Source: a bacterium
GTDB lineage: Bacteria > Acidobacteriota > Terriglobia > Terriglobales > Acidobacteriaceae
NCBI GenBank assembly: GCA_026225095.1
Contig: JAMFSC010000186.1
Coordinates: 1-64,000 of the forward strand
Reading direction: 5' to 3'
DNA: 64,000 bases
The position numbers and the translations under genes are program-made. The first letter of the stretch is position 1, and every line of letters starts with the position of its first letter. The notes beneath the pieces are model-generated. The model was not told where the DNA came from. It made no database searches and saw nothing but the letters and a program-made list of their open reading frames with translations. Below are positions 1 to 64,000 of this stretch, one piece after another.

Positions 1-340
1 CCCCGGAACCGAGTTCTACGACTACGCCGCCAAGAATGGCTTCATCACCAACGACGTCATGGCCGACACCGGCGGACACCAGATGGCGCACATCGAGTAC
101 CCCGGCGTGCCCGCCGAATACGTCATGGAGATGGTCCACCGCTTCTACGACGAGTACTACTTCCGCCCCAAGGCCGCCGCGCGCGTCGTCTGGAAGGCCA
201 TCGTCAACCGCGACGTCCCCCGCCTCTATACCGAGGCCCGTTCCTTCATGAAGCTCCGCGCACAGCGCAACAAGGCCAGCCGCAAAGCCAAGGAAGAGAA
301 CGCCCTCAAGGCGCAGGAATCCGTCAGCATGAACGCCTGA
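1..340 (+). CDS. hpnJ: HpnJ C-terminus (hopanoid-associated radical SAM protein), partial
   Basis: The reading frame is open from base 2 to the stop at 338-340, so this is the last ~112 residues of a gene entering from the left. The peptide starts PGTEFYDYAAKNGF and continues with PAEYVMEMVHRFYDEYYFRP, typical of the region after the radical-SAM barrel in B12-binding radical SAM proteins of the HpnJ type. HpnJ is associated with hopanoid side-chain maturation. The tail is Lys/Ala-rich. Other hopanoid genes (hpnC, hpnD, hpnE) lie 5.4 kb downstream on the other strand, which supports the call. The radical-SAM CxxxCxxC motif lies outside the window, so the exact family (HpnJ versus another B12-radical SAM protein) is inferred. 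Confidence 0.7.
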   Translation, partial: PGTEFYDYAAKNGFITNDVMADTGGHQMAHIEYPGVPAEYVMEMVHRFYDEYYFRPKAAARVVWKAIVNRDVPRLYTEARSFMKLRAQRNKASRKAKEENALKAQESVSMNA

Positions 341-358
341 CCTAAGCCCCCGCGATGG

Positions 359-387
359 AAAAGGATGGTCAACCAGGCCATCCTTTT
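359..387 (+). terminator. Rho-independent terminator after hpnJ
   Basis: A perfect 10-bp inverted repeat (AAAAGGATGG at 359-368, CCATCCTTTT at 378-387) with a 9-nt loop ends in a short T run, 19 bp after the hpnJ stop codon. The leading A run would also allow it to work in the other direction. Confidence 0.7.
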
Positions 388-442
388 CTATGTCCGAATT
401 CTATTTCCGAAACAAACCACCAGCCAAGCGTTGGACCGATTG

Positions 443-471
443 TTGACCCGGGTCTAAATTCATAGTATTAC
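443..471 (+). promoter_or_regulatory. Sigma70-like promoter of the AbrB/PIN operon
   Basis: TTGACC at 443-448 and TATTAC at 466-471 are separated by 17 bp and lie 22 bp upstream of the AbrB-type antitoxin start. Sequence match only. The surrounding stretch 388-493 is otherwise empty. Confidence 0.5.
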
Positions 472-493
472 TTATCTGGAAAGGTAAGGAACT

Positions 494-748
494 ATGGAAT
501 CCGCGATCACAACAAAGGGCCAAACCACGATACCCAAGACGATCCGTGACCATCTCCACCTCAAGCCGGGCGACCGGGTCAAGTTCTTTATCAATCCAGA
601 CGGCTCCGTCGCGATCCTGCCCATGCTCCCCGTGACCGCGCTCAAAGGCATTCTTACCTCGCGCAGAGGCCCCGTTTCCCTGGAGAACATGGAAGCTGGC
701 ATCGCAAAGGGCGCCACGGCGCGTTACAGACGATTCCTAGCCCAGTGA
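494..748 (+). CDS. AbrB/SpoVT-type antitoxin
   Basis: An 84-residue protein with the swapped-hairpin AbrB fold in its first half (ITTKGQTTIPKTIRDHLHLK, then PGDRVKFFINPDGSVAILP). In the family this half dimerises and binds DNA, while the C-terminal tail (about residues 45-84) occupies the partner toxin. The ATG is preceded by a purine-rich stretch (GGAAAGGTAAGG). Its stop overlaps the start of the PIN-domain gene by 4 bp (GTGA at 745-748), so the two are translationally coupled. Autoregulation of the promoter at 443-471 is expected from the family, not shown. Confidence 0.85.
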   Translation: MESAITTKGQTTIPKTIRDHLHLKPGDRVKFFINPDGSVAILPMLPVTALKGILTSRRGPVSLENMEAGIAKGATARYRRFLAQ

Positions 749-1140
749 TCGGACTCGACACCAACGTCCTTCTCCGTTATCTACTGGGCGACGATCCGGT
801 TCAATCCCCTAAAGCGGCGCACTTCCTGGAGCGAGTTCTTTCCCAACAGAATCCTGGATTTGTGAGCCTTGTGACACTGTCTGAGGTGGTCTGGGTCCTG
901 GGGTCTGTCTACAGGTTCACGCATCTGGAGATCGTCTCCGCAATTCAGGGCGTCCTCCAAACCGAGACCTTCCTCGTCCAGAATCAGCCCGAGGTGTACA
1001 CGGCCATGATCGCTTTACAATCCGGTCAGGCAGACTTCGCCGACGCCCTCATCGCCGCGCTTGGCGATTGGGCCAACTGCTCCACAACCATCACCTTCGA
1101 CAAGAAAGCAGCACGCCTTCCCGGTTTCCAGCTCCTATGA
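745..1140 (+). CDS. PIN-domain toxin ribonuclease (VapC-like)
   Basis: A 131-residue PIN domain starting at GTG. The acidic metal-binding residues expected for the family are visible: Asp in GLDTNVLLRYLL near the N-terminus, Glu in TLSEVVWVL, Asp in DFADALIAALG and Asp in TFDKKAAR. Family members cleave RNA (often tRNA) and are neutralised by the upstream antitoxin, with which it overlaps by 4 bp. Its stop codon overlaps the ATG of the next gene (ATGA at 1137-1140), so the operon continues into a transporter gene. Full length for a VapC homologue. Confidence 0.85.
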   Translation: MIGLDTNVLLRYLLGDDPVQSPKAAHFLERVLSQQNPGFVSLVTLSEVVWVLGSVYRFTHLEIVSAIQGVLQTETFLVQNQPEVYTAMIALQSGQADFADALIAALGDWANCSTTITFDKKAARLPGFQLL

Positions 1141-1577
1141 TTCATCCGACCCACCGCCTCGCCCCCAGCCAATACGCCATCCTCCTCGCGGTCGTCCTGA
1201 CCGCCTCTTTCGGCGACGCGCTTCTCTCCCGCGGCATGGCCCAGGTCGGTCCGGCCGATGTCCACCACCTCGGCCTCCTCATCCACGCCCTCGCGAACCC
1301 GAATATTGTCGTCGGAATCTTCCTCCTGATCGGCTTCTTCGCCTGTTATATGACCGCCCTCTCCTGGGCCGATCTGACGTTTGTGATGCCCGCGACCGCC
1401 TTCGGCAACGTCGTCATCGCGCTGCTCAGCCGTTTCCTCCTGCACGAGCATCTCTCGCTCTCCCGCTGGTTTGGAATCCTCCTTCTCACCTCTGCCGTCG
1501 GATTCGTCGCCAACACCCCCGCCCGCACCGACCTCAGCGCCACGCCCACCACGCCCGATCCCGGGGTGGCCGTCTGA
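1137..1577 (+). CDS. EamA/DMT-like half-transporter, first subunit
   Basis: 146 residues with about four hydrophobic segments (AILLAVVLTASFGDALL, NIVVGIFLLIGFFACYMTAL, the segment ending FVMPATAFGNVVIALLSRFLL, and WFGILLLTSAVGFVA). This is half the size of a ten-helix EamA permease and similar in architecture to small multidrug resistance-type proteins. A longer reading frame exists upstream (from 1068) but overlaps the PIN gene. The ATG at 1137 gives a 4-bp ATGA overlap and is preferred. It pairs with the next gene by another short overlap, so a heterodimer is likely. Substrate unknown. Confidence 0.7.
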   Translation: MIHPTHRLAPSQYAILLAVVLTASFGDALLSRGMAQVGPADVHHLGLLIHALANPNIVVGIFLLIGFFACYMTALSWADLTFVMPATAFGNVVIALLSRFLLHEHLSLSRWFGILLLTSAVGFVANTPARTDLSATPTTPDPGVAV

Positions 1578-1966
1578 TGCACGCTACCTCACCCCTCATC
1601 TCCTGGTCCTGCATCGCTGTCGTCGCCATCCTCGCCATCGCTGGAGAGGTCCTCATCGCCGCCGCCATGCGTCAGATCGGCGACCTCGACGTCATCCGTG
1701 CCCGCTCCGGGCTCACGGGAGCGATCCGCACCGTCCTCGCCAACCCGATCTTCCTCGTCGGCGCGCTGTGCATGGCGCTCAACTTCTTTGCGATGCTCTT
1801 CACCCTCTCGCTCGTCGATCTCTCGCTCGCCGCTCCCGGGATCGGCAGCTTCAACTACGTCGGCAACGCCATCGCCGCGCGCCTCTTCCTGAAAGAGAAT
1901 GTAGACCGCCGCCGCTGGCTCGCCATGGTCTTCGTCGCCGCCGGCGTCTTTCTTCTGGCCCGCTGA
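1577..1966 (+). CDS. EamA/DMT-like half-transporter, second subunit
   Basis: 129 residues, four predicted helices, starting at ATG 1577 inside the stop codon of the preceding gene (TGATG). It resembles the preceding protein in layout: NPIFLVGALCMALNFFAMLF parallels NPNIVVGIFLLIGFFACYMT, and both end in RWxxxxxxxAGVFLLAR/RWFGILLLTSAVGF-like helices. Paired half-transporters of this kind act as heterodimers in the SMR/DMT superfamily; that role is inferred. The gene converges with the DUF1501 gene, leaving only 4 bp between the stops. Confidence 0.7.
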   Translation: MHATSPLISWSCIAVVAILAIAGEVLIAAAMRQIGDLDVIRARSGLTGAIRTVLANPIFLVGALCMALNFFAMLFTLSLVDLSLAAPGIGSFNYVGNAIAARLFLKENVDRRRWLAMVFVAAGVFLLAR

Positions 1967-1970
1967 AGCC

Positions 1971-3308
1971 TTACACAAACCCCAGATTCGTCTTGGCAAA
2001 GCTCGCGATATTCGGGAAGATTTGCGGCATCTGCGCCGCGCTCACCCCGTACCACGCTGCCAGCGTAGCCGCATACTGCGCGCTCGCGGTCGACGGAATC
2101 CACCGTCCATTCGATCCCGAGTCATCCGGCCCGCCCAGCGTCAGGTTCGGGAAGGTCCCATACATCTTCCCACCCTTTACCGCGCCGCCCATCACGATAT
2201 GGTGTGAACCCCAGGCATGGTCGCTCCCTGTATTTGAGTTCGGCTGGAAGGTCCTGCTGAAGTCCGACATCGTAAACGAAGTCACCTGGCTGGCCACCGC
2301 CAACTCCTGGGTCGCCGCATAGAACGCCGCCATCGCCGGTCCGATCTGCGCGAGCAGGGCCCCCTGCAGCGCGATCTGGTTCTGATGGGTATCGAAATTT
2401 CCTACGCCCGCAAAGAAGATCTGCCGCGAGACCCCAAGCGCGGCCCGCACCTGGATAATCTGCGCAATCTGCTTCAACTGCGCGCCCAGCCCGGTCCCGG
2501 GAAATATCGTCTTCAGGGGCGTCACCGACTGCACCGCATCCGAAAGCGTCTTCGCATATCCGTACGCATTCGACATGATCGCGTTATCGGCCTGCACCAG
2601 CGAGATCCCCGAGTCGAACGAGAGCAGAGCCTGCGCCGTCGCCTGCTGCGCCGCGCACTCAGTCGAACCCTCCGAGCACTGCGCATTGAAGACATTTCCC
2701 GTGCTGATCGAGACCGGCGTACTCGAACTTCCGTTGCAAAAGAGCGTATCCCCCGCCACCGACATCACCATCGGAACCTTCGCATTGGCGTTGTACTGCA
2801 GGTTGATCGTATCCGCGATCCGCCCGGCCCAGCCGGTACGAGCCTCCGAGCTCTGGGAAGCATTCTGCCACTCCAGTTGTTGATCCGAATGCGAGAAGAG
2901 ATTCTGCGGCAACGTCGACCCAGCGAGAAACGCCGCTCGCGTCGTCGGCTGCACCAGTGTCCCCACATTCGTCACCAGCGCCGCTGCGTTCGAATTGAAG
3001 AGCGTCTGGATATCGAGCATATTTGGATTCAACGCAAAGTTCGGAGCCGCCGAAAGCTGCAGCAACTGCGCCTGCGCAATCGCCAGCGGCCCACGTACCG
3101 CCGAGTAGTTCCCATATCCAGCCGTATCGAACTGGATCAGCATGTTGTTCGCGTCGTTGCCGCCGTACAGAAAGATACACACCAGCGCCTTGTAGTCCGT
3201 GGCCGTCTGCGCCAGCGCGTTCCAGGCCCCGAAGGGCTTCAGCCCCGCGGCATTGCCCGCCGCCGCCAGTGACGCATACTTGATAAAGCTCCTGCGATCG
3301 ACGCCCAT
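1971..3308 (-). CDS. DUF1501 family Tat-exported protein
   Basis: 445 residues beginning with a twin-arginine signal (DRRSFIKYASLAAAG) and an Ala-rich h-region. The body carries ALVCIFLYGGNDANNMLIQFD and, near the end, SDFSRTFQPNS, SDHAWGSHHIVMGGAVKGG and YAATLAAWYGVS, all hallmarks of DUF1501. This family has a sulfatase/alkaline phosphatase-like fold, but its biochemical role is unsettled. It lies 31 bp downstream of the DUF1800 gene; this pair is a recurrent operon in acidobacteria and planctomycetes. The ATG has a G-rich stretch (GGGGGAATTC) just upstream. Confidence 0.9.
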   Translation of the reverse strand: MGVDRRSFIKYASLAAAGNAAGLKPFGAWNALAQTATDYKALVCIFLYGGNDANNMLIQFDTAGYGNYSAVRGPLAIAQAQLLQLSAAPNFALNPNMLDIQTLFNSNAAALVTNVGTLVQPTTRAAFLAGSTLPQNLFSHSDQQLEWQNASQSSEARTGWAGRIADTINLQYNANAKVPMVMSVAGDTLFCNGSSSTPVSISTGNVFNAQCSEGSTECAAQQATAQALLSFDSGISLVQADNAIMSNAYGYAKTLSDAVQSVTPLKTIFPGTGLGAQLKQIAQIIQVRAALGVSRQIFFAGVGNFDTHQNQIALQGALLAQIGPAMAAFYAATQELAVASQVTSFTMSDFSRTFQPNSNTGSDHAWGSHHIVMGGAVKGGKMYGTFPNLTLGGPDDSGSNGRWIPSTASAQYAATLAAWYGVSAAQMPQIFPNIASFAKTNLGFV

Positions 3309-3339
3309 GAATTCCCCCGGTCCGAACCGTGCAACAAAC

Positions 3340-5523
3340 TTAGTGGATGATCTTGTACTGCGAAGAAGTGATGATGAGGTAAGTCGCCACCCGGACCCGC
3401 TGGCCCAGGTCCGTCAACCCAGAGATGTGGTTGATGATCGCGGTTCGCATCGCTGCGGGCATCTGCCCATGCATGAAGATGATCCCCAGCGAATCGACCA
3501 GGTTCGCCGGCTTCGACGCCATCAACCCCAGCGCACCCGTCGCCGACAGATTCCCCGTGAAGCCGCTGATGCGGTTGTAGACAAAGTTGTCCGAGAGCGT
3601 CAGCCGAACGATCGATGAATTGGTGTTCTCCTGCGCGAACTCCGGAGCGGTCAGCGTCGACCCGGGAATCACGTAATCAGGGGGAAAGAAGTTGAACACG
3701 CTCGTGGATGCGTACGGCCTCTCCGCCAACGTCGCCGAGTAGTTGCCCAGGGTCGAGTAATCCCCCACCGTGCTGCTGTTCGTAAACCCAAGGCCACGGA
3801 TCACGTTGGCCACATAGAGGATGCCCTCGCGCAGATGCCCGTCGTCCGCGGTCGTCGACGTGTCCCCAGCCCTCGCCTCCGGGTCAGTCAGAATCGCGGT
3901 AATCACCGCCTTCATGTCCCCACGAACGCCCGCACCGTTGTTCGCGAACATCGCCGACACCCGGGCCACATACGCGGGGCTCGGTGTGCTCGTCACCAGG
4001 TGCTGGATCATCTGCTTCCCGATGAAGGGCCCGACGTTCGGCTGGTTGAAGAGGTTCGTCAAAGCTCCCGTCAGATCCTGATCGGGAGTTCCTCCCGCGG
4101 ACAATACCGTTCCCCCCAGCAACGTCTTCGCCGTCACATCATGCGCGCTGGCGACCGAAGCCATCGATGCGGAGAAGTTCGGTGTGTTGTTGGAGAAGCT
4201 CGTCGGAGACCCACCCGTCGCCGTGGCATACGTCCAGCCCGTATAGGCCCGCGCAAACGCCTGAACCTGCGCCTGCGTATAAGCCGGAATCAGGTTCCCA
4301 GCCCCATCCAGTTGCGGGGTCCCATCCTGGTTCAGCAGGTTCAACCCGATCGTGAATAGCTGCATATTCTCACGGGCGAAGTTCTCATTGGCGATCTGCC
4401 CGTTGCCCGGTTTGTAGCTGCCCAGCATGTTCAGGTAACCGCCCATCGCGGTCGACAACGTCACGTCATGCAACACTTTGTAGAAGTTTCCGAACGCATC
4501 CGTCAGCAGAATGTTCTGATACGGCGTCACCGACTGTGCGCTCACGGCGTTGGTCGAGACCACAAAGATCTCGCTCAGCGCAAACGCCACTCGCTGCCGC
4601 AGTTGGTCCTTACCCGTGATCGCTCCCTGCCACCACTGCGACTGCTCGCACTGTGCCAGATTGTTCGATGGGCAGATCGTGTTCCCGGCCGTCGGAATAT
4701 CCGCCAGCAACGTCGGCGCTGTACTGAACTGTTCCGTGAGGTATGCATTCATCCCCACCGCCTGGACGTGTTGAATATCCGTGGGCGTCGGCCCAAAGGT
4801 CGCCTGGTCCAGAAGGCGAGCCGCGGTTGCAAGCGTCGTCGCAATCGGAGCGACCGCAGCCTGGGCCATCGGCGACCCGGTTCCGCCGGGGTCAGGATTC
4901 ACCACGGTCACACCGATTGAAGTCGTTCCTGCGGGCAGCGAGAGCGTCGCCTGCAGCTCCCCGGCCGAGATGAAGACCGTGGTCACCGCCGTCCCGTTCA
5001 CATTCACCGTCGACGCGGCGACAAACCCCGTTCCCAAGACGTCGAGCGAATAGGTCGTTCCCACCGCCTGCTGCGTCACCACCGCCGAAGACACCACCGG
5101 CAGGGGGTTCATCACCGCCTCCGCAAGGGTTCCACTGGCAGATGGCGAGGCCACGCTGACAGCCGAGATCGTCACGGTGCTTGGATTCGGCAGGACTGCG
5201 GGCGCCGTATACAGCCCAGCCGTCGAGATCGTCCCCACCGTCGCCGACCCACCGGTCGCTCCATTCACCTGCCACGTCACCGTCTGGCTACTGGCGTTCG
5301 TGACCGCCGCGCTCATCTGGACTGTGCCAGCCACCCGCACCTGGCTCGCCGCCCCGGTCACCACCACAGATACTGTTGGAGTAGAAGATCCACCGCCCCC
5401 GGCAGAAGCTCCGCCCGCCCCGGCGCAGCCCACCAGCCACAGGAAGCCGCCCAGCGCCAGCGCAGCCGCCAGTGCCTTCCAGCCGATTAACTCGCTTCCA
5501 CGGGAACGATACGCGTGTGCCAC
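3340..5523 (-). CDS. DUF1800 lipoprotein with Ig-like and TIG-like N-terminal domains
   Basis: 727 residues starting at GTG with a strong ribosome site (AGGAGGCTGTT). The N-terminus (WKALAAALALGGFLWLVGCAG) is a lipoprotein signal with the lipidated Cys about residue 33. A low-complexity Gly/Ser linker follows. Next come a bacterial Ig-like domain (about residues 45-135, SQTVTWQVNGATGG, GTISTAGLYTAP) and a TIG/IPT-like domain (about 140-225, VLGTGFVAASTVNVNGTAV). The DUF1800 core starts at AARLLDQATFGPT. DUF1800 function is unknown. Export together with its DUF1501 partner to the periplasm or cell surface is a reasonable inference. Confidence 0.9.
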   Translation of the reverse strand: MAHAYRSRGSELIGWKALAAALALGGFLWLVGCAGAGGASAGGGGSSTPTVSVVVTGAASQVRVAGTVQMSAAVTNASSQTVTWQVNGATGGSATVGTISTAGLYTAPAVLPNPSTVTISAVSVASPSASGTLAEAVMNPLPVVSSAVVTQQAVGTTYSLDVLGTGFVAASTVNVNGTAVTTVFISAGELQATLSLPAGTTSIGVTVVNPDPGGTGSPMAQAAVAPIATTLATAARLLDQATFGPTPTDIQHVQAVGMNAYLTEQFSTAPTLLADIPTAGNTICPSNNLAQCEQSQWWQGAITGKDQLRQRVAFALSEIFVVSTNAVSAQSVTPYQNILLTDAFGNFYKVLHDVTLSTAMGGYLNMLGSYKPGNGQIANENFARENMQLFTIGLNLLNQDGTPQLDGAGNLIPAYTQAQVQAFARAYTGWTYATATGGSPTSFSNNTPNFSASMASVASAHDVTAKTLLGGTVLSAGGTPDQDLTGALTNLFNQPNVGPFIGKQMIQHLVTSTPSPAYVARVSAMFANNGAGVRGDMKAVITAILTDPEARAGDTSTTADDGHLREGILYVANVIRGLGFTNSSTVGDYSTLGNYSATLAERPYASTSVFNFFPPDYVIPGSTLTAPEFAQENTNSSIVRLTLSDNFVYNRISGFTGNLSATGALGLMASKPANLVDSLGIIFMHGQMPAAMRTAIINHISGLTDLGQRVRVATYLIITSSQYKIIH

Positions 5524-5791
5524 AACAGCCTCCTGAAAAGATTCCCTGCTTGACTGCCGCCAACGACCACGCCGACCGCGCCATCCATCCGGCGTCTGAG
5601 GTCAAGCGTGATACGTGCTCTAGGGAAACAGAGGTCGAAATCTGGCCCGAAGTACGCGCGTGTCTCTATGAACATCGCCAGTGAGGGCGACTTGCGAGAG
5701 CCAAAATGCATGGGGCTCTCCATCAATCTTTCCCAAGGGTCCCGGAATGGTGATTTCCAGCCCGGAACCTGCGTCCCGGACTCGAAAAAAC

Positions 5792-7195
5792 CTAAACCAG
5801 CAGGCGCATCAATCCAGACGCCGGAAGATCTCCCACGAGAAATCGCTCCCGCGTTCCCACCACCTCACCCGCCGCCAGCCGCCCGCTTCGTGCCGCCCCC
5901 TCCATCGTCGAGGGCCACTCCGTCGCCGTCCAGTCGCCAGCCAGATAGAGCCCCGGCAGCCTGGTTCTCTGGCCCGGGCGAAACCGATCCAGACCCGGAA
6001 CGACCGAAAACGTGGCCCGGGCCTCCTTCAGAATTCCACTCTTTACCAGCCGAGCCTCCCGCACCCCGGGGAAGAATCGCGCCAGCTCCGCGAGTGCCGG
6101 CTCCAGGATCTCCGCCCGCCCCATCGGAAGCTCCCGTCTCGATCCCGCGATCACGAGCTCGATATAGCTCCCCTGCTCCGGCCCATACCCCCTGATCCGG
6201 CTCTTGTGAAAGAACCACTGGATCGTCGTATCCAGCAGCCACGCATGATCGAGCGTCGTAATCTCCCGGTCGTACCAGAGAAGAATCGAGATAAACGGCG
6301 CGTGCACAAAGCGTCCCATCGTCTCCAGCAGTCCCGCCCGAACCTCCTCCCCACTCCGCAGCTTCATCCCGGCGATCAGCCGCTGCGTCTGCTCGAAGGG
6401 CAGCGCAAGCACCACGTCCCTGGCCGAGAACTCCCGACCATCCGCCGTACCCACCAACCACCGCCCATCCGCCCCTTGCTCCAACCGCTCCACACTCGCC
6501 CGAAGCTCCACCTCCCCGCCCTCGCGCTCAACCATCTCCGCCCCAGCCCCATAGAACTCGCTCAACGGAACCGTCGGAATCCCCAGCCTCCCCCCGGTTG
6601 AGGTCTTCAGAAACAGCTCATAAAAAACCTTCCCCGCATACTTCATCGAGCAGTGCTCGGAGCTGTCGTTCAGCGTCGCCAGCACAATCGGCTCCCAGAA
6701 ATGCCGAATCGCCCCCACCGTCTGCCTCGTCCGCCCATACCACTGCAGCACGCTCTCCTCATCCGAAGCCCCTGCATAACCACGCGCGAACTCCGCCAGC
6801 CCCCGCGCAATCGCCACCTTGTCCTTCGCATTCAGCATTCCCGCCCGCAGAAAACTCCCCGCATAGTGCAGCGGAGCCGGCATCCCGCTCAGCTCGATCG
6901 TGCTCGCCCTCCCCCCCGGCTCCAGAAACGTCTGCCTGTCGTACCAGCGAATCTTCTCCCCCAGCCCCGCCCGTGCACAGAAATCAATCAGGTTCGTGCA
7001 GCACCCCAGCAGCACATGCTGCGAGTCCACCACCTCATCGAGCACCGGATGCGCATACGAATACGCCCTCCCCCCCACATAGGGCCGCCGCTCCAGCACC
7101 GTCACCCGCACCCCATCCCGAACGAGTTCCCCCGCCGCCGACAACCCCGCCACCCCCGCTCCCACGATCACCACGTCTGAATCGAACGCGCTCAA
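5792..7195 (-). CDS. hpnE: HpnE, squalene-forming FAD-dependent oxidoreductase
   Basis: 467 residues. The FAD-binding Rossmann motif VVIVGAGVAGLSAAGELVRDG is at the N-terminus, followed by VTVLERRPYVGGRAYSY, and the C-terminal flavin motif is GLYLAGDWTATEWPSTMEGA. HpnE reduces hydroxysqualene to squalene as the last step of the HpnC-HpnD-HpnE route. The frame is open far upstream, but the natural start is TTG at 7195, which overlaps the hpnD stop by 4 bp (TTGA). Upstream extension would be antisense-like Gly-rich shadow within hpnD. Last gene of the operon; 268 bp of apparently empty sequence separate it from the DUF1800 gene start. Confidence 0.88.
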   Translation of the reverse strand: MSAFDSDVVIVGAGVAGLSAAGELVRDGVRVTVLERRPYVGGRAYSYAHPVLDEVVDSQHVLLGCCTNLIDFCARAGLGEKIRWYDRQTFLEPGGRASTIELSGMPAPLHYAGSFLRAGMLNAKDKVAIARGLAEFARGYAGASDEESVLQWYGRTRQTVGAIRHFWEPIVLATLNDSSEHCSMKYAGKVFYELFLKTSTGGRLGIPTVPLSEFYGAGAEMVEREGGEVELRASVERLEQGADGRWLVGTADGREFSARDVVLALPFEQTQRLIAGMKLRSGEEVRAGLLETMGRFVHAPFISILLWYDREITTLDHAWLLDTTIQWFFHKSRIRGYGPEQGSYIELVIAGSRRELPMGRAEILEPALAELARFFPGVREARLVKSGILKEARATFSVVPGLDRFRPGQRTRLPGLYLAGDWTATEWPSTMEGAARSGRLAAGEVVGTRERFLVGDLPASGLMRLLV

Positions 7196-8115
7196 GACGT
7201 CACCCGCAGCCAAAGCGCCATCGCCATCCCCCGCCCAAGGATCGCCAGCTTCCGCCCCGTGGAGACGCTCACCCTCTCCGTCACCCCATACCCACCCGCC
7301 GCAATCTTCTCGAGCAGCTCCCGATAGATCGTCACCATCACCCAAAGCGCCGCCCGGCTATCCCGATCGATCATCGGCAGCAGCCGATCCGCCGCCCCAT
7401 AGTACCCCCGAGCCCTCTCGCCCTCTAACCGCATCACCCCCGTCACCCGTTCATCCTGCACGATCCCCGCAGCCGCCCCCGCAACCTGCTCCACCCCAAT
7501 CCCCGCCCCACCAAGATCCTCGATCGGCAGATAGATCCTCCCCCGTTCCGCATCCTCCCGCACATCCCGCAGGATATTCGTCAACTGAAACGCAATCCCC
7601 GTCTCCTCCGCCAGCCCCTCCGCCGCCGCATCCCGATACCCAAACACCCGAATGCACACCAGCCCCACCACCGACGCCACCAGGTAGCAGTACCCATAAA
7701 GCCCCTCAAATGTCTCATAAACCTGGTAGCTCGCCCCCCCCGCCCAAACCGTAGCCACCCCCTCCGGATGCTCCTCCAGATCCAGCGTAGTCCCCCGCAC
7801 CAGCTTCTCCAGCAGATCATCCTCGATCCCGAACCGCCGCTGCGCATCCCCCAGCGCCAGAAAAACCGCATCCCCCGTCGCCCCACCCGCCCGAGCCGCC
7901 CTCCACTCCGCCAGCCAACCCGCCATCGCCTCCCGCCGAGCCTCAATCGTCAACGTCTCATCGTCGGAAAGATCGTCCGCCCGCCGCATAAACGCGTACA
8001 CCGCGCACATCGCGTCGCTCTTATGCCGCGGCAGAACCCGAAAGGCGTAGTAAAAGTTCTTCGCCTCCCGCCGAGCGATCTCCCTGCACTCCAGATATGC
8101 CTCTGCGACCGTCAC
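7192..8115 (-). CDS. hpnD: HpnD, presqualene diphosphate synthase
   Basis: 307 residues of the trans-isoprenyl diphosphate (squalene/phytoene) synthase family. Two aspartate-rich Mg-diphosphate sites are visible: FMRRADDLSDDE near residue 50 and LTNILRDVREDAERGRIYLP near residue 180. HpnD condenses two farnesyl diphosphates to presqualene diphosphate for hopanoid synthesis. Start is GTG 8115, overlapping the hpnC stop (GTGA), which trims a much longer open frame. The gene is very GC-rich, giving long spurious frames on all strands. Confidence 0.9.
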   Translation of the reverse strand: MTVAEAYLECREIARREAKNFYYAFRVLPRHKSDAMCAVYAFMRRADDLSDDETLTIEARREAMAGWLAEWRAARAGGATGDAVFLALGDAQRRFGIEDDLLEKLVRGTTLDLEEHPEGVATVWAGGASYQVYETFEGLYGYCYLVASVVGLVCIRVFGYRDAAAEGLAEETGIAFQLTNILRDVREDAERGRIYLPIEDLGGAGIGVEQVAGAAAGIVQDERVTGVMRLEGERARGYYGAADRLLPMIDRDSRAALWVMVTIYRELLEKIAAGGYGVTERVSVSTGRKLAILGRGMAMALWLRVTS

Positions 8116-9068
8116 CGTCCAGCCTTCCCCCCGCGCAGACTCACCCGCGCCTTCGCCACCAGAGCCCCCGCCAGCAGCATCGCCTTCCGGGCCTTCGTCA
8201 CCACCGGCCGCCCCCGCAACACATCGTACCCCTGCGCCTCGATCCCGTTCAGGATCGCCTCCCCACCCTTCCGGAAAAGGTCCAGCGTCACCCCCAACTC
8301 CGCATCCACCATCCCCGAGATAGCGCCACCCTCCCGCAGCATCTCCCGCGTCTCCGCCACCAGGCTCTCCATCATCAGCCGGAACTCCCCCCTGAATACC
8401 CTCCCCAGAATCTGCCCCTCCTCCACTCCACACCGCTCCATCACATTGGCCGGCAGATATCTGCGCCCCCGCTCCGCATCCTCGACCACATCCTGCCAGA
8501 AGTTCGCGAGCTGCAGCCCCGTGCAGATCTTGTCCGAGAGCAGCGCGATCCCTTCCTCCCTGTACCCGCAAACCATCAGCACCAGCCGCCCCACCGGGTT
8601 CGCCGAGTACCGCGAGTACACCATCAGCTCCCCCATCGACCCATACTCCGTCTTCACCTGGTCCATCTGAAACGCGATCAGCAGGTCCAGAAACAGCTGC
8701 CGTGGCAGATCGCAGGCCACCACCGTCTCCCGCAACGCCACAAACACCGGGTGCCGCGACCGCTCCGGAGCGTCATAGCACTCCTCGAGCATCACCCCCC
8801 AGGCCGTCAGCAGGCGCTGCGCCGTGGCCACATCCGCAACCTCGTCTCCCAGATCGTCCGCCACCCGGCAGTACGCATAGATACTCTCGAAGTGTCCCCG
8901 AACGCCCTTCGGCAGAAAGAACGTCGCCACATGGAAGTTCTCGTAGTGCGACCCCGTCAGCCGCCTGCACCACGCCCGAGCCTCCTCGAGCGTAGGCCGC
9001 TCCTCCGGCGTCCCGTACTCCGCCGGCCCGCCCTCCAGGGGATCCAGCCCTTCCGCCAGCGCCGCCAT
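8112..9068 (-). CDS. hpnC: HpnC, hydroxysqualene synthase
   Basis: 318 residues, second trans-isoprenyl diphosphate synthase homologue of the operon. The aspartate motifs are YAYCRVADDLGDEVAD and LANFWQDVVEDAERGRRYLP. HpnC converts presqualene diphosphate to hydroxysqualene, the substrate of HpnE. The ATG at 9068 overlaps the stop of the upstream dehydrogenase gene (TGATG); a TTG one codon earlier is the alternative start. HpnC and HpnD are paralogues lying in tandem, as in other bacteria that make squalene by the three-enzyme route. Confidence 0.9.
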   Translation of the reverse strand: MAALAEGLDPLEGGPAEYGTPEERPTLEEARAWCRRLTGSHYENFHVATFFLPKGVRGHFESIYAYCRVADDLGDEVADVATAQRLLTAWGVMLEECYDAPERSRHPVFVALRETVVACDLPRQLFLDLLIAFQMDQVKTEYGSMGELMVYSRYSANPVGRLVLMVCGYREEGIALLSDKICTGLQLANFWQDVVEDAERGRRYLPANVMERCGVEEGQILGRVFRGEFRLMMESLVAETREMLREGGAISGMVDAELGVTLDLFRKGGEAILNGIEAQGYDVLRGRPVVTKARKAMLLAGALVAKARVSLRGGKAGR

Positions 9069-10135
9069 CAAGCGCCACCCTCGCCCGGAAACACCGCAGT
9101 CTTGATATCCGGCAGCCCCCCGCCCCGAACCATCATCCGCTCAAACACGCCTTCAATCTCGCCCAGCCCGACGCGAGCCGTAATGTACTCCGCACATTTG
9201 AACCGGCCACTCGTCACCAGCCCAAACGCCGTCCGCGCCGTCGCCGGCGTGTGATGAAAGCTCGCCTTCAACGTAATGTCCCCATAGTGCAGCCGATTGG
9301 TATCGAGCCGCACCTTCGTTCCCGCAGGAGGTCCGCCAAAGAAGTTCACAACCCCTCCCTTCCGCACCATATCGACCGCCCACTCCCAAGTCTCCGGAAC
9401 CGCGACCGCCTCGACGACCACATCCGCCCCACGCCCGCCGTCGGTCAAGGCCCGGGCCGCACCCACTACATCGTCGATCTCATCCACCCTGACAATCTCA
9501 CTCGCCCCGAACGTCCGAGCCACCCCCATCTGATCCGCCCGTTTCACCACCGCGATCACCCGGACTCCGGCCAACTCCGCGACGTGCATGAACATCAGCC
9601 CGATCGGCCCCGCCCCGATCACGATCATCGTCTCCCCGGCCTTCGCTCCACTTTCTTCAAATCCGCGCACCGCACAGGCCAGCGGCTCCGTCAAAGCTGC
9701 ATGCTCAAACGGAACGCCGTCCGGAATCGCGAGCATGTTCTTCTCCACGATCCGCGCCGGAACCCGCATGAACTCCGCATACGCCCCGTTGTTGAAGAGC
9801 AGATCCTCACAGAGATTCTGCTGCCCCCGCACACAAAAGAAGCACCGGTCGCAGGGAGCGGAGTTCAACGGAACCACCCGGTCGCCCACCTGAAACCCGT
9901 CCACTCCCTTGCCAGCCTCCACCACCGTTCCCGCCAGTTCATGCCCAAACAGCATCGGCGGCTTCCCCATCGCGGCGTGGTATCCCCGCTTGTAGACCTT
10001 CAGATCGGTGCCACAGGTCAGCGCCGCGCCCACCCGCAGCACTACCTCCCCGGCCCCTGCACGCGGAACCTCCACATGCTCCAGACGCAGGTCTTCTTTC
10101 CCATGCAAAACTGCCGCTGTCATCTCCGCCATCAC
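9068..10135 (-). CDS. Zinc-dependent alcohol dehydrogenase family protein
   Basis: 355 residues of the medium-chain dehydrogenase/reductase superfamily. Catalytic zinc ligands are in ALTCGTDLKVYKRG (Cys) and MLFGHELAGTVVEAGKGV (His-Glu). The structural-zinc cysteines are in APCDRCFFCVRGQQNLCEDL, and the NAD(P)-binding motif is VIGAGPIGLMFMHVA. It is the first gene of the hpnC-hpnD-hpnE operon with overlapping stops and starts. A role in the hopanoid or isoprenoid pathway is suggested by position only; the substrate cannot be read from sequence. Divergent from mlaE across 188 bp that must contain both promoters. Confidence 0.85.
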   Translation of the reverse strand: MMAEMTAAVLHGKEDLRLEHVEVPRAGAGEVVLRVGAALTCGTDLKVYKRGYHAAMGKPPMLFGHELAGTVVEAGKGVDGFQVGDRVVPLNSAPCDRCFFCVRGQQNLCEDLLFNNGAYAEFMRVPARIVEKNMLAIPDGVPFEHAALTEPLACAVRGFEESGAKAGETMIVIGAGPIGLMFMHVAELAGVRVIAVVKRADQMGVARTFGASEIVRVDEIDDVVGAARALTDGGRGADVVVEAVAVPETWEWAVDMVRKGGVVNFFGGPPAGTKVRLDTNRLHYGDITLKASFHHTPATARTAFGLVTSGRFKCAEYITARVGLGEIEGVFERMMVRGGGLPDIKTAVFPGEGGA

Positions 10136-10323
10136 CTTCCTATCTTCTCACCTCGCGCCCCACTCCCGTCGCCCAACACAAAGCCCCGCTTGCGACCATC
10201 GGGAGCACCCAGCAAAGCCTAATTATGTGTCACGAAGTGACCGCCGCCCGCGCAGGGCGCACTTGTATCTTTGTGCAGTCAAAGCCTCCCCACCCGCATC
10301 TGATAACCTGAGCCAGATAACCC

Positions 10324-11103
10324 ATGCCCTTTGTCAGCCCCGAGGTCTTCGCGAAAGAAAAAATCTCCGCCATCCAGGACTACTCCGTCCTGGCCGGACG
10401 GGCCGTCGCCAACATCTTCTCGCGACCACGTTACTGGGCCGACATCTTCACCCAGATGGACTCCATCGGCTTCGGTTCCCTGCCCATCGTCGTCCTCACC
10501 GGCTTCTTCACCGGATGCGTTCTGGCCCTCCAGTCCGCGACATCCCTTGAAGAATTCGGAGCGGTCAGCATGACCGGCAACCTCGTCGCCCTGTCCATGG
10601 TCAAGGAACTCGGCCCCGTCCTCACCGGTTTGATGGTCTCCGGACGCAACGCCTCCGGAATGGCCTCCGAGATCGGATCGATGAAGGTCACCGAGCAGCT
10701 CGACGCCATGCGCGCCCTCGGAACCGACCCCATCCGCAAGCTCGTCACGCCCCGAGTCGGCGCCACCGTCTTCATGCTCTTCTTCCTCACCATCCTCTCG
10801 GACGCCGTCGGCATCGCCGGCGGAGCCCTCGTCTCCGTCCTCCTCCTCGGCCTCAACGCCAGCTCCTACTTCCACAACTCCTACCGCGCCCTCGTCTACG
10901 CAGACGTCGTCCAGGGCCTCACCAAGCCCCTCTTCTTCGGCTTCATTATCGCGTCCGTAGGCTGTTACTTCGGCATGAACACCAAGGGCGGAACCCAGGG
11001 TGTAGGCCGAGCCACCACCCAGGCCGTCGTCATCTCCTCCGTCTTCATCATCGTCGTCGACTTCCTGATCAGCCGCACCATGATCGGAATCTTCGGCCGC
11101 TAG
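10324..11103 (+). CDS. mlaE: MlaE-type ABC transporter permease
   Basis: 259 residues with five to six hydrophobic segments and MlaE family signatures: GFFTGCVLALQSATSLEEFGA, VKELGPVLTGLMVSGRNASGMASEIGSMKVTEQLDAM and ALGTDPIRKLVTPR. MlaE-type permeases work with MlaF ATPases and MlaD-type MCE proteins to move phospholipids between inner and outer membranes. Here mlaF follows about 600 bp downstream after a small membrane protein gene, and no MCE-domain gene is in the window on this side. The start at 10324 has only a weak ribosome site. Confidence 0.9.
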   Translation: MPFVSPEVFAKEKISAIQDYSVLAGRAVANIFSRPRYWADIFTQMDSIGFGSLPIVVLTGFFTGCVLALQSATSLEEFGAVSMTGNLVALSMVKELGPVLTGLMVSGRNASGMASEIGSMKVTEQLDAMRALGTDPIRKLVTPRVGATVFMLFFLTILSDAVGIAGGALVSVLLLGLNASSYFHNSYRALVYADVVQGLTKPLFFGFIIASVGCYFGMNTKGGTQGVGRATTQAVVISSVFIIVVDFLISRTMIGIFGR

Positions 11104-11138
11104 CTGTTGCACTTGCTTTGTGCTGTTGCTTTTCTTTC

Positions 11139-11167
11139 TGTCATTCCCGAAGGGCATCTGCGTTTGC
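11139..11167 (+). repeat. Dispersed intergenic repeat, copy 1
   Basis: 29 bp reading TGTCATTCCCGAAGGGC followed by ATCTGCGTTTGC, matching the copy at 12621-12649 at 28 of 29 positions. Both are preceded by a C/T-rich tract with GTTGCTT and TCTTTC. A shorter related piece (TGTCATCTCCGAAGGCAAC) lies at 11644-11662. The three copies sit in the spacers around mlaE, the small membrane gene and mlaF. Confidence 0.6.
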
Positions 11168-11232
11168 GCTGCCCTTGCACGAATGTAAATCACCAAAACA
11201 CGCGTCATCCCTGGAAAAAAGGAGGCTGCACC

Positions 11233-11562
11233 ATGAATTGGCTTTGGCTTGTGTCGTACTTCTTCGGGGGAGCCTTCGCAGCAAACGCCGTCCCTCACCT
11301 CGTCTGCGGCTCCACCGGACGCCCATTTCAAACTCCCTTCGCCAAACCATCCGGCCAAGGGCTTTCTTCCGCAACAGTCAATGTTGTCTGGGGATTCTTC
11401 AACGCGGTCGTTGCGTTTCTGCTCGTAATACGCGTCGGTGTTTTCGATCCTCGGGCGACCACGCACAGCCTTGTGTTCGGCCTGGGCGCGCTGCTCATCA
11501 GCCTTTTTTCGGCCCGTCACTTCGGCCAGTTCCACGGAGGCAACACGCCGTCTCGCCCATGA
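11233..11562 (+). CDS. Small membrane protein between mlaE and mlaF
   Basis: 109 residues, with hydrophobic segments at about 1-20 (MNWLWLVSYFFGGAFAANAV), 50-70 (VNVVWGFFNAVVAFLLVIRV) and 80-95 (SLVFGLGALLISLFSA). The ATG at 11233 has a good ribosome site (GGAGG, 7-bp spacing), which excludes the longer open frame from 11107. Not recognised. Lies between the permease and ATPase genes in the same orientation, but spacers of 129 and 148 bp containing dispersed repeats argue against tight translational coupling with them. Confidence 0.65.
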   Translation: MNWLWLVSYFFGGAFAANAVPHLVCGSTGRPFQTPFAKPSGQGLSSATVNVVWGFFNAVVAFLLVIRVGVFDPRATTHSLVFGLGALLISLFSARHFGQFHGGNTPSRP

Positions 11563-11710
11563 AGAACCTCACTTTCTTGTCCCCGTCCCTGCTTTTCTGT
11601 CGGTAAAAGGGGCCTGCTGCTATCGTTAATCTTGCCTTGCTCTCTGTCATCTCCGAAGGCAACCCACGTCACCTTCGCCTTTTGACCCGCACCCGCCGGA
11701 TACCGGACCC

Positions 11711-12544
11711 ATGGCCACCACCCTCCCCAATCCGTCCCCCCAGCAGGCCCCCATCGCAGAGCCCGTGGTCGTCTTCGACAACGTCTGCATCCGCTTCGAC
11801 GCAAAGCCCGTCCTCGAAAACCTCTCCTTCTCCGTAGACCGGGGCGAACAGCTCATCATCCTCGGACCCGCCGGAACCGGAAAATCCGTCCTCCTCAAAC
11901 TCGTCGACGGCCTCCTCGAACCCGACTCCGGCTCCATCCACGTCTTCGGCGAAAACATCACCGCCATGCGCGAGACCGACCGCTTCAAGCTCCGCTCCCG
12001 CATCGGCATGGTCTTTCAGGAGTCCGCCCTCTTCGACTCCCTCAACGTCGAGGACAACGTCGCCTACCGCCTCAACGAAGAACGCGCCGACCCCGCCGAA
12101 TCCCACAGACGGGTCGAAGAGGTCCTCAACTTCGTCTCCCTTCCCACCGCCATCTCGAAGTTCCCCTCCGAGCTCTCCGGAGGCATGCGCCGCCGCGTCT
12201 CCATCGCCCGCGCCATCATCACCACGCCCGACCTCATCCTCTACGACTCCCCCACCGGCGGACTCGACCCCATCACCTCGACCACCATCGTCGAGCTCAT
12301 CGTCAAACAGCGCGACGTCTCCCACACCACCGCGCTCCTCATCACCCACCGCCTCCAGGACGCCTTCACCCTGGCCACGAACCGTTGGAACGTCGAAGAA
12401 AACAAGATGGAGCCCATCCCCAACGGCGGCATCGACGACAGCACCCGCTTCCTCGTCCTCAACGAAGGCAGGATCGTCTACCTGGGGAACACCCGCGACC
12501 TCGTTCACTCCGAAGACCCGTGGATCCAGCAATACCTCGCCTAG
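11711..12544 (+). CDS. mlaF: MlaF-type ABC transporter ATP-binding protein
   Basis: 277 residues. Walker A GPAGTGKS is at 52-59, the Q-loop is in MVFQESALFDSL, the signature LSGGM is at 155-159, and the Walker B region is LILYDSPTGGLDP at 175-187, with a switch His in LLITHRLQDAF. The residue after the Walker B Asp is Ser180 where ABC ATPases normally carry the catalytic Glu. GGLDP rather than VGLDP is also seen. It would energise MlaE for lipid transport at the inner membrane. The stop lies just before a 302-bp non-coding stretch. Confidence 0.88.
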   Translation: MATTLPNPSPQQAPIAEPVVVFDNVCIRFDAKPVLENLSFSVDRGEQLIILGPAGTGKSVLLKLVDGLLEPDSGSIHVFGENITAMRETDRFKLRSRIGMVFQESALFDSLNVEDNVAYRLNEERADPAESHRRVEEVLNFVSLPTAISKFPSELSGGMRRRVSIARAIITTPDLILYDSPTGGLDPITSTTIVELIVKQRDVSHTTALLITHRLQDAFTLATNRWNVEENKMEPIPNGGIDDSTRFLVLNEGRIVYLGNTRDLVHSEDPWIQQYLA

Positions 12545-12555
12545 CCCCCACACCC

Positions 12556-12578
12556 TGTCATTCTGAGCGCAGCGAGGA
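12556..12578 (+). repeat. TGTCATTCTGAGCGCAGCGA-type short intergenic repeat
   Basis: The motif TGTCATTCTGAGCGCAGCGA followed by GGA belongs to a short intergenic repeat type seen widely in bacterial spacers. It shares the TGTCATTC head with the repeats at 11139 and 12621. It lies 12 bp after the mlaF stop. Confidence 0.5.
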
Positions 12579-12620
12579 CCCCCCGCATCTCGTTCTTGCC
12601 GTTGCTTCTGTCTTTCTGTC

Positions 12621-12649
12621 TGTCATTCCCGAAGGGAATCTGCGTTTGC
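12621..12649 (+). repeat. Dispersed intergenic repeat, copy 2
   Basis: 29-bp near-copy (28/29) of the element at 11139-11167. The rest of the 302-bp spacer 12545-12846 holds an AT-rich tract with three AATACTTT motifs (12731, 12762, 12804) and a G-rich run at 12820-12836. I see no gene there. Confidence 0.55.
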
Positions 12650-12846
12650 CCCGCCCGCAATTCCCGCGTTGAAATCTCGCTCGATCCTATTTTGTCCCCC
12701 ACCCGTGGTGAGATCATCCCCTTTGGAATGAATACTTTACGATTTAAAATCCTTTAGAATCAATACTTTAGCTTTTCCGTTTGGACTTATCTCCTTATTT
12801 TTGAATACTTTGCACACTAAAGGGGGGAGGGGGGGTACCCCTCGAC

Positions 12847-13482
12847 CTACCGTTTCCCCTTCTCCCACTCATCCAAAGAAATCCTCGGCTCCTCCACAAA
12901 AGCTCCATTCGTCTTCACATAATTTCCCAACCCGTTCATCCTTCCGATGGCATGCAGATCCCGCGCCAGGACGTGACCAGCCGAGTCCATGAACTGGTCC
13001 TCCACGAACATCGACACGACCCTCCCCAGGATGATCCGAGACCGCCCAATCTCCATCGTGGTGAACTCCCGGCACTCGAGCGCCGCATGAGCCTGGGCAA
13101 TCCGAGGCACCTTCACCACGCTCGAAGCCGTCGTCGTCAGCCCCGCCATCTCCAACTCGTTCACCCCCGCCGGAAAGTCCGTGGAGCACACGTTCATCGG
13201 ATGCAGCAGGTCCTCGGTCACCACGTTGACGACCCATTCGCCCGTCCGCCGGATGTTCCGCGCCGTATCCTTCGGCACAAAGCCGCCGCCCGGACGATCC
13301 ATCACTCCCATCCCGATGATCGGAGGGTCCGTGCACAGGTAGTTGTAGGCGCTGAAGGGAGCCGCGTTGAGCGCCCCATCCTCATCCATGCTCGTCACCC
13401 ACGCGATCGGTCGCGGAGCCACCAGCCCGATCAGCAGGTTATAGGTCTGTCGAGCCGTAGCCGTCTCCATGTCGATATGCAT
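12847..13482 (-). CDS. Flavin reductase-like domain protein
   Basis: 211 residues with the FMN-binding split-barrel signature of flavin reductase-like proteins: NLLIGLVAPRPIAWVTSMDEDGALNAAPFSAYNYL, then KDTARNIRRTGEWVVNVV and HAALECREF. Such proteins bind FMN and either supply reduced flavin to oxygenases or act as stand-alone reductases. The ATG at 13482 is preceded by GAGGTG. Followed on the right by a same-strand hydrolase gene 29 bp upstream of it, so they may be cotranscribed. Substrate unknown. Confidence 0.8.
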   Translation of the reverse strand: MHIDMETATARQTYNLLIGLVAPRPIAWVTSMDEDGALNAAPFSAYNYLCTDPPIIGMGVMDRPGGGFVPKDTARNIRRTGEWVVNVVTEDLLHPMNVCSTDFPAGVNELEMAGLTTTASSVVKVPRIAQAHAALECREFTTMEIGRSRIILGRVVSMFVEDQFMDSAGHVLARDLHAIGRMNGLGNYVKTNGAFVEEPRISLDEWEKGKR

Positions 13483-13511
13483 CCCGGAATCACCTCATCC
13501 CCGAGGCTACA

Positions 13512-14342
13512 TCACCCGAAAGCCGCCGCCTTCACCGCCTCCACAACCACCGGCCAGGCCTTGCTCTGCGGATCGATGACGTCGAAGTGGTCCGCACCCG
13601 GAACCATCGTCACGGTCACCCGATCCCCTTGCCGCCGCGCCGCCTCCGCCCATCGCCCCGGAACCCCAGGCGGAATCTGCCCATCCTCAGTCCCCTGGAT
13701 CAGCCACTGCGGAACCCCAAGCGGAAGCAGCTCCCCCGGATTCCCCGCCTTGTACCGCTCCGGCACCTTCGCCGGCGACCCACCCATCAGCCCATAGACC
13801 TCCGCCTTGTCGTGGGCGAACGTCGTATACCCCGCCAGATCGCACACCACCCGCAGATCCACCGCGCCGGCCAGCGCAATCACCCCCCGCAGGGCCAGGT
13901 TAGCCGGAGGCGCCGCCACCGGAGAGTCATGCGGCGCATGGTGCCGACCCGCCAGCCAGAAGGCCAGATGCCCACCCGCCGAGTGCCCCATCACCACCAC
14001 CCGCCCAAGGTCCAGCCCATGCTCCTTACCCAACCCCGCCAGATGGTTCATCCCCGCCGACACATCCTGGAAGGTCTCCGGCCAGCCACCCCCGGTAAAC
14101 CCCACCCGCCGATACTCCACCGACCACACCGCAAATCCCACCGCCCTAAGCCCCGCACACAGATGCCCCGCATGGGCCAGGTCATACTCCGACCTCCACC
14201 ACCCCCCATGCACAAACACCACCACCGGCCACCCACCCGGTGCTACCCCCCTCGGCACCCACAGGTCACCAAATTGCTGCTCCCCGCTGCCGTAGGGCAG
14301 CCGAAAGTCCGCTGGCGGCGGAGTTCTGTCGAACAGGTTCAT
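13512..14342 (-). CDS. Alpha/beta hydrolase, esterase/kynurenine formamidase-like
   Basis: 276 residues. The oxyanion-hole motif VVVFVHGGWWRSEYD and the nucleophile elbow VVMGHSAGGHLAFWLAGRHH (Ser in GHSAG) are clear. Late acid and histidine motifs are IQGTEDGQIPP and VPGADHFDVIDP. The HGGWW motif and length resemble kynurenine formamidase-like and carboxylesterase-like members. No signal peptide, so cytoplasmic. Probably cotranscribed with the flavin reductase gene; the substrate is not deducible. Confidence 0.82.
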   Translation of the reverse strand: MNLFDRTPPPADFRLPYGSGEQQFGDLWVPRGVAPGGWPVVVFVHGGWWRSEYDLAHAGHLCAGLRAVGFAVWSVEYRRVGFTGGGWPETFQDVSAGMNHLAGLGKEHGLDLGRVVVMGHSAGGHLAFWLAGRHHAPHDSPVAAPPANLALRGVIALAGAVDLRVVCDLAGYTTFAHDKAEVYGLMGGSPAKVPERYKAGNPGELLPLGVPQWLIQGTEDGQIPPGVPGRWAEAARRQGDRVTVTMVPGADHFDVIDPQSKAWPVVVEAVKAAAFG

Positions 14343-14388
14343 GAATTGTTTACGTCGTCCGGATCGTTCCAGATGCCCGGCGCAATGC

Positions 14389-14757
14389 TTACTTCGCCCC
14401 GCCCGCCGCGCGGTCCCCAGGGCGAGCGGCAGGCATGGTGTAGATCACCTCGCCCGCTCGCGTGTAGTGAAGCTCTTCCCGAGCCTGGTGCTCGATCGCA
14501 TTGGGATCATTTTGCAGGCGCTCGGTGTGGTCCTTCAGCCGGTCATTCTCGCGCTGCAGCACCTGCATCTGCTGCTCGAGCACACGCGTCTCGTCCCGCT
14601 TCTGTTTGTAGACGATCAACCCGTTGTGTCCAAAGACCACGTGATACCCCAGCGCGATCGCCAGCACGGACGCCGTCACCGTCGCCGCCTTGCGCCGAAG
14701 TGAATAAACCTCGGCCATTCCGCGCCTCAAACCCTGGGAAAACCGGCCCTGGCCCAT
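14389..14757 (-). CDS. FtsB/DivIC-like septum formation protein
   Basis: 122 residues: a short basic cytoplasmic N-terminus, one transmembrane helix (ATVTASVLAIALGYHVVFG), then a heptad-rich coiled coil (LEQQMQVLQRENDRLKDHTERLQNDP) and the conserved end IEHQAREELHYTRAGEVIYTMP. This is the FtsB/DivIC layout, whose members form a complex with FtsL and FtsQ in the division septum. Start chosen at ATG 14757 because AGGGAG lies 5 bp upstream; the frame extends to 14814. Ends in a basic/Gly-rich tail. Confidence 0.8.
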   Translation of the reverse strand: MGQGRFSQGLRRGMAEVYSLRRKAATVTASVLAIALGYHVVFGHNGLIVYKQKRDETRVLEQQMQVLQRENDRLKDHTERLQNDPNAIEHQAREELHYTRAGEVIYTMPAARPGDRAAGGAK

Positions 14758-14959
14758 CGAACTCCCTGTTCGCCTCACCATACCAGTACAGCCCTGACGT
14801 AAAGCTTCAGTCAAGAGGCAAAGTGCCCGGCCGCCTCATCCGAACCAAGATGCTACCCTCTCAAAATGTTCTCGCCGCAGCCCCGAAGATGCATTTCAGC
14901 TCCTCCAGAAGCGATCGCGATGCACGATGCCACTGACCTTGTTATCCTTTGATCTGCCG

Positions 14960-15223
14960 ATGGGCATCCTCTACACCATCTCGATTCTGTCCTTCTGCGC
15001 TCTGCTCTGGGCCGCCCTCTCGATCGCTCGGCATGTTCGACGAAGCCGCACACCCGCGTCACCCAGCGAAGATGCGCCGCATTCTCCCAGTCCCAGGCAT
15101 GCCTTCGAGGCCAGCGGCCGCTCCCTTTACAACACAGATTTTGGCGATCCACAAAATCCATCTTCCCCGCACCGTCACAAGAGCTCCACATCCGACCGCA
15201 GAGGCTCTCCAAAGCACTCCTAG
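14960..15223 (+). CDS. Small single-pass membrane protein (hypothetical)
   Basis: 87 residues: N-terminal helix MGILYTISILSFCALLWAALSIARHVRR, then a Ser/Pro-rich hydrophilic tail. I do not recognise it. Upstream ATG at 14927 is an alternative start. The tail is compositionally like shadow sequence, so only the N-terminal half is convincing. Lies 57 bp before bioY on the same strand. Confidence 0.4.
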   Translation: MGILYTISILSFCALLWAALSIARHVRRSRTPASPSEDAPHSPSPRHAFEASGRSLYNTDFGDPQNPSSPHRHKSSTSDRRGSPKHS

Positions 15224-15280
15224 CATCCCGGCCAGGAAAGTCCATCGGCCAGTACCATCGATTCAAGGAAAGGAACCACC

Positions 15281-15883
15281 ATGGAATCCACACACGTCAC
15301 CAGCCTCGCGGCGCCCGCCGTTCCATTCCAATCCACCCTTGGCGGCAAAGTCACCATGGCCATCGCAGCCTCGGCTCTGGTCGCACTCTGCGCTCACATC
15401 TCGATTCCGCTCCCCTTCACCGAGGTTCCGCTCACTCTCCAGCCCTTCGCCGTCATCCTCACGGGGCTTGTACTCGGTCCCGTGGGGGGGTTCTCGGCCA
15501 TGATGCTCTACCTCGCCGAGGGAGCCAGCGGCCTTCCGGTGTTCACCCCCCAGGGCCCGGGAGGCATACTGCAACTGCTCGGATTCACCGGCGGCTTTCT
15601 GTTTTCCTACCCACTCGTCGCCGCGATCGCCGGAGCCATCGCCCAAATCGTCTCCCGTCCGGCCAACTCGCACCGCACTCGCTTTGCGGGGGCCTTGCTC
15701 GGCGGTCTGGTCGCCACCGCGGTCCTCTTCACCATGGGTTTCGGCTGGCTCGCCCACTTGAAGCACTTTGCCCCCATGGTGACCATGAAGCTCGCGCTCG
15801 TCCCATTTCTTCCCGGAGAGATCGTTAAGGTTGTGGCCGCCGCAGGCATCTTCGCAGCCCTGCCGCCCCGTCGCCGCTCGTAG
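15281..15883 (+). CDS. bioY: BioY, biotin transporter substrate-binding subunit
   Basis: 200 residues, about six hydrophobic segments. BioY family signatures are visible: SIPLPFTEVPLTLQPFAVILTGLVLGPVGGFSAMMLYLAEGASGLPVF, then GPGGILQLLGFTGGFLFSYPLVA. BioY is the S-component that captures biotin for an ECF transporter; the energising EcfA/EcfT genes are not in this window, and solitary BioY can function in some bacteria. The ribosome site AAGGAA precedes ATG 15281. No BirA box was recognised upstream. Confidence 0.92.
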   Translation: MESTHVTSLAAPAVPFQSTLGGKVTMAIAASALVALCAHISIPLPFTEVPLTLQPFAVILTGLVLGPVGGFSAMMLYLAEGASGLPVFTPQGPGGILQLLGFTGGFLFSYPLVAAIAGAIAQIVSRPANSHRTRFAGALLGGLVATAVLFTMGFGWLAHLKHFAPMVTMKLALVPFLPGEIVKVVAAAGIFAALPPRRRS

Positions 15884-15935
15884 TCAGTTCACCATCCACC
15901 GAACGCGCATCACTTTCTAAAGGAACATCCAGTCC

Positions 15936-16790
15936 ATGAACACCCCCAGCACCGCCCTTCACGAGATCAGCATCGCCCACAGCCCCGACTCCGACGATGC
16001 TTTTATGTTTTACGGCCTCGCCACCAATAAGGTCCGCGTCCCCGGCTACAAGTTCACCCACGTCCTCTCCGACATCGAGGCCCTCAACCACCGGGCCATC
16101 AACGAAGCCTTCTACGACGTCACCGCGATCTCCTTTCACGCCTACCCATATCTTCAGGACCGCTACACCCTGATGGCCTGCGGAGGGTCGGTGGGCGAGA
16201 CTTACGGCCCTATGATCGTCGCCCCGCGCCGCATTACCCTCGACGAGGTCAAAAAGCTCCGTATCGCCGTTCCTGGAACCCTCACCACCGCCTATCTCAC
16301 CCTCAAGCTCTTCGCCCCTGACATCGAGACGGTGACCATCCCCTTCGATAAGATCATCCCCGCAGTTGTTGCCGGCGAGTTTGACGCGGGCCTCATCATT
16401 CACGAGGGTCAACTGACCTACGCCTCCGATGGCCTCGTCAAGATCCTCGACCTCGGCGTGTGGTGGCGCGAGCAGACCGGACTCCCGCTTCCCCTCGGCG
16501 GCAATGCTATCCGCCGCTCCCTGGGCAAAGAGGTCATGGAGACCACCACCCAGGCGCTCCGCGACAGCATCCAGCACGCGCTCGATCACCGCGAAGAGGC
16601 TCTTTCGTACGCCATGCAGTTCGCCCGCGATCTTGACCCGGTCCTTGCCAACCGTTTCGTCGGAATGTACGTCAACGAGCGCACCCTCGACTACGGACCC
16701 GACGGCCGCGAAGCCATCAAGAAGCTTCTCGACATGGGTTTTGAGCGGGGCATCATACCCCACCGCGCCAACGTCGATTTCGTCGGCTGA
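15936..16790 (+). CDS. mqnD: MqnD, 1,4-dihydroxy-6-naphthoate synthase
   Basis: 284 residues of the periplasmic-binding-protein-like fold used by MqnA/MqnD. Characteristic segments are ISIAHSPDSDDAFMFYGLATNKV at the N-terminus, DVTAISFHAYPYL, GPMIVAPRRITLDEVKKLRIAVPGTLTTAYL and EFDAGLIIHEGQLTY, followed by the GLPLPLGGNAIRRSLG motif. MqnD turns cyclic dehypoxanthine futalosine into the naphthoate precursor of menaquinone. Its ATG is preceded by AAAGGAAC. This implies menaquinone by the futalosine route, as known for acidobacteria. Confidence 0.9.
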   Translation: MNTPSTALHEISIAHSPDSDDAFMFYGLATNKVRVPGYKFTHVLSDIEALNHRAINEAFYDVTAISFHAYPYLQDRYTLMACGGSVGETYGPMIVAPRRITLDEVKKLRIAVPGTLTTAYLTLKLFAPDIETVTIPFDKIIPAVVAGEFDAGLIIHEGQLTYASDGLVKILDLGVWWREQTGLPLPLGGNAIRRSLGKEVMETTTQALRDSIQHALDHREEALSYAMQFARDLDPVLANRFVGMYVNERTLDYGPDGREAIKKLLDMGFERGIIPHRANVDFVG

Positions 16791-16915
16791 CAGTACCCAA
16801 ATCGCGGGGCGAGGACGGTCCTGGCCCCCGTTGTGGTAGACTGATTTCAGTGGGCAAGACGTGAGGCAAAGCACCGCGTGCCGGCGTTCTTCGCATCTGG
16901 ATCACCACACAACAT

Positions 16916-16991
16916 GGACGCGTAGCTCAGTTGGTAGAGCATTCGACTCTTAATCGACTGGTCGTAGGTTCGATCCCTACCGCGTCCACCA
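16916..16991 (+). tRNA. tRNA-Lys (CTT anticodon)
   Basis: Acceptor stem GGACGCG (16916-16922) pairs with CGCGTCC (16981-16987), followed by the discriminator A and an encoded CCA. The D-loop is AGCTCAGTTGGTAGAGC and the T-arm GTAGGTTCGATCCCTAC. The anticodon loop CTCTTAA gives anticodon CTT (Lys). Its 3' half, from 16943, is the left copy of the prophage attachment repeat, so the gene is still intact after integration. Confidence 0.95.
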
Positions 16992-17019
16992 TTTCCCTCT
17001 CTCAAAATAAACGACTTAC
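16943..17019 (+). repeat. attL: left copy of 77-bp attachment core
   Basis: Identical over 77 bp to 60816-60892. It begins in the anticodon arm of tRNA-Lys (TCGACTCTTAATCGACTGG) and runs past the tRNA end to ATAAACGACTTAC. Beyond it the two sites stay about 80% alike for roughly 44 more bases. Confidence 0.95.
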
Positions 17020-17095
17020 ATACAAAACATCCGGCATGGATGGGGCCTCTCGGCGCTCGGATCGTTGTGTTTATCGACGGTTATCGGGCAGCGTT

Positions 17096-17130
17096 GGTCA
17101 GACTTTTGGTCAGACTTTTTGGTCTGTAAG
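17096..17130 (+). promoter_or_regulatory. Candidate integrase arm-type sites, left
   Basis: Two tandem GGTCAGACTTTT units 12 bp apart (17096, 17108) and a third partial copy (GGTCTG at 17121). The same AGTCAGACTTTT/GGTCAGAC pair occurs at 60738-60757, inside the 3' end of the integrase gene. Both arrays lie 58-77 bp inside an attachment core, as arm-binding sites do. Confidence 0.5.
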
Positions 17131-17258
17131 ATGGCCGACAGATTGTGATCGCGCTTTCTCCGTGATAGAAAGACTGAACCATTTCAATTCGTTCCCAGCT
17201 TCCCACAGGCGGCTAACTGTATCTTCCAGTTGCGCTCTCATGCGCATGGAGGATTCAA

Positions 17259-17420
17259 ATGGCCGTTCTTCGTCTCGTTCTTCTGGGTGTCCTTATCGGT
17301 TCCGCTTGCCTCGCAGCAGAACGCGCGATTCCCTTTTCGTCCGCTCACGCCACACTCACTGCTGGCCCGATTCCGCTCTGTCCTCCGAATGGCAATCCGG
17401 ACTGCTCGCTGGGCAACTGA
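17259..17420 (+). CDS. Small secreted peptide precursor, cassette 1
   Basis: 53 residues. The N-terminal signal peptide is MAVLRLVLLGVLIGSACLAA with a likely signal peptidase I cut after LAA; the cysteine in GSAC is a weak lipobox alternative. The remaining ~33 residues are Pro/Asn-rich with two cysteines (PIPLCPPNGNPDCSLGN at the C-terminus). A good ribosome site, GGAGGA, precedes the ATG by 4 bp. It ends 19 bp before the 7-TM gene. A gene of the same size, also with a signal peptide, precedes the homologous 7-TM gene at 61.6 kb, which argues that both are real. Function unknown. Confidence 0.55.
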   Translation: MAVLRLVLLGVLIGSACLAAERAIPFSSAHATLTAGPIPLCPPNGNPDCSLGN

Positions 17421-17439
17421 GTCGTAGAGGATTGACCTA

Positions 17440-18174
17440 ATGCACCTGACAAGGCTCGAATACGTGATTTGGGGCCTCTGGTTCGGTACGCTCTTTGTCT
17501 CCGCGGCGTTCATGCTGCATAGAAAGAGCTACCGCCAGTGGCCCTTTCTCTTTGCGCTCACATGCACCCAGACTCTGATTCAGATTGCCTTGTACTCTCT
17601 GTCTGGCAGAAAGCACTACCCTGCCTACTTCTACACCTACTGGACCGGAATCGCGCTCTGTGCGTTGCTGCAGCTCGGCGTCGTCGTCGATATCGTTCGG
17701 GCCATTCCGAGGATCCGCTGTGCGCCCTGGCGCCTGATGATTCTCTTCGTCTCGATCGCTGCAACCATCTCGATCGGGAGCGCGTGGATGGCGAGCGATG
17801 CCCACCCGCAGGTTCCCCACGCTACGGCCATCGCCTTGACGATCGCACGCAGCTCCTCCGTGCTCGCCGTCTCGTTTGGCCTTTCCATGTTCCTTTCGCT
17901 GGGCTCACTCAGCATTGGATGGAGTACGCCAGCTCTTCGCGTCGCGAGCGGCTTCCTGGTCGCGAACCTGATGGCGATGGCAGCTGCCTACGTGATGACC
18001 TGGCGAGTTCAATGGTTCCGCCAGACAGATCAGATCCAGACCTGCCTCGACATGGGCGTCTGGGTCTTTTGGACTTTTACCGCTTGCAGGACTTTCTCCA
18101 CTCCCACCATCTCCATCGAGGCTTCGAATGCCGTCATCAAGAAAGGCATCAAGTTCGCCGCCAGCCCTTTTTAG
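17440..18174 (+). CDS. Seven-helix membrane protein, cassette 1
   Basis: 244 residues with about seven hydrophobic segments and short loops. It is distantly similar to the protein at 61626-62396. Shared features are a Trp-containing first helix, a motif of the form R-x-x-Y/W-R-x-F/W-P-x-F at the start of helix 2, Q-x-L with aromatic YxxY-YW preceding helix 3, and an I-x-R after it. No catalytic motif was recognised, so receptor, transporter or membrane enzyme are all open. It sits between a secreted peptide gene (19 bp upstream) and a membrane-anchored partner (18 bp downstream). Not a phage structural gene; carried as cargo just inside attL. Confidence 0.75.
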   Translation: MHLTRLEYVIWGLWFGTLFVSAAFMLHRKSYRQWPFLFALTCTQTLIQIALYSLSGRKHYPAYFYTYWTGIALCALLQLGVVVDIVRAIPRIRCAPWRLMILFVSIAATISIGSAWMASDAHPQVPHATAIALTIARSSSVLAVSFGLSMFLSLGSLSIGWSTPALRVASGFLVANLMAMAAAYVMTWRVQWFRQTDQIQTCLDMGVWVFWTFTACRTFSTPTISIEASNAVIKKGIKFAASPF

Positions 18175-18192
18175 AGAAAGTCGGGTTCATCC

Positions 18193-18699
18193 ATGCACCT
18201 TCTGCCACAGTACCTTTACCCGGCGGGCATCAGCGGTTTCGTCGCGGTTTACTGGCTCGCCAGCTTCAGAAAGAGGTCGCTGAAGTCACCTGAAGCAATT
18301 TTCAGCGCTCTCGACCAATCAGAAAACGAGGGAATGGAGTCTTACGTCGCGGAAGATGGATTCCAGATCATCCCTTGCGATCAGAAGTTCTATCTGGCAT
18401 TCAAGCAGTGGAGAGGATTTGTGAGCAGGCGCCGTAAAGCCGGACTCTTTGTCCAGTTCTGTCAACAGCTCGATACCAGCGATGCCAACATCGAGTATCT
18501 GACCACCCGTTCCATGCTGATCTCGTTCTTCTGCTGTTGCGCCCTGTTCGAGGCTGGTGCGCGGATTTTTGCCGGTGACCTTCCTCACGTCTGCGCCCAG
18601 ATCGTCTTTCAACTCTACTGGGAGATGGAACGCCGCTTCACGTTGCTCTGCAGCGAGTTGCGACCCGATCTCCTCGATAACCTGCACAAGATGCTGTAG
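18193..18699 (+). CDS. Membrane-anchored partner protein, cassette 1
   Basis: 168 residues. One N-terminal transmembrane helix (YLYPAGISGFVAVYWLASF) is followed by a cytoplasmic-looking helical domain with many Phe/Cys (LISFFCCCALFEAG) and a C-terminal ELRPDLLDNLHKML. Not recognised. The same gene order (peptide, 7-TM, membrane-anchored 170-180-residue protein) recurs at 62.4 kb. Similarity of the two partner proteins is low by eye but their size, anchor position and helical body agree. Cotranscribed with the 7-TM gene (18-bp gap). Confidence 0.7.
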   Translation: MHLLPQYLYPAGISGFVAVYWLASFRKRSLKSPEAIFSALDQSENEGMESYVAEDGFQIIPCDQKFYLAFKQWRGFVSRRRKAGLFVQFCQQLDTSDANIEYLTTRSMLISFFCCCALFEAGARIFAGDLPHVCAQIVFQLYWEMERRFTLLCSELRPDLLDNLHKML

Positions 18700-18717
18700 C
18701 CTATACCCTATAAACCT

Positions 18718-19200
18718 ATGGACCTCGCAGCCACAACGGAGTACCTTACCCTCCGCCAGAAGACGATGGAAGACGAGTTGCTCAAGCTCGCCGATTCGCA
18801 GCTGCTTCGCGAGAAGATGCGCGAGTATATCGATCTAACGAAGGCGCTGTCCGAGGTGCGGTCCGTCAGCATTCAACAACCTCCCACTGAGTCGATCCGC
18901 TTCCTCGGCCACAACCAGGCCATCGATGCGATCGAGGACGTCCTGGACGACCACAGCGGCAGGGGCATGCGTAAGGCAGAGATTGTCAACGAGGTCTGCG
19001 CCGGCGGCTGGGCTCCGAACGATAAATACCGCAAGAAGAATGTCGGGGAGTCAATCCGCTACTGGCTGAACCCCCAACCGAAGCGACCTTCCGTTTCCGG
19101 AATCAAACGCAAAGCGGACCCTAAACCGAGGCTCATCGAGAAGGATGGCCTGGTCTACAAGGCTCCGCCCGAAACCCCGACACCCGATCCAGCAGTCTAG
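18718..19200 (+). CDS. Winged-helix-like protein with N-terminal coiled coil
   Basis: 160 residues. The first ~50 are Leu/Glu/Lys-rich and probably coiled coil (LRQKTMEDELLKLADSQLLREKMREYIDL). A central segment, AIDAIEDVLDDHSGRGMRKAEIVNEVCAGGWAPNDKYRKKNVGESIRYWL, has the pattern of a winged-helix domain similar to those in phage or mobile-element regulators. The Pro/Lys-rich tail is probably disordered. Follows the cassette by 18 bp in the same direction, so it may regulate or simply travel with it. Confidence 0.6.
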   Translation: MDLAATTEYLTLRQKTMEDELLKLADSQLLREKMREYIDLTKALSEVRSVSIQQPPTESIRFLGHNQAIDAIEDVLDDHSGRGMRKAEIVNEVCAGGWAPNDKYRKKNVGESIRYWLNPQPKRPSVSGIKRKADPKPRLIEKDGLVYKAPPETPTPDPAV

Positions 19201-19291
19201 TCCAGGAGGTGGCTACAGTCCGTCGAACGTGCGCCCGATGAAGTCACCTAAAGGTGTCTCCCTCGATCGCGAATAGCCAGACCATGGACAG

Positions 19292-19513
19292 ATGGCAACT
19301 GACATTTGTGTCCGTCTGGGGCGACGCATTCGCGATCTCAGGACACAACGTGGGTGGAGACAGATTGATCTGGCGGCGCATACCGAGATGAGCCGGAAGC
19401 ACATCGTCAGCCTGGAACTGGGCAGGACCGACGTCGGACTAAGCAATCTCGAAAGGCTGGCCGCGGCCTTCGACGTCACGCCCTCCGACCTGCTCCGCTC
19501 GATTGACAGATAG
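19292..19513 (+). CDS. XRE-family helix-turn-helix regulator
   Basis: 73 residues forming one Cro/CI-type HTH: LGRRIRDLRTQRGWRQIDLAAHTEMSRKHIVSLELGRTDVGLSNLERLAAAFDVTPSDLL. Complete domain, no effector domain. Last gene of the rightward cargo group; its end overlaps a leftward zinc-finger gene by 75 bp in antisense. It may control the cargo genes or the phage. Target unknown. Confidence 0.85.
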   Translation: MATDICVRLGRRIRDLRTQRGWRQIDLAAHTEMSRKHIVSLELGRTDVGLSNLERLAAAFDVTPSDLLRSIDR

Positions 19514-19807
19514 GGCGTGGCAGCGGCAGGTGCAGGACGCTTTGATTCCGTGCCCTATCTGGATCACTCCTCGGCAGCGTTCGTGGTGGTTTTTCTTACA
19601 GTAGTCGGACCAGGTGGACTTGTTCGGGGTGGATCGCCGGGTGAGGATGTCGGGGATCTTGACGGGTTTCGTCGCGTTGTACCGGGCGCGGCGTTCTGGG
19701 TGGACGAGCTGGCCGCTTACCTTCACGGCCAGCTCGCACCGCTCGCCCGATCGCGCAGGACATACCGGGCACGGCTCGGCGTACAAGCTTCGGGTGAAGT
19801 TGTTCAT
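19439..19807 (-). CDS. Cysteine-rich zinc-finger-like phage protein
   Basis: 122 residues from ATG 19807. The N-terminus has a short phage-type zinc motif (EPCPVCPARSGERCELAVK, then HPERRARY), and a second Cys/His cluster occurs at SDYCKKNHHERC plus CTCRCH. The last ~25 residues run antisense over the XRE gene and look less authentic. The open frame extends to 20002 but that part lies within the fibre gene. Follows the fibre gene by 53 bp on the same strand, ending the leftward phage unit. Confidence 0.5.
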   Translation of the reverse strand: MNNFTRSLYAEPCPVCPARSGERCELAVKVSGQLVHPERRARYNATKPVKIPDILTRRSTPNKSTWSDYCKKNHHERCRGVIQIGHGIKASCTCRCHALSVNRAEQVGGRDVEGRGQPFEIA

Positions 19808-19860
19808 GGGATGGGATTGCCGGGATGACGCGCCCGGCGGGCGGTTGGGCGGGATGACCG

Positions 19861-22800
19861 CTATTTGATGACGTAGCCTGTGCCGTTGTAGCAAGCGTCG
19901 ACCCATGTGTTCGCTGCAATCGGGCCACCGGCGGTCAGGATGTTGCCACCCGTTGCCCAACTGAATCCGGTGCCGGATGAGGGTCCATACAGCTTCGTGC
20001 ATGAGCCGACGCTGGCCGAAACCCCTACCACCGTCAGGGTGGAGAGAGTCGCCGTTCCAGTCACGTTGACGAACGGACTGGTGATCGTGACCGTGGCTGC
20101 TGATGCGACGGTTGAGATCGTTGCCTCAATCATGCCCTTGTTGAGGAGATTCCCGGCCGGGTCCCAGTGTGCGCCGGTGGTACATGCGGCCCACGTGGTG
20201 AACGGCTTCGGGCAGTTCAGGATGCTGGCTCCATAGTTGGAAAAGAAGGCGTTGGTAAATCCGAACGTGTTATCCCAGCCCCAGGCCGTCCCGGTGTAGT
20301 TTCCGCCTCCCAATGAGCCGGGCACGCCCGTCGAGGGATTGACGCCGCCCCCGGTGAGCAGTCCAGGAACTGTTGAGGACGCGGATGGGATCGCCGTAGC
20401 ATTCGTCTGCCAGAAGTTCAACAGGCCGGAGGTCTGCGGGAGTGCGGAGATCGGATTCGCCTGAACCGCTCCCCCCACAACGCAGCTCCCGTTATAGCTA
20501 CAGTTGTTCGGCTTCCCGAGGTTGGGGAAGAAGATGGAGAACCCGGCGGCCGCGACGGCATTTTCGACCGTCTGTGCTGCGTGAAAATATCCGCCGTTGT
20601 TGGGGTGATACGGGGGCGCACCGCCTGGATTCGGAAGGTAGAGGGCATTCAGCGCCATGTCTGTTGTGATATTCACCCCAGGGTTTCCGGTTCGCATATC
20701 CGCGAAGACAACCTGGAGGTTATCGGCGATCTTGGCATTGACGACGGCCAACGCCGCCGCGTTGAATGCGGCCGTGATGGCAGACTGACCATCCGCCTGT
20801 TGACGGAGGACGCCCGACATGATGAACAGGGGCTGACCGACGTTCGTCGTTGGATTCGTATCCACTCCACGGATCAGCACGATTCCCGTGCTGGTTGTCG
20901 TGACCACGACCGAGGTAGCGCCGGCAGCGATCGGGAACTCCTGACGAAAGTCGGTCGACGTTGCTCCGGCGAGAGCAACGCCATTGCAGCCGGAGGCTGT
21001 GAAGGTTGTCGTCCCGGAGCATATATCCATCTGCAGGACGCCGCCAATCCCCACCGTGAAGGGTCCGCCACCGGAATTGAAGACTCCATACTGGATTCCG
21101 ACCTTGCCATTGGAGGTGATCGGAAACGTGAGCACGCTCCCCGAGACGGTAGATTGGAGACTTGCCGATGGCAGCGCGGCCGCATTGAAGGCCGCACCGG
21201 TTGCGGTCGCCGTCCAGGTCCCGGATGTCTGGGTCGCACTTGTCGAGAGGACCCGGTTCGCGGCTGGAATCTCTGCCCAGGAGATCGCAGCATCGAGCGC
21301 TAGCTGGTAGTTGTTGATCGCACCGGTTGTGTTGCCGTTCGCGATGTAGTTGTTGATCCCCGCCACCATATAAATCTTTGGCAGTGCATTCGGCGTCGTG
21401 GCGGGCGGCACGAAGTTGAGGTATTCCTGATTCGCGATCTGCTCCATCGTATTGCCGCCCAGGGCAAAGTCGTAGGCAGGTCCGAGCTGGTCGTTCGCGA
21501 GGATGGAAAACTGCGTATTCGCCGGACCGGTCGCTCCCAATCCGCTCACCACAGATTCAGTGGAGTCACCGAAGCCGTAGAAGGTTCCGTACTGGTATAC
21601 GGAAGAGAGTTGAGGCTGCGTGACGACGCCTGTGGTGACCGTATCCAACGTCTGCCAGTAGTCGCCGCCCGCAGTGGTAGAGACAACCGAAGCCTTGTAG
21701 CTCTGGCAAGCTCCCGCCGCGATGACGGAGGCTGTCGATCCGGCGACATTGTTGAACGGGTAGTCCGATGGCGCGGCGATGGTCACCGTGTTGCTACCGG
21801 ACGTAGTGTTGTTGCAGCGCTTGATGACTCGACCGGTATAGCCCAACGCAGACGGCAGGGTGTCGACGATGGCGTTACTGGCCGCATTGAACACTTTGCA
21901 TCCGTCCGCCGCTGTCGAAGCGTAGGTTGCCGAGGTGACAAGGGCAGGATCGCAGGCGAGGGGCGACGATCCGGTCAGGGCGTTGACCGCATTGGACATG
22001 TATCCCGCGACCAGAACCTGACCCGCTGCCGTCAGGTGGACTCCATCAACCTGGAAGTAGGTCGTATTCGCGTTCGCCCCGGAAGCCCCGAGCAGGGGTA
22101 CAGCGGTCAGATCGACGAACCCATCGCACTGCGTCAAAGCTTGAGCGCGCATGAGGGATGCGAAGGTCTCGACATTCGCGCTCTGCGTGGTCCGGTCGAT
22201 CGAGTCTGCCACGATCGTCTTGAACCCAAGCGCCTTGAGCTGTCGACAGGAGGCCAGTACATTGGCCATCGCGGAGGCGGGCGTCTTGCCTCCGGTGCTG
22301 TAGTCGTTGGTCCCGGCCCAATAGAGATCGATGTTCCATGGGGCCTGGGGGGCGTACACGGATGCCTCTCGGGTGGCGAGCATCGGGTAGATCAGGTAGG
22401 TAGTGATGTTGCCGATGCCGAAGTTCGAGACAGTGAACGGCACGTTGGTCGAAAGGCTGGACGTATACGGGGTGACACCCTCACCGTTCGTCAGCGAGTC
22501 GCCAGTGGCGGCGATTTGCGAGACCGTGGTGATGGGGGCGTTGACGCCGAAGGAATTCCCCTGAGTGATGGCCTGAGTGCGAGCGAGGCTGGCGGCCTGA
22601 AGGGCTTGGGATGCGGTGAGATACGTGGACCAGAAGGTGCAGCGCTGCATCGATCCATTGAGGTAGGTGATGTAGCCGCTGCTCGCTCCGCCGCACGCAT
22701 AGATCCCGGTCGACTTGGAGAAGGTAGTGGCCCCTCCTGTAGCGACGGGGAGGCCGTCGAGGTAGATGGCATCCTGATTGGTGCCGGAGGTTCCGAGTGT

Positions 22801-24192
22801 GGCGATGAGGTTATGGCACCCGGTGAGGCTCCCTCCGGTCCAGGTTGTCTGGGGTGCGCCGTTGACGCTCAGGGCCGGGCTGTACCCATACTGGTAGGAC
22901 TGGGAATCGAAGATGATCCCCGCGATGTTGTTATTGCCGAACAGGGCGTCGAACTGGGGCGCGATCGGGCTGGGGCCGCTCGTCCGGTAGTTCATGCAGT
23001 ACTGGACCATGATCGTCTTGGCGTTGGTGGTGCCTGCGCTATTGAAATACTGGCCGCCGCTCAAGGTGATGCCGCCGGCGTACCACGTGGGGTTTGCGGT
23101 GCTGCCTGGAAATGCGCCCGTGTTCCCGTTGCCGCTGCTGTCGACCGGCGCGGTCCCCGCATTGTCTTTGAGTTGATAGTCGGCGATGACGGTTCCGGCG
23201 GACGGCAGGATCCCGGAGATAGCCCCGGCAGTTGCAAGGTTGACCGCTGTGGTGCGGTTGGTCACCTCGTTCGCCAGGTTGGTGGTGAGAGTGCCCTCCG
23301 CAGTGGTTGCTCGCGTGACTTCATTGCCTACTGCGGGCGCGTCGACGGTCACTCCCCCGGCCCCGTCCGAAGTCACGGTGACGTTCGTGCCAGACTTGAA
23401 ATTCAGGGTGGTTTGGTTGGCGTTGGCTGTGCCGTTGGTCTGGAGTGCCACGGAAGAGCCGCCGGAGGCGGTAGAGTTGATGGTGACGCCGCCGGAGGAG
23501 TCCGGGACGACGGTGATGTTGGTGCCGGGCTTGATGTTGAGGGTGGACTGGATGGCGTTGGCGACGCCGTTGGTCTGAAGCACCACGGACGATCCTCCGG
23601 TTCCTGCTACCTGGACGAAGACTCCGCTCACGCAGTGGTAGTAGGCCGAGTTGGTCGAGTTCGAAAAGACCGAGGGCGGGATGCAGCTCGTGGGCGTGGT
23701 GGGGCCGTAGGCGGTCTGCATGGGCTGGACGTTGGTGGTTTTGGCCGGGGGGCCGTAGTGATCGAGTGCCCAGGTGGCTCCGGAGACGCCTTGCACGCCC
23801 TGCAGGGTGTAGCTCTTGCCGCTGGTCAGCAGGCCTGTGGAGGTGTCGACAACGGTGATTTGGTAATTGATGTTCGCGGGCACTGTCATGGTCGCATCGG
23901 GCACCAGGCAGGTTCCGCTGAAGGTACCGTCCTGCTGCAACATACCGCCGATCGCACCGTTCGTGATCTTGCACTCGAAGGCGGTGGGACCGTTCGCGGC
24001 TCCCGTTCCATCCGCGAAGGGAATGGGGATACTGTAGATGTCGACGGGCGTGAAGGTCACGTAGCCCGTTGTAATCTTGAAGCCGCTCATCTTTTCGTTG
24101 GCGGCGGTGGGCTGGGTGGTCTGGGCGAGGGCTGGGGCGAACGACACGACGGCGCACGTCAGCGCACCGGCTACACGGAGTAGACGCTTCAT
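19861..24192 (-). CDS. Giant secreted tail-fibre-like protein with two SGNH hydrolase modules
   Basis: 1443 residues from ATG 24192 (AGGAG upstream). It begins with a typical Sec signal peptide (MKRLLRVAGALTCAVVSFAP, then ALAQ). Next come repeats sharing SSVVLQTNGVANAIQSTLNI/SSVALQTNGTANANQTTLNF, then a LamG/concanavalin-like domain (TAPVDSSGNGNTGAF). A first SGNH hydrolase module follows (GDSLTNGEG near base 22490, YWAGTNDYS, DGVHLTAAGQ near 22035), then a second (YGFGDSTES near 21560, VAGINNY, YHPNNGGYFHAAQ near 20590). SGNH modules in fibres usually deacetylate surface glycans. The signal peptide is odd for a virion protein. Confidence 0.8.
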   Translation of the reverse strand: MKRLLRVAGALTCAVVSFAPALAQTTQPTAANEKMSGFKITTGYVTFTPVDIYSIPIPFADGTGAANGPTAFECKITNGAIGGMLQQDGTFSGTCLVPDATMTVPANINYQITVVDTSTGLLTSGKSYTLQGVQGVSGATWALDHYGPPAKTTNVQPMQTAYGPTTPTSCIPPSVFSNSTNSAYYHCVSGVFVQVAGTGGSSVVLQTNGVANAIQSTLNIKPGTNITVVPDSSGGVTINSTASGGSSVALQTNGTANANQTTLNFKSGTNVTVTSDGAGGVTVDAPAVGNEVTRATTAEGTLTTNLANEVTNRTTAVNLATAGAISGILPSAGTVIADYQLKDNAGTAPVDSSGNGNTGAFPGSTANPTWYAGGITLSGGQYFNSAGTTNAKTIMVQYCMNYRTSGPSPIAPQFDALFGNNNIAGIIFDSQSYQYGYSPALSVNGAPQTTWTGGSLTGCHNLIATLGTSGTNQDAIYLDGLPVATGGATTFSKSTGIYACGGASSGYITYLNGSMQRCTFWSTYLTASQALQAASLARTQAITQGNSFGVNAPITTVSQIAATGDSLTNGEGVTPYTSSLSTNVPFTVSNFGIGNITTYLIYPMLATREASVYAPQAPWNIDLYWAGTNDYSTGGKTPASAMANVLASCRQLKALGFKTIVADSIDRTTQSANVETFASLMRAQALTQCDGFVDLTAVPLLGASGANANTTYFQVDGVHLTAAGQVLVAGYMSNAVNALTGSSPLACDPALVTSATYASTAADGCKVFNAASNAIVDTLPSALGYTGRVIKRCNNTTSGSNTVTIAAPSDYPFNNVAGSTASVIAAGACQSYKASVVSTTAGGDYWQTLDTVTTGVVTQPQLSSVYQYGTFYGFGDSTESVVSGLGATGPANTQFSILANDQLGPAYDFALGGNTMEQIANQEYLNFVPPATTPNALPKIYMVAGINNYIANGNTTGAINNYQLALDAAISWAEIPAANRVLSTSATQTSGTWTATATGAAFNAAALPSASLQSTVSGSVLTFPITSNGKVGIQYGVFNSGGGPFTVGIGGVLQMDICSGTTTFTASGCNGVALAGATSTDFRQEFPIAAGATSVVVTTTSTGIVLIRGVDTNPTTNVGQPLFIMSGVLRQQADGQSAITAAFNAAALAVVNAKIADNLQVVFADMRTGNPGVNITTDMALNALYLPNPGGAPPYHPNNGGYFHAAQTVENAVAAAGFSIFFPNLGKPNNCSYNGSCVVGGAVQANPISALPQTSGLLNFWQTNATAIPSASSTVPGLLTGGGVNPSTGVPGSLGGGNYTGTAWGWDNTFGFTNAFFSNYGASILNCPKPFTTWAACTTGAHWDPAGNLLNKGMIEATISTVASAATVTITSPFVNVTGTATLSTLTVVGVSASVGSCTKLYGPSSGTGFSWATGGNILTAGGPIAANTWVDACYNGTGYVIK

Positions 24193-24249
24193 GGGGCTTG
24201 GTTCTCCTGGTTGTGAAATTATTGGAAAAGGTTCGGTGAGGACCACGCG

Positions 24250-27200
24250 CTAGAGCGGATGAGGCCGTACGCCGGTGGCGGCGATCATGTAGACATCCAG
24301 GATCTGGGCGAAGCACGATCCTGCCGCACCGGCTGAAGGCTGGACCGCCGTGGCGGCAATCGTCAGGCTAAAGGTAGATAGATCGGTGATCGCTGAGGAT
24401 GGAAAACCCCCCGCGTAAGTCTGTGCTCCCGCACTTACTACGGCCGCGTAGCTCTCGGATCCCCTCGTTACCGTAATCGTGCTTCCGCTAGTGAACTCAA
24501 CGTCCGCGAAAACGATCCAGATGCTGTATTCGTCAAAAGTCGTCGCCACCGCGGGGAAACCCGAAAGAACCAACATCGCGCCAACGATCTCTCCCGAGGC
24601 GGAGGCGCTTCCGGAGACGGTGGCAAAAGTGGAGGGCAGGTTATCGTAGGCGGCGGTGGGGTTGAGGGTGTTGCGCGTGCCGAAATCCTGATACGCGCTT
24701 GGTTTCAGCCGGAACTGGGTCGAGCCGTTGGCTGGGATGAGCACCTTATCAATCAGGTAATAGCCCTGCTTGCCGAGGTAGTCGGCGGGGTTGGTGGTGG
24801 CGATCGGCGTGAGGTTGCCGCCAACCGCGTTGGGATCGACATAATAGACGGAGTAAAGCGTGTTCTGGGTGAGGCCGGTCAGCGTGACCTCTCCGGATGG
24901 GAAGATGTACAGCGAGAGTGGGCCGATCGATGCGAGGAAGGGATTGCACTCGATCGCTCCCGTGCCGTCCGAGTAGCCGATCCCCACCAGCGATCCGATG
25001 CCGACGCCGGTGGCGTTGATCGCGGTGATGGCGATGCCGGTGGTGAAGCCGTCGATCTCCTCCCAACCCGAGACCGAGCCATCCGGGCGCTGGCTGCGGA
25101 TGCGCACATCGCAGGGCACGCCGGAGATGATCGGCGAGATATAGGTCTGGGTGATGCCCACATCGAGCATGACGGCGGTGGTCCAGATAGTACTTCCCTG
25201 CCGATGCTGCAACTGGATCAGCGTGACGTAGGGATCGGCGGGAGCGGTCCATAGCACCTCGATGCGTGGGGTAACGGTTCCGTCCGGGCCGACAAGCGCG
25301 GTGGTGGAGTTGGAGATGAGTTCGAGCGAGCCGGGCGCCGCCGGGATGCTCGCAGCAGAGCCGGGCACAAATCCGTTGATCTCCTCCCAGACCGAGACCG
25401 AGCCGTCCGGACGCTGGCTGCGGATGCGAATGTCGTAGGCCTCGCCGTAGACCACGGGCGAGATGTATGCCACCGTGACCGAGCTGTCGAGCGTTGCGCC
25501 GTTGGTCCAGGGCAGCGTCCCAGAGAGGCGATAGGCGGTCTGGACGGCGTTGACATAGGTATCGGCAGGGATGACCCATGTGATCCGGATGCGGGGCGTC
25601 ACGGTGCCGTTGGGAGCCACCACGGCGGTTGTGCCGTCCGACAGCAGCGCCATGCTGGTGGGCGGCGCGGGCGCGGTTCCGGAAGCGGTCGGAATGAAGC
25701 CCGCGATCTCCACCCAGACCGAAGTTGCGCCGCTCGAGCGCTGACTGCGGATCTGCACGTTGTAGGTCTGGCTGGGATCGATCGGCGAGATGTAAGCCGA
25801 GTTGAGCGCGACATCGACCGACGGGCTGTTGGTCCAGGTAGCCGCGCCGGAGATCTGGTACTGCACCTGGATCATGGTCACGAAGCCATCGAGCGGCGTG
25901 GCCCATGTGACCTCGATACGCTCTGTGACGGTTCCGTTGGGCGACGTGTAAGCCGTCGACGCGTTCGAGATCAGCGCCATGGTGGTTGGCGGCGCGGGAT
26001 CGGTGAGCTGCTGGGGAGGCAACGCCGGCAGGCTGTAGATCGTGTCTTCTTCCGCCGTCGACCACGCATAGATCGATGGATCGGTCTCATGGACCTGCCA
26101 CTCGATGCGGCGTTCAACCGGTGGCGGAGGTTCGCCCGGAGAGCCCTCGCGCGTGATCGTCTTGAAGGTGCAGTTGATGATCTCGAGCGTCTTGCGATTC
26201 CAGCCCCACAGGGGGAACGTGAAGTTCATCACGTCGATCTCCTGCATGGCGAAGGTGCTGAGACCCATCTCGAAGGTGCCTCCGCCGGGGAAGCGTGACC
26301 GCATCATCTCGATCTTGGCCAGGCGCTGGGCCTGGGTGATCGACAGCACCATGTTGTACGAGACCTCGCGCGGCAGGGCGACCGCGGCGTTGATCCATGC
26401 GTTGGCCGTCTGACCGATGGGCGTGACGCCGGAGAGATAGCGGCTGGTGGGTTCGTTGCCGATGTTGCCGTTGATGAGCGAACGCACCACGGTGGGATAC
26501 GAGACGCCCGCGACCACCTGCGTGTAGCTGACCACCTGCCCGAGCTCGAAGATGGTCTCCGCATCCCATGCGGCGGTGACTCCGGAGTCCTGATTCAGGT
26601 ACTCATCGGCTGGGTAACCGTGGAGCATGTCGGCGGCGTACTGGGGGAAGTTGGTGGGCTGGAATCCGAACTGGAAGTTGTTCTGGATCTCGCCATCGCG
26701 GAAGCCGTTGGAGTCGTAGAAGTTGCCCGCGATGTTGTATGGGAAGTTCGGTGCGGTATAGGTTCCGGTGACGCGGTTGCAGAGGTCCTTATAGCTGAGA
26801 TATGGATCGTACTGGATGGGCGCGGTCAGGACCGACTCATCGAAGCTGAAGCTTGGCCCCTGCCAGTACGCGGGCCAAAGGTAGCACTCGCCGCCGATCA
26901 TCGAGAAGCGGCCGCCCATGCTCTTGAGCAGGGTGGCGAAGACATCCGACGGCGGCGCGGACGTGTCGAACTTGTAGTGGCAGGCGTAGCGGGCTTCCGT
27001 TCCACCGCCTCCGCCGATGATGGCGACCTGCTCATCGCAGACGTTGGCGGCGGCGATGAGCTGCGCCTGGTTGACGGTGAGGCCGAGACCGTAGACCGCG
27101 TCCGATGCCCAGTCCGCACAGATCAACGCCGCGTTGCTGCTGTAGCCCTTGGTTCCGGTACGTGGATCGTAGACCGGCTTTCCCCAGACGGTGAAGCGGA

Positions 27201-27861
27201 TCTCTGGCTCACTGGGGAACAGTGTAGGGCTGTACTTGATCTTGAGGTACGCGTAAGCGCAGCCCCCGCCGTAGGGCGAACCGGAAGCATTGGCGGCCCA
27301 GTTGGGATCGTTGGCGGTGAAGCCGCCGATGACATCGCCGGGGAGTTGCGTGCCGTAACGCGGTTCACAGTAGACGAGGCCACCGAAGTTATAGGGCTGG
27401 CCGTCCGGGCCAGTGTAGGTGTTGGAGTCCGCCGAGCCGCCGAAATAGGTTCCGTTCGGGCTGGTCACCGTGCCCGGGCCAGTCTGAAAGTAGACACGGC
27501 GACCATTGAGATAGAGCGCCTCGATGGCGCTGACGACGTGCCCGGCGATGACGATGGCGCGGTTGTATTGATTGTGATGGCTGCCGGTGGTGCTGGGATA
27601 CACGATGTTGCCGCCCACACGCTGCGTCCCATAGATGATCTGCCGGGCGGCCGCTGCCTGGCGTGTGCTGATGTCCATGCCACGGTTGCTGGTCAGTGCG
27701 CCCGCGATCGCGCCCGCCTCCATGGAGACACCGGCCGCACCGAGAGCGAACATCGCCTTCAGATAGAAGGGATTGGCGACCAGTGCGGGATCGAGGGCGA
27801 GCCCAACACCCATCGCGACCGCTCCGGCGATCAGCGCCGCGCCTTCGATTGCTTTGCTCAT
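24250..27861 (-). CDS. Tail tip/host-specificity protein with fibronectin type III repeats
   Basis: 1203 residues. The N-terminal Gly/Ala-rich hydrophobic segment, then MDISTRQAAAARQIIYGTQRVGGNIVYPSTTG and the GxxV-rich region to about residue 600, match central tail tip (gpJ-like) proteins. Three FN3-like repeats follow, each with VTPRIRITW-type strands and PDGSVSxWEEIxGF (about residues 630-925). A C-terminal region possibly binds the fibre. Start ATG 27861 overlaps the upstream stop (ATGA). In lambda-like phages this protein determines receptor contact. The FN3 units are near-identical at DNA level in places, hence repeat-prone. Confidence 0.85.
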   Translation of the reverse strand: MSKAIEGAALIAGAVAMGVGLALDPALVANPFYLKAMFALGAAGVSMEAGAIAGALTSNRGMDISTRQAAAARQIIYGTQRVGGNIVYPSTTGSHHNQYNRAIVIAGHVVSAIEALYLNGRRVYFQTGPGTVTSPNGTYFGGSADSNTYTGPDGQPYNFGGLVYCEPRYGTQLPGDVIGGFTANDPNWAANASGSPYGGGCAYAYLKIKYSPTLFPSEPEIRFTVWGKPVYDPRTGTKGYSSNAALICADWASDAVYGLGLTVNQAQLIAAANVCDEQVAIIGGGGGTEARYACHYKFDTSAPPSDVFATLLKSMGGRFSMIGGECYLWPAYWQGPSFSFDESVLTAPIQYDPYLSYKDLCNRVTGTYTAPNFPYNIAGNFYDSNGFRDGEIQNNFQFGFQPTNFPQYAADMLHGYPADEYLNQDSGVTAAWDAETIFELGQVVSYTQVVAGVSYPTVVRSLINGNIGNEPTSRYLSGVTPIGQTANAWINAAVALPREVSYNMVLSITQAQRLAKIEMMRSRFPGGGTFEMGLSTFAMQEIDVMNFTFPLWGWNRKTLEIINCTFKTITREGSPGEPPPPVERRIEWQVHETDPSIYAWSTAEEDTIYSLPALPPQQLTDPAPPTTMALISNASTAYTSPNGTVTERIEVTWATPLDGFVTMIQVQYQISGAATWTNSPSVDVALNSAYISPIDPSQTYNVQIRSQRSSGATSVWVEIAGFIPTASGTAPAPPTSMALLSDGTTAVVAPNGTVTPRIRITWVIPADTYVNAVQTAYRLSGTLPWTNGATLDSSVTVAYISPVVYGEAYDIRIRSQRPDGSVSVWEEINGFVPGSAASIPAAPGSLELISNSTTALVGPDGTVTPRIEVLWTAPADPYVTLIQLQHRQGSTIWTTAVMLDVGITQTYISPIISGVPCDVRIRSQRPDGSVSGWEEIDGFTTGIAITAINATGVGIGSLVGIGYSDGTGAIECNPFLASIGPLSLYIFPSGEVTLTGLTQNTLYSVYYVDPNAVGGNLTPIATTNPADYLGKQGYYLIDKVLIPANGSTQFRLKPSAYQDFGTRNTLNPTAAYDNLPSTFATVSGSASASGEIVGAMLVLSGFPAVATTFDEYSIWIVFADVEFTSGSTITVTRGSESYAAVVSAGAQTYAGGFPSSAITDLSTFSLTIAATAVQPSAGAAGSCFAQILDVYMIAATGVRPHPL

Positions 27862-28313
27862 ACCTTCCACGCTCTCTGGACTGCTGTGATCGGCATGCGC
27901 ACAAGCCCACCTTCACCAACGGTGACGAGATGGACTCCGCTGAGATGGACCACACCCGCGATCAGGCGATCCGCCACGGCGACGGCGGCCTGCTTGATCA
28001 CGACAAGATCTCCGCGCTGCGCACACAGCGGATGCTCATACTCAATGAGCCCATGCTGCGCGGCACAGTACGCGACGGCATCGGCGACTGTGGTACCTGC
28101 GGCGATTGTCTGGATGGCCGCGAACGCGCTCGCCTTGTCTGTGTATTGGCCGCGAAAGTCAGCGCCGATGTCGACGCCGGTAAAGGCTTGAATGGCGTTC
28201 GCGGGGAACATGCAGCAGTCGTTCGTTCCCCACGCGAACGCAGCGGTCGCGTTGTCGATGAGGAACTGGTTGAACTCGCGGATATCCCATTCATTGGTGC
28301 GGGTCAGTGGCAT
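27858..28313 (-). CDS. DUF6950-like tail protein
   Basis: 151 residues from ATG 28313. The pattern NEWDIREFNQFLIDNATAAFAWGTNDCCMFPANAIQAFTGVDIGADFRGQYTDKASA fits the DUF6950 family of phage proteins, which resemble NlpC/P60 hydrolases encoded next to tail tip genes. A Cys (WGTNDCC) and a His in VHLVTV could be catalytic, so local peptidoglycan processing is plausible but unproven. Overlaps the tip gene by 4 bp. Confidence 0.75.
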   Translation of the reverse strand: MPLTRTNEWDIREFNQFLIDNATAAFAWGTNDCCMFPANAIQAFTGVDIGADFRGQYTDKASAFAAIQTIAAGTTVADAVAYCAAQHGLIEYEHPLCAQRGDLVVIKQAAVAVADRLIAGVVHLSGVHLVTVGEGGLVRMPITAVQRAWKV

Positions 28314-28317
28314 CGTT

Positions 28318-28881
28318 TTACCCTCCCCAGACCAGCTGGATATCCGCCGTGATCTCAACGGAGTTGAAGAGCGTGTCGTCCGGGTATCCGTTGGCGTGCT
28401 GATCGGCGGCGGTATAGCGGCGATTGCTGGCGCGGGAGTGATTGATCATGCGGGTCTCGAGCGCGAGGGTGATGGTGCTCTTCTCCGGGCCGGTGTAGAT
28501 GCGCGGCTTGTCCACCTGGCCGGAGAAGATGAGGTAGGGCGTGCCGATGAGCTGGTTGGTGCCGGGATAGACCGCGCCCAGCCACCGATACGCCGGCGCA
28601 CCCAGCAGGATGTCCGTCATGGCCGCGCCCAGGAAGATGTTGTCGATGCCGGAGAGCAGGACGCTGGTGCCATCGGCCCGGACCTCGGTGCCTTCGACCA
28701 CGTCGCCCAGCCCACCGACCGATCCGATCCCCTTGAACAGCTTGCCATTCCATGCAAGCTCACCCACGCCCGTCCAGGCATAGCTCGTCTCGGACCGGAA
28801 GGTGATCTGCACCAGGTCGACAGGCGTGCACTCCCGCGCGGACAAGGCCGAGAGCAGGATGGGATCGATGTTTCTTGGCAT
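28318..28881 (-). CDS. DUF2163-like minor tail protein
   Basis: 187 residues with the layout of DUF2163-type phage proteins: an N-terminal PVDLVQITFRSETSYAWTGVGELAWNGKLFKGIGSVGGL beta-rich part and a C-terminal RMINHSRASNRRYTAADQ tail (typical Arg-Tyr-Thr-x-x-D-Q ending). Lies between the distal-tail-like and DUF6950 genes, the usual place in this phage type. Structural role at the tail tip inferred. Confidence 0.7.
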   Translation of the reverse strand: MPRNIDPILLSALSARECTPVDLVQITFRSETSYAWTGVGELAWNGKLFKGIGSVGGLGDVVEGTEVRADGTSVLLSGIDNIFLGAAMTDILLGAPAYRWLGAVYPGTNQLIGTPYLIFSGQVDKPRIYTGPEKSTITLALETRMINHSRASNRRYTAADQHANGYPDDTLFNSVEITADIQLVWGG

Positions 28882-28887
28882 GGTGTT

Positions 28888-29553
28888 CTACCGGTATTCG
28901 GCGAGGCGGATACTCAGGTCGGTGTGGTTCGGTGTGCGCACCGACCAGTTGCGGCGGTTATCGGCGAGACAGAAGAGACCCTGAACGCCCGGGCCGAAGT
29001 CAATGACGGAGCCGAAGCTGACGCCGTAACGAAGCGACGGCCAGATCTCGAACGATGCTCTGCCCGCGCCGTCCGCGTCTGCCGGATCGAGGACGGTGTA
29101 CAGCTCCGTGCCGATCTGGATCATGTCATCGGGCAGCAGGTTGCCGTTGCTGTTGGCAGTCCAGCCGCTGGTGGAGATGGCCGTTGCTCCCGCGCTGAAG
29201 GCACCCGCGGTCAGAATCTCTCCCGTGCCCCCAGGCGCGAGATGCGGGGTTCCGATGATACTCAGATAGTCCGGAGGCGCGATGAGCGTGCCACGGGCGA
29301 TCCCACGCATCTGGCGCAGCCACGCACGCAGCGGCGCGGCCTGGGCTACGGTGAGTGGAGGATAGGTGAGCGTCATCCCCCACGTATCCGCCCCCGATGC
29401 GGCCTGCCGCTGCGTCTGCCCGGTAAACGGAAAGGTGATGCTCGCGACCGAATCCGAGACCCACGGCTCCACAAGCTTCGGAGCGGGCGTGGATGGAAAC
29501 GGCACAAGCGTCACCTGACTGCCATCGGGCAGGGTGTAGATGCTGGTTGGCAC
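28888..29553 (-). CDS. Distal tail-like minor tail protein
   Basis: 221 residues, beta-rich. Features include YPPLTVAQAAPLRAWLRQMRGIARGTLIAPPDYLSIIG and a C-terminal RTPNHTDLSIRLAEYR. The position directly after the tape measure and before the DUF2163-like gene is that of distal tail or hub proteins. The N-terminal SIYTLPDGSQVTLVPFPSTP is not diagnostic. No enzymatic motif. Confidence 0.65.
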   Translation of the reverse strand: MPTSIYTLPDGSQVTLVPFPSTPAPKLVEPWVSDSVASITFPFTGQTQRQAASGADTWGMTLTYPPLTVAQAAPLRAWLRQMRGIARGTLIAPPDYLSIIGTPHLAPGGTGEILTAGAFSAGATAISTSGWTANSNGNLLPDDMIQIGTELYTVLDPADADGAGRASFEIWPSLRYGVSFGSVIDFGPGVQGLFCLADNRRNWSVRTPNHTDLSIRLAEYR

Positions 29554-29564
29554 TCAGTACCCCT

Positions 29565-30854
29565 TTAGCGACGCGCGGTTGGAGCCATACGGCTGTTGCT
29601 GTCGCGCCCGGCACCGACGGATGCCCGGATGATGTCCGGAGTGAGAGCTATCACGGCCCGGGTAGCAGCCGCGTGGATCTGCGCCGGATCGGTCGCGCCG
29701 CGAGCGTCGACGTGAAGTGTGATGGGACCACCGCCGCCGCCCATCATGTCGGCGACCTTGCGATTCGGCGTCACATTCGAACCACGTGGGAGATTCAGCA
29801 GCTCCGGTCCTTCCTCGCCGACAACCGCGAGGCCGCCCCCAAAACTATCAACGCCTTCCGCAAAGCCGGGTATGAAGAGATTGGCGAGCAGCCCCGCGGC
29901 TTTACCGACAAAGCCACTTGCGCCGGAGGATTCATCGCCTCCGGAAGAGGTAACGCTGGGCAGCTTCATTCCCTGCACGAACGGCGCAAGAGCACTCGGC
30001 ACCCCAGCAGTTGTATCCACCACCACGTGGAGCGGATCTCCCGCAGCGCCGCTTGGCTTCTTCTTCCCGCCGATCCCGAGTCCGGAGAGGACTTTGCCTT
30101 CCGCCGAACGCAGCAGCGTTCCCGATGCGCTGCGGAAGATATCGGCCCCGGCCTGGCCAAAGTCGGTGCGCTTCCCCGACATCGCGCGGAGGATGCTCTC
30201 GTTCGTCCGGGACAACGCCTCCTCGGTGAGTGAGCGCATCGCCCCAGCCGCATCCTGCGTGCTGCGGACGAAGTTCTCGAGCGCATCCTCGGCCCCGATC
30301 CACGCCGACGATCCCGGCGGCTTGATGGCCGCGTCATCCTGCATCATCTGGACGCCGCGATTGGACTGCAGCGTGTCCTTCTCTTCGCGGATCCGGCCCA
30401 GCTCCTTCTCCCGCTCGGCGGCGGTCAGGTACGATGCCCCGGCAACGTCCTTCTCCTTCTGGCCAAGCCGTTCGATCTCCGCCCCGTACTCCGCCGTATG
30501 AATCGCGGCAAGCTTCACGGCGGCATCATAGGACGTGATCGAGTGGCCCATCGCAAGCTGCAGCGCGACCTGCTGCATCCGTCCGGCGTTGTGGACCTGC
30601 ACTGCGGCGAGCTCATTGGCGGCATCGCGCCGTTCGTCGCCAGCCCTTGCATCGGAGCGGTTCCATGCCCCCATGCCGCTCTCCGATGCTTCCCGCGCCC
30701 GGTTGAACTCCTCCGAGTCCCGGCTGATCTGCTCGGAGAGCGCACGCATCGTGCGTTGATGGGACGCGCCCACCCGCTTGTTGATGTCCAGCCATGCGAG
30801 CGATCCCTTCTCCGTCTGATCGCGGGCCTGCCTCCAGAAGTGCTCGATAGCCAC
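29565..30854 (-). CDS. Tail tape measure protein, C-terminal part (split gene)
   Basis: 429 residues in a different frame from the upstream tape-measure part. It contains charged coiled-coil helices (AEYGAEIERLGQKEKDVAGASYLTAAEREKELGRI) and a C-terminal region with ANLFIPGFAEGVDSFGGGLAVVGEEGPELLNLPRGSNVTPN, the GEEGPE-L-x-P-x-G-S signature common at the end of tape measure proteins. GTG 30854 could start it, but the protein reads as a direct continuation of the upstream frame if one base were added near 30855-30865. Confidence 0.8.
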   Translation of the reverse strand: MAIEHFWRQARDQTEKGSLAWLDINKRVGASHQRTMRALSEQISRDSEEFNRAREASESGMGAWNRSDARAGDERRDAANELAAVQVHNAGRMQQVALQLAMGHSITSYDAAVKLAAIHTAEYGAEIERLGQKEKDVAGASYLTAAEREKELGRIREEKDTLQSNRGVQMMQDDAAIKPPGSSAWIGAEDALENFVRSTQDAAGAMRSLTEEALSRTNESILRAMSGKRTDFGQAGADIFRSASGTLLRSAEGKVLSGLGIGGKKKPSGAAGDPLHVVVDTTAGVPSALAPFVQGMKLPSVTSSGGDESSGASGFVGKAAGLLANLFIPGFAEGVDSFGGGLAVVGEEGPELLNLPRGSNVTPNRKVADMMGGGGGPITLHVDARGATDPAQIHAAATRAVIALTPDIIRASVGAGRDSNSRMAPTARR

Positions 30855-31960
30855 GGGATCAGCTCGCCGCCCAGCTCGATGCCGGCGAGCTGCTGCTCGA
30901 AGCCTGCCATCTGATCCCGATATTGCTTCTCCCTCGCTGCCTGTGCCGCCGCGCTCGCCGCCTGGGCTGCCTGCTTGGCGCGCTCCGCATCCTGATCCCG
31001 CCTGAGCTGCGCCTTATCCTCAGCGTTGGTGTCGCGGCCCTTGTCGGCATCCTGCTCGGCCAGCACCATCGTGTCGGCCTGGGTGAGCATGGCGCGCGAC
31101 CCGGAGGTATCCGGCTTCAGACCGAAGCGCTTGCCGATGCCCTGAAAGAACCCGGCCACGCCGGTCGGCTGGTCATTCTTCTCCATCTCACCGAAGTGCT
31201 GGTGAGCATATTCGAGCATTGCCCTGCGTTCCTTGTCGAGACGGTTGAACTCGTCCTGATCGCCATTGTGCAGCGCAACCTGCGAGTCATGACCAAGGTC
31301 GGAGATCTGTTCGTTCAGGCTCTTGATCGTGCCTTCAACGTTGGCCGTCGGCCCCTTGCCGAGGAGCAGCCGCCATGCGGAGATGTGATTGGCCGAGAGC
31401 ACTGCATCCATCTTTTCATCCGCCGCTTGAAGCGACGCAGCCAGCTTGTCCGATTCGATCTTAGCCTCGGCAAGCGCAACCGCGGCGTTGTTCTGGGGCT
31501 TCTTTTCGATCAGCGCGATCTGATTCTTGAGCGTCGCGTTCGAAAGTTCGAGGCTGTCGTTTGCCAGCCACTGCGCCTGGATGAGTGGGCGGAAACCTGA
31601 TTCCACCGCACCCGGGATCGCATTGACGCGATCGAGGAAACCGACCACTTTCTTGATCATCGAATCAGTCTGACCGCCGACGACTGCTCCGATCCCAAGC
31701 CAGACCGTGTGCTGCTTGCCCAGCAGCGCATCGCTGCGTTGCCCCAGCTTGTCGATCGCTTCAACGTTGCGCTGCACGCCGGTAGCAATGCCGCTCAGAG
31801 AGTCCGCGCTGGCGCGATTGCCAGCCACCATCTTTTGCGCCTGAGCCTGCGCCTTCGAGGTCAACTGATCCAGCTTGACGTTGACCTTCTCGATCTCCTG
31901 CGTGGCCTTGTCGGCGCTCGCATTGAGAACGATATCGAGTTGACCGACCATCGAGTCCAT
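30515..31960 (-). CDS. Tail tape measure protein, N-terminal part (frameshifted end)
   Basis: 481-residue frame, of which the first ~368 residues (31960 to about 30857) are genuine: long helical stretches (VQRNVEAIDKLGQRSDALL, AAVALAEAKIESDKLAASLQAADEKMDAV), one hydrophobic patch (TVWLGIGAVVGG) and a Gln/Ala-rich coiled coil ending GFEQQLAGIELGGEL. The remainder is Arg/Ser/Pro-rich sequence typical of reading the next part in the wrong frame. The tape measure fixes tail length. The break may be a mutation, a sequencing error or, less likely, programmed. Confidence 0.75.
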   Translation of the reverse strand: MDSMVGQLDIVLNASADKATQEIEKVNVKLDQLTSKAQAQAQKMVAGNRASADSLSGIATGVQRNVEAIDKLGQRSDALLGKQHTVWLGIGAVVGGQTDSMIKKVVGFLDRVNAIPGAVESGFRPLIQAQWLANDSLELSNATLKNQIALIEKKPQNNAAVALAEAKIESDKLAASLQAADEKMDAVLSANHISAWRLLLGKGPTANVEGTIKSLNEQISDLGHDSQVALHNGDQDEFNRLDKERRAMLEYAHQHFGEMEKNDQPTGVAGFFQGIGKRFGLKPDTSGSRAMLTQADTMVLAEQDADKGRDTNAEDKAQLRRDQDAERAKQAAQAASAAAQAAREKQYRDQMAGFEQQLAGIELGGELIPWLSSTSGGRPAIRRRRDRSHGWTSTSGWARPINARCVRSPSRSAGTRRSSTGRGKHRRAAWGHGTAPMQGLATNGAMPPMSSPQCRSTTPDGCSRSRCSLRWATRSRPMMPP

Positions 31961-31962
31961 CG

Positions 31963-32427
31963 CTACTCCTTGCTATTCTGCAAACTCTCGATCACCGCTT
32001 GCATCGCCTGCTGGCTCGAGGCCTCCCATGCAGGACGCCATACCGGCTTGGCAGGCACGAACTTCAACGCACCCTTGCGGATGACCTTCAGACCGCCGGA
32101 CATGCGCACAAAGTGCCCAAACTCCACATCGTAGGCAATCAGAACCGTCTTCTTCCCCGGCCCTACAAGCACGATCGCCGCATTCGTATCCGCGTGCTTG
32201 ATCTTGATGTGAATGTCCTGCCGCAAGGCACCGGGCGGCAGAGACGATCCGGCCTCGCCACCGGTCCGCACCGGCATCCGGATCTCGACGGCCTCCTTGA
32301 TCACCTTGCCACCGGCAACCAGCGCCTTGATCAGATTCTTTTTCGTTGCCTTCTTCTTCAACGCGTCCAGCTTGGACTGTAGATCCGATCGACCGTTCAC
32401 CCCGACCTGCAGATCGATCAGCGACAC
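31963..32427 (-). CDS. HK97-gp10-like tail completion protein
   Basis: 154 residues: LDALKKKATKKNLIKALVAGGKVIKEAVEIRMPVRTGG fits the HK97-gp10 family (basic helix followed by the P-V-R-T-G turn). A GHFVRMSG loop and C-terminal VPAKPVWRPAWEASSQQAMQAV complete the match. Family members usually lie between connector and tail terminator genes; here it sits just before the tape measure, separated from its usual place by the tail tube, chaperone and a membrane protein gene. Confidence 0.75.
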   Translation of the reverse strand: MSLIDLQVGVNGRSDLQSKLDALKKKATKKNLIKALVAGGKVIKEAVEIRMPVRTGGEAGSSLPPGALRQDIHIKIKHADTNAAIVLVGPGKKTVLIAYDVEFGHFVRMSGGLKVIRKGALKFVPAKPVWRPAWEASSQQAMQAVIESLQNSKE

Positions 32428-32431
32428 GTTG

Positions 32432-33058
32432 CTACCCCATCTTCGAATCCAGACGCTTCCACCTTCGACCGAACCTCAATGCCGCTCCGTGCAGGATGCG
32501 ATAGCTCATCCAGCCAAGAATCCCGCAGATCACAACCGCGATCCCGGTGGCGATCTCCGCCGCGTACGGATAGTGCGTTGCAAGCCACGCCAGACCGACC
32601 GCGATGCCATCCTCGCCTGCACTGAGGCCGATGTTCGAGAACGGTTCCGGGCTGGCCGTCGCGACGACACGCGCTGCCGTCTTCGACCCGTGAGCCACGG
32701 TCGCAAACGCGGCTCCCAGAAGCACAACGAACAACTGAGCCCCTGGCGGCAGATGCGAACTCGCGGAATAAGCCAGCAGAGCCGCGACCGGAATGCGCAC
32801 AAACGTGTGCAGCACATTCCAGAAAAGATCGAAGCCCGGAATCTTATCCGCGAAAAACTCGCACGCAAAGAGCAGACCCGATGCCCACATGACATAGTGA
32901 TTGGCGATCAGCTCCAGTCCCGGAGGCAGCGAGACCCAATTCAGTCGAGACATCAACCCCAGAGCAAAGATCGTCGCATACGCGTTGAGGCCGACCGCGA
33001 AACAAACGGCGATCACAAAGGCAGCGAGGCTGTTGGGCGAAATCATGCTGAGGGCCAT
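32432..33058 (-). CDS. DUF4126 membrane protein inside the tail module
   Basis: 208 residues with about five hydrophobic segments. FACEFFADKIPGFDLFWNVLHTFVRIPVAALLAYSA is the DUF4126 hallmark, and FVVLLGAAFATVAHGSKTAARVV agrees. It is not a virion-type protein. It lies in frame with the tail operon between the tail chaperone and gp10-like genes, 4 bp from one and 13 bp from the other, so it is expressed with late genes. A lysogenic-conversion or membrane-modifying role is possible; function unknown. Confidence 0.8.
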   Translation of the reverse strand: MALSMISPNSLAAFVIAVCFAVGLNAYATIFALGLMSRLNWVSLPPGLELIANHYVMWASGLLFACEFFADKIPGFDLFWNVLHTFVRIPVAALLAYSASSHLPPGAQLFVVLLGAAFATVAHGSKTAARVVATASPEPFSNIGLSAGEDGIAVGLAWLATHYPYAAEIATGIAVVICGILGWMSYRILHGAALRFGRRWKRLDSKMG

Positions 33059-33071
33059 GACGGGGAGACTA

Positions 33072-33503
33072 TCACGATCCCCCGTTCGGCTGAGCCTTCT
33101 GATATGCAGCGGCCCGCTCCATCACCCTCCCCAGTTCCTCATCGAAGCTCTTCCGCCGCCGGCGAGGAGCCGTGTGCGGCTTTGCCTTCGTAAGCAGGAA
33201 CTCTTCCGGCTTGCGCATCGTGTCCCAAAGTCTTCGGAAGCCCGTATTCGCGACCATCGCCGTCAGTTGAGCCAGCATCAGCTCCTGACGGCGCCCCTCT
33301 TCATCCTTTACTTGAGAATGACGCCGCACCAGTGCCGCGAAGAGTCGCGGGGTCATCGCGAAGAAGCTATCCTGGCTGATGCGCAGGTCGACGATGGCGA
33401 AGCACAGCAGGTACTCCCAACGTTTCTCCCGCCCGACTACTGGGCGGGCGGCGTAGGGTCCGGTGAGGCCTCCGGATCCGCATCGGGAAAGACCTGCTTC
33501 CAC
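33072..33503 (-). CDS. Tail assembly chaperone, second frame (gpGT-like extension)
   Basis: 143-residue frame overlapping the end of the preceding chaperone gene by 67 bp in the -1 frame. In long-tailed phages the second frame is normally reached by ribosomal frameshifting from the first, giving a fusion that recruits the tape measure. GTG 33503 could also start it. The convincing coding part begins about YLLCFAIVDLRISQDSFFAMTPRLFAAL and ends in a basic Pro/Lys-rich tail. I see no classical X-XXY-YYZ slippery heptamer in the overlap. Confidence 0.55.
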   Translation of the reverse strand: MEAGLSRCGSGGLTGPYAARPVVGREKRWEYLLCFAIVDLRISQDSFFAMTPRLFAALVRRHSQVKDEEGRRQELMLAQLTAMVANTGFRRLWDTMRKPEEFLLTKAKPHTAPRRRRKSFDEELGRVMERAAAYQKAQPNGGS

Positions 33504-33808
33504 ATCTCCGAGATGAGGCTGGCAATCAGCCAGACGTTGCGAAAGTCCACCAGACCAAGCGCTTCCTCGAAAGAAAGCTCCGGCTGCAACGGCCGGAGCG
33601 AAGCGGCAAAGATGATCCGCGTGTTGGAGAGGTTGAGGCGGGGGAGTTGGTGGAGCAGGTTGACTTCATCATGCCCTTTGGCAACCAGCTCGGCCTCGGC
33701 CTGCGCGATCGCACCGAAGTCCAGGCACATCCTGTAGGTCTTTCCGTGGATGATGATCTCGGTGGAGGGCAGTGCAGGGTTGGCCGCGGGAGACTTCTTC
33801 TTCGACAT
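33437..33808 (-). CDS. Tail assembly chaperone (gpG-like)
   Basis: 123 residues: IIIHGKTYRMCLDFGAIAQAEAELVAKGHDEVNLL is typical of siphophage tail assembly chaperones encoded between tail tube and tape measure. Pro-rich C-terminus (DADPEASPDPTPPAQ). Overlaps the following frame by 67 bp. Acts in the cytoplasm to keep the tape measure soluble during tail assembly (family knowledge). Confidence 0.65.
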   Translation of the reverse strand: MSKKKSPAANPALPSTEIIIHGKTYRMCLDFGAIAQAEAELVAKGHDEVNLLHQLPRLNLSNTRIIFAASLRPLQPELSFEEALGLVDFRNVWLIASLISEMWKQVFPDADPEASPDPTPPAQ

Positions 33809-33868
33809 GGTCGCTCGATTCAGGTGAGAGGTTGGTGGGCGGATAACGCGCCGCCGATCGCGAATCGT

Positions 33869-34318
33869 TTAGCTTCCCGGCGTGACGGTAAGCGGTCCGG
33901 TAATTTCGATCTTCGAGGAGAACGTCACGATGCCCTTCGTCTCAATCGGAATATCGAACGACGAGACCAGACCCGTGAAGATAAAGACGCGCCCCTCGGT
34001 CTGGCCATTCGCGGGGGTCAACTGGACCTTGAAGTTGTAGCCGTTGACATCGTTGTAGGCGTTCTCAAGCAAGATCTGACCAGGAGAGGCCTCATTGTAG
34101 TTTCCTTCAAAGGTGATCTGGCCATTGTTCCGCATTCCCTTGATCTTCTCTTCGTCGATATCGGAATCGAAGTTGCTGGCATCGAGGATGTTCCAGGAAG
34201 AGCCGCTGAAGCTGGCCTTACTGATCTCCTCGATAGGGGTATAGTTGGGGGTTGTTCCAGCCACGCCTCCGATCGATACGACTGACTTTCGCCCAGTCCT
34301 TGCCTTGCTGTTCGCCAT
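33869..34318 (-). CDS. Major tail tube protein
   Basis: 149 residues, beta-rich: VSIGGVAGTTPNYTPIEEISKASFSGSSWNILDASNFDSD, GNYNEASPGQILLENAYNDVNGYNFKVQL and GLVSSFDIPIETKGIVTFSSKIEITG. These are typical of phage tail tube proteins, with the late I-x-T-x-x-x-V-T-F-S-x-x-I motif. Lies between the tail terminator and chaperone genes as expected. Confidence 0.8.
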   Translation of the reverse strand: MANSKARTGRKSVVSIGGVAGTTPNYTPIEEISKASFSGSSWNILDASNFDSDIDEEKIKGMRNNGQITFEGNYNEASPGQILLENAYNDVNGYNFKVQLTPANGQTEGRVFIFTGLVSSFDIPIETKGIVTFSSKIEITGPLTVTPGS

Positions 34319-34358
34319 TTCGTCTCCTGTTGATCAGATATCCCGGCGAACCGGGTTG

Positions 34359-34745
34359 CTACCGGTTGTACTTGATGTAGAACTCGCACCCACACCAGAA
34401 AACCTGCTTGTCGTCGTCATACGGCAGCTTCAGCGGCTGGATATATTCGATCGCCTCCACCTGGGCGCCGTTCGGCAATACACCGCCAAAATCATCGAGC
34501 AGGGCGACAACCGCCTCTCTCGCCGCCGTCACATCGCGCCGATGCTTGCCCGCGAAGTCGAACTGGTACCGGTCGATCTGCATCCCCGGTCCGTCGAAGG
34601 TGCGTTCATTGCGCCCACCGATGCCCGCATGCACGATCGCCGCCGGGTACGTCACCGTACGCGGGAGCGTATCGGCATAGAAGCGACCGCCGATCAGATC
34701 GGCCGTGGCCTGGTTGGCGAGCGCGAGGATGCCTTCTTCGATCAA
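34359..34745 (-). CDS. Tail terminator-like protein
   Basis: 128 residues. The position directly before the tail tube gene and features such as LPRTVTYPAAIVHAGIGG, RYQFDFAGKHRRDVTAAREAVVALLDDF and a C-terminal FWCGCEFYIKYNR resemble DUF3168-type tail terminator proteins. Overlaps the head-closure gene by 4 bp. Structural role inferred from order and fold pattern. Confidence 0.7.
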   Translation of the reverse strand: MIEEGILALANQATADLIGGRFYADTLPRTVTYPAAIVHAGIGGRNERTFDGPGMQIDRYQFDFAGKHRRDVTAAREAVVALLDDFGGVLPNGAQVEAIEYIQPLKLPYDDDKQVFWCGCEFYIKYNR

Positions 34746-35068
34746 AGAACCTCCTTCACGTAAAGGTTGAGCTTTACATTCCGCTCCTCCACGTTCTCCA
34801 CCCAGAGGATCTCGAAGCTACGCGTCCCGAACTGCACCGTCATGCTCGGCACCACGCCAGCCAGGTACCGCATCACAACCAGCCGGTTGGCCTCCGACGT
34901 AAACTGCTGTGACCGATAAAACTCCTGCCCGGAGAGCGTCCGCACCTCCGCCCACCGCTCGGCGAAGACAACCGGCTCACCGATATCCCCGATCGAATCC
35001 GCCATCTGCGAAGGCTGCATCAGGCTCACGCGATGGCGCATTGCACCGATGTCGATCTTGATGTCCAT
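34742..35068 (-). CDS. Head-tail adaptor/head closure protein
   Basis: 108 residues from ATG 35068. MRHRVSLMQPSQMADSIGDIGEPVVFAERWAEVRTLSGQEFYRSQQ fits the SPP1 gp16/HK97 gp7-like head closure family (R-H-R-V-x-L start, W-A-x-V-x-x-L-S-G-x-E). Upstream in-frame sequence to 35155 lies inside the connector gene and is rejected. Ends with EILWVENVEERNVKLNLYVKEV. Confidence 0.8.
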   Translation of the reverse strand: MDIKIDIGAMRHRVSLMQPSQMADSIGDIGEPVVFAERWAEVRTLSGQEFYRSQQFTSEANRLVVMRYLAGVVPSMTVQFGTRSFEILWVENVEERNVKLNLYVKEVL

Positions 35069-35070
35069 GG

Positions 35071-35718
35071 CTAGAACTCGTAGGCACGGTTGAGGTTCAG
35101 AAGCGTCTTGACAGTGGGCGGGATCGCCTGGGCTCCCTCCCGGTCTGCGTACCACGCAGCCACCATCATCTTGAGAGCCGTGACTGTGTTACTGGGCAGG
35201 CTGTAGTTTCCGAAGCCCGCCGTGAAGGTGATGGTCACGGCGGCAGGATCGAAGCAGGTGAAGGGCCAGTACGTCCCGTCAAGAGGAAACAACCGCGGTT
35301 CAACATCATCTCCTGTGAGGGTCTGGTAAGCCCCGGCAGCGAGCGTCTGGGTGGCCCCGCTGGGGTCCAGATAGGTGAAGGAATCGACAGAGAGCAGGGG
35401 AGAGCGCGGAAGTTCGATCGCATACCGCGCGGCATCCCGGTGATAGATGCCGTTCGGCAACTCCCAAAGTCCGAGCTCCCCTTCGAGAAGGCAGATACCC
35501 TCGCGAAAGCAGTAGAAGGGAAAGCGATCGAGCTTCAACTGCCATTGCTCCGAAATCAGGGAGCGCCGCTGGAAGCCCTCCGCCCACAACCGGGCGGCAG
35601 AGATGAGCGATTGAATCAAGTCATCATCGACGCCCGGATCCTGCTTGAGCCAGGTAAGCATGTCGGTCAAGCTGATGGGCTCGATGGGCGACGTGCTGAG
35701 TTTGGTGAGATATTGCAC
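35071..35718 (-). CDS. Head-tail connector (gp6-like)
   Basis: 215 residues. The N-terminal EPISLTDMLTWLKQDPGVDDDLIQSLISAARLWAEGFQRRSLISEQW is the gp6-like connector helical signature. The C-terminal helix with SNTVTALKMMVAAWYADREGAQAIPPTVKTLLN agrees with the fold. Length and place after the capsid gene are as usual. Confidence 0.85.
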   Translation of the reverse strand: MQYLTKLSTSPIEPISLTDMLTWLKQDPGVDDDLIQSLISAARLWAEGFQRRSLISEQWQLKLDRFPFYCFREGICLLEGELGLWELPNGIYHRDAARYAIELPRSPLLSVDSFTYLDPSGATQTLAAGAYQTLTGDDVEPRLFPLDGTYWPFTCFDPAAVTITFTAGFGNYSLPSNTVTALKMMVAAWYADREGAQAIPPTVKTLLNLNRAYEF

Positions 35719-35769
35719 GCCGCCCTCCGAGCTTTGTTATTCCGTCTTCGTTGTGGTGGACTGCTCGAC

Positions 35770-36087
35770 CTACAAGGTCTCATCAGCAGAGGTCGGGGCG
35801 TCCGTCTTTGCAGGCGCCACGGTCAGCACCTTGGGCCGCACCTCATCAGCGAGAGGCTTCGAGGAGTGACCGCCGAAGATCTCCCCCGGAGCCACTTCAG
35901 ACGCCGGCACGAACTCCGTGACGGCCTTGGTATCGCCCAGGCGAGGGTCTCCAGCGCCGGGCAGGTTGACCTCTGCGTGAGGATGTGGGACGTGAACGCC
36001 TGGGGCGATCTCGAGCGTGCTCCCCGCCGGGAGACGGGAGGTGATGATCGTAGTTACGGTCGGCTGCATGAAGTTGGAGGTATCCAT
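35770..36087 (-). CDS. Small protein between capsid and connector genes
   Basis: 105 residues from ATG 36087 with ribosome site AAGGAG. Beta-rich, Pro-rich (LPAGSTLEIAPGVHVPHPHAEVNLPGAGDPRLGD) with an Ala/Thr/Asp-rich tail. No recognised family. The position immediately after the major capsid gene is compatible with a head decoration or fibre protein, but nothing in the sequence proves it. Confidence 0.6.
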   Translation of the reverse strand: MDTSNFMQPTVTTIITSRLPAGSTLEIAPGVHVPHPHAEVNLPGAGDPRLGDTKAVTEFVPASEVAPGEIFGGHSSKPLADEVRPKVLTVAPAKTDAPTSADETL

Positions 36088-36171
36088 TGTGGGTCTCCTT
36101 AGACCTTGGTGATGTGGGGCCTGGTTGGGCGGGCCTGATCTCTCAGGCCCGCTCATTGCAGTTGGAGACGA

Positions 36172-37383
36172 TTAGGCGTGGGTGGTGAGGGTCTGGATCG
36201 CAACGGGAAGCAGCAGTTTGCCGTCCGTCCGCTCCCACATGCGGTAGCCGACCTGGCCATTCAGGGCATACAGCTCAACCAGTTTCTGCATCGACCAGCC
36301 GACACGGTCCACGATCTGGTAGTAGCTGAAATCTCCGAAAGCGGCGGAGATACTGGAAGGCTCGAGCGTTGCCAGGAAGTCGGTCGTATAGATCGGCTTG
36401 CCGAGGTACACGTCCGGAGTGTTGGCCGTCAGCGAAGGCATCCACAGATACTGGCCGGTGGTGGACTTCTCCTGTGCGAGCGAGGAGATCAGGGTATCGG
36501 CGACGACGAAGCTGGCATTCTTCCGATAGGCGCGAGGAAGGCCGTACTTCAACGTGAACATGTCGACACTGGTCACCTTGCCCGACACCGCGGACGTCTG
36601 ATTCACACCCGACGCCGCGATCGTGGTAAGCCAACCAGTCGGCTTGCCGTTGCCATCGCCGCCGATAAAGGCAGCCTCTTCCGCGAAGCCGGCGGAGAGC
36701 CCGGAACGGTCGGAGATGTAGTCTCCCACGTCGATAAAGGCGTCTTCCAGCAACTCCTCCGACACCGTGCAGACGCCGCCCAGTTTGTAAGCCGAGAGAA
36801 TCTGCTGCCCGACGGAAAGATCCGATGCCCCGTAGGTTCCGAGCTCCGCAATCCAGCCGAACGTGGGCAGGTTACCTTCGATCGGGATGTCAACCTGCGA
36901 GGTCGTCCGCGTCACCGTCGCGACCTGACGCATGATGTTCGAGTTGTACATCTTCGTGACGATCTTCGTCTCGAACTCGATCGGCACCAGGTATCCGCCC
37001 TGCGTCGAAACTGCCTTCTGCAGCGTGGCGCGAAACTCGGATGGGGGCTCCCCACCGTTCCTCAGCATGGCCAAAAAAGCCCGCTTGTACTCCGGAGTAG
37101 CCCGCAGACCCTCTGGCGACAAAGGGTTCGCAAGCGCAGCCCTCACACCCAGATCCTGATCCGTCTTGAACTGTGTCTCCGCAGCTCCGAGCGTCTTCTC
37201 CCGGTTCACCGCCGCGGTCAGGCGATCGACGTCGGCCTGCATCGCGTCGTACTTCGCCTTCTCCTCGGCGTTGAAGTCGCGCTCGACCTTGCCATCCTTG
37301 TAGAGTTTGTCGTTCATCTCGCGCTGCTGGGCGACGATGTTCTTTCGCTCATTCAGCATTTCGTTGATCTTGGTCGCATCCAT
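36172..37383 (-). CDS. Major capsid protein, HK97 fold
   Basis: 403 residues from ATG 37383 (GAGGGAG upstream). An N-terminal coiled-coil delta domain (INEMLNERKNIVAQQREMNDKLYKDGKVERDFNAEEKAKYDAMQADVDRLTAAV) is to be cut off by the prohead protease. The HK97-type body follows, with STQGGYLVPIEFETKIV, GWIAELGTYGASDLSVGQQILSAYKLGGVCTVSEELLEDA and FIGGDGNGKPTGWL. Next to protease and portal genes. Confidence 0.93.
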   Translation of the reverse strand: MDATKINEMLNERKNIVAQQREMNDKLYKDGKVERDFNAEEKAKYDAMQADVDRLTAAVNREKTLGAAETQFKTDQDLGVRAALANPLSPEGLRATPEYKRAFLAMLRNGGEPPSEFRATLQKAVSTQGGYLVPIEFETKIVTKMYNSNIMRQVATVTRTTSQVDIPIEGNLPTFGWIAELGTYGASDLSVGQQILSAYKLGGVCTVSEELLEDAFIDVGDYISDRSGLSAGFAEEAAFIGGDGNGKPTGWLTTIAASGVNQTSAVSGKVTSVDMFTLKYGLPRAYRKNASFVVADTLISSLAQEKSTTGQYLWMPSLTANTPDVYLGKPIYTTDFLATLEPSSISAAFGDFSYYQIVDRVGWSMQKLVELYALNGQVGYRMWERTDGKLLLPVAIQTLTTHA

Positions 37384-37462
37384 GTGTTGAGCTCCCTCGC
37401 CGTCTGGCGGGCACAAAAAACCCGCCGATGAAGGCGGGCGGTGGAAGGTGAATGGTTGGTAT

Positions 37463-38332
37463 CTAGTCGAGATCGGCCAGACGTAAGTTGCGGTCGCGGA
37501 TGCTGACAGCTATCAGCGCGTTCTGCTGAACTTGTGCGGCGATCTGCGATGCTTCGGCAGACGCACCCATCGCGGCGTCGCAGGTGCACCCCTCGCAGGT
37601 GCAGTCGGGGTCGGAGCAATCGCCACAATCGCCCAGAAGACATTCCGGACATGGGCAGGTGCAGGAAACGCCGGAATTCTCCGAATTAGCGGAGATTTTC
37701 GCTGCTTTCACCCGATTCTGGAGACTTTTCGGGACATTTTTGAACGCTTTCAGGTCGTATCCCGAAGCCGATGCCGCCATCTTCAAAGGTGTTTCCACCA
37801 ACCCATCGGCCCAGCCCTCGGCAACTGCTGCGTCCGCCGTGTACCAGGTCTCAGCATCCATGATGCTGCGGACTCGAACCGGGTCAATTCCCGACCTCTG
37901 GTACGCGATCGCCATCTGACCGCTCACCGTTTCCAGCAGAGCAGCAACCTCACGCAACGCTGTCGGATCGCCGTAGGTCATCGTACGGGCGTTGTGGATC
38001 ATCATCATGGCTGTGGGTTGCATCTGGATCGTGTCGCCGGCCATGGCAATGACCGATGCGATCGATGCGGCGATCCCGTCGACCACCACATTGACCGTGG
38101 CGGGGTGTGACTTCAGAGCGTTATAGATCGCCATCCCTTCAAAGACGGCTCCGCCATCGGAGTTGATCCGCACCGTCAGCGTCTTGACACTGCCCAGCGC
38201 AGCGAGCTGCTCGACGAAGGCCTTCGCGCCCAATCCCCCGAAGAAGCCTTCCCCGATATCTTCATAAATGAGAACCTCGGCGGAATCGCCCTTTGCCGTG
38301 ATCCTGCTCAGTTGCCTTTTCATCTGGATCAA
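37463..38332 (-). CDS. ClpP-like prohead protease with cysteine-rich tail
   Basis: 289 residues. ClpP/S14-type core: RINSDGGAVFEGMAIYNAL, catalytic Ser90 in DGIAASIASVIAMAG and His113 in MMMIHNARTM. It matures the capsid by cutting the delta domain (family knowledge). Residues 224-251 contain ten cysteines in 28 positions with spacing C-x-C-x-C-xx-C-x4-C-xx-C-x4-C-x-C-xx-C-x-C, followed by an Ala/Gln-rich end. The cluster suggests metal binding. Start overlaps the portal stop by 4 bp. Confidence 0.9.
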   Translation of the reverse strand: MIQMKRQLSRITAKGDSAEVLIYEDIGEGFFGGLGAKAFVEQLAALGSVKTLTVRINSDGGAVFEGMAIYNALKSHPATVNVVVDGIAASIASVIAMAGDTIQMQPTAMMMIHNARTMTYGDPTALREVAALLETVSGQMAIAYQRSGIDPVRVRSIMDAETWYTADAAVAEGWADGLVETPLKMAASASGYDLKAFKNVPKSLQNRVKAAKISANSENSGVSCTCPCPECLLGDCGDCSDPDCTCEGCTCDAAMGASAEASQIAAQVQQNALIAVSIRDRNLRLADLD

Positions 38333-39609
38333 CCTTTCTCCGTGTCGGGAACCGGTGCGCCGGGCTTCTCTTTGCCCGTGCTCGTGTTGGGATTCTCGAA
38401 GACGCCGCCCTTGCCGTCAGGCCGCTTGTTCCGACCCTCGCCCGCCCTCGCCTCATCCGGGCAGAGCCAGGTATTGGCGATACCCGATGCGTAGTAATTC
38501 GCCCGGGCCTGCATGTCACCGCGCTGCAGGGAGTCCACATCGAAGCGGGCGAAGTACTTCTTCCGTTCACTCGGCAGAAGCAGGTCGCGGTTGATCGTGA
38601 GCTCGTAGCGGCGCAACCACGGCACCAGGCTCGAATTCACGAAGTCCATGGTCAGGTGCTCAATATTGTTGAACGTCGCCCGGCTCATCTCCTGGATCTT
38701 GTGCGGGGGAACCCGATAGATTCTGCAGATCTCCTCGAGCTGGAAGCGCCGGGCCTCGATGAACTGAGAGTCGACGTTCGTCATCGAAAGCTTGTTCGCC
38801 TTCATGCCTTCTTCCAGGATCAGGGGCGTCCAGGCATTGGCCGATCCCGAGTACTTATCCTTGAAAGAGTCCTTCAGACGCTTGTATGCCGTATCCGACA
38901 GTACATCCGGGACCTCCATGGTCACCGAGAGCTGCGCACCATTGGTAAAGAGCTTCGCTCCGTGCTCTTCGGTCGCCATCGCCAGACCGATCGACTCGCG
39001 GGCGTAGGTCAGCGGACTCACTCCCTCCACGCCGTTGTGGGTCATCCCGATCACGCGCCAGCACTGCTCTACTCCAAACTCACGGATCGGCCCGCCGGGC
39101 TGCATGAAGGAGTAGGCCAGGGCTCCTCCAGGAGTCCGAAACATCCGCACCCAATCGGGATTGAGCGGGTTGATCTCGACCACCTGGCCTTCGGAACGGA
39201 CAACCTGATGAAAGGCCCTGCCACGCAGACAGAGATGATTCATCCCCATCTCCAGCACATCCTGCGAGGTCATCTCCGGGTTGGGCAGATTGAGCAGGCG
39301 CTGGTAGAGCGGGTGCTGGTCAGCCGGATCGGCGCCACCCGCGGAACGCTTGTAAAGGATCAGCGGAAGCTGACCGACAGACTGGGAGAGCACTGAGACG
39401 CACGCGTATACGGCCGCCACACGCATCGAGGTTTCCGGAGTAACAATCTTCCCCGAAGCACTCGGACGCCCGCCAAAGGCCTCGTAGAGCCATGGCGCAG
39501 GACTGGACAGCGGCCATGTCAACGCACCGCTCGCCTGCAGGCCAAGTCCAACCGGCTCCGGCGAGGTCAGCGCGTCGTACGCTTCGCCAATTTTGGAAAG
39601 CAGGGTCAA
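38329..39609 (-). CDS. Portal protein, HK97 family
   Basis: 426 residues. Portal signatures: MRVAAVYACVSVLSQSVGQLPLILYKR, HPLYQRLLNLPNPEMTSQDVLEMGMNHLCLRGRAFHQVV, EEGMKANKLSMTNVDSQFIEARRFQLEEICRIYRVPPHKIQEMSRATFNNIEH. C-terminus is disordered and Gly/Lys/Pro-rich, as often in portals. Forms the dodecameric DNA channel at one capsid vertex. Starts 18 bp after the terminase stop. Confidence 0.93.
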   Translation of the reverse strand: MTLLSKIGEAYDALTSPEPVGLGLQASGALTWPLSSPAPWLYEAFGGRPSASGKIVTPETSMRVAAVYACVSVLSQSVGQLPLILYKRSAGGADPADQHPLYQRLLNLPNPEMTSQDVLEMGMNHLCLRGRAFHQVVRSEGQVVEINPLNPDWVRMFRTPGGALAYSFMQPGGPIREFGVEQCWRVIGMTHNGVEGVSPLTYARESIGLAMATEEHGAKLFTNGAQLSVTMEVPDVLSDTAYKRLKDSFKDKYSGSANAWTPLILEEGMKANKLSMTNVDSQFIEARRFQLEEICRIYRVPPHKIQEMSRATFNNIEHLTMDFVNSSLVPWLRRYELTINRDLLLPSERKKYFARFDVDSLQRGDMQARANYYASGIANTWLCPDEARAGEGRNKRPDGKGGVFENPNTSTGKEKPGAPVPDTEKG

Positions 39610-39626
39610 AGGAGCTCCAGGAAAAG

Positions 39627-41345
39627 CTACAGGGTGCGGATACCACGGGTTTCGTAGACGGATTCACGTGGGGCCGGCGCGACGTAGGCCCTGTTCATCG
39701 CATTGAAGAGTGCAGAGGCAGGATCGATCTTGCTGTCGACCTGCTCCTTGAGCGGGAAGATGTTGTCGTTGTTGTCGATCCGGACGACAACGTTCGAGAT
39801 TCCCCAGGTCAAGACGGGATCTCCATCGTGATGGAAGCGGCCTGAGATGACCGCGGCTTCGAGTTCCTTCATCGGCTCCGAAAGATGCTGTACAGTTTGC
39901 GGGATCGTGACGATGACTCCTTCCTTGACCTGCTTCTCCAACTTCTGCTGCATCTGTTGGGCCGAGTACTGGTCGAAGGCGATACAGGCATGATTGAAGA
40001 GTGGGATCTCTGTTTCGATCTCCGACTCGATCCGGGCAAGTTGAATCTCCGGACCATCGTGCGCAACCATCTTGCCCTGACCGATCCAGTCCAGGTAATG
40101 AGAGTGGCGGCCATCCATCGCCGTATCCTTCGGGACGTAGTGCCTGCCGAAGGCGTAGTAGTGAATCTGACCACCCACAAGCTTCTTATAGAGCTTCGCG
40201 CGAGACGCCAGGTCGATGCGAGCTGCAAGGTCCACGCCCTCATAACAGAGCTGGCCTCGAAAGTCATTCAGACTTAGTTCAGGATCGGCGCAGCGGATCC
40301 ACGCCTCCATGTTCATCCAGCCGCTTGCCGCGCCGTTCCAGATGTTGAGGTGCTTCGTCTTGAAGATGCTCTGAAGGTGCGCCGATTGAAGTGCGCGGCG
40401 AAGCTCCCTTTCCAGAAACTCCGGCTTTACCGATACTCCATAGTTCGGATTTGCCTTGCGAAGTGCCTTCGGTGACTTCCAATCGTCATCGACATCGATC
40501 GTGTAAATCAGAGCGAACAGATTGGGGTTGTCGATCCGTTTCGCAAGCACCTTCTGTGCGTCCAGCCTCATCGCGTAACACGGACCAGCCAGATTGCTCC
40601 CCGCGGTTGTGATGCAGATGAGCAGCGGCTGCTGGCGTGCTCCCATGCCGGTTCGCATGGTGTCAATCAGGATGGGCGTCGGATGTTCGTGGACCTCATC
40701 GAGGATCGCGCACGACGGAGACGCACCATCTCCTGGGTTGCCGACCAATGGGGTAAAACGAGATCCATCTTCCTCCCTGTAGATACTCTTTACCGCGTGC
40801 TCTACGCCGAAATAGCGCTCGAAATCGGGCGAGCGGCGGGCCATTTGCAGGGCCGTGCGAAACACCTCCATCGCCTGACGCTCTGTGGTGGCGCCGCAGT
40901 AGACCTCCGCCCCAAACTCGCGATCAGCCGCGAGCATGTAGAGACCGACGCCGGCCGCCCATGTCGACTTGGCCTGCTTGCGCGGCTCCTCGTCATAGAC
41001 CTCCGTAAACTGACGAAGCCCAGTCGCCTTCTCTACCCACCCGAAGATGGAACACGTCTTGAAAAGCTGCCACGGCTCCAACTTGAGCCGGACACTGTGA
41101 CCAGGGCGCGGGCGAGCCCACTCACCCTTGACGTGGGGCAGCTGCTCGATAAAGCGGCATACGTAGTTCGCCTTCGCCTCATCGAAGCGATACGGGTAGC
41201 GTTTCTTGACCGAATCAGCGAGACCATCCAGGTGCCGCTGGCAGGCCTGGCGCACAAAGAGACATTCGTCTCTCTTCCCGGCGACAACATCCCTGGCATA
41301 CTGGTGCGCAACCTCTGAGTAAGAGAGCTTAGTTGACGGCAGCAC
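39627..41345 (-). CDS. Terminase large subunit
   Basis: About 572 residues. ATPase: Walker A-like EEPRKQAKSTWAAGVGLYML and Walker B SCAILDEVHEHP, with coupling motif ICITTAGSN. Nuclease domain: Asp in YEGVDLAARIDLASRAKLY and in CIAFDQYSAQQM. GTG 41345 is preferred because it overlaps the small-subunit stop by only 17 bp; ATG 41429 in the same frame would overlap by 101 bp. Translocates DNA into the prohead and cuts concatemers. Confidence 0.92.
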   Translation of the reverse strand: MLPSTKLSYSEVAHQYARDVVAGKRDECLFVRQACQRHLDGLADSVKKRYPYRFDEAKANYVCRFIEQLPHVKGEWARPRPGHSVRLKLEPWQLFKTCSIFGWVEKATGLRQFTEVYDEEPRKQAKSTWAAGVGLYMLAADREFGAEVYCGATTERQAMEVFRTALQMARRSPDFERYFGVEHAVKSIYREEDGSRFTPLVGNPGDGASPSCAILDEVHEHPTPILIDTMRTGMGARQQPLLICITTAGSNLAGPCYAMRLDAQKVLAKRIDNPNLFALIYTIDVDDDWKSPKALRKANPNYGVSVKPEFLERELRRALQSAHLQSIFKTKHLNIWNGAASGWMNMEAWIRCADPELSLNDFRGQLCYEGVDLAARIDLASRAKLYKKLVGGQIHYYAFGRHYVPKDTAMDGRHSHYLDWIGQGKMVAHDGPEIQLARIESEIETEIPLFNHACIAFDQYSAQQMQQKLEKQVKEGVIVTIPQTVQHLSEPMKELEAAVISGRFHHDGDPVLTWGISNVVVRIDNNDNIFPLKEQVDSKIDPASALFNAMNRAYVAPAPRESVYETRGIRTL

Positions 41346-41775
41346 GCTCTTCCGCGAGCGCCGCCCAGCCGTCTGGGGTCCGACTGTCAACTTCCTTGGC
41401 TTTTCGGATGGCAATGCGGGTCCTTCCATGCGGGTTCAACCCGAACCGATCCAAATACGCCAAGCTCGTGTTCAAAATACTCGCGGGAGTGTCGAGCGGG
41501 TTCCGTTCGATTTGAAGTTGAGCCGTGCACAAATTCGCGAAGGCAGTATTGTCGCTGCTCGTCAGAGCACCTTCAGGAACTTCCTTTTCGAGGCGCCGCC
41601 AGATAGCCAGCAACGCCAATGAAGTGGGAGATTTCGCATTCAGGAAATGCGCGGGCGGCGAACCCAAAGGAGCGCTCGGCCGCGGTTCGTCCATCCGGTC
41701 TCGGAACCTTTGTGGGTCCTTGCTTATTGCGCCGCTTGCCTCATGCACAGCGATCGGCTTACGTGGACGTCCCAT
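41329..41775 (-). CDS. Terminase small subunit, P27 family
   Basis: 148 residues. GRPRKPIAVHEASGAISKDPQRFRDRMDEPRPSAPLGSPPAHF is the P27-type start. The rest is helical (ALLAIWRRLEKEVPEGALTSSDNTAFANLCTAQLQIERNP) and ends in SLAYLDRFGLNPHGRTRIA. Recognises the packaging site and recruits the large subunit. The 247-bp gap upstream (41776-42022), between it and the HNH gene, contains no gene and is the expected location of a cos site. Confidence 0.85.
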   Translation of the reverse strand: MGRPRKPIAVHEASGAISKDPQRFRDRMDEPRPSAPLGSPPAHFLNAKSPTSLALLAIWRRLEKEVPEGALTSSDNTAFANLCTAQLQIERNPLDTPASILNTSLAYLDRFGLNPHGRTRIAIRKAKEVDSRTPDGWAALAEERAAVN

Positions 41776-42022
41776 ATCAGCGAAACCTCCACCCCTATGC
41801 CTTTATTTGGCATTTAGAGGCGCTCAGTGGGGTCCTCGTCCAACGGCTACCTTTTGAAGACCCGCTAACAGCTTGAATCACAACCCGAAATGCTCCATTT
41901 TGCGGAAGTAAAAATGTGCCTACCACGACGGTCTGGCGTCCGATCGCCCGAAGGAATTGACACACCCCCCCCCGTAGCCGTCCATCCTCAAGTCTGCATG
42001 TAGTTGGAAGTCTCTGATTCTT

Positions 42023-42418
42023 TTAGACATATCGCGCTCTTCGCTGTCTTCCTAATCCACCATCTTCGTTTACGGTCTTGCTGGAATGGCATGATTTGCA
42101 AAGTCCTTGCCAGTTCTTGCGATCCCAGAACAGCTCGTACTCCTCTTGATGTGGAATGATGTGATCGAGATCAACCGCGCGAACAGGGCGACTCGTATGA
42201 ATGCCATAGGGATCTGCGCACAAAGGATGCTTTGCGAAAAACCCTAATCTTGCGGATTTCCAGCGCGGCGAGTCATACCATTTCTTACTTATTCCTCGCA
42301 CACGAACTGATTCAGCAAGCGCCCGCGCACTGTGCTTAGGCTTGCATTTAGAGCAGTACCCACGATCAACCAGTTCCTGACTTAGACAGCCAGGACGCGC
42401 GCATGGCTTCTTCGCCAC
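42023..42418 (-). CDS. HNH endonuclease
   Basis: 131 residues from GTG 42418, overlapping the upstream stop. N-terminal zinc ribbon (CARPGCLSQELVDRGYCSKC), then SPRWKSARLGFFAKHPLC and the HNH core DLDHIIPHQEEYELFWDRKNWQGLCKSCHSSKT (catalytic His pair and second-sphere Asn). HNH proteins encoded beside the terminase assist cos cleavage in HK97-type phages. Confidence 0.9.
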   Translation of the reverse strand: MAKKPCARPGCLSQELVDRGYCSKCKPKHSARALAESVRVRGISKKWYDSPRWKSARLGFFAKHPLCADPYGIHTSRPVRAVDLDHIIPHQEEYELFWDRKNWQGLCKSCHSSKTVNEDGGLGRQRRARYV

Positions 42419-42711
42419 TACACCTTCGCGGCAATCGTCTCGGCACCCGCAGCAGTCTCAGCAGCATCCTTCGACACACTCTTCGTCGCAGCCTCAGCAT
42501 GCGCCAGCATCGAGACAGCCGACGCCTTCTCCACCGCAATCTTCGCCTCGAAGTAGTCAACAACATGCTGCTCTGTCAGCACGCCAGCCTCGTACAGCGC
42601 GTGGATCTCACTCTTCGCCGCCGACACAGGCGACTTCCCTTTGATCGCCAACACCAGCAGCACGATCGCCAGTACCAGAATCGCAATCACCATCAGCAGA
42701 ATACTCAGCAT
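42418..42711 (-). CDS. Small membrane protein, possible lysis component
   Basis: 97 residues from ATG 42711: one strong N-terminal transmembrane helix (LSILLMVIAILVLAIVLLVLAI) followed by an Ala/Glu/Lys-rich amphipathic helical body (EIHALYEAGVLTEQHVVDYFEAKIAVEKASAVSMLAHAEAATK). Location within the lysis group suggests a holin accessory or pinholin-like role; this is inference. An in-frame ATG three codons earlier is possible. Confidence 0.6.
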   Translation of the reverse strand: MLSILLMVIAILVLAIVLLVLAIKGKSPVSAAKSEIHALYEAGVLTEQHVVDYFEAKIAVEKASAVSMLAHAEAATKSVSKDAAETAAGAETIAAKV

Positions 42712-42746
42712 CACACACATCCACGGCCATCGCCGCCCATCTCACA

Positions 42747-43247
42747 TCAACCCTTGCTCTTGTTGCCAACCGATAGACCCAGCAAACTCACCGTCGAATC
42801 ACCCGGCATACTGGCGATCTGCTTCGCCATCTCAATCCCCGCCGGCACACCCACGAAGCCCAGCAGCAGCACCGCGAACATCACCGTGATGTTCATCGGG
42901 ATCTGCACCGTCACCTGATGCACCGCCGGACCGATCCCATAGTTCCAGGCATACAACGCGATCATCACAAAGCCGAACGTCCCACGCACCGCGCCCATGT
43001 AGTGATCGTTATTCGCCGGAGCCGCCGCCTGCAGCTGCTGCGTCGTCGCCTCTGCCTGCTTCGTCGTCGCGTCGATCTGCGCCTCTGCAAGCTGCAACTG
43101 GACATCCGCCAGATGCGACGCAGCCGCCGCCTTCAACGCAGGATCCGGAATGAACCGATCAATCAGATCCTTTCCCAACCCGACGATCGCCGTGACTGGG
43201 TTCACACCCGCCGCCGCCGCTCCCACTATGCTCGTCAAATCCGCCAT
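42747..43247 (-). CDS. Holin-like membrane protein
   Basis: 166 residues: an amphipathic N-terminus, an Ala/Gln-rich helical stretch (ADVQLQLAEAQIDATTKQAEATTQQLQAAA), then transmembrane helices GTFGFVMIALYAWNYGIGPAV and MNITVMFAVLLLGFVGVPAGIEMA. Layout fits the three-TM holin family associated with phage and gene-transfer-agent release. Encoded 15 bp downstream of the endolysin gene. Confidence 0.75.
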   Translation of the reverse strand: MADLTSIVGAAAAGVNPVTAIVGLGKDLIDRFIPDPALKAAAASHLADVQLQLAEAQIDATTKQAEATTQQLQAAAPANNDHYMGAVRGTFGFVMIALYAWNYGIGPAVHQVTVQIPMNITVMFAVLLLGFVGVPAGIEMAKQIASMPGDSTVSLLGLSVGNKSKG

Positions 43248-43261
43248 CGTTCACCTCCGAC

Positions 43262-43831
43262 TCAATGCACTACCACCACCGGCAACGCCGCAGCCTTCAA
43301 AAACTGCGTAGCTGTCCACACGTTCCGCGCCTCACCAGGTCCAAGCCGGTGGCAACTCGCTGCGCACAACCTGTAATCCCTCTGCACCAGCGCCGCACAC
43401 AGATGCTGATACTTGAGCAACCCATCCACACCCAGGTTGTAAGCCATATCCAGCAGCGCCAGCTTCGCCACATCCGGAGCAACCCCATATCCCGGCAGCC
43501 GCGCCCGCAGCGCCTTATCGAACCCCTCCAGCTTCACCCGCAGCAACCCATCGATCGTCCCCGCATCCAGCACCGGGCTCGTCGAACACCGATAAGCCGC
43601 CGCCGCCTTTCCCCTCCCCAACGCACGCACCCGCGCATAATCCGCCGCAATCTCCGACATCGTCGCCTTCCGCCCCATCACCGCAAACGGCAGCGCCAGC
43701 GCATCATCCAAACGAAACAGCGCATGGCCCACACCCACCGTCACCACACCCACCGTATCGACGTAAAGATACGGCACCGATCCCTCAAAGCCAGCCGTGC
43801 GCAGCAACGCAGCCGAGTCATCCAGGTACAT
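43262..43831 (-). CDS. Endolysin, lysozyme-like (GH24 type)
   Basis: 189 residues. The triad Glu16-Asp25-Thr31 in FEGSVPYLYVDTVGVVTVGVGH has exactly the spacing of phage T4 lysozyme (9 and 6 residues). Later helical part: KLALLDMAYNLGVDGLLKYQ and FNLG/W-type ends. Cuts the peptidoglycan glycan chain for lysis. No signal peptide, so it would need the holin. Confidence 0.85.
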   Translation of the reverse strand: MYLDDSAALLRTAGFEGSVPYLYVDTVGVVTVGVGHALFRLDDALALPFAVMGRKATMSEIAADYARVRALGRGKAAAAYRCSTSPVLDAGTIDGLLRVKLEGFDKALRARLPGYGVAPDVAKLALLDMAYNLGVDGLLKYQHLCAALVQRDYRLCAASCHRLGPGEARNVWTATQFLKAAALPVVVVH

Positions 43832-43845
43832 CCGTCACGCTCCGC

Positions 43846-44250
43846 TTATCTGCTCCTACGCTCAAGCAACAGATCGATCTTGCCTTCCATCCGATCAAAG
43901 CGCCGCTGACTCTCCTCGCGCCGCTCCTTCGCATCCTGCTCGTTCCGCAGCTGCTCCGCGCGGCTCACATAGTCCGAAGGCAGCGCACGCAGAATCTCCT
44001 CGCTTGCCTTCTGCCGAACCTCCATGTTGCTTACCCGCGATTGCAGCGTCGCCGCAAACCAGATGTACCCACCCACCTGCACCAGCGTGCTCACCAGCAG
44101 CACCACAAGCGTCGGCAAAAGCAAAGCGACCCAATCCCGTTTCAGACTGAGTCGCTCTCCCCGATCCCGCTTCGACCGATGCGTATAAACCTCTGGCTCA
44201 TCGCTCACAGGCCGATCCTCCCGGTCATTCAGCGGTCTCACATCGCTCAC
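43846..44250 (-). CDS. Membrane-anchored coiled-coil protein (spanin-like candidate)
   Basis: 134 residues from GTG 44250. A basic cytoplasmic segment, one transmembrane helix (WVALLLPTLVVLLVSTLVQVGGYIWF), then a long charged coiled coil (LQSRVSNMEVRQKASEEILRAL, SRAEQLRNEQDAKERREESQRRFDRMEGKIDLLLERR). This is the Rz/i-spanin layout, and the neighbours are lysis genes, but no outer-membrane lipoprotein partner was found nested in it. Confidence 0.6.
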   Translation of the reverse strand: MSDVRPLNDREDRPVSDEPEVYTHRSKRDRGERLSLKRDWVALLLPTLVVLLVSTLVQVGGYIWFAATLQSRVSNMEVRQKASEEILRALPSDYVSRAEQLRNEQDAKERREESQRRFDRMEGKIDLLLERRSR

Positions 44251-44251
44251 A

Positions 44252-44611
44252 TCAACTCCCTGCCGCTCTGCTCTTTGCGATCTGCTTCCGCACATCCTGA
44301 CGCCAGGCCAGTTCCCCGGCCAGCTTCGGATAGAGCTTCAACTTCTCCATAGCGCGTTCCACTGCGTCTTCCGCCGGCAATAGCTTGCCAGTTCGCGGAT
44401 CGGTTTGCTTCATCCGCTCCAATCGCCTCGCTTCGGACATGCCTGCCGTCTCTGATCCACTTCCCTGAAATCGGGTGAAGGCGATCAGTTCGCGTTCTCG
44501 ATTCGAGATCACGACACACGAGGGTTGAGAAGACCCACCGGTTGGCACCGGCGCGGCCGCACAGAACTGGTAACCGATCTGGTTACCCAATTCATCGTAA
44601 ACTCGCCTCAT
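44252..44611 (-). CDS. Hypothetical phage protein upstream of the lysis genes
   Basis: 119 residues from ATG 44611 (the frame extends to 44737, where the extra 42 residues look less natural). Helical, with MRRVYDELGNQIGYQFCAAAP and AVERAMEKLKLYPKLAGELAWRQDVRKQIAKSR. Not recognised. The stretch between it and brnT (about 44612-45106) shows no other convincing gene. Confidence 0.5.
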   Translation of the reverse strand: MRRVYDELGNQIGYQFCAAAPVPTGGSSQPSCVVISNRERELIAFTRFQGSGSETAGMSEARRLERMKQTDPRTGKLLPAEDAVERAMEKLKLYPKLAGELAWRQDVRKQIAKSRAAGS

Positions 44612-45071
44612 CGTGCCATGGTTCACACTACGCTCTCCATCGTCGAAGGAGATACGCCGCAAACCACGCCAGCCAAGGCTCGAGTTTTCAGAGAAGAGAA
44701 TGAGTTCGTTACATCTACTACGTCGATTCCGCGCCATATAGCTCCTGAGATTGCGAGAGCCTTGGCACGGGCGGGAGGACGGTTGAATGGTTGAAGATTA
44801 CACCGAACACACTGCCGAGGGCAGAGGGGATGGTTCGGTTGAATCCAGGATTGAAAGAGGCCCAGCTCAGAGCAACATAGAGACACCTCCGCCAGCCCTT
44901 TACTACTAGCCTTCTTCGCGGGCTATCGACCTTGGTGAGGGTTCGCGCTGTTTCCAGCCAGGTTGTGTCGTACAGGTGCAACCATCGCACACCACTCAAA
45001 TTCATTGCAAGCGTTATTCGCGCCCTGCACCACTTGTGGTGAATCCATATCGCATTCGGTTCATTTCGTGC

Positions 45072-45099
45072 TTGACTTCTGTTTTATTGTAGCTACAAT
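45072..45099 (+). promoter_or_regulatory. brnTA promoter with palindromic operator
   Basis: TTGACT at 45072-45077 and TACAAT at 45094-45099 (16-bp spacing), 7 bp before the brnT ATG. The perfect palindrome ATTGTAGCTACAAT at 45086-45099 covers the -10 box. BrnT-BrnA modules are autorepressed in known examples, so this is the probable operator. Confidence 0.7.
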
Positions 45100-45106
45100 T
45101 AGATTC

Positions 45107-45376
45107 ATGGAAGTCACGTTCGACCCGGCGAAGAGCAAGATCAACCTCAGCAAGCACGGCATCTCGCTCGAACGGGCAGCAGACTTCAATCTCAGCACCT
45201 CATTCTTCTACGTGGACGACTCGCAGGACTACGGTGAAGTTCGATACAAAGCAATCGGCTGGATCGATGCCATGCTTCATACCCTTATCTTCACCCACGA
45301 AGGCGGCGCGATCCGCGCCATCAGCCTCCGCAAAGCCACCAGACAGGAGCAAATCTTTTATGCTGAAGAATTCTAG
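45107..45376 (+). CDS. brnT: BrnT family toxin
   Basis: 89 residues: MEVTFDPAKSKINLSKHGISLERAADF is the BrnT signature, followed by EVRYKAIGWIDAMLHTLIFTHEGGAIRAISLRKATRQEQ with the R-x-I-S-x-R-x-A motif. BrnT is a RelE-fold ribonuclease toxin. Oriented against the surrounding phage genes and supplied with its own promoter, as expected for a cargo toxin-antitoxin module expressed in the lysogen. Overlaps brnA by 17 bp. Confidence 0.92.
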   Translation: MEVTFDPAKSKINLSKHGISLERAADFNLSTSFFYVDDSQDYGEVRYKAIGWIDAMLHTLIFTHEGGAIRAISLRKATRQEQIFYAEEF

Positions 45377-45629
45377 CAAGCAGCCCATCCCCGATGCCGA
45401 AAACCCCGAGTGGACGAAAGAGATGTTCGCCAAAGCCAAGCGCTTCGACCAGCTCCCCATCGAACTCCAGCAGGCTCTCACCCGCGGCAAACGCGGCCCC
45501 CAGAAGTCTCCCACAAAGAAGCTCGTCTCCATTCGCCTCTCGCCCGATGTCCTTGAAGCTCTCAGAGCCACGGGCAGGGGCTGGCAGTCGACGGTCGACG
45601 ACACCTTGCGACGAAAGTTCGTCAAGTAG
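45360..45629 (+). CDS. brnA: BrnA antitoxin
   Basis: 89 residues from ATG 45360 inside the brnT end. N-terminal part binds toxin (PEWTKEMFAKAKRFDQLPIEL). The C-terminal ribbon-helix-helix is KKLVSIRLSPDVLEALRATGRGWQSTVDDTLRRKFV, the BrnA signature. Acts as DNA-binding repressor and toxin neutraliser. Converges on the replication gene, overlapping its end by 8 bp. Confidence 0.92.
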   Translation: MLKNSSKQPIPDAENPEWTKEMFAKAKRFDQLPIELQQALTRGKRGPQKSPTKKLVSIRLSPDVLEALRATGRGWQSTVDDTLRRKFVK

Positions 45630-46716
45630 CGTCTCGGCTCCGCCCATGAAACATCCCCACGCCGGCCTCGCGCGAAAGCCGCATCGCCTCTTGATTCACC
45701 GGCCAGGTCTCCGGCCTCAGCCAGTGTCCACCGGAAAAGAACTTGACCGGGCCCCACTGAAACCGCATCTCGGAAGTCATCGCGCAGTACTTTTCGTATC
45801 GCGTCACTGCCAGCTCCGCAGCGGTAGCGATCCCCCATCCGGATCGCTCGGCCTTAGCCTGCAAAGCCCCACGCACCGCCTTCCGAAATCCCGTCTGCGT
45901 AATCCCACACCGCTCCGCAACCCACTGCGCAGCCACGCCCGCATCGGCAAACACCGGCGTCCCCGGTCCACGCCCCAGCAGCAGATCCACCAGCATCGGC
46001 TCGCCCACCGCCCTCACCGCCCCAGGATTCGCCTTCAGCCAATCCTCCCACTCGAGCGGTGGCAACGCAGGCTTCATCCTCGCCCTGCAAGCGTTCACCC
46101 CATGCCACTCGGAACGCGCGTCCCCTCCCCCGGGGAGGGGTAGGGGTGGTGTACTCTCTGCCGTAGTCTCTGCTGTAGTCTTAAATACATCTAATAGAGT
46201 TGACGTTTCGGCAATTCCTGAATTGACCTTTGGGGAACTCTCGAATTGACCTTTGGGCAATTCTTGAATTGACCTTTGGGGAATTCCCAAAGGAGCGTCC
46301 ACACCCAGCGCGCGCAGCCTTTCAATCAGCTTTTCAAAGCACACTCGGACGTGCTTCGCCGTGCTCTTCCCGAACCGGAATACCGCCGTCTCCACCAGCC
46401 CAAGCTTCTCCAGCGCCCCAATCGCGCGGTCGAACTGCTTGCCGCTGATCCGGCACTCATCCCACCACTCCTCGCGCCCCTTGGCCAGCCAGCGCTTGCC
46501 ATCGCGCTCGAGCGTCAGCTTACTCTCCCCATTGCGTGCCGGCAGAAACCAGTACACGATCTGGCTCAGCAGGATCCCCGCCACCAGGTCCCCGGAGACG
46601 TCCACATAGCACCGCTTGAAGTCGAGCGTATCCCGGGACGCGGTCTCCCACGCAAGAAACGCCCGCTCCTCCAAACCCGCACCCGCAAGCCCGTCTGTCT
46701 GTGTCTTACGCTTCAT
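45622..46716 (-). CDS. Phage replication initiator-like protein with internal iterons
   Basis: 364 residues. The N-terminal winged-helix region (DLVAGILLSQIVYWFLPARNGESKLTLERDGKRWLAKGREEWWDECRISGKQFDRAIGALEKLGLVETAVFRFGKSTAKHVRV) resembles phage and plasmid replication proteins. A linker of about residues 143-173 is encoded by 23-bp DNA repeats (see repeat entry). The C-terminal domain has WEDWLKANPGAVRAVGEPMLVDLLLGRG. Origin binding within its own gene, as with lambda O, is the inference. Confidence 0.65.
   Translation of the reverse strand: MKRKTQTDGLAGAGLEERAFLAWETASRDTLDFKRCYVDVSGDLVAGILLSQIVYWFLPARNGESKLTLERDGKRWLAKGREEWWDECRISGKQFDRAIGALEKLGLVETAVFRFGKSTAKHVRVCFEKLIERLRALGVDAPLGIPQRSIQELPKGQFESSPKVNSGIAETSTLLDVFKTTAETTAESTPPLPLPGGGDARSEWHGVNACRARMKPALPPLEWEDWLKANPGAVRAVGEPMLVDLLLGRGPGTPVFADAGVAAQWVAERCGITQTGFRKAVRGALQAKAERSGWGIATAAELAVTRYEKYCAMTSEMRFQWGPVKFFSGGHWLRPETWPVNQEAMRLSREAGVGMFHGRSRDAT
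46197..46288 (-). repeat. Four 23-bp iterons, candidate phage replication origin
   Basis: On the + strand, units begin at 46197 (degenerate), 46220, 46243 and 46266, exactly 23 bp apart. The last three share the invariant core GAATTGACCTTTGGG. Because 23 is not a multiple of 3, the core is read in three different frames of the initiator gene (PQRSI, PKGQF, PKVNS), so the DNA rather than the protein is conserved. An AT-rich tract (TTAAATACATCTAATAGAG) lies directly beside the array. Confidence 0.75.
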
Positions 46717-47450
46717 GCGAATACCATCACTTCCTGTGAAAGACGCCGTGCGGCAATCTCACATTGCGCTTCCCTGCGATCGATTCCGATGGCACTCATA
46801 CCCAACTCTTTCGCCGCGACCAGCGTCGTTCCGCTGCCCATAAAGGGATCGATCACCATGCCGTCCGGGGGACACGAATACGCCAATAACGGACGCACAA
46901 TTCCCAACGGCTTCTGCGTCTCATTTTCAGCGTAGCCATGACACGAGGAAACCCGAAGCACTGACCGCATCATGCGCGGTCCGCCGTCGTGCGAGACATA
47001 TACGCCCTCTCGGATTCCGTTCATATGAGCGGGCCTCGCCTTCCTTCGTGTCTGCCGCCGGGTGGCATCCTGAGTCATCTGGGGCACGTGGTGCACGTCA
47101 CTCCATGCACCCTGATAGAAAAGCGCGATCGACTCATGAACACGTCGAAACCGGTCCGCCTGAAAACCAGACCCATTGTGCTTCTCCCAGACCACATCCT
47201 GCGCCATGCGCCATTTACCCGTAAGGAACTCCGAGCTCCGCTCCACAAACATCCGCATCGTGCCAAAGACCCAAAGCGAATCGGCAGCGACAAGATCGAT
47301 CCAGCCCGCTTGCCACACGTCCCAATCGAGCGACGTTTGAGCATAGGGCGGATCCGCAATGACACACTGTGCCCTTGGAAGGTTGGGCAGGTACTCGCGA
47401 CAGTCTCCATGGTAGATAGCGATCCCACTATGCTCGAAGTAAGGCTTCAA
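46713..47450 (-). CDS. DNA adenine/N4-cytosine methyltransferase
   Basis: 245 residues. Catalytic motif DPPY at 33-36 near the N-terminus and the SAM-binding motif [24 protein letters not shown] near the C-terminus, an order placing the catalytic motif first (beta class). [16 protein letters not shown] motif precedes the SAM site. Overlaps the initiator by 4 bp. Solitary, no cognate endonuclease seen; probably protects phage DNA from restriction. N6A versus N4C not resolved: DPPY favours either. Confidence 0.88.
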
Positions 47451-49162
47451 GCCGCCACCCCCATCCGCTTCGTCCCCGATCCCTTCAACACCTCATAGCA
47501 AAGCGCCGCCGCGACATCCGGGGGCACCGCATTCCCGATCTGCTTCACCACGTCCTCCCGATTGCCGGTGAACTGGTAGCTGTCCGGGAAGCCCTGCGCG
47601 CGGGCCAGCTCGCGCGGCTGCAACATGCGGAAGTGGATGTCCAGCAGGTACACGCCATAACCCAGCGCAATCAGCTCCGGAAGCATCACGCCAAAGCGAT
47701 CCTTCGTCGTCACCGTAGGCACCGGCTCATCGACGCTCACCGCACCATCCCCGGTCCCATAGAACTTCAGCAGCGCCGGCACCGCGATCCCCTCGCCCAT
47801 GCTCCCCGTGACCGTCGCCATCGGCTCATCCACCGACCGCACCCGCCGGTTCAATCCGTCGCCATGGTTCACCGTCACCACAAACGGTTCCACCGCCCCA
47901 TAGTGCGTTCCGGAAGCCGTGACGGTCGGCAAGGGTCGATCTACACCAGCGACCGTGCCGGTGCCCCGCAGCACCGTCAGGAACGGTTCCAGCAGCCCCG
48001 TGTTCTCCTTCGTCACCAGCGTTGCCACCGGAGCATCCACGGGCCGCATCGACCCACTCCCGCTCGCATGATCGATCTGCATCAGCAGCGGCTGCACCAC
48101 GCCACCCGCACCCGTCGACGTCACCGTAGGCGCGGGCCGATCCACCGACCGCATCCGCGGTGCCTGCCCCTTACGCTCCCCGAAGTTCGGATCGACCAGG
48201 AACGGCCGCACCAGCGAGAAGTCCGAGCTCGTCGCCGTCACCGTCCGGTACGGCTCATCGATGCTATGGACCCCATCCTTGAAGCGATGCGGCAGCAGAA
48301 ACGCCTCCGCATCCTCCATCGTCTTCCCCGGCGGAACGATCAGGTACGGCCGCAACCCCTCGCGCATGCACTTCCGCAGATCCACCCGGATCCCGTTGAA
48401 CTTCAGCATCCCCGCCTCGATCCGCTTCAGCGTGTTGTCCGCCAGCGGCTTCTTCCGGCCAAAGATGCTCCGCGACTTCAACCCCCAGTCGATGATCTCC
48501 CGCGCCGTCCGCCACGGCTTACGCGGAGCATCGAACAGGCACGGCACCATCACCTTCGCGGGCGAAACATGCGTCTCCGCCGGCCACGTGATCGCCTTGC
48601 CATCCCTCCGCGCGATCATAAACAGCCTCCGCCGCGTCGTCGGCGAGCCATAGTCCGCACAGTTCAGAATCTTCCACTCCACCTTGTAGCCCATCGCCTT
48701 CAACGTCTCGACAAACATCCGGAACAACTCACCTTTCTTCGACTTCAACGGCTTCCCATTCGCGCCCAGCGGACCCCAGCTCACCCACTCCGGAACGTTC
48801 TCGAAGATCAGCACCCCGATGTAGATCTGCTGCACCCACCGCAGGATCAGCCACGCCGAAGACCGGCTCTGATCGTCCATCGGCTTCCCACCCCGAGCCA
48901 CGCTATGGTGCGTACACTCCGGCGAGGCGCACAGCAGATCCAGCCTCCCGCTCGGCACCAGCTTGTGCGGATCGACCTCGTTCAGCCCTGTGCACAGGTT
49001 CACCGCCTCCGCATGATTCAGCGCGTGTGTGTCGATCGCCACCGACCAGTGATTGATCGCCAGCAGCTTCAACCTGCGATCCAGGCGGTTCGCCGCCATC
49101 AGCAAACCCTGCGACGTACCGCCCGCCCCACAGAACAGGTCCACACTCTCAATTGCCCGCAT
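47447..49162 (-). CDS. C5-cytosine DNA methyltransferase with repeat-expanded middle
   Basis: 571 residues from ATG 49162. Motif [14 protein letters not shown] (7-19); motif IV has SPEC (80-83) in place of PC-containing PPC but keeps the Cys; ENV follows; motif VIII is [13 protein letters not shown]; motif X is [13 protein letters not shown]. Between VIII and IX six tandem units of about 40 residues carry S/PVDxPxxTVTxxGxxGxVxPFL. The first-Met choice trims an Arg-rich extension. Solitary; likely anti-restriction. Confidence 0.88.
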
Positions 49163-49210
49163 CTTCGCCAAAGCAAATCCCCTTCGCCGTCCCAACCTCA
49201 AAGCCGTTCG

Positions 49211-49435
49211 CTACCGTTGCGGCGTAACTGGATACACCGGCCCACCCTTGATATGCCCCGGCCCACCCGCCGAGCCCCGCGCCACAGACCGCAAGGCAAA
49301 TCCCACCCCGGCCGCCGCCACCGCAATCCCAAAACGCTTCAGCCGCTTGTGATCGCGGTGCGTTGCTACTGCTTGTGCCTGCGGGATTGCAGGAGATGTT
49401 GCGAGGATGAGGGCCAGTGCCAATGCGATCTTCAT
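49211..49435 (-). CDS. Small secreted or periplasmic protein
   Basis: 74 residues. Cleavable signal peptide MKIALALALILATSPAIPQAQA, then a basic stretch (THRDHKRLKRFGIAVAAAG) with a second hydrophobic patch and a Gly/Pro-rich end. Ribosome site GGAGG lies upstream. Not recognised. Same strand and spacing as neighbours in the early operon. Confidence 0.55.
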   Translation of the reverse strand: MKIALALALILATSPAIPQAQAVATHRDHKRLKRFGIAVAAAGVGFALRSVARGSAGGPGHIKGGPVYPVTPQR

Positions 49436-49456
49436 ACTGCCTCCGTTGGTTCCGTG

Positions 49457-49663
49457 CTACTTCTTTGGAACCACTTTCTTTCCACGCTTCCACTGGGCCA
49501 ACTTGAGTGGAGGGCGCGGACGCTTGGTGAAGTTCCTAATTCCGCAGTCACACTCATGCGGCTGAAAGTCCTCATGGCGGTCAAGGATGCATGCGTGATC
49601 CTTGCCATCCTGAATCCACTTGTAGCCGCACGGCGGGGGAGGAACATTCTTTTCTGGCATCAT
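49457..49663 (-). CDS. Small Cys/His-containing phage protein
   Basis: 68 residues: PPPPCGYKWIQDGKDHACILDRHEDFQPHECDCGIRNF has Cys and His in a possible zinc site, followed by a basic tail. Overlaps the preceding gene by 4 bp (ATGA/ATG cluster). Not recognised. Confidence 0.6.
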   Translation of the reverse strand: MMPEKNVPPPPCGYKWIQDGKDHACILDRHEDFQPHECDCGIRNFTKRPRPPLKLAQWKRGKKVVPKK

Positions 49664-50409
49664 TGCGTCACCGCCGCTTCTCTTGCGAGCTTGGCTTCAC
49701 GCCGAAGCCTCAGTTGTTCCCGGACGACGGCCATCTCTTTCAGGAACTCCGTCTTCCAGTTGTCGCCGTGGTCCCTTACGTAGCCCAACATCTTGTGGAG
49801 CATGAAAGCCTGCTCATCCTCCGTCTTGGTCGGGATCGGTTCACCCAACTCTTGGAAGGCATGCGCCATCGGCGACAACTGCAAGCAAATCAATCTGAGA
49901 ACCTGCTTCGCAGCGTCGCTATCTAGCCAGGCCGAGCGGGTCGACAATGCTTCATTGGCACGCCGCAACTGGACACACTCTGCCTCGGCAGTTTCCGCAC
50001 GAGCGTCCGCAGTCTTTGCGTATAGGTCCATCTCCTGCAACGCGCCACTATCAGTGAGGACGCACTCTGCGTTCTCCCGGTAGAAGATATGCGGAGTCAC
50101 CTCCTTGATGTCCTGAACAGACTGAGAGATGACAGGCGTGCTCTCGTCCCCGTCGCCATTCCACTCTTCGAGGGCCAGCTCACGCGCCTGAGCTACCGTC
50201 TTCGCATGCACCGCGACCAGGAACCCGCCGCGCTTCCAGACGTAGAGCTTGTAGGGCCGATCCGGCTTTTCGAGTTGGCACTCTGCCTCAAGCGCGGCCT
50301 TGAACTCGTCTCGTTCAATGACGATCCTTGCCACGTTCTGAAGTCCGGCATCGGAGTTGCCAACAAAATAAGGTTCACAAACCGCATGGTTCGGATGATC
50401 CGCCATCAC
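49660..50409 (-). CDS. Hypothetical early phage protein with coiled coil
   Basis: 249 residues. An N-terminal beta-alpha part (RPYKLYVWKRGGFLVAVHAKTVAQARELALEEW) may be a small sensory or DNA-modification accessory fold. The middle coiled coil is AKTADARAETAEAECVQLRRANEAL and the C-terminus is rich in charged helices. Not recognised. Start is GTG 50409 or ATG 50406, both overlapping the previous stop. Confidence 0.6.
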   Translation of the reverse strand: MMADHPNHAVCEPYFVGNSDAGLQNVARIVIERDEFKAALEAECQLEKPDRPYKLYVWKRGGFLVAVHAKTVAQARELALEEWNGDGDESTPVISQSVQDIKEVTPHIFYRENAECVLTDSGALQEMDLYAKTADARAETAEAECVQLRRANEALSTRSAWLDSDAAKQVLRLICLQLSPMAHAFQELGEPIPTKTEDEQAFMLHKMLGYVRDHGDNWKTEFLKEMAVVREQLRLRREAKLAREAAVTQ

Positions 50410-50864
50410 TCACACCCTCGCTCCGCGAAGTAGGCTTTCCAGTGCTGCCAGCCCTTCGCCGTAAAAAATCCCCACTCCCGCCGCCGCTTGCCGAAGATCA
50501 CCAGCGTCACCGCGGGCTTGCCGTCGACCAGCTCCACACGATGCCGATGCGTCGCGCTCCGAAACAACACCATCCCCGGCCACTTGCGGCTCAGCCGCAC
50601 GCACCGCCCATCCCGCACGCACACCTCGCGAGACCGCAGATCCGCGAACAGAGCAGGCGTCTCCTCGATGTACCCACGCCAAAGAATGATCGAGACGAAA
50701 GGCCACGGATGATCGTGATGCTCATCCGCGTCGGAGCGATGAAACACATGCAGCGCCGGACGAAACCAACCCACACGCGGAAACGCATACCGCGTCAGAT
50801 AAGGACTCAGCGCATCCCCCCGCGACTCACACCCATGGATCACCGTCTTCCCCACGATCTTCAT
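50406..50864 (-). CDS. Cupin-like phage protein
   Basis: 152 residues from ATG 50864, which overlaps the upstream stop (ATGA). HHDHPWPFVSIILWRGYIEETP and SATHRHRVELVDGKPAVTLVIFGKRRREWGFFTAKGW form the two His-bearing strands of a small cupin barrel (HxH...H pattern). A metal-dependent enzyme or binding role is likely but the substrate is unknown. The open frame extends to 50957 with unlikely Arg/Trp-rich residues. Confidence 0.65.
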   Translation of the reverse strand: MKIVGKTVIHGCESRGDALSPYLTRYAFPRVGWFRPALHVFHRSDADEHHDHPWPFVSIILWRGYIEETPALFADLRSREVCVRDGRCVRLSRKWPGMVLFRSATHRHRVELVDGKPAVTLVIFGKRRREWGFFTAKGWQHWKAYFAERGCE

Positions 50865-51271
50865 CGCCCACTCTCCGCGAACACGGCGCTCGACCCAACC
50901 CCGCCGCCAAAACCGCCGATCGCATAGAAGCGGGCCCGCAGCACGTAATTGAGCCACTCCCGCGGCTCATCGACGAAGACGATCCCGTTCAAGCCATCAG
51001 CCTTCTCGATCTGGCGATAGGAGAGAAACCTTGGCATCGGGTGATCCGCGAAACACCTCCGCCAGAACCACTCATGCCCCTTGGCGGACCGGAAGTCCTC
51101 CGAGACCACAATCGGTCCGCCGCCACGCTTGCCTTGCGGTTGGGTCACCGCAAGATAGGTAAGCAGCGTAATCGTCTTCCCGCTGCCGCGTTCGCCAACT
51201 ACGATCCGGCCTTCCCGCAACGCTTGAAGAACGTCGGGGTTGATCCTGCGATTCTGCTCTACGACTGACAT
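50861..51271 (-). CDS. Small P-loop ATPase (Zot-like)
   Basis: 136 residues. Walker A VGERGSGKTITLLTYLA and Walker B GIVFVDEPREW are clear, with an Asp-Glu pair. Shorter than AAA or Zot-type ATPases and without sensor motifs visible. The C-terminus ends RARFYAIGGFGGG. Role in phage DNA metabolism or assembly is unknown. Overlaps the ASCH gene by 13 bp. Confidence 0.65.
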   Translation of the reverse strand: MSVVEQNRRINPDVLQALREGRIVVGERGSGKTITLLTYLAVTQPQGKRGGGPIVVSEDFRSAKGHEWFWRRCFADHPMPRFLSYRQIEKADGLNGIVFVDEPREWLNYVLRARFYAIGGFGGGVGSSAVFAESGR

Positions 51272-51729
51272 GCCCCACCTCCAAACAGATCCATCGTCCC
51301 AACCCCGCCACGCCCTTCCACCTGGGCCAACACCTCATCCGGAACAGGAAACAATTGCAGCGCACCCAGGCACGGCACCGGCCTCTCGAAGGCCACGCGG
51401 TTCTCCATCACGAACCCGTACTTGCCCATAAACCATGGACTCGTGCTCTGTATCACGCAGTCCACGATGTCCACCTTCCCCACCAGGCACCCGCGCGAGG
51501 TCTCCAGCTCCGAGTACTTCGGCCAGCGCGCCGGATGATCGTTCCATCCCGCCATCCACGCCGCCGTCCGGATGTCGTCCGCAACTTCCGCCCGAGGCAT
51601 CGCCCTGCCGGCATGGAGATACACCGTCCCCCGAAACCGCGTCGGCCAGTTGCGGTTCTCGATATCCTTGCCGCCATACAGCAGAAACCACCACCACGGC
51701 GCACGCACACTCAGGGCTCTCGCACTCAT
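51259..51729 (-). CDS. ASCH-domain protein
   Basis: 156 residues. ALSVRAPWWWFLLYGGKDIENRNWPTRFRGTVYLHAGR is the ASCH signature (W-x-x-x-I-x-x-G-x-K-x-x-E-x-R at the start, then R-G-x-x-x-I-H-A). ASCH domains bind RNA or modified nucleosides, and some are RNA-processing or nucleoside hydrolase enzymes. Frequent in phage early operons. Start ATG 51729 overlaps the previous stop. Confidence 0.85.
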   Translation of the reverse strand: MSARALSVRAPWWWFLLYGGKDIENRNWPTRFRGTVYLHAGRAMPRAEVADDIRTAAWMAGWNDHPARWPKYSELETSRGCLVGKVDIVDCVIQSTSPWFMGKYGFVMENRVAFERPVPCLGALQLFPVPDEVLAQVEGRGGVGTMDLFGGGACQS

Positions 51730-52319
51730 AAGCCCCCCTTTGGCTTTTTTTGATCAGCCTTTTGTGCCTTCAGGTCGGCGTGGGTTATCACATAGCGTCG
51801 AAGTATCTTATTTTTTGGCCATGTCTTCTGGTGTCCGCAATCGGCGCAAACTTCGGCTTGCGGTGACGTATAGGACTGCGCAACGAGATAACCTTTTTCA
51901 TCGTTGAAGCTCGTCACCGTGACCCGTTCACCGTTCCAGCCAAATTCACAGCCCACAACCAGGCGCGCCGGATTATTGATCCCTTGTCCGCCGCCGCCCC
52001 AGTGTGCCCGCAGAGTGGCTGGGTAGATGAAAGGCTTCCGCTTGGTATGGGCCTCGTATGCCTTCCACGCCGAGCGGTTCGCGTAGATCACTGCGCACTG
52101 GTAAAAATCTTCGAAGTTCGCACCAAACCAGTAGCTGCCACGGAACCGACCGTGGATGGCACCCAGATCATCCCCATTGAATTCGAGACCGATCTTCACC
52201 GCAAGAAATAGGCCCTCCCGTAGGCCTTGATTGAGCCGTAGCCAAGAGTGTCCGGTAGCCTCTTGGCTGTCGCGCCACAGATGGGACAGCAACTGAACCG
52301 CCGCGGAATCAGAGTTCAT
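51726..52319 (-). CDS. Hypothetical early phage protein with C-terminal zinc ribbon remnant
   Basis: 197 residues. Aromatic-rich body (FRGSYWFGANFEDFYQCAVIYANRSAWKAYEAHTKRKPFIYP) and a CADCGHQ motif before a Lys-rich tail. Not recognised. Coupled by ATGA to the gene before it. Confidence 0.6.
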   Translation of the reverse strand: MNSDSAAVQLLSHLWRDSQEATGHSWLRLNQGLREGLFLAVKIGLEFNGDDLGAIHGRFRGSYWFGANFEDFYQCAVIYANRSAWKAYEAHTKRKPFIYPATLRAHWGGGGQGINNPARLVVGCEFGWNGERVTVTSFNDEKGYLVAQSYTSPQAEVCADCGHQKTWPKNKILRRYVITHADLKAQKADQKKPKGGL

Positions 52320-53143
52320 CGCGCACCCCCATCCCCAGGCAGCGGAGAGAACGACACAAACAGCCCCGTCCCCACCCTCCGCGCATACAGGCTCCGACCA
52401 GCCTTCTTCGCCTTGTCGCGCAGATCCCGAAACGTCGTGCCCGCATGACGTTCATCGCGATTCAGAATCTCCAGCGCCTCCGTCGGCTTCAACGCCAGCA
52501 TCATCGACCACAGCAGCGGAGCCCGACCCACCGCCTTCGGATCGACCGGCACATCCTCCAGCCGCACCACCTTCGCAACCGGCCCGGTCACCGTGTACCG
52601 GCTGGGCGCAGCGAGCGGCCTGGCGATCGATGCAATCACATGCGGCTGCATTGCGACGATGACACGCCGAGCCGCCGCTTCAACCTCCGCCGGGTCCGAG
52701 CAACCTCTCGCATCGACCAGCAGCCTTGCGGGAGCCTTGGTCGCGCTCTCCAATACCTCCGCAATCGAAGCATCCACCACCGCCGCCTCATCCAGAGGAT
52801 CGGCACGCAACACCTCCATCTCCTCCATCGGCACAGCCGCAGGCAGCGCGGGCTTCTTCGCCTGCTGCCCCACGCACCAGCCCCGATGCGTTGGCTTGCC
52901 GCACCCACGCGAGCACAGCCCAACAGCGCCCACCGGAGGTTCGACCGGCTTGAGCTTCAGCGCCATCTTCACCGTCGACGACGCAGACGCCGGAGCCGAG
53001 ACCGGAGCCTCCACCACCACCCGCGACTTCGCCAGCTTATCCACGCACAGACGACAGAGATCGTCCCCGTCGATCCGGGCCACGGCATCCACCCGCACCC
53101 GCCGAGCGTTGTAGCAATCGATGCAAAATCCAGGCTTCCTCAT
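52316..53143 (-). CDS. Zinc-ribbon phage protein with Ala-rich linker
   Basis: 275 residues from ATG 53143. N-terminal four-Cys ribbon (FCIDCYNARRVRVDAVARIDGDDLCRLCVDK), a second Cys/His motif (GLCSRGCGKPTHRGWC), an Ala/Pro/Val-rich linker, and a C-terminal domain with PTEALEILNRDERHAGTTFRDLRDKAKKAGRSLYARRVGTGLFVSF, which resembles a small DNA-binding fold. Not assigned to a family. Confidence 0.65.
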   Translation of the reverse strand: MRKPGFCIDCYNARRVRVDAVARIDGDDLCRLCVDKLAKSRVVVEAPVSAPASASSTVKMALKLKPVEPPVGAVGLCSRGCGKPTHRGWCVGQQAKKPALPAAVPMEEMEVLRADPLDEAAVVDASIAEVLESATKAPARLLVDARGCSDPAEVEAAARRVIVAMQPHVIASIARPLAAPSRYTVTGPVAKVVRLEDVPVDPKAVGRAPLLWSMMLALKPTEALEILNRDERHAGTTFRDLRDKAKKAGRSLYARRVGTGLFVSFSPLPGDGGAR

Positions 53144-53376
53144 CTCCGCACCACCTTTCCCATCCAACTCGGCATCCACGCGACCGCTTCAGGACGACGC
53201 AAACAGATCCACGCTTGCTCGGTGTTCCATAAAGAAGCGCCAATCAACCAGACCATGGAAACAAACCTGAAATCCCCACCGGGCGACATGGCATAGACAT
53301 GACGCGCCAATACGATCCAAAACAACGAGGCCACGATGTGCACCACCAGGCAGATCAGCCATGCCAGTCGTCTCAC
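53140..53376 (-). CDS. Small two-helix membrane protein
   Basis: 78 residues from GTG 53376, which overlaps the preceding stop (GTGA) and has GGAGG upstream. Hydrophobic segments LAWLICLVVHIVASLFWIVLA and FVSMVWLIGASLWN. Longer open frame upstream rejected. Not recognised. Confidence 0.6.
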   Translation of the reverse strand: MRRLAWLICLVVHIVASLFWIVLARHVYAMSPGGDFRFVSMVWLIGASLWNTEQAWICLRRPEAVAWMPSWMGKVVRR

Positions 53377-54341
53377 GCCAGCACCTCCGCGCCGGCAACG
53401 GCCGGATACTGATGCCACTGCACGCCATCGAGCAGATCGCCCGCAGCTTTCTTGCCGACACACGCAAATGTCGCGTTTAGAGTTGGAAAGAACTCCAATC
53501 GGCAGCGATCATTGCGAGTGTCCTCGACTAGAGCTCTATGCGCCCACTCGCCCCATTGCTTGAAGAAGAATGAAACGTCAGCCCGCAAACATTGATCCCG
53601 CAGCCCACGCGCCCAGTCCGGATGCATGGGCCGCGCATCATGCCCGCTCTCTCCCCCGCAGATAGCCCAGTGGAGCATCTCGCGGCGCGAATACGCATAC
53701 TCCCAACCGCCTTCCGGACCGACATACAGGAACCGATTGAGATCGATCGGTCCCAGCAGCGGCTCAGCGGAGATGAATCTCACCGCAGCCGGCGTATCCA
53801 GCAGCAGTGGGATACGCTCGTCCGCAGTCTTCTGATCCTCCACCGACACACCCTGCCACCAGTTCGGCAACGGCCACTTTGGGATGTACTCAAAGTCATG
53901 CTTGGCAGCGAGCTCATCCGCAAACTCGATGACGGTCTCATAGAAGTCCGGACGCGAGAGCAACACCTGCATCCGCTCAGGCCGCTTCGTCAGGCACTGG
54001 TACGTATGCCCAGGCGTCAACATCGCGACGGCCATGATCTGGGCGATCATCCATTCCCTGACCTCTTCGTGAAACAGATCCGACATCGAGTTCACAAAGT
54101 AAGTCGTCGCCCGCTTCCGTTTCAGCGGAGCCAGCAGCGCGTTCTCATCGAAGTGGATCTTCCCAGTCCATGCCGCCTTGTTTCCCCGCAGCACCGTCAG
54201 CCCGGAGTACTTCACCTGCCCCATCGCCGCCAGCCGCCTCGACATGTTCCGCGCATAGCAGTTCCGGCAGCCCTCGCTCACGTTGGTGCATCCAGCGATG
54301 GGATTCCAGGTCTCCTGCGTCCACTCAATCCTGCTAGACAT
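53373..54341 (-). CDS. DUF5131 (Gp37/Gp68-like) phage protein
   Basis: 322 residues from ATG 54341. TWNPIAGCTNVSEGCRNCYARNMSRRLAAMG carries the Cys triad characteristic of DUF5131. Further hallmarks are SMSDLFHEEVREWMIAQIMAVAMLTPGHTYQCLTKRPERM, LPNWWQGVSVEDQKTADERIPLLL, FISAEPLLGPIDL and CGGESGHDARPMHPDWARGLRDQC. Common in phages; suspected radical-SAM-like protein, function unproven. Confidence 0.9.
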   Translation of the reverse strand: MSSRIEWTQETWNPIAGCTNVSEGCRNCYARNMSRRLAAMGQVKYSGLTVLRGNKAAWTGKIHFDENALLAPLKRKRATTYFVNSMSDLFHEEVREWMIAQIMAVAMLTPGHTYQCLTKRPERMQVLLSRPDFYETVIEFADELAAKHDFEYIPKWPLPNWWQGVSVEDQKTADERIPLLLDTPAAVRFISAEPLLGPIDLNRFLYVGPEGGWEYAYSRREMLHWAICGGESGHDARPMHPDWARGLRDQCLRADVSFFFKQWGEWAHRALVEDTRNDRCRLEFFPTLNATFACVGKKAAGDLLDGVQWHQYPAVAGAEVLA

Positions 54342-54645
54342 CGTTCGCCCCCTCGCCTTCATCCACCACCCGCACCCAGTTCGGGTTGGTCGGGTGAACC
54401 TGCAGCAGCCCACGCAGCTCGAGATACCGCTTCGAATCGGCGAAGTCGGGAGCCTCAAACTCCAGGCACGCCGCAATGTCGTGCCAGACCTCGTCATCAA
54501 CATCCCAAACAGTGATCGAATCGTCCGTGATGACCTCAGTGGCGAACTCATAGGCAAGGCTGCGTTCCAGCTTCCGCATCTCGACATCCGACGCATCCAC
54601 GGTGATCTTGACCATCAACTCCGGCAACTCAGCCATCCCGCTCAC
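54334..54645 (-). CDS. Small acidic phage protein
   Basis: 103 residues from GTG 54645, overlapping the previous stop by 4 bp. Acidic and helical (ITVDASDVEMRKLERSLAYEFATEVITDDSITVWDVDDEVWHDIAACLEF). Not recognised. An internal ATG three codons on is an alternative start. Confidence 0.6.
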   Translation of the reverse strand: MSGMAELPELMVKITVDASDVEMRKLERSLAYEFATEVITDDSITVWDVDDEVWHDIAACLEFEAPDFADSKRYLELRGLLQVHPTNPNWVRVVDEGEGANDV

Positions 54646-54932
54646 CGCTTCCCGCCGAAGATCTCAGCACCCAACGTCTCGACCTGCACTGCCTTCACCT
54701 GCTTCGCCCGCGCCGCCTCACGCCGTTCCTGCAACGTCTCGCGGATCTTGTCGATCCGCGTCTCCAGCAGCATCAGCGTGTCCCGCGGAGCCACCTTCGG
54801 ATCGGCCCAGATCGCTACATCTCCCTCGCGAATCACCAGCACCGCCAGCGCCCCGCTGCCCTCGCAGACCCACTTCGCCGCCGAGGTCAGCGAGCGCTGA
54901 CTCGTCAGATCCCAGCTAGGCTTTTTCCCCAT
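54642..54932 (-). CDS. Small helical phage protein
   Basis: 96 residues from ATG 54932 (GGAGG upstream). A helical KIRETLQERREAARAKQVKAVQ section and KWVCEGSGALAVLVIREGDVAIW. Overlaps the DUF3310 gene end by 17 bp. Not recognised. Confidence 0.6.
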   Translation of the reverse strand: MGKKPSWDLTSQRSLTSAAKWVCEGSGALAVLVIREGDVAIWADPKVAPRDTLMLLETRIDKIRETLQERREAARAKQVKAVQVETLGAEIFGGKR

Positions 54933-55218
54933 CCGCCACCTCCCGCCGCGCAATCTCCCGGTCCAGGTACCACCGCGCCTTCCGCAGATCCTCAAGCCCG
55001 TTCTTACCCTCATGCCGCCACACATACTTCACGACATTGCCGAGGTTGAATCCCATGTGCTCCGCGATCGCGATACACTCCACGCCCGATGGGTGATCGG
55101 TATAGTGCGTCGGGTGATGCACCGCATCCGCCAGCACCTGCTTCGGCGTGCGGCACGGCTGCGCATGACCCCGGCCCAGCACACAACCCGCATCGCACGT
55201 CATCACCCGATCACTCAT
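54916..55218 (-). CDS. DUF3310 family protein
   Basis: 100 residues from ATG 55218. HHPTHYTDHPSGVECIAIAEHMGFNLGNVVKYVWRHEGKNGLEDLRKARWYLDREI is the DUF3310 signature (P-x-H-Y, G-x-E-x-I-x-I, N-x-x-K-Y-x-W-R). DUF3310 proteins are nucleotide kinase-like accessory proteins common in phages. A long in-frame extension to 55551 is rejected because a real small gene occupies it in another frame. Confidence 0.85.
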   Translation of the reverse strand: MSDRVMTCDAGCVLGRGHAQPCRTPKQVLADAVHHPTHYTDHPSGVECIAIAEHMGFNLGNVVKYVWRHEGKNGLEDLRKARWYLDREIARREVADGEKA

Positions 55219-55226
55219 CGCAACCC

Positions 55227-55373
55227 TCAAGCTTCCTGCCGCTTTACATACACCCGCTCCGCACGCCACTTCCGCATAGCCTCGGCATGGCACGTCCGGC
55301 ACATCCTCTGCCCCGGCCTTCTCTCCCGCCCGCACAGGCGAGAGCACATCGTCGACGGCGCTTTGTACTTCAT
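55227..55373 (-). CDS. 48-residue zinc-ribbon protein
   Basis: ATG 55373 with ribosome site GGAGG 5 bp upstream; 48 residues: MKYKAPSTMCSRLCGRERRP, then GQRMCRTCHAEAMRKWRAER and a basic end. Four cysteines in two pairs (C-x3-C... C-x2-C) form a zinc ribbon of the kind seen in many phage early proteins (CGxxRxPGQRxCRxCHAExxRxWR). Stops 8 bp before DUF3310. Confidence 0.7.
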   Translation of the reverse strand: MKYKAPSTMCSRLCGRERRPGQRMCRTCHAEAMRKWRAERVYVKRQEA

Positions 55374-55552
55374 GCAGTCCTCCGCGTGGAACAAAACGTG
55401 TCACGTGAAACATTGCGAGGGGACCCGTCAGCCCGTAGAAGGAGCGGGCCCCTCGTGAGGCGCGGCTGCCTTCCCACCTCCCCAGGGAGAAGAACAGCCG
55501 CGCCTCCTCCCCACCGCATCGCCGGGCGACGGCAATGCGGAGGAAACTCAAA

Positions 55553-56311
55553 TCAGGCGATGATCGTCGTCCCGTCCGGCAGACGATCCTTCAGGTACCC
55601 GAAGATCTGCTCGCACGTATCCGTCTTCCAGCGGTTCGCATCCACCGGAATCAACGCCACCTCCGGCAGCGCCTCCTTCTTCGCCTTGAACCGCAGCAGG
55701 AAGTCCGACTCCACCGGCGTGATCTCCCGGAACGTCCTGTACGCACGCAACCCCATACGCGGTGGCAGCTCTACCTCGCCATGCGTCACGCCGCCCGAGT
55801 TGACCACCACCTTCTGCGAGAAGCCATCGTCCGCCAGCTCCACCGTGCTCCCCGCCTTCAGGTTCGAGCACAGCTTCAACATGTTGGTGTAGTTGCCTTC
55901 GAGCGGAAAGAACGCAGCCTGCGCCTGGATCAGGAAGAGCTCCGGCTCCATGTACTCGCCGAACTTGAACGGGCACACCTCACGCGACGTAGCCCGCGCC
56001 CACACATGCCTGCGTCCCCACTGGTCAGCCTCGAGCGAGACCAGCGACACCTTGTCGAAGCTCTCGACATGCACGGCGAACTTACCGGAGAAACCATCCA
56101 CGCCCACGGTGAACGCAGTAATCAGCCCCGTCAGGCTGGAGAGCTCGAGCGTCGGAGTCGCCACCGGAGCCAACGGAATCACCGGACGAACGACATCGCC
56201 CAGCGTGCCATCCGTCTTCACCGCGTAGGCGTTGCCATTCACATCGACCGTCACCGGACGGTCGGTCTTGTTGAGACTCAGGAACCAATCGAGCACCTGG
56301 ACTATGTTCAT
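55553..56311 (-). CDS. Conserved phage protein, DNA-metabolism operon
   Basis: 252 residues from ATG 56311 (GAGGG 6 bp upstream). Pattern LSSLTGLITAFTVGVDGFSGKFAVHVESFDKVSLVSL, KFGEYMEPELFLIQAQAAF, SNLKAGSTVELADDGFSQKVVVNSGGV and LPPRMGLRAYRTFREITPVESDFLLRFK matches a family of phage proteins widespread also in Firmicute siphophages, where it lies near recombination genes. Function unknown. Confidence 0.7.
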   Translation of the reverse strand: MNIVQVLDWFLSLNKTDRPVTVDVNGNAYAVKTDGTLGDVVRPVIPLAPVATPTLELSSLTGLITAFTVGVDGFSGKFAVHVESFDKVSLVSLEADQWGRRHVWARATSREVCPFKFGEYMEPELFLIQAQAAFFPLEGNYTNMLKLCSNLKAGSTVELADDGFSQKVVVNSGGVTHGEVELPPRMGLRAYRTFREITPVESDFLLRFKAKKEALPEVALIPVDANRWKTDTCEQIFGYLKDRLPDGTTIIA

Positions 56312-56362
56312 AAACATCCCTCATTTCATGTTGCGAAAGTGGAACCTCTACTACCGGACGCC

Positions 56363-56749
56363 TTACTTCGCGCCCTTGAACTGGATGGGTTGGGGAGCTT
56401 CCTTCGGCTTCGGAGCCGTGAAGACGATGGAAGCCTGGCGCGGATCGTGGAGCAGCCCAAACAGCGCACCGGTCTCCGCATCCTTGCCCACGAAGAAGAC
56501 ATCCTGCACCGGGTGTGGCTGCGCGAGTTTGGATTCGCAGGTAAACTCCGACGCGATCCGCGTGCGGGAATCATCCGGCTTCATCCGCACGTTCAACTTG
56601 ATCTCGCGCGAAGCTGTCGCCGGCGTGTTGAGGTCGTAGATGTTGTCCAGGCACTTCCGCAGCTCATCATTGAAGGCGTCGATGATCGCCCCCTTGCAGA
56701 GGTTCCCGATGTTGATCGTGATCGGTGCTTCTATCTCTTCCTTCGCCAT
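56363..56749 (-). CDS. Conserved phage protein (replication-terminator-like)
   Basis: 128 residues: INIGNLCKGAIIDAFNDELRKCLDNIYDLNTPATASREIKLNVRMKPDDSRTRIASEFTCESKLAQPHP. In Firmicute phages this small beta-rich protein, often called replication terminator protein, is encoded beside the preceding family, as here. GGAG ribosome site before ATG 56749. The name is historical; the role is unproven. Confidence 0.65.
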   Translation of the reverse strand: MAKEEIEAPITINIGNLCKGAIIDAFNDELRKCLDNIYDLNTPATASREIKLNVRMKPDDSRTRIASEFTCESKLAQPHPVQDVFFVGKDAETGALFGLLHDPRQASIVFTAPKPKEAPQPIQFKGAK

Positions 56750-56764
56750 CGCTGCTCTCCTTCG

Positions 56765-56905
56765 CTACTTGTCGTAAAACCTCTGGTACACCCACGCGAC
56801 AACCCCTGCGACCACCGCCCCGACCAAGATCACCGGTACGCCGACATGCAGAAAGAGCCACCACTGCGCGTCTTCGTATTGCGTCACGGCTTGCGGCACA
56901 TGCAT
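56765..56905 (-). CDS. 46-residue single-pass membrane protein
   Basis: ATG 56905 with GGGAG upstream; 46 residues. Hydrophobic helix WWLFLHVGVPVILVGAVVAG, then VVAWVYQRFYDK. Too short for automatic calling but with good coding context between two real genes on the same strand. Confidence 0.6.
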   Translation of the reverse strand: MHVPQAVTQYEDAQWWLFLHVGVPVILVGAVVAGVVAWVYQRFYDK

Positions 56906-56917
56906 CGCCAAGCTCCC

Positions 56918-57295
56918 TTACGCGTGATCGAAGTCTTCGTCGATGTCGTCCGTCTCTTCGTCATCCTCGCGGGTCGAAGCGGATACTGGCGCTTCCAGGG
57001 AACGACGCGCATCGACCAGCCTTTGAGCATCCCAGATGCTCACGGGTGCCGCGTTGATCGTCTTCGCGAGCCCACGCGCCGTCGCTTCGCTGACCGGCGT
57101 GATGGCATAGATACTGGCCGGTCCGAGGAACTTCGTGAGGGCTTGCTCCGACGCCACTTCAGGGACATCCACGCGGACGAACTTGCACCCGCCGATCTCC
57201 GCTTCCGTCACCAGTCCGGCGATCCGCTGGTGTCCCATCAACTCGACAAGCGCCCAGGACTCGAAGGGCTTGGCTGATTTGCTTTGCATTTCCAT
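56918..57295 (-). CDS. Hypothetical early phage protein, acidic tail
   Basis: 125 residues. The core SWALVELMGHQRIAGLVTEAEIGGCKFVRVDVPEVASEQALTKFLGPASIYAITPVSEATARGLAKTI is a beta-rich domain similar to small phage proteins following recombination genes. The tail is highly acidic (DDEETDDIDEDFDHA). GGAGAG before the ATG. Confidence 0.65.
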   Translation of the reverse strand: MEMQSKSAKPFESWALVELMGHQRIAGLVTEAEIGGCKFVRVDVPEVASEQALTKFLGPASIYAITPVSEATARGLAKTINAAPVSIWDAQRLVDARRSLEAPVSASTREDDEETDDIDEDFDHA

Positions 57296-57307
57296 CGTTG
57301 CTCTCCT

Positions 57308-57634
57308 TTACCTCGAAACCATCTGCACCAGCGGCTTCCACCAGACAGCCAACACCAGCAAAGCCATCGACCCCAGCGCCATCAGCCAGAAACGCTCCCG
57401 CACCACATGCTCCGGCGGACAGGCCGCAAACCCCGCCTGCAACCTCGGCTGACGCGGCCGGGGAATCTCACGCACCGGAGCGAGCAACGCCACCAGCTCC
57501 GGGGAAGGCGTCATATCCATCCGCTTCTCTTTCAACGCATCCACCATGCAAGCCACACAACGGTCAGCCCGACCAACGAACGGCTCGCCACATCCCGGAC
57601 ACATCGCCAACGTCAATCCCTCGATCGCATCCAT
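57308..57634 (-). CDS. Membrane protein with N-terminal zinc ribbon
   Basis: 108 residues from ATG 57634. Four-Cys ribbon CPGCGEPFVGRADRCVACM near the N-terminus, a basic/Pro linker, then a C-terminal transmembrane helix (FWLMALGSMALLVLAVWW). Not recognised. Confidence 0.6.
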   Translation of the reverse strand: MDAIEGLTLAMCPGCGEPFVGRADRCVACMVDALKEKRMDMTPSPELVALLAPVREIPRPRQPRLQAGFAACPPEHVVRERFWLMALGSMALLVLAVWWKPLVQMVSR

Positions 57635-57639
57635 CAGAA

Positions 57640-57942
57640 TCACGCCCTCGCCTTCATCCGCCGATTCCGTTTCCGCGCGGCTGCCTCGCGCGTGGCTTTG
57701 CGCCGTTCGGTCTCGATCCCTTCGAGCCGCGTCGCAATCTCTCCCGACTCCTCACGCCGGATCGTCTCCGTCGCCCTCTTCCCAGCACGCCTCGCCGCGA
57801 GGCGCGCCTTCACGCACTGCGGCCCACTGCAACACGTCCTCGGCGCGTCCCACCAGCCACACTCCTCGCCGTCCGAAAGCTTGCACGGATCCACATCCGG
57901 AGAGCACCGGCAGTACTCACATCTGCGCAGCTCGGCAGCCAT
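57640..57942 (-). CDS. Cys-rich small phage protein
   Basis: 100 residues from ATG 57942. RRCEYCRCSPDVDPCKLSDGEECGWWDAPRTCCSGPQC has nine cysteines in about 40 residues, followed by an Arg/Glu-rich basic helix. Probable zinc-binding nucleic-acid protein. The open frame extends to 58083 inside the XRE gene and is trimmed. Confidence 0.6.
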   Translation of the reverse strand: MAAELRRCEYCRCSPDVDPCKLSDGEECGWWDAPRTCCSGPQCVKARLAARRAGKRATETIRREESGEIATRLEGIETERRKATREAAARKRNRRMKARA

Positions 57943-57943
57943 A

Positions 57944-58192
57944 TCAAACACGCCGCACCCCCGCCATCGACCTGCACCGCTCCAACTCCAGAGCCCACGC
58001 GATATACTCCGCCAGGCTCGGCATCGCGAATCCAACCTCCCACCGGTGCAGCGTGTTGCGATGCACCCCGATCGCCCCGGCAACCGCGCCCTGACTCAAC
58101 CCCAGCCTCTTCCGGCGCTTCGCCATCTGGATCGAGACACTCCTCGCCCGCAACCGCGCATTCGGCATCCCGCCCAGCACCGAGCCCGTCAA
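57944..58192 (-). CDS. XRE-family helix-turn-helix protein
   Basis: 82 residues; HTH: SIQMAKRRKRLGLSQGAVAGAIGVHRNTLHRWEVGFAMPSLAEYIAWALEL. A Cro/CI-like early regulator. Overlaps the REC-like gene by 4 bp. Start could be at the internal ATG (residue 9). Confidence 0.8.
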   Translation of the reverse strand: MTGSVLGGMPNARLRARSVSIQMAKRRKRLGLSQGAVAGAIGVHRNTLHRWEVGFAMPSLAEYIAWALELERCRSMAGVRRV

Positions 58193-58614
58193 GCCCGCAC
58201 CTCGTCCCGCAGTTCATCGAGCCACACCAGCAACCCCGGCGCGACTTTCGGAACGGGCTTCTTCCCCGGCTTGCGCACCAGCAACGTCTTGACCCGCGCC
58301 ACCAGCTCCGCCGCGAACGTATCCTCCGCGAGGTCGATCCGGACGTTCGCGCCGGCACTCCTCGCCTCGCGAACACTTCCGCCCAACATCACCACCGGCA
58401 TTCCCGGATACACGCGCTTGAAGCCTGGAATCAACTCTCCGAACCGCGAGTCCAATACCAACAGTCCGGCACCTTCTGCGAAGGCAGCCCTTGCCTCGGC
58501 GATGGTCGCCGCATACCGAACCCGGCAGGCAGCCATCAGCTCCAGCAGCATCCGCACCCGGCTCACCAGAGCCGCATCGGTGCTCATCACCACCACCACC
58601 CGGCGCGGCCTCAA
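58189..58614 (-). CDS. Receiver-like (degenerate response regulator) protein
   Basis: 141 residues. The alternating pattern VVVVMSTDAALVSRVRMLLE, AGLLVLDSRFGELIPGFKRVYPGMPVVMLGG and RSAGANVRIDLAEDTFAAELVARVKTLL is that of a receiver domain: phosphoacceptor-like Asp in LVLDSRFGELIPG, then a MPVVML strand. The acidic pair after beta-1 is missing and the conserved Lys near the end is absent, so signal transduction by phosphorylation is doubtful. Confidence 0.55.
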   Translation of the reverse strand: MRPRRVVVVMSTDAALVSRVRMLLELMAACRVRYAATIAEARAAFAEGAGLLVLDSRFGELIPGFKRVYPGMPVVMLGGSVREARSAGANVRIDLAEDTFAAELVARVKTLLVRKPGKKPVPKVAPGLLVWLDELRDEVRA

Positions 58615-59027
58615 TGCATCACCCCCGGCATGATCACCGCATGGACGATGTAGCCCATCATCTCGTCGTAGGTGATGATCCTTCCGCCAAAGGTGCGGAG
58701 CGGCTTCCCTTCCGCCCCGCCGCCCTGTCCTCCCCGGCCCGCGCCGAGACCACCCGCCGGAGTGAACTCCGAACTGGGGGTTGCAACCTCAATCTCCTGT
58801 CCCTCGCCTGCGATCCCCGCCTCGAGCCTCCGGATCGCCTCCCGCAGCGCCGCCAGCACATCCTCGCCATAGACCGCGAGCACCCCGGCCTCAACCGCCT
58901 CGAACGGCCCCGGCCCCGCCGCGATCACCAGCTCCCCATCCGCCAGCCGCATCGCCAGCAGACGCAACTCCAGAATCAGCAGAATCAAAGCGCGCCGACG
59001 AGCATCCGGACGATCAAAAGCCATCAC
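58611..59027 (-). CDS. Hypothetical early phage protein
   Basis: 138 residues. Helical N-terminus (RRRALILLILELRLLAMRLADGELVIAAGPGPFEAVEAGVLAVYGEDVLAALREAIRRLEAG), Gly-rich linker, then GGRIITYDEMMGYIVHAVIM. Not recognised. Overlaps neighbours by 4 bp on both sides. Confidence 0.6.
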   Translation of the reverse strand: MMAFDRPDARRRALILLILELRLLAMRLADGELVIAAGPGPFEAVEAGVLAVYGEDVLAALREAIRRLEAGIAGEGQEIEVATPSSEFTPAGGLGAGRGGQGGGAEGKPLRTFGGRIITYDEMMGYIVHAVIMPGVMH

Positions 59028-59299
59028 GCCACCTCCGCTTTCCTCTTCCGTTCAGCTACAGGGCCGAGAAACTGATCCGCAGCGCCGGTCAGGCGCATCG
59101 ACCGGTACTTGCCCGGGATCCGCACAATGAACCCGTCCCGCTCCAACGCCTGGACAAGTTCGTGCGCGCTGGTGATGTGGATTCCCATCTCCGCACCGAT
59201 CTCCGCCATCGACGGAGCCATGCCGTTGCGGCTTCCCACCTTCCAGATCGCCCAGAGAGCATCCGCCTGTCGCGCGGTAGCTGGCCGTAATTCCGCCAT
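59024..59299 (-). CDS. LexA-like winged-helix repressor candidate
   Basis: 91 residues from ATG 59299. RPATARQADALWAIWKVGSRNGMAPSMAEIGAEMGIHITSAHELVQALERDGFIVRIPGKYRSMRLT is the LexA N-terminal winged helix (P-S-x-x-E-I-x-x-x-x-G, then L-x-x-x-G-x-I). No peptidase domain. First gene of the leftward phage operon and next to an operator-like palindrome, so it is the best candidate for the lysogeny repressor or an early activator. Confidence 0.75.
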   Translation of the reverse strand: MAELRPATARQADALWAIWKVGSRNGMAPSMAEIGAEMGIHITSAHELVQALERDGFIVRIPGKYRSMRLTGAADQFLGPVAERKRKAEVA

Positions 59300-59332
59300 A
59301 GGTGATGTACTTTGGTTTGGCACAACCCGAAC

Positions 59333-59396
59333 ATTATTGGGAGTAAATCGATTTGTCAATCTTTTTGTTTGCGTAATTACGCAATAGATGTATAAC
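59333..59396. promoter_or_regulatory. Divergent early/integration control region with palindromic operator
   Basis: Between the repressor-like gene (leftward) and excisionase (rightward). Leftward: TTGACA (59354-59359, minus strand) with ATAATG (59332-59337) 16 bp away. Rightward: TATAAC (59391-59396) with a weak TTTGCG (59368-59373) 17 bp upstream. The perfect 16-bp palindrome TTGCGTAATTACGCAA lies at 59369-59384 between them. Confidence 0.7.
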
Positions 59397-59422
59397 ACCT
59401 ACAAAGGTAGGGACGAAACGCC

Positions 59423-59635
59423 ATGGAAAAAATGCTCAATACAGCGCAGGCCGCCGAGATGCTCGGCGTCGAAGCCGCTACACTCCGCACCTGGAAGGCA
59501 CAGCGCAAGGGTCCACCGTTCGTGCAGCTCTCTCCGCGCTGCGTGCGTTATGCTGAGCGGGACATACTCACGTATGGCAGAGAGCGCCGTGTGGTCCCAT
59601 CCATGCCAGACACCCGGAGGCACCATGGCGCTTAG
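59423..59635 (+). CDS. Excisionase (MerR/AlpA-like HTH)
   Basis: 70 residues. MLNTAQAAEMLGVEAATLRTWKAQRKGPPFVQLSPRCVRYAERDILTYG is a typical excisionase/HTH_17 domain. Its end overlaps the integrase start (TAG 59633-59635 inside the ATG codon run). Directs prophage excision. Confidence 0.88.
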   Translation: MEKMLNTAQAAEMLGVEAATLRTWKAQRKGPPFVQLSPRCVRYAERDILTYGRERRVVPSMPDTRRHHGA

Positions 59636-60776
59636 AAAAGAACCAGGCAGTCCGTTCCTGTACTACGACTTCTACTTCCTTGGGAAGCGGCATCGCGGAT
59701 CGACTGAGGCGAAAACGAAGATGGCGGCCCGTGAAGTTGAAGCAAAAGTGCTCCTTGGGTTGATGGAAGGCAGCGCCCCCAAGCGCCGCCAGAAGCCGCC
59801 CACCCTGCGCGAGTTCTCCACCCGCTGGCTCGAGTGGGTGGAGACGTCGCGTACGCTCAAACCCAACAGCCGTAAGTACTACGAGTATGGCTGGCGGCTG
59901 CTCTCGCTCTCGAGGCTGGCGGAGATGTACATCGATCAGATCACCACCGAGATGGTCGACTGCACTTCGTTCGAGCGGCCGGTCATCAACCGCAAGACGA
60001 AAGAGTCGACCGGTGTCATGGTTCCCTGCTCGAAGTCCTACACCAGCCAGGCACTCCGCACGCTCAAGACGATGCTCGGATCTGCGATCGAATGGAAAAT
60101 CCTCTCGTCCCGTCCAAAGTTCGCCATGCCGGCGACGGTGGCACGCGACCAGATGATTGACCAGGACGCGGAGATCCGAATCCAGGATGCCCTGCAGATC
60201 GAAACCGAGAGCAACGCCCACCGCTGGATGCGCAGCCGGGCGTGGCTCGTGGTTGTCGTCCTGCAGGACACCGGGATGCGCCCGTGCGAGGTGTTCCCGA
60301 TGCGAATCGAGAACCTTCACTTCGACGCCGACCGGATCTGGGTGCCCAACGGAAAGACGAAGAACGCGACCCGCTTCGTCTCGATGAGCGAGCGCGTGAA
60401 GCGGATGCTGCTGGATGCAACACGCGGCCGCTCCGGCTGGGTGTTTCCATCCAAGCGTGCGAAGTCGGGCCATCTCGAATCGATCTCCAAGAGCTTCGCT
60501 GCGGCCTGCGTCCGGGCTGGAGTCGATCCACGGATTGTCCCTTATTCCGCTCGTCACACCTACGCTACTTACCAGGTCGAGGCGACAGGGAACATCTTCG
60601 CCGTCTCGAAATCGATGGGCCACGCCAACGTGCAGTCAATGACCCCCTACCAGCACGCCGACACGTCGCAACTCAACCGCAAGATTGACGAGCGCAATCG
60701 AGCCCGCGAACTGCGCCGTTTCCAACTCCTGACCGATAGTCAGACTTTTGGTCAGACAACATCCACGATCCAGTAA
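59625..60776 (+). CDS. Tyrosine integrase
   Basis: 383 residues from ATG 59625 (GGAGG 4 bp upstream). N-terminal arm-binding domain, core-binding domain (LREFSTRWLEWVETSRTLKPNSRKYYEYGWRLL) and catalytic domain: Arg in VLQDTGMRPCEVFPM, Lys in NGKTKNATR, HxxR-like in YSARHTYAT, His in SKSMGHANVQ and Tyr in MTPYQHADTS. The C-terminal ~20 residues are encoded by the arm-like repeat (QTFGQT). Stops 40 bp before attR. Confidence 0.93.
   Translation: MALRKEPGSPFLYYDFYFLGKRHRGSTEAKTKMAAREVEAKVLLGLMEGSAPKRRQKPPTLREFSTRWLEWVETSRTLKPNSRKYYEYGWRLLSLSRLAEMYIDQITTEMVDCTSFERPVINRKTKESTGVMVPCSKSYTSQALRTLKTMLGSAIEWKILSSRPKFAMPATVARDQMIDQDAEIRIQDALQIETESNAHRWMRSRAWLVVVVLQDTGMRPCEVFPMRIENLHFDADRIWVPNGKTKNATRFVSMSERVKRMLLDATRGRSGWVFPSKRAKSGHLESISKSFAAACVRAGVDPRIVPYSARHTYATYQVEATGNIFAVSKSMGHANVQSMTPYQHADTSQLNRKIDERNRARELRRFQLLTDSQTFGQTTSTIQ
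60738..60757 (+). promoter_or_regulatory. Candidate integrase arm-type sites, right
   Basis: AGTCAGACTTTT at 60738 and GGTCAGAC at 60750 inside the integrase 3' end, matching the array at 17096-17130. Confidence 0.5.
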
Positions 60777-60815
60777 AAAGCCCCGTAAACAGAGAGGAAT
60801 GAAGACGTGCTCGAA

Positions 60816-60892
60816 TCGACTCTTAATCGACTGGTCGTAGGTTCGATCCCTACCGCGTCCACCATTTCCCTCTCTCAAAATAAACGACTTAC
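60816..60892 (+). repeat. attR: right copy of 77-bp attachment core
   Basis: Identical to 16943-17019. It contains only the 3' half of tRNA-Lys, without the acceptor 5' strand. The next ~44 bp resemble the start of the prophage interior at 17020-17063 at about 80% identity. The 520-bp stretch 60893-61412 has no convincing gene. Confidence 0.95.
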
Positions 60893-61294
60893 CTATAAAT
60901 CATCCGGCGTGGATGGGTCATATTGGCGCTCGGATCACTCACAGGCGCGGCGCCAGGCCAACGCATGGAACCACCGCACCACCAGAACAAAACCACCATC
61001 GAATGGAAGTTCCGCGGAAAGTTTCACCAGGAGCTTTTTGTGCGCAGAATGTGGGCCGTTGCGTGGAAAAACTGGACAGCGGTCGCTGATTTGAAAGTGG
61101 TCTGCTATGGTGCGTTGATCGTGCGGATGAAGTCTGTCTGGGCCCCCCCGAGCCGGTTCGCGGTCCGGCGCGCGGATACGGGGCCGAGGCCTTCGGCCTC
61201 GAACGCCACAGTGACCGGAAACCACGGCAACCAGAGAAATGCTCTCGTATCGCCAGTTCAATCAAATTCTGGTCTTTTTTGTCGGTCTCGTTCG

Positions 61295-61316
61295 GTTTTG
61301 GAAACGTTCCCAAAAC
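61295..61316. promoter_or_regulatory. 22-bp interrupted palindrome upstream of cassette 2
   Basis: GTTTTGG and CCAAAAC arms (61295-61301, 61310-61316) flank AAACGTTC, itself near-symmetrical. Operator-like; no promoter was assigned with confidence. Confidence 0.35.
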
Positions 61317-61385
61317 GAAACTCGCTAAGGGCATACGCAATTGTTTTGTCTGCTGGCTTTCCCCTAGATCGGGCATAAGAGATTC

Positions 61386-61401
61386 AGGCGCATCTGCGCC
61401 T
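61386..61401 (+). promoter_or_regulatory. Hairpin abutting the ribosome site of cassette 2
   Basis: AGGCGCA/TGCGCCT perfect 7-bp stem with a two-base loop ends directly before AGGAG (61402-61406), the ribosome site of the small peptide gene at 61413. Confidence 0.35.
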
Positions 61402-61412
61402 AGGAGCTCTCT

Positions 61413-61568
61413 ATGCAAAAGCTACTTCGTTCGCTCGCACTCTTCGCTGCTCTATCGTCAGTAGGTCCCATGCTTGTCGCGGAAACGATGGGGACGAACC
61501 CGAGGCCTCGCCTTGAGGCTTCGGGTCTCTTGATGCTACAACTCTCATTCGAAATTTATATGGGTTAA
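61413..61568 (+). CDS. Small secreted peptide precursor, cassette 2
   Basis: 51 residues. Signal peptide MQKLLRSLALFAALSSVGPM then LVAE, probably cut after LVA. The mature peptide starts ETMGTNPRPRLEASG and ends in a hydrophobic LQLSFEIYMG. AGGAG lies 6 bp before ATG. The position 58 bp upstream of the second 7-TM gene parallels the first cassette. Little sequence similarity to the first peptide except a possible (P)RLEASG versus ATLTAG alignment. Confidence 0.5.
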   Translation: MQKLLRSLALFAALSSVGPMLVAETMGTNPRPRLEASGLLMLQLSFEIYMG

Positions 61569-61625
61569 TAATACGCGTATAGTGGGAATCCATAGTTTTC
61601 GTGCCTGTGATCACCCAAATAGGTG

Positions 61626-62396
61626 ATGGAGGTTGGATCCTTGGACAATGCACTTTGGGCGGCGGGCTTCTTAGGCCACGTCGCCCTGCTTCTCATCCTG
61701 GTGGGACGGGCGCGTTGGCGCGAATTCCCCGTTTTTACCTCGCTCATTGCATTTCAGGTACTAGAGACAGTGATTCTGTTCCTCGCCTTCCGGTATGCGA
61801 GCGGCCATGTTTACTTTCGCGCATACTGGATTCTGGCATGCGGCGACTACTGCTTCCAAGTGGCTTTGATCATTGAAATCGCCCGCATCGTTCTACGTCC
61901 GATTGGCACCTGGGTTCAAGAGGCGCGAAGAGTTTTTATGGCCTGGTCAGCGGTGGGTACGCTGGCCGCAGTCGCGCTCTGCCTAACGATCGTTCCCCCA
62001 GCAACATCAGGCATGAATCCCTGGGAGATGCGAGCGGATATCTTCACCTCGGTATTGACCTGCGAACTGTTCTTATCCATGTCCTTGGCGGCCAATCGTC
62101 TACGCCTGCTTTGGCGAGGCCATGTCATGGCCCTGGGGCAAGGACTGACTGTTTGGGCGATCTTCTCATTTGGCGGCGATGTGGCCTATGTACTCACAGG
62201 CTCACGCCATGTGATGGAAGCCTCGGACAGAATCCGGATGTATATCTATTTAGGCGCCCTGGCATTCTGGATAGTATCCTTCTGGTTCCCGAAACGGGAA
62301 TTTTCTCCGTCCGATGCGGAAATTAGAGAGAGGCTAGGAGTTTTACGGGAGCGAACAGGATATAGTAGCCGGCAGCAGGGTCCGAGGTTGAGATGA
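61626..62396 (+). CDS. Seven-helix membrane protein, cassette 2
   Basis: About 256 residues, about seven hydrophobic segments and a 40-residue cytoplasmic tail (SPSDAEIRERLGVLRERTGYSSRQQ). Shared with the 17440 protein: R-x-R-W/Y-R-x-F/W-P-x-F before helix 2, YFRAYW before helix 3 and I-x-R after it. TTG 61641, with GGAGG 8 bp upstream, is an alternative start. Its stop overlaps the partner gene by 4 bp (ATGA). Confidence 0.75.
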   Translation: MEVGSLDNALWAAGFLGHVALLLILVGRARWREFPVFTSLIAFQVLETVILFLAFRYASGHVYFRAYWILACGDYCFQVALIIEIARIVLRPIGTWVQEARRVFMAWSAVGTLAAVALCLTIVPPATSGMNPWEMRADIFTSVLTCELFLSMSLAANRLRLLWRGHVMALGQGLTVWAIFSFGGDVAYVLTGSRHVMEASDRIRMYIYLGALAFWIVSFWFPKREFSPSDAEIRERLGVLRERTGYSSRQQGPRLR

Positions 62397-62938
62397 TCCG
62401 ATTGATTTCTCTGATGATCCTCGTGGGTGGTTTCGTTTTTGTGAGTTGCGCCCTGCTGCAAGCACAAGTATTGGCTCGTAAGCTATCGCTTTCAACATGG
62501 GAAGAACTGATTGCGGAGTTGAAACCTGCAGAGATGGGCGGGGTCACGCTCGTAGCCATGGAGTATTTAAACCCGGACTACCTGTCGCTTCGGACAGATC
62601 CCAGCGAGCGATTGAGACTGATTGGAGGAACCAAAGGCTTAATGCAGCTCTATGTGAACGCAAACGTGCTCGTCGCCTTAGCGGCACATGCGGAGCTCTG
62701 GAAACTAGATGAAAGTCGAACTGTGGCCCGACTCATGCGTGGCGACGGTTTGGCTTTGCGTCGCGCTACAAGACAATTTTTATTGAGCCAGATTACTGGG
62801 TATGGCAGAGCACGCGATTCGCACCTCGTGCAAGTTGTTGCATATTCCTACTACTCTATGGCGCAGCGACTGCTTGGACTCTATCAGGGCTTACTGTTCC
62901 ATCGCTTGCAGAGTCTAGATGCCAGAGTCTGGCAGTAA
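62393..62938 (+). CDS. Membrane-anchored partner protein, cassette 2
   Basis: 181 residues, overlapping the 7-TM stop. N-terminal transmembrane anchor LISLMILVGGFVFVSCALLQA, then a helical body (EELIAELKPAEMGGVTLVAM, GLMQLYVNANVLVALAAHAEL, ATRQFLLSQITGYG, YSYYSMAQRLLGLYQGLLFHRL). Partner of the 7-TM protein by gene coupling. Converges on the HipA-like gene across 33 bp. Confidence 0.7.
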   Translation: MIRLISLMILVGGFVFVSCALLQAQVLARKLSLSTWEELIAELKPAEMGGVTLVAMEYLNPDYLSLRTDPSERLRLIGGTKGLMQLYVNANVLVALAAHAELWKLDESRTVARLMRGDGLALRRATRQFLLSQITGYGRARDSHLVQVVAYSYYSMAQRLLGLYQGLLFHRLQSLDARVWQ

Positions 62939-62971
62939 AGCCGCCATAGCATCTGCGTAATCGGATGTGAA

Positions 62972-63802
62972 TCACGACAGGCTTCGTGGCCCACCGACCG
63001 TCTGAAGCTCCATAAGAACACTTAGCATACTCAGTCGATATAAGAGACACTCACGCAATTGCTGCAAGTCGCCGGTATACCATTCGGCGGGGACCTGGTT
63101 TACTCCTCTACGCAAGAGTTCAGGAATCACTTGCGTGAAGTAGTTGAGCCAATGGTCGGCACTTCGGTCCTCCCATGGGCGAGCCTGAAGATGGACGCAT
63201 TCGGGTCGTCGCGCATTGCCTGCGATCTCGGACCATGCTGCTCCCCCAAAGAGATGGCGGTTATTGACGAAAAAAGCCTGATAGCCGCCACTATTCAGAT
63301 TCTGGCGATAGATGCACTGGCGTTGATCCTGGTGACTAGCCCAGACATCAAAGATGTACATCCCCAGGAACTCCGCTCTGTTTGCGATTCGGGGCAAGCG
63401 CGATGTTTCTAACCATTCGACCAGTTCAAAGCCGATTCGATCCATGAATTCGGAAGCAAAGTAGACTCCGCTTTTGGGCAGGATATCACCCCATTCTTCT
63501 CTTAATGTGTGGTCTACCGAAGCCTGGACCGTACTGCGGTTTACAACTACATTGCGCGAAGACGGAGTTTGAAAACCTAATGCTCGAATCAAGTAGGATC
63601 CCAGAATCTCGTTAGCCAGTACGTTCGGCTCCTGCGGATTGCAATTCAATCGCAACGAGTACAACTTTCCGTCATCACATCGAGCCAAAATGCCGTTTGA
63701 GCCGCCCCTGAGCCGTCTTATGATGGACACCACCTCAATTGTCGGTATCTCAACGGCGACGTCGGAGAATCCATTCGGCGTTAGTTGACCTTGGATCGGC
63801 AC
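62972..63802 (-). CDS. HipA-like kinase
   Basis: 276 residues from GTG 63802 with a strong GGAGGA ribosome site. VSIIRRLRGGSNGILARCDDGKLYSLRLNCNPQEPNVLANEILGSYLIRALGF and FVNNRHLFGG fit the HipA-like (HipA_2) domain. Catalytic Asp/His pair expected in WASHQDQRQCIYRQ with DVW preceding. Shorter than classical HipA and without a HipB antitoxin next to it. The region 63803-64000 shows no gene. Confidence 0.75.
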   Translation of the reverse strand: MPIQGQLTPNGFSDVAVEIPTIEVVSIIRRLRGGSNGILARCDDGKLYSLRLNCNPQEPNVLANEILGSYLIRALGFQTPSSRNVVVNRSTVQASVDHTLREEWGDILPKSGVYFASEFMDRIGFELVEWLETSRLPRIANRAEFLGMYIFDVWASHQDQRQCIYRQNLNSGGYQAFFVNNRHLFGGAAWSEIAGNARRPECVHLQARPWEDRSADHWLNYFTQVIPELLRRGVNQVPAEWYTGDLQQLRECLLYRLSMLSVLMELQTVGGPRSLS

Positions 63803-64000
63803 AGGATCTCCTCCGCGCTATATGTTGCCTGGATGACATAATAGCGTACTACCTCGGTCAGTGCACATCTTCTCGAGTTCCACGTTCCGCCAATAGCTTG
63901 CGCTTGAGGACGATCCCAGAGAGCGGGCGTAAAGAGGTCCTTTTAGTCCATTCCCTAAAGCCTCAGCCGCAGCTAGAGCGGATTCGGTAAATGGGATCGA

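Follow-up and report, generated by a model that had tools for sequence, protein, structure and literature searches.

The window analysed here, i.e. the whole stretch of 64,000 nucleotides at the start of contig JAMFSC010000186.1 (assembly GCA_026225095.1, Acidobacteriaceae), carries two forward-strand cassettes, each consisting of a gene for a small peptide precursor, a gene for a protein with seven transmembrane helices (7-TM) and a gene for a membrane-anchored protein. In cassette 1, the precursor (17259..17420, +, 53 aa), which is preceded by a GGAGG sequence and possesses a Sec-type signal peptide, contains the core ...GPIPLCPPNGNPDCSLGN. It is followed after 19 bp by the gene of the 7-TM protein P0001 (17440..18174, +, 244 aa), for which a GPCR/rhodopsin-like fold is predicted, and this in turn after 18 bp by the gene of P0003 (18193..18699, +, 168 aa), an anchored protein with an N-terminal hydrophobic helix. 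The precursor of cassette 2 (61413..61568, +, 51 aa) is of type A and shows a signal peptide, the motif GTNPRP and a hydrophobic C-terminal tail; on our home-made signal-peptide score, used with a cut-off of >= 3.0, it reaches 3.12, which is below the stricter value of 3.3. The gene of the 7-TM protein P0002 begins at 61623 (GTG) or 61626 (ATG) and runs to 62396 (+, 257 or 256 aa), where it shares an ATGA overlap with the gene of the anchored protein P0004 (62393..62938, +, 181 aa). The spacing is thus unlike that of cassette 1, with a first gap of 54-57 bp and a 4-bp overlap of the last two genes. Both precursors hold a single core. The two cassettes of like order and topology that a sequence-only reading of this DNA had described, as well as the gaps of 19 and 18 bp in the first, are hereby confirmed. 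With GC contents of 0.568 (cassette 1) and 0.531 (cassette 2), both lie below the window as a whole (0.610). The same genome possesses a type-B gene on contig C207, with the precursor ...MPVPMCPPDDPNGC..., and a further cassette on contig C71, with the precursor ...VEPDPPLCPARAC....

The sequence-only reading had also taken the cassette for prophage cargo, which holds for cassette 1 and not for cassette 2. The left att repeat (16943..17019) comprises the 3' part of a tRNA-Lys gene (16916-16991) together with downstream sequence, and recurs as an exact 77-bp copy at 60816..60892, beyond which similarity with mismatches runs on to 60936. Beside this right copy lies the prophage integrase (59388..60776, +; phrog_1, E 1.2e-43), and genes for head protease, portal and large terminase (37463..41429, - strand) confirm the prophage, which also includes a tail fibre and an XRE-type regulator. 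Cassette 1 is situated between the att repeats, adjoining the left prophage end, whereas cassette 2 lies outside the prophage, past the right att copy and adjoining the right end. Directly past cassette 2, in the GC-poor right prophage flank, a HipA-like kinase is encoded (62972-63802, - strand; Pfam HipA_2, E 3.6e-9).

P0001 and P0002 share 21% identity over 250 columns (BLASTP, E 8e-7 in a single comparison), and a leave-one-out comparison of P0001 with the type-A profile yields 50.5 bits, the best of 500 shuffles reaching 7.5 bits; judged by these alignments, the two 7-TM proteins are homologous. For the anchored proteins, similarity between P0003 and P0004 was not detectable. P0004 is 22-39% identical to 21 A2 rows from other genomes and 17% identical to P0003, while P0003 scores 5.7 bits against the anchored-protein profile of the family (leave-one-out; best of 500 shuffles 5.8). 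P0003 is a positional analogue of the family partner, the agreement being one of position and topology only. Within the family, type-A loci encode a 7-TM protein of about 258 aa together with an anchored partner, and type-B loci a 7-TM protein of about 310 aa and no such partner. The core ...GPIPLCPPNGNPDCSLGN is of the type-B kind (P.P.C.P...C), like motifs being found in type-B precursors, so that in cassette 1 the peptide resembles type B and the gene order type A. When the 587 small ORFs (35-110 aa) in the six frames of the window were searched with two peptide patterns, both drawn after the family was known and with the window's two peptides included, P.C[AP]P..C occurred in one, the peptide at 17259, and G[TGSN][NDSLV]P.P likewise in one, the peptide at 61413.

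None of the proteins P0001-P0004 has a convincing match in Pfam, NCBIfam, PHROGs or PADLOC, in line with the earlier reading, which knew of no family described for the cassette. PADLOC yields no family for the four proteins at E <= 1, and a weak match of P0001 to VanZ-F (E 0.015) amounts to 15.5 bits against a cut-off of 375. Among 36 type-B/window and 26 type-A/window members scanned against Pfam at E <= 1, no 7TMR-DISM, 7TMR-HD or 5TMR-LYT model was matched, the best matches being DUF7434 (E 0.0022) and LysO (E 0.0035); nor did the Pfam scans show a kinase domain in the 7-TM proteins (about 240-320 aa). Among the papers listed by a search of the open-access literature, which does not extend to subscription papers, none dealt with such a system. 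By the measure of these profile searches, the 7-TM genes are an undescribed family.

When 61 genomes were searched with P0002 at E <= 0.01, 25 had a match, all of them of the host genus (25/37; others 0/24), where relatives are up to 49% identical. Some first-pass 7-TM matches at this threshold are spurious, including at least L024 among those found with P0002. With P0001, matches were found in 22 of the 61 genomes. Within the class, the type-A profile detects members in 101 of 299 genomes and in 30 of 106 genera (E <= 1e-5); within the phylum, a broad profile does so in 58 of 396 genomes (E <= 1e-6), namely 43 of the host family, 2 elsewhere in the class and 13 outside it, these kinship groups being read from list order. 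Among the genomes listed, from which 318 non-matching ones are absent, a single host-family genome has no match to the broad profile. The carriers that bear a name belong to Edaphobacter, Granulicella and relatives; culturable ones with a type-B locus are e.g. Edaphobacter modestus DSM 18101, Edaphobacter lichenicola M8UP30 and Granulicella aggregans M8UP14 (loci L158, L162, L182). The matches in the 13 genomes outside the class are weak; the 15 loci taken there include 6 that reach the precursor score, with only L252 and L258 convincing by eye, so that we reject a phylum-wide system. Five class loci added later include four with a signal-peptide ORF, and on the opposite strand of these and the extra-class loci such an ORF occurs in 1/20 cases. 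Two type-B loci (L181, L188) come from records titled Rhodanobacteraceae, which are probably mislabelled Acidobacteriaceae bins.

Members were also found on phages and plasmids by searching those collections with P0002. The Tunturiibacter jumbo phage Tunturi_5 (PP885688) encodes a 7-TM protein, ORF204, which is annotated as hypothetical and matches profile A1 with E 7.9e-31; an unannotated signal-peptide ORF of 103 aa lies just upstream. The available part of the Tunturi paper (PMC11924767) does not mention ORF204. At this locus (L193, Tunturi_5 139971-148243), the 7-TM gene is flanked by genes annotated as an ADP-ribosyltransferase exoenzyme toxin and a MutT/NUDIX hydrolase. The Acidisarcina plasmids pACPOL1 and pACPOL3 each carry a precursor, a 7-TM gene and an anchored gene, the precursors showing AVGGTNPRP and AVGGGAPRP; in pACPOL3 the anchored gene is split over two frames. 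A search of the phage collection with P0001 gave no match, and scans of IMG/VR with P0001, P0002, A3, A4, A5 and A6 found no relatives.

The sequence-only reading had suggested looking for a short signal-peptide ORF ahead of the 7-TM homologues, and in most cases we observed one. Upstream sequence sufficed for a linkage count in 132 of 143 unique 7-TM genes; the end of the ORF had to fall within an interval from 420 bp before the start of the 7-TM domain to 45 bp past it. At a score of >= 3.0, a signal-peptide ORF is present before 118/132 genes, compared to 11/132 on the opposite strand and 14/125 in a downstream interval; at >= 3.3, the numbers are 105 upstream, 7 on the opposite strand and 7 downstream. 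Four 7-TM relatives (L022, L023, L102, L108) follow a phosphoesterase-like gene, as read from the translations, and show no convincing precursor; these are possibly receptors without a peptide of their own. At L086/L095, L096 and L099, at least two 7-TM genes stand in a row, in L095 and L096 with a single repeat precursor in front.

The anchored gene anticipated downstream was likewise recovered, in type A. An anchored ORF directly follows the 7-TM gene in 40 of the 44 type-A members scoring above 150 bits, in 23 of 46 at 60-150 bits, some of which are spurious members, and in all nine below 60 bits; in many distant members it overlaps the 7-TM gene by 4 bp. In type B it occurs at 2/40 loci, both cases being spurious, i.e. 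type B has no partner. Clustering of 20 larger contexts revealed no gene besides the cassette that is common to most of them, and a fixed neighbourhood was rejected, since these contexts share little else. In four of the 20 (L196, L208, L209, L213), a convergent XRE-type regulator gene lies just downstream of the type-A cassette. One neighbour cluster has 13 members, including L145, a locus of a more distant family. Downstream of 28 type-B loci a common convergent gene is found, which we take to be rpsA from the S1-type repeats in its translation.

At a laxer score, 122 precursors were called, about ten of which are spurious by eye. P.P or PP after residue 22 is present in 110 of the 122 (a raw count with no control set). 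Internal repeats were flagged in 22/122 called precursors, or 21 when L173, an artefact of masked sequence, is left out, and two to five tandem precursor genes at 22/122 loci; one or the other applies to 44/122. Examples of repeats are AVTGSDPMPKSKGGLT (x10), ASPATPRPLPPPAVA (x9) and GPMLPTPTPPGG (x9). Type-A cores are e.g. GTNPRP, GGNPHP and GTDPEP, with a hydrophobic C-terminal tail in the close group, and type-B cores are e.g. LPVPTCAPNDPNACGMG. According to a hand count, 32 of the 38 named type-B loci have a complete precursor, two are masked, three lie at contig ends and one (L185) has none; two to five precursor copies are present in 17 of the 32 complete loci, likewise counted by hand. 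Since some assemblies have masked stretches or gaps in the precursor arrays (L041, L170, L173), copy numbers from drafts are lower bounds.

To measure selection on the peptide, we compared 66 precursor copies from 29 type-B loci. Between copies of the same locus, the core shows 25.5 nonsynonymous changes per 3110 sites and 214.5 synonymous changes per 1006 sites, whereas leader and spacer show 443.2 per 5792 and 467.8 per 2161 sites, respectively, which corresponds to dN/dS values of 0.04 and 0.35. The synonymous rates of core (0.213) and leader plus spacer (0.216) are equal, which speaks against conversion; we therefore rejected gene conversion as the cause of the near-identical cores. Between loci, the core diverges with a dN of 0.284 and a dN/dS of 0.42, compared to 0.67 for leader and spacer. 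In 15 repeat precursors, in which units were sought allowing about 40% substitutions (this tolerant search added one unit each in L141 and L139), the unit dN is 0-0.058 at a raw dS of 0.05-0.755. In L077, L085, L100 and L153, with raw dS values of 0.43, 0.65, 0.60 and 0.755, the unit dN is 0-0.011, while the next four codons show a dN of 0.18-0.53. The four codons after the unit are variable in 10 of the 15 precursors and unchanged in the other 5, where young duplication would also explain the identity of the units. For type A, ten close loci (some identical) give a precursor dN/dS of 0.29, with 0.16 for the signal and 0.36 for the mature part, which between species is less conserved than the signal. 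The peptide ORF is hence under purifying selection in both types. A chance ORF can be rejected on the basis of linkage, purifying selection and the uniqueness of the motifs among the 587 window ORFs. Judged by these values, the core is translated and functional and must stay uniform within a genome, though not between species.

To account for the 7-TM protein in structural terms, AF2 models of P0001 and of the type-B protein L162 were compared with known folds, the scope being that of the VIA lists. The P0001 model, for which 2 window rows were aligned with 34 type-B rows of 18-25% identity to P0001, shows seven long helices with a mean pLDDT of 79.6; the L162 model likewise has seven helices (pLDDT 76.4) and a low-confidence tail. 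The structural matches shown for both models consist almost entirely of GPCRs and rhodopsins. Those of P0001 include bacteriorhodopsin (Z 15.2, rmsd 3.7, 204 aligned) and Ste2 (Z 14.7, rmsd 4.2, 220 aligned), and those of L162 the GPCR-like part of LYCHOS (Z 13.2, rmsd 3.9, 191 aligned), the CGRP receptor (Z 13.1, rmsd 4.2, 200 aligned) and Ste2 (Z 12.0, rmsd 4.3, 208 aligned). Foldseek searches of the PDB gave weak matches (best E 0.048 and 0.044 for the two models), and a Z of up to about 13 can be reached by any helical bundle without kinship. Thus, the 7-TM proteins are GPCR/rhodopsin-like in their predicted fold, in the sense of resemblance only. A microbial rhodopsin was ruled out for P0001, as its predicted helix 7 (residues 190-217) contains no lysine and hence no retinal site.

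A count of K/R residues in L162 gives 3, 2 and 3 for the loops that follow helices 1, 3 and 5, and 2, 0 and 0 for those of the other side, which places the N-terminus outside. Sequence conservation is polarised across the membrane. In type B, entropies are 1.60 bits for the outer half and 2.04 for the outer loops, compared to 1.05 and 0.96 for their inner counterparts; in type A, the respective values are 2.06 and 2.20 versus 1.63 and 1.44. The cytoplasmic tail is the most conserved part of type B (0.84 bits) and variable in type A (2.10). Five columns (W, Q, W, G, W) are invariant in the A1 alignment. Across 29 type-B loci, core divergence follows that of the outer half when the inner half is accounted for (partial r 0.47, 0/5000 permutations), whereas for the inner half given the outer the partial r is 0.15 (p 0.108). 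With about 88 entropy-matched columns, the core values are 0.51 (outer) and 0.11 (inner); the controls give -0.20 and 0.35 for the leader and 0.27 and 0.35 for the spacer. This sample is type B, while both window cassettes are type A by gene order. Such co-variation would be expected of a ligand-receptor pair, and also of a toxin paired with an immunity protein.

In conclusion, when linkage, purifying selection on the core, tandem multiplication, type-B co-variation, conservation polarity and predicted fold are taken together as computed support, we consider it reasonably likely that the cassette is a peptide-signalling system made up of an exported peptide ligand, a stand-alone 7-TM receptor and an anchored cytoplasmic transducer. 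The proposal of an exported peptide, a polytopic protein and an anchored partner acting as an undescribed signalling or immunity module is supported in that linkage, partner and selection all came out as it implied, and signalling is favoured over immunity. Hereby, the Sec-exported precursor would be cut to yield a short proline-rich core peptide, which would be released beyond the periplasm and bound at the variable outer face of the seven-helix protein, whose N-terminus is predicted to lie outside. In type A, the conserved inner face would then act on the membrane-anchored cytoplasmic partner, which may transduce the signal to an output; in type B, with its conserved tail and no partner, the inner face would act on something else in the cell. 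That the 40 type-B loci have no anchored partner counts against the signalling reading, as do the variable cytoplasmic tail of type A and the lower conservation of the mature type-A peptide relative to its signal. Each cassette would represent a private channel, with cores near-identical within a genome and core and outer face changing together between species, and prophage, jumbo phage and plasmids would carry channels of their own. The hydrophobic C-terminal tail of type A might keep the core in the membrane.

The main rival, which we regard as unlikely, is a bacteriocin-like system, in which neighbouring cells are inhibited by the exported peptide, while the producer is shielded by its 7-TM protein, either alone or together with the anchored protein. 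Small exported peptides in multiple copies beside a membrane protein, carriage by phage and plasmids, and species-specific cores would all be expected from it, and peptide-immunity pairs would co-vary at the outer face just as ligand and receptor do. By eye, however, the cores are short and proline-rich and neither strongly cationic nor amphipathic, and conservation in type B is strongest on the cytoplasmic side and in the tail (0.84-1.05 versus 1.60-2.04 bits), which immunity does not call for. Type A moreover adds a separate anchored partner, although its 7-TM tail is variable, and PADLOC and PHROGs hold no clear match for the four cassette proteins.

Two further explanations leave the receptor elsewhere or dispense with it. 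The 7-TM protein could be the membrane protease or exporter of the peptide, the receptor being encoded at another site, and both the tight gene linkage and the co-variation of core and outer face would be compatible with this role. We consider it improbable, as the precursor comes with a Sec signal of its own, the invariant A1 columns W, Q, W, G, W do not resemble a catalytic set, Pfam gives no convincing match and the fold matches are receptors and rhodopsins. Slightly less probable still is a peptide that serves as structural or regulatory subunit of a 7-TM/anchored complex and carries no signal between cells. The close-group type-A cores, mostly single-copy and ending in a hydrophobic tail, would suit such a subunit, but a precursor can contain as many as 10 cores and a locus as many as 5 genes, and in several cases the cores are invariant while the spacers that separate them vary; this suggests that small peptides are released in large number.

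In soil, Acidobacteriota rank among the commonest bacteria. If the signalling reading is true, dozens of ligand-receptor pairs could be predicted in which the genome directly reveals the sequence of the ligand, a bacterial GPCR-like fold would act as peptide receptor without a fused kinase, and the cassettes would provide a model for mobile elements that bring private signalling channels along. Beyond this, we tentatively put forward, at somewhat less than even chances, that Acidobacteriota have an independent pheromone language based on the GPCR fold, in which the channels of mobile elements count kin or listen to and steer their hosts.

Compared to known systems, the cassettes share single features with several. 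Multi-core RiPP precursors contain several cores behind a cytoplasmic leader; here, too, several cores can occur in one precursor, but this has a Sec signal, and no gene besides the cassette is common to most of the 20 contexts. Agr-type quorum sensing (AgrD/AgrB/AgrC) relies on a peptide signal. AgrC is described in the accessible part of PMC10653868 as a polytopic membrane protein with its N-terminus outside, as is predicted for the 7-TM protein next to the peptide here. In contrast to Agr, the precursor has a Sec signal, the hosts are Gram-negative Acidobacteriota and the 7-TM protein has no histidine kinase domain. AgrB is part of the Agr operon; the 20 clustered contexts show no extra gene common to most. 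BtsS (LytS-type), according to the same part of that source (PMC10653868), has seven helices, an outer N-terminus and a ligand at the outer side. Seven helices and an outer N-terminus are thus features shared with 7TMR-DISM, 7TMR-HD and LytS-type BtsS proteins, from which the present family differs by being stand-alone, with no fused kinase or HD domain, and by its linkage to a peptide gene. Microbial rhodopsins resemble the predicted P0001 model in fold (bacteriorhodopsin) but, unlike them, P0001 has no lysine in helix 7. In yeast, the alpha-factor precursor is secreted and holds repeated core peptides. The system described here differs from alpha-factor and its class D GPCR Ste2 in being bacterial, in probably using an anchored partner instead of a G protein, and in sequence, as profile A9 obtains four matches among PDB sequences at E <= 1, none of them a GPCR. 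It resembles them in an exported precursor, multi-core at part of the loci, and a 7-TM protein with a predicted outer N-terminus, and Ste2 is among the structural matches of both predicted models.
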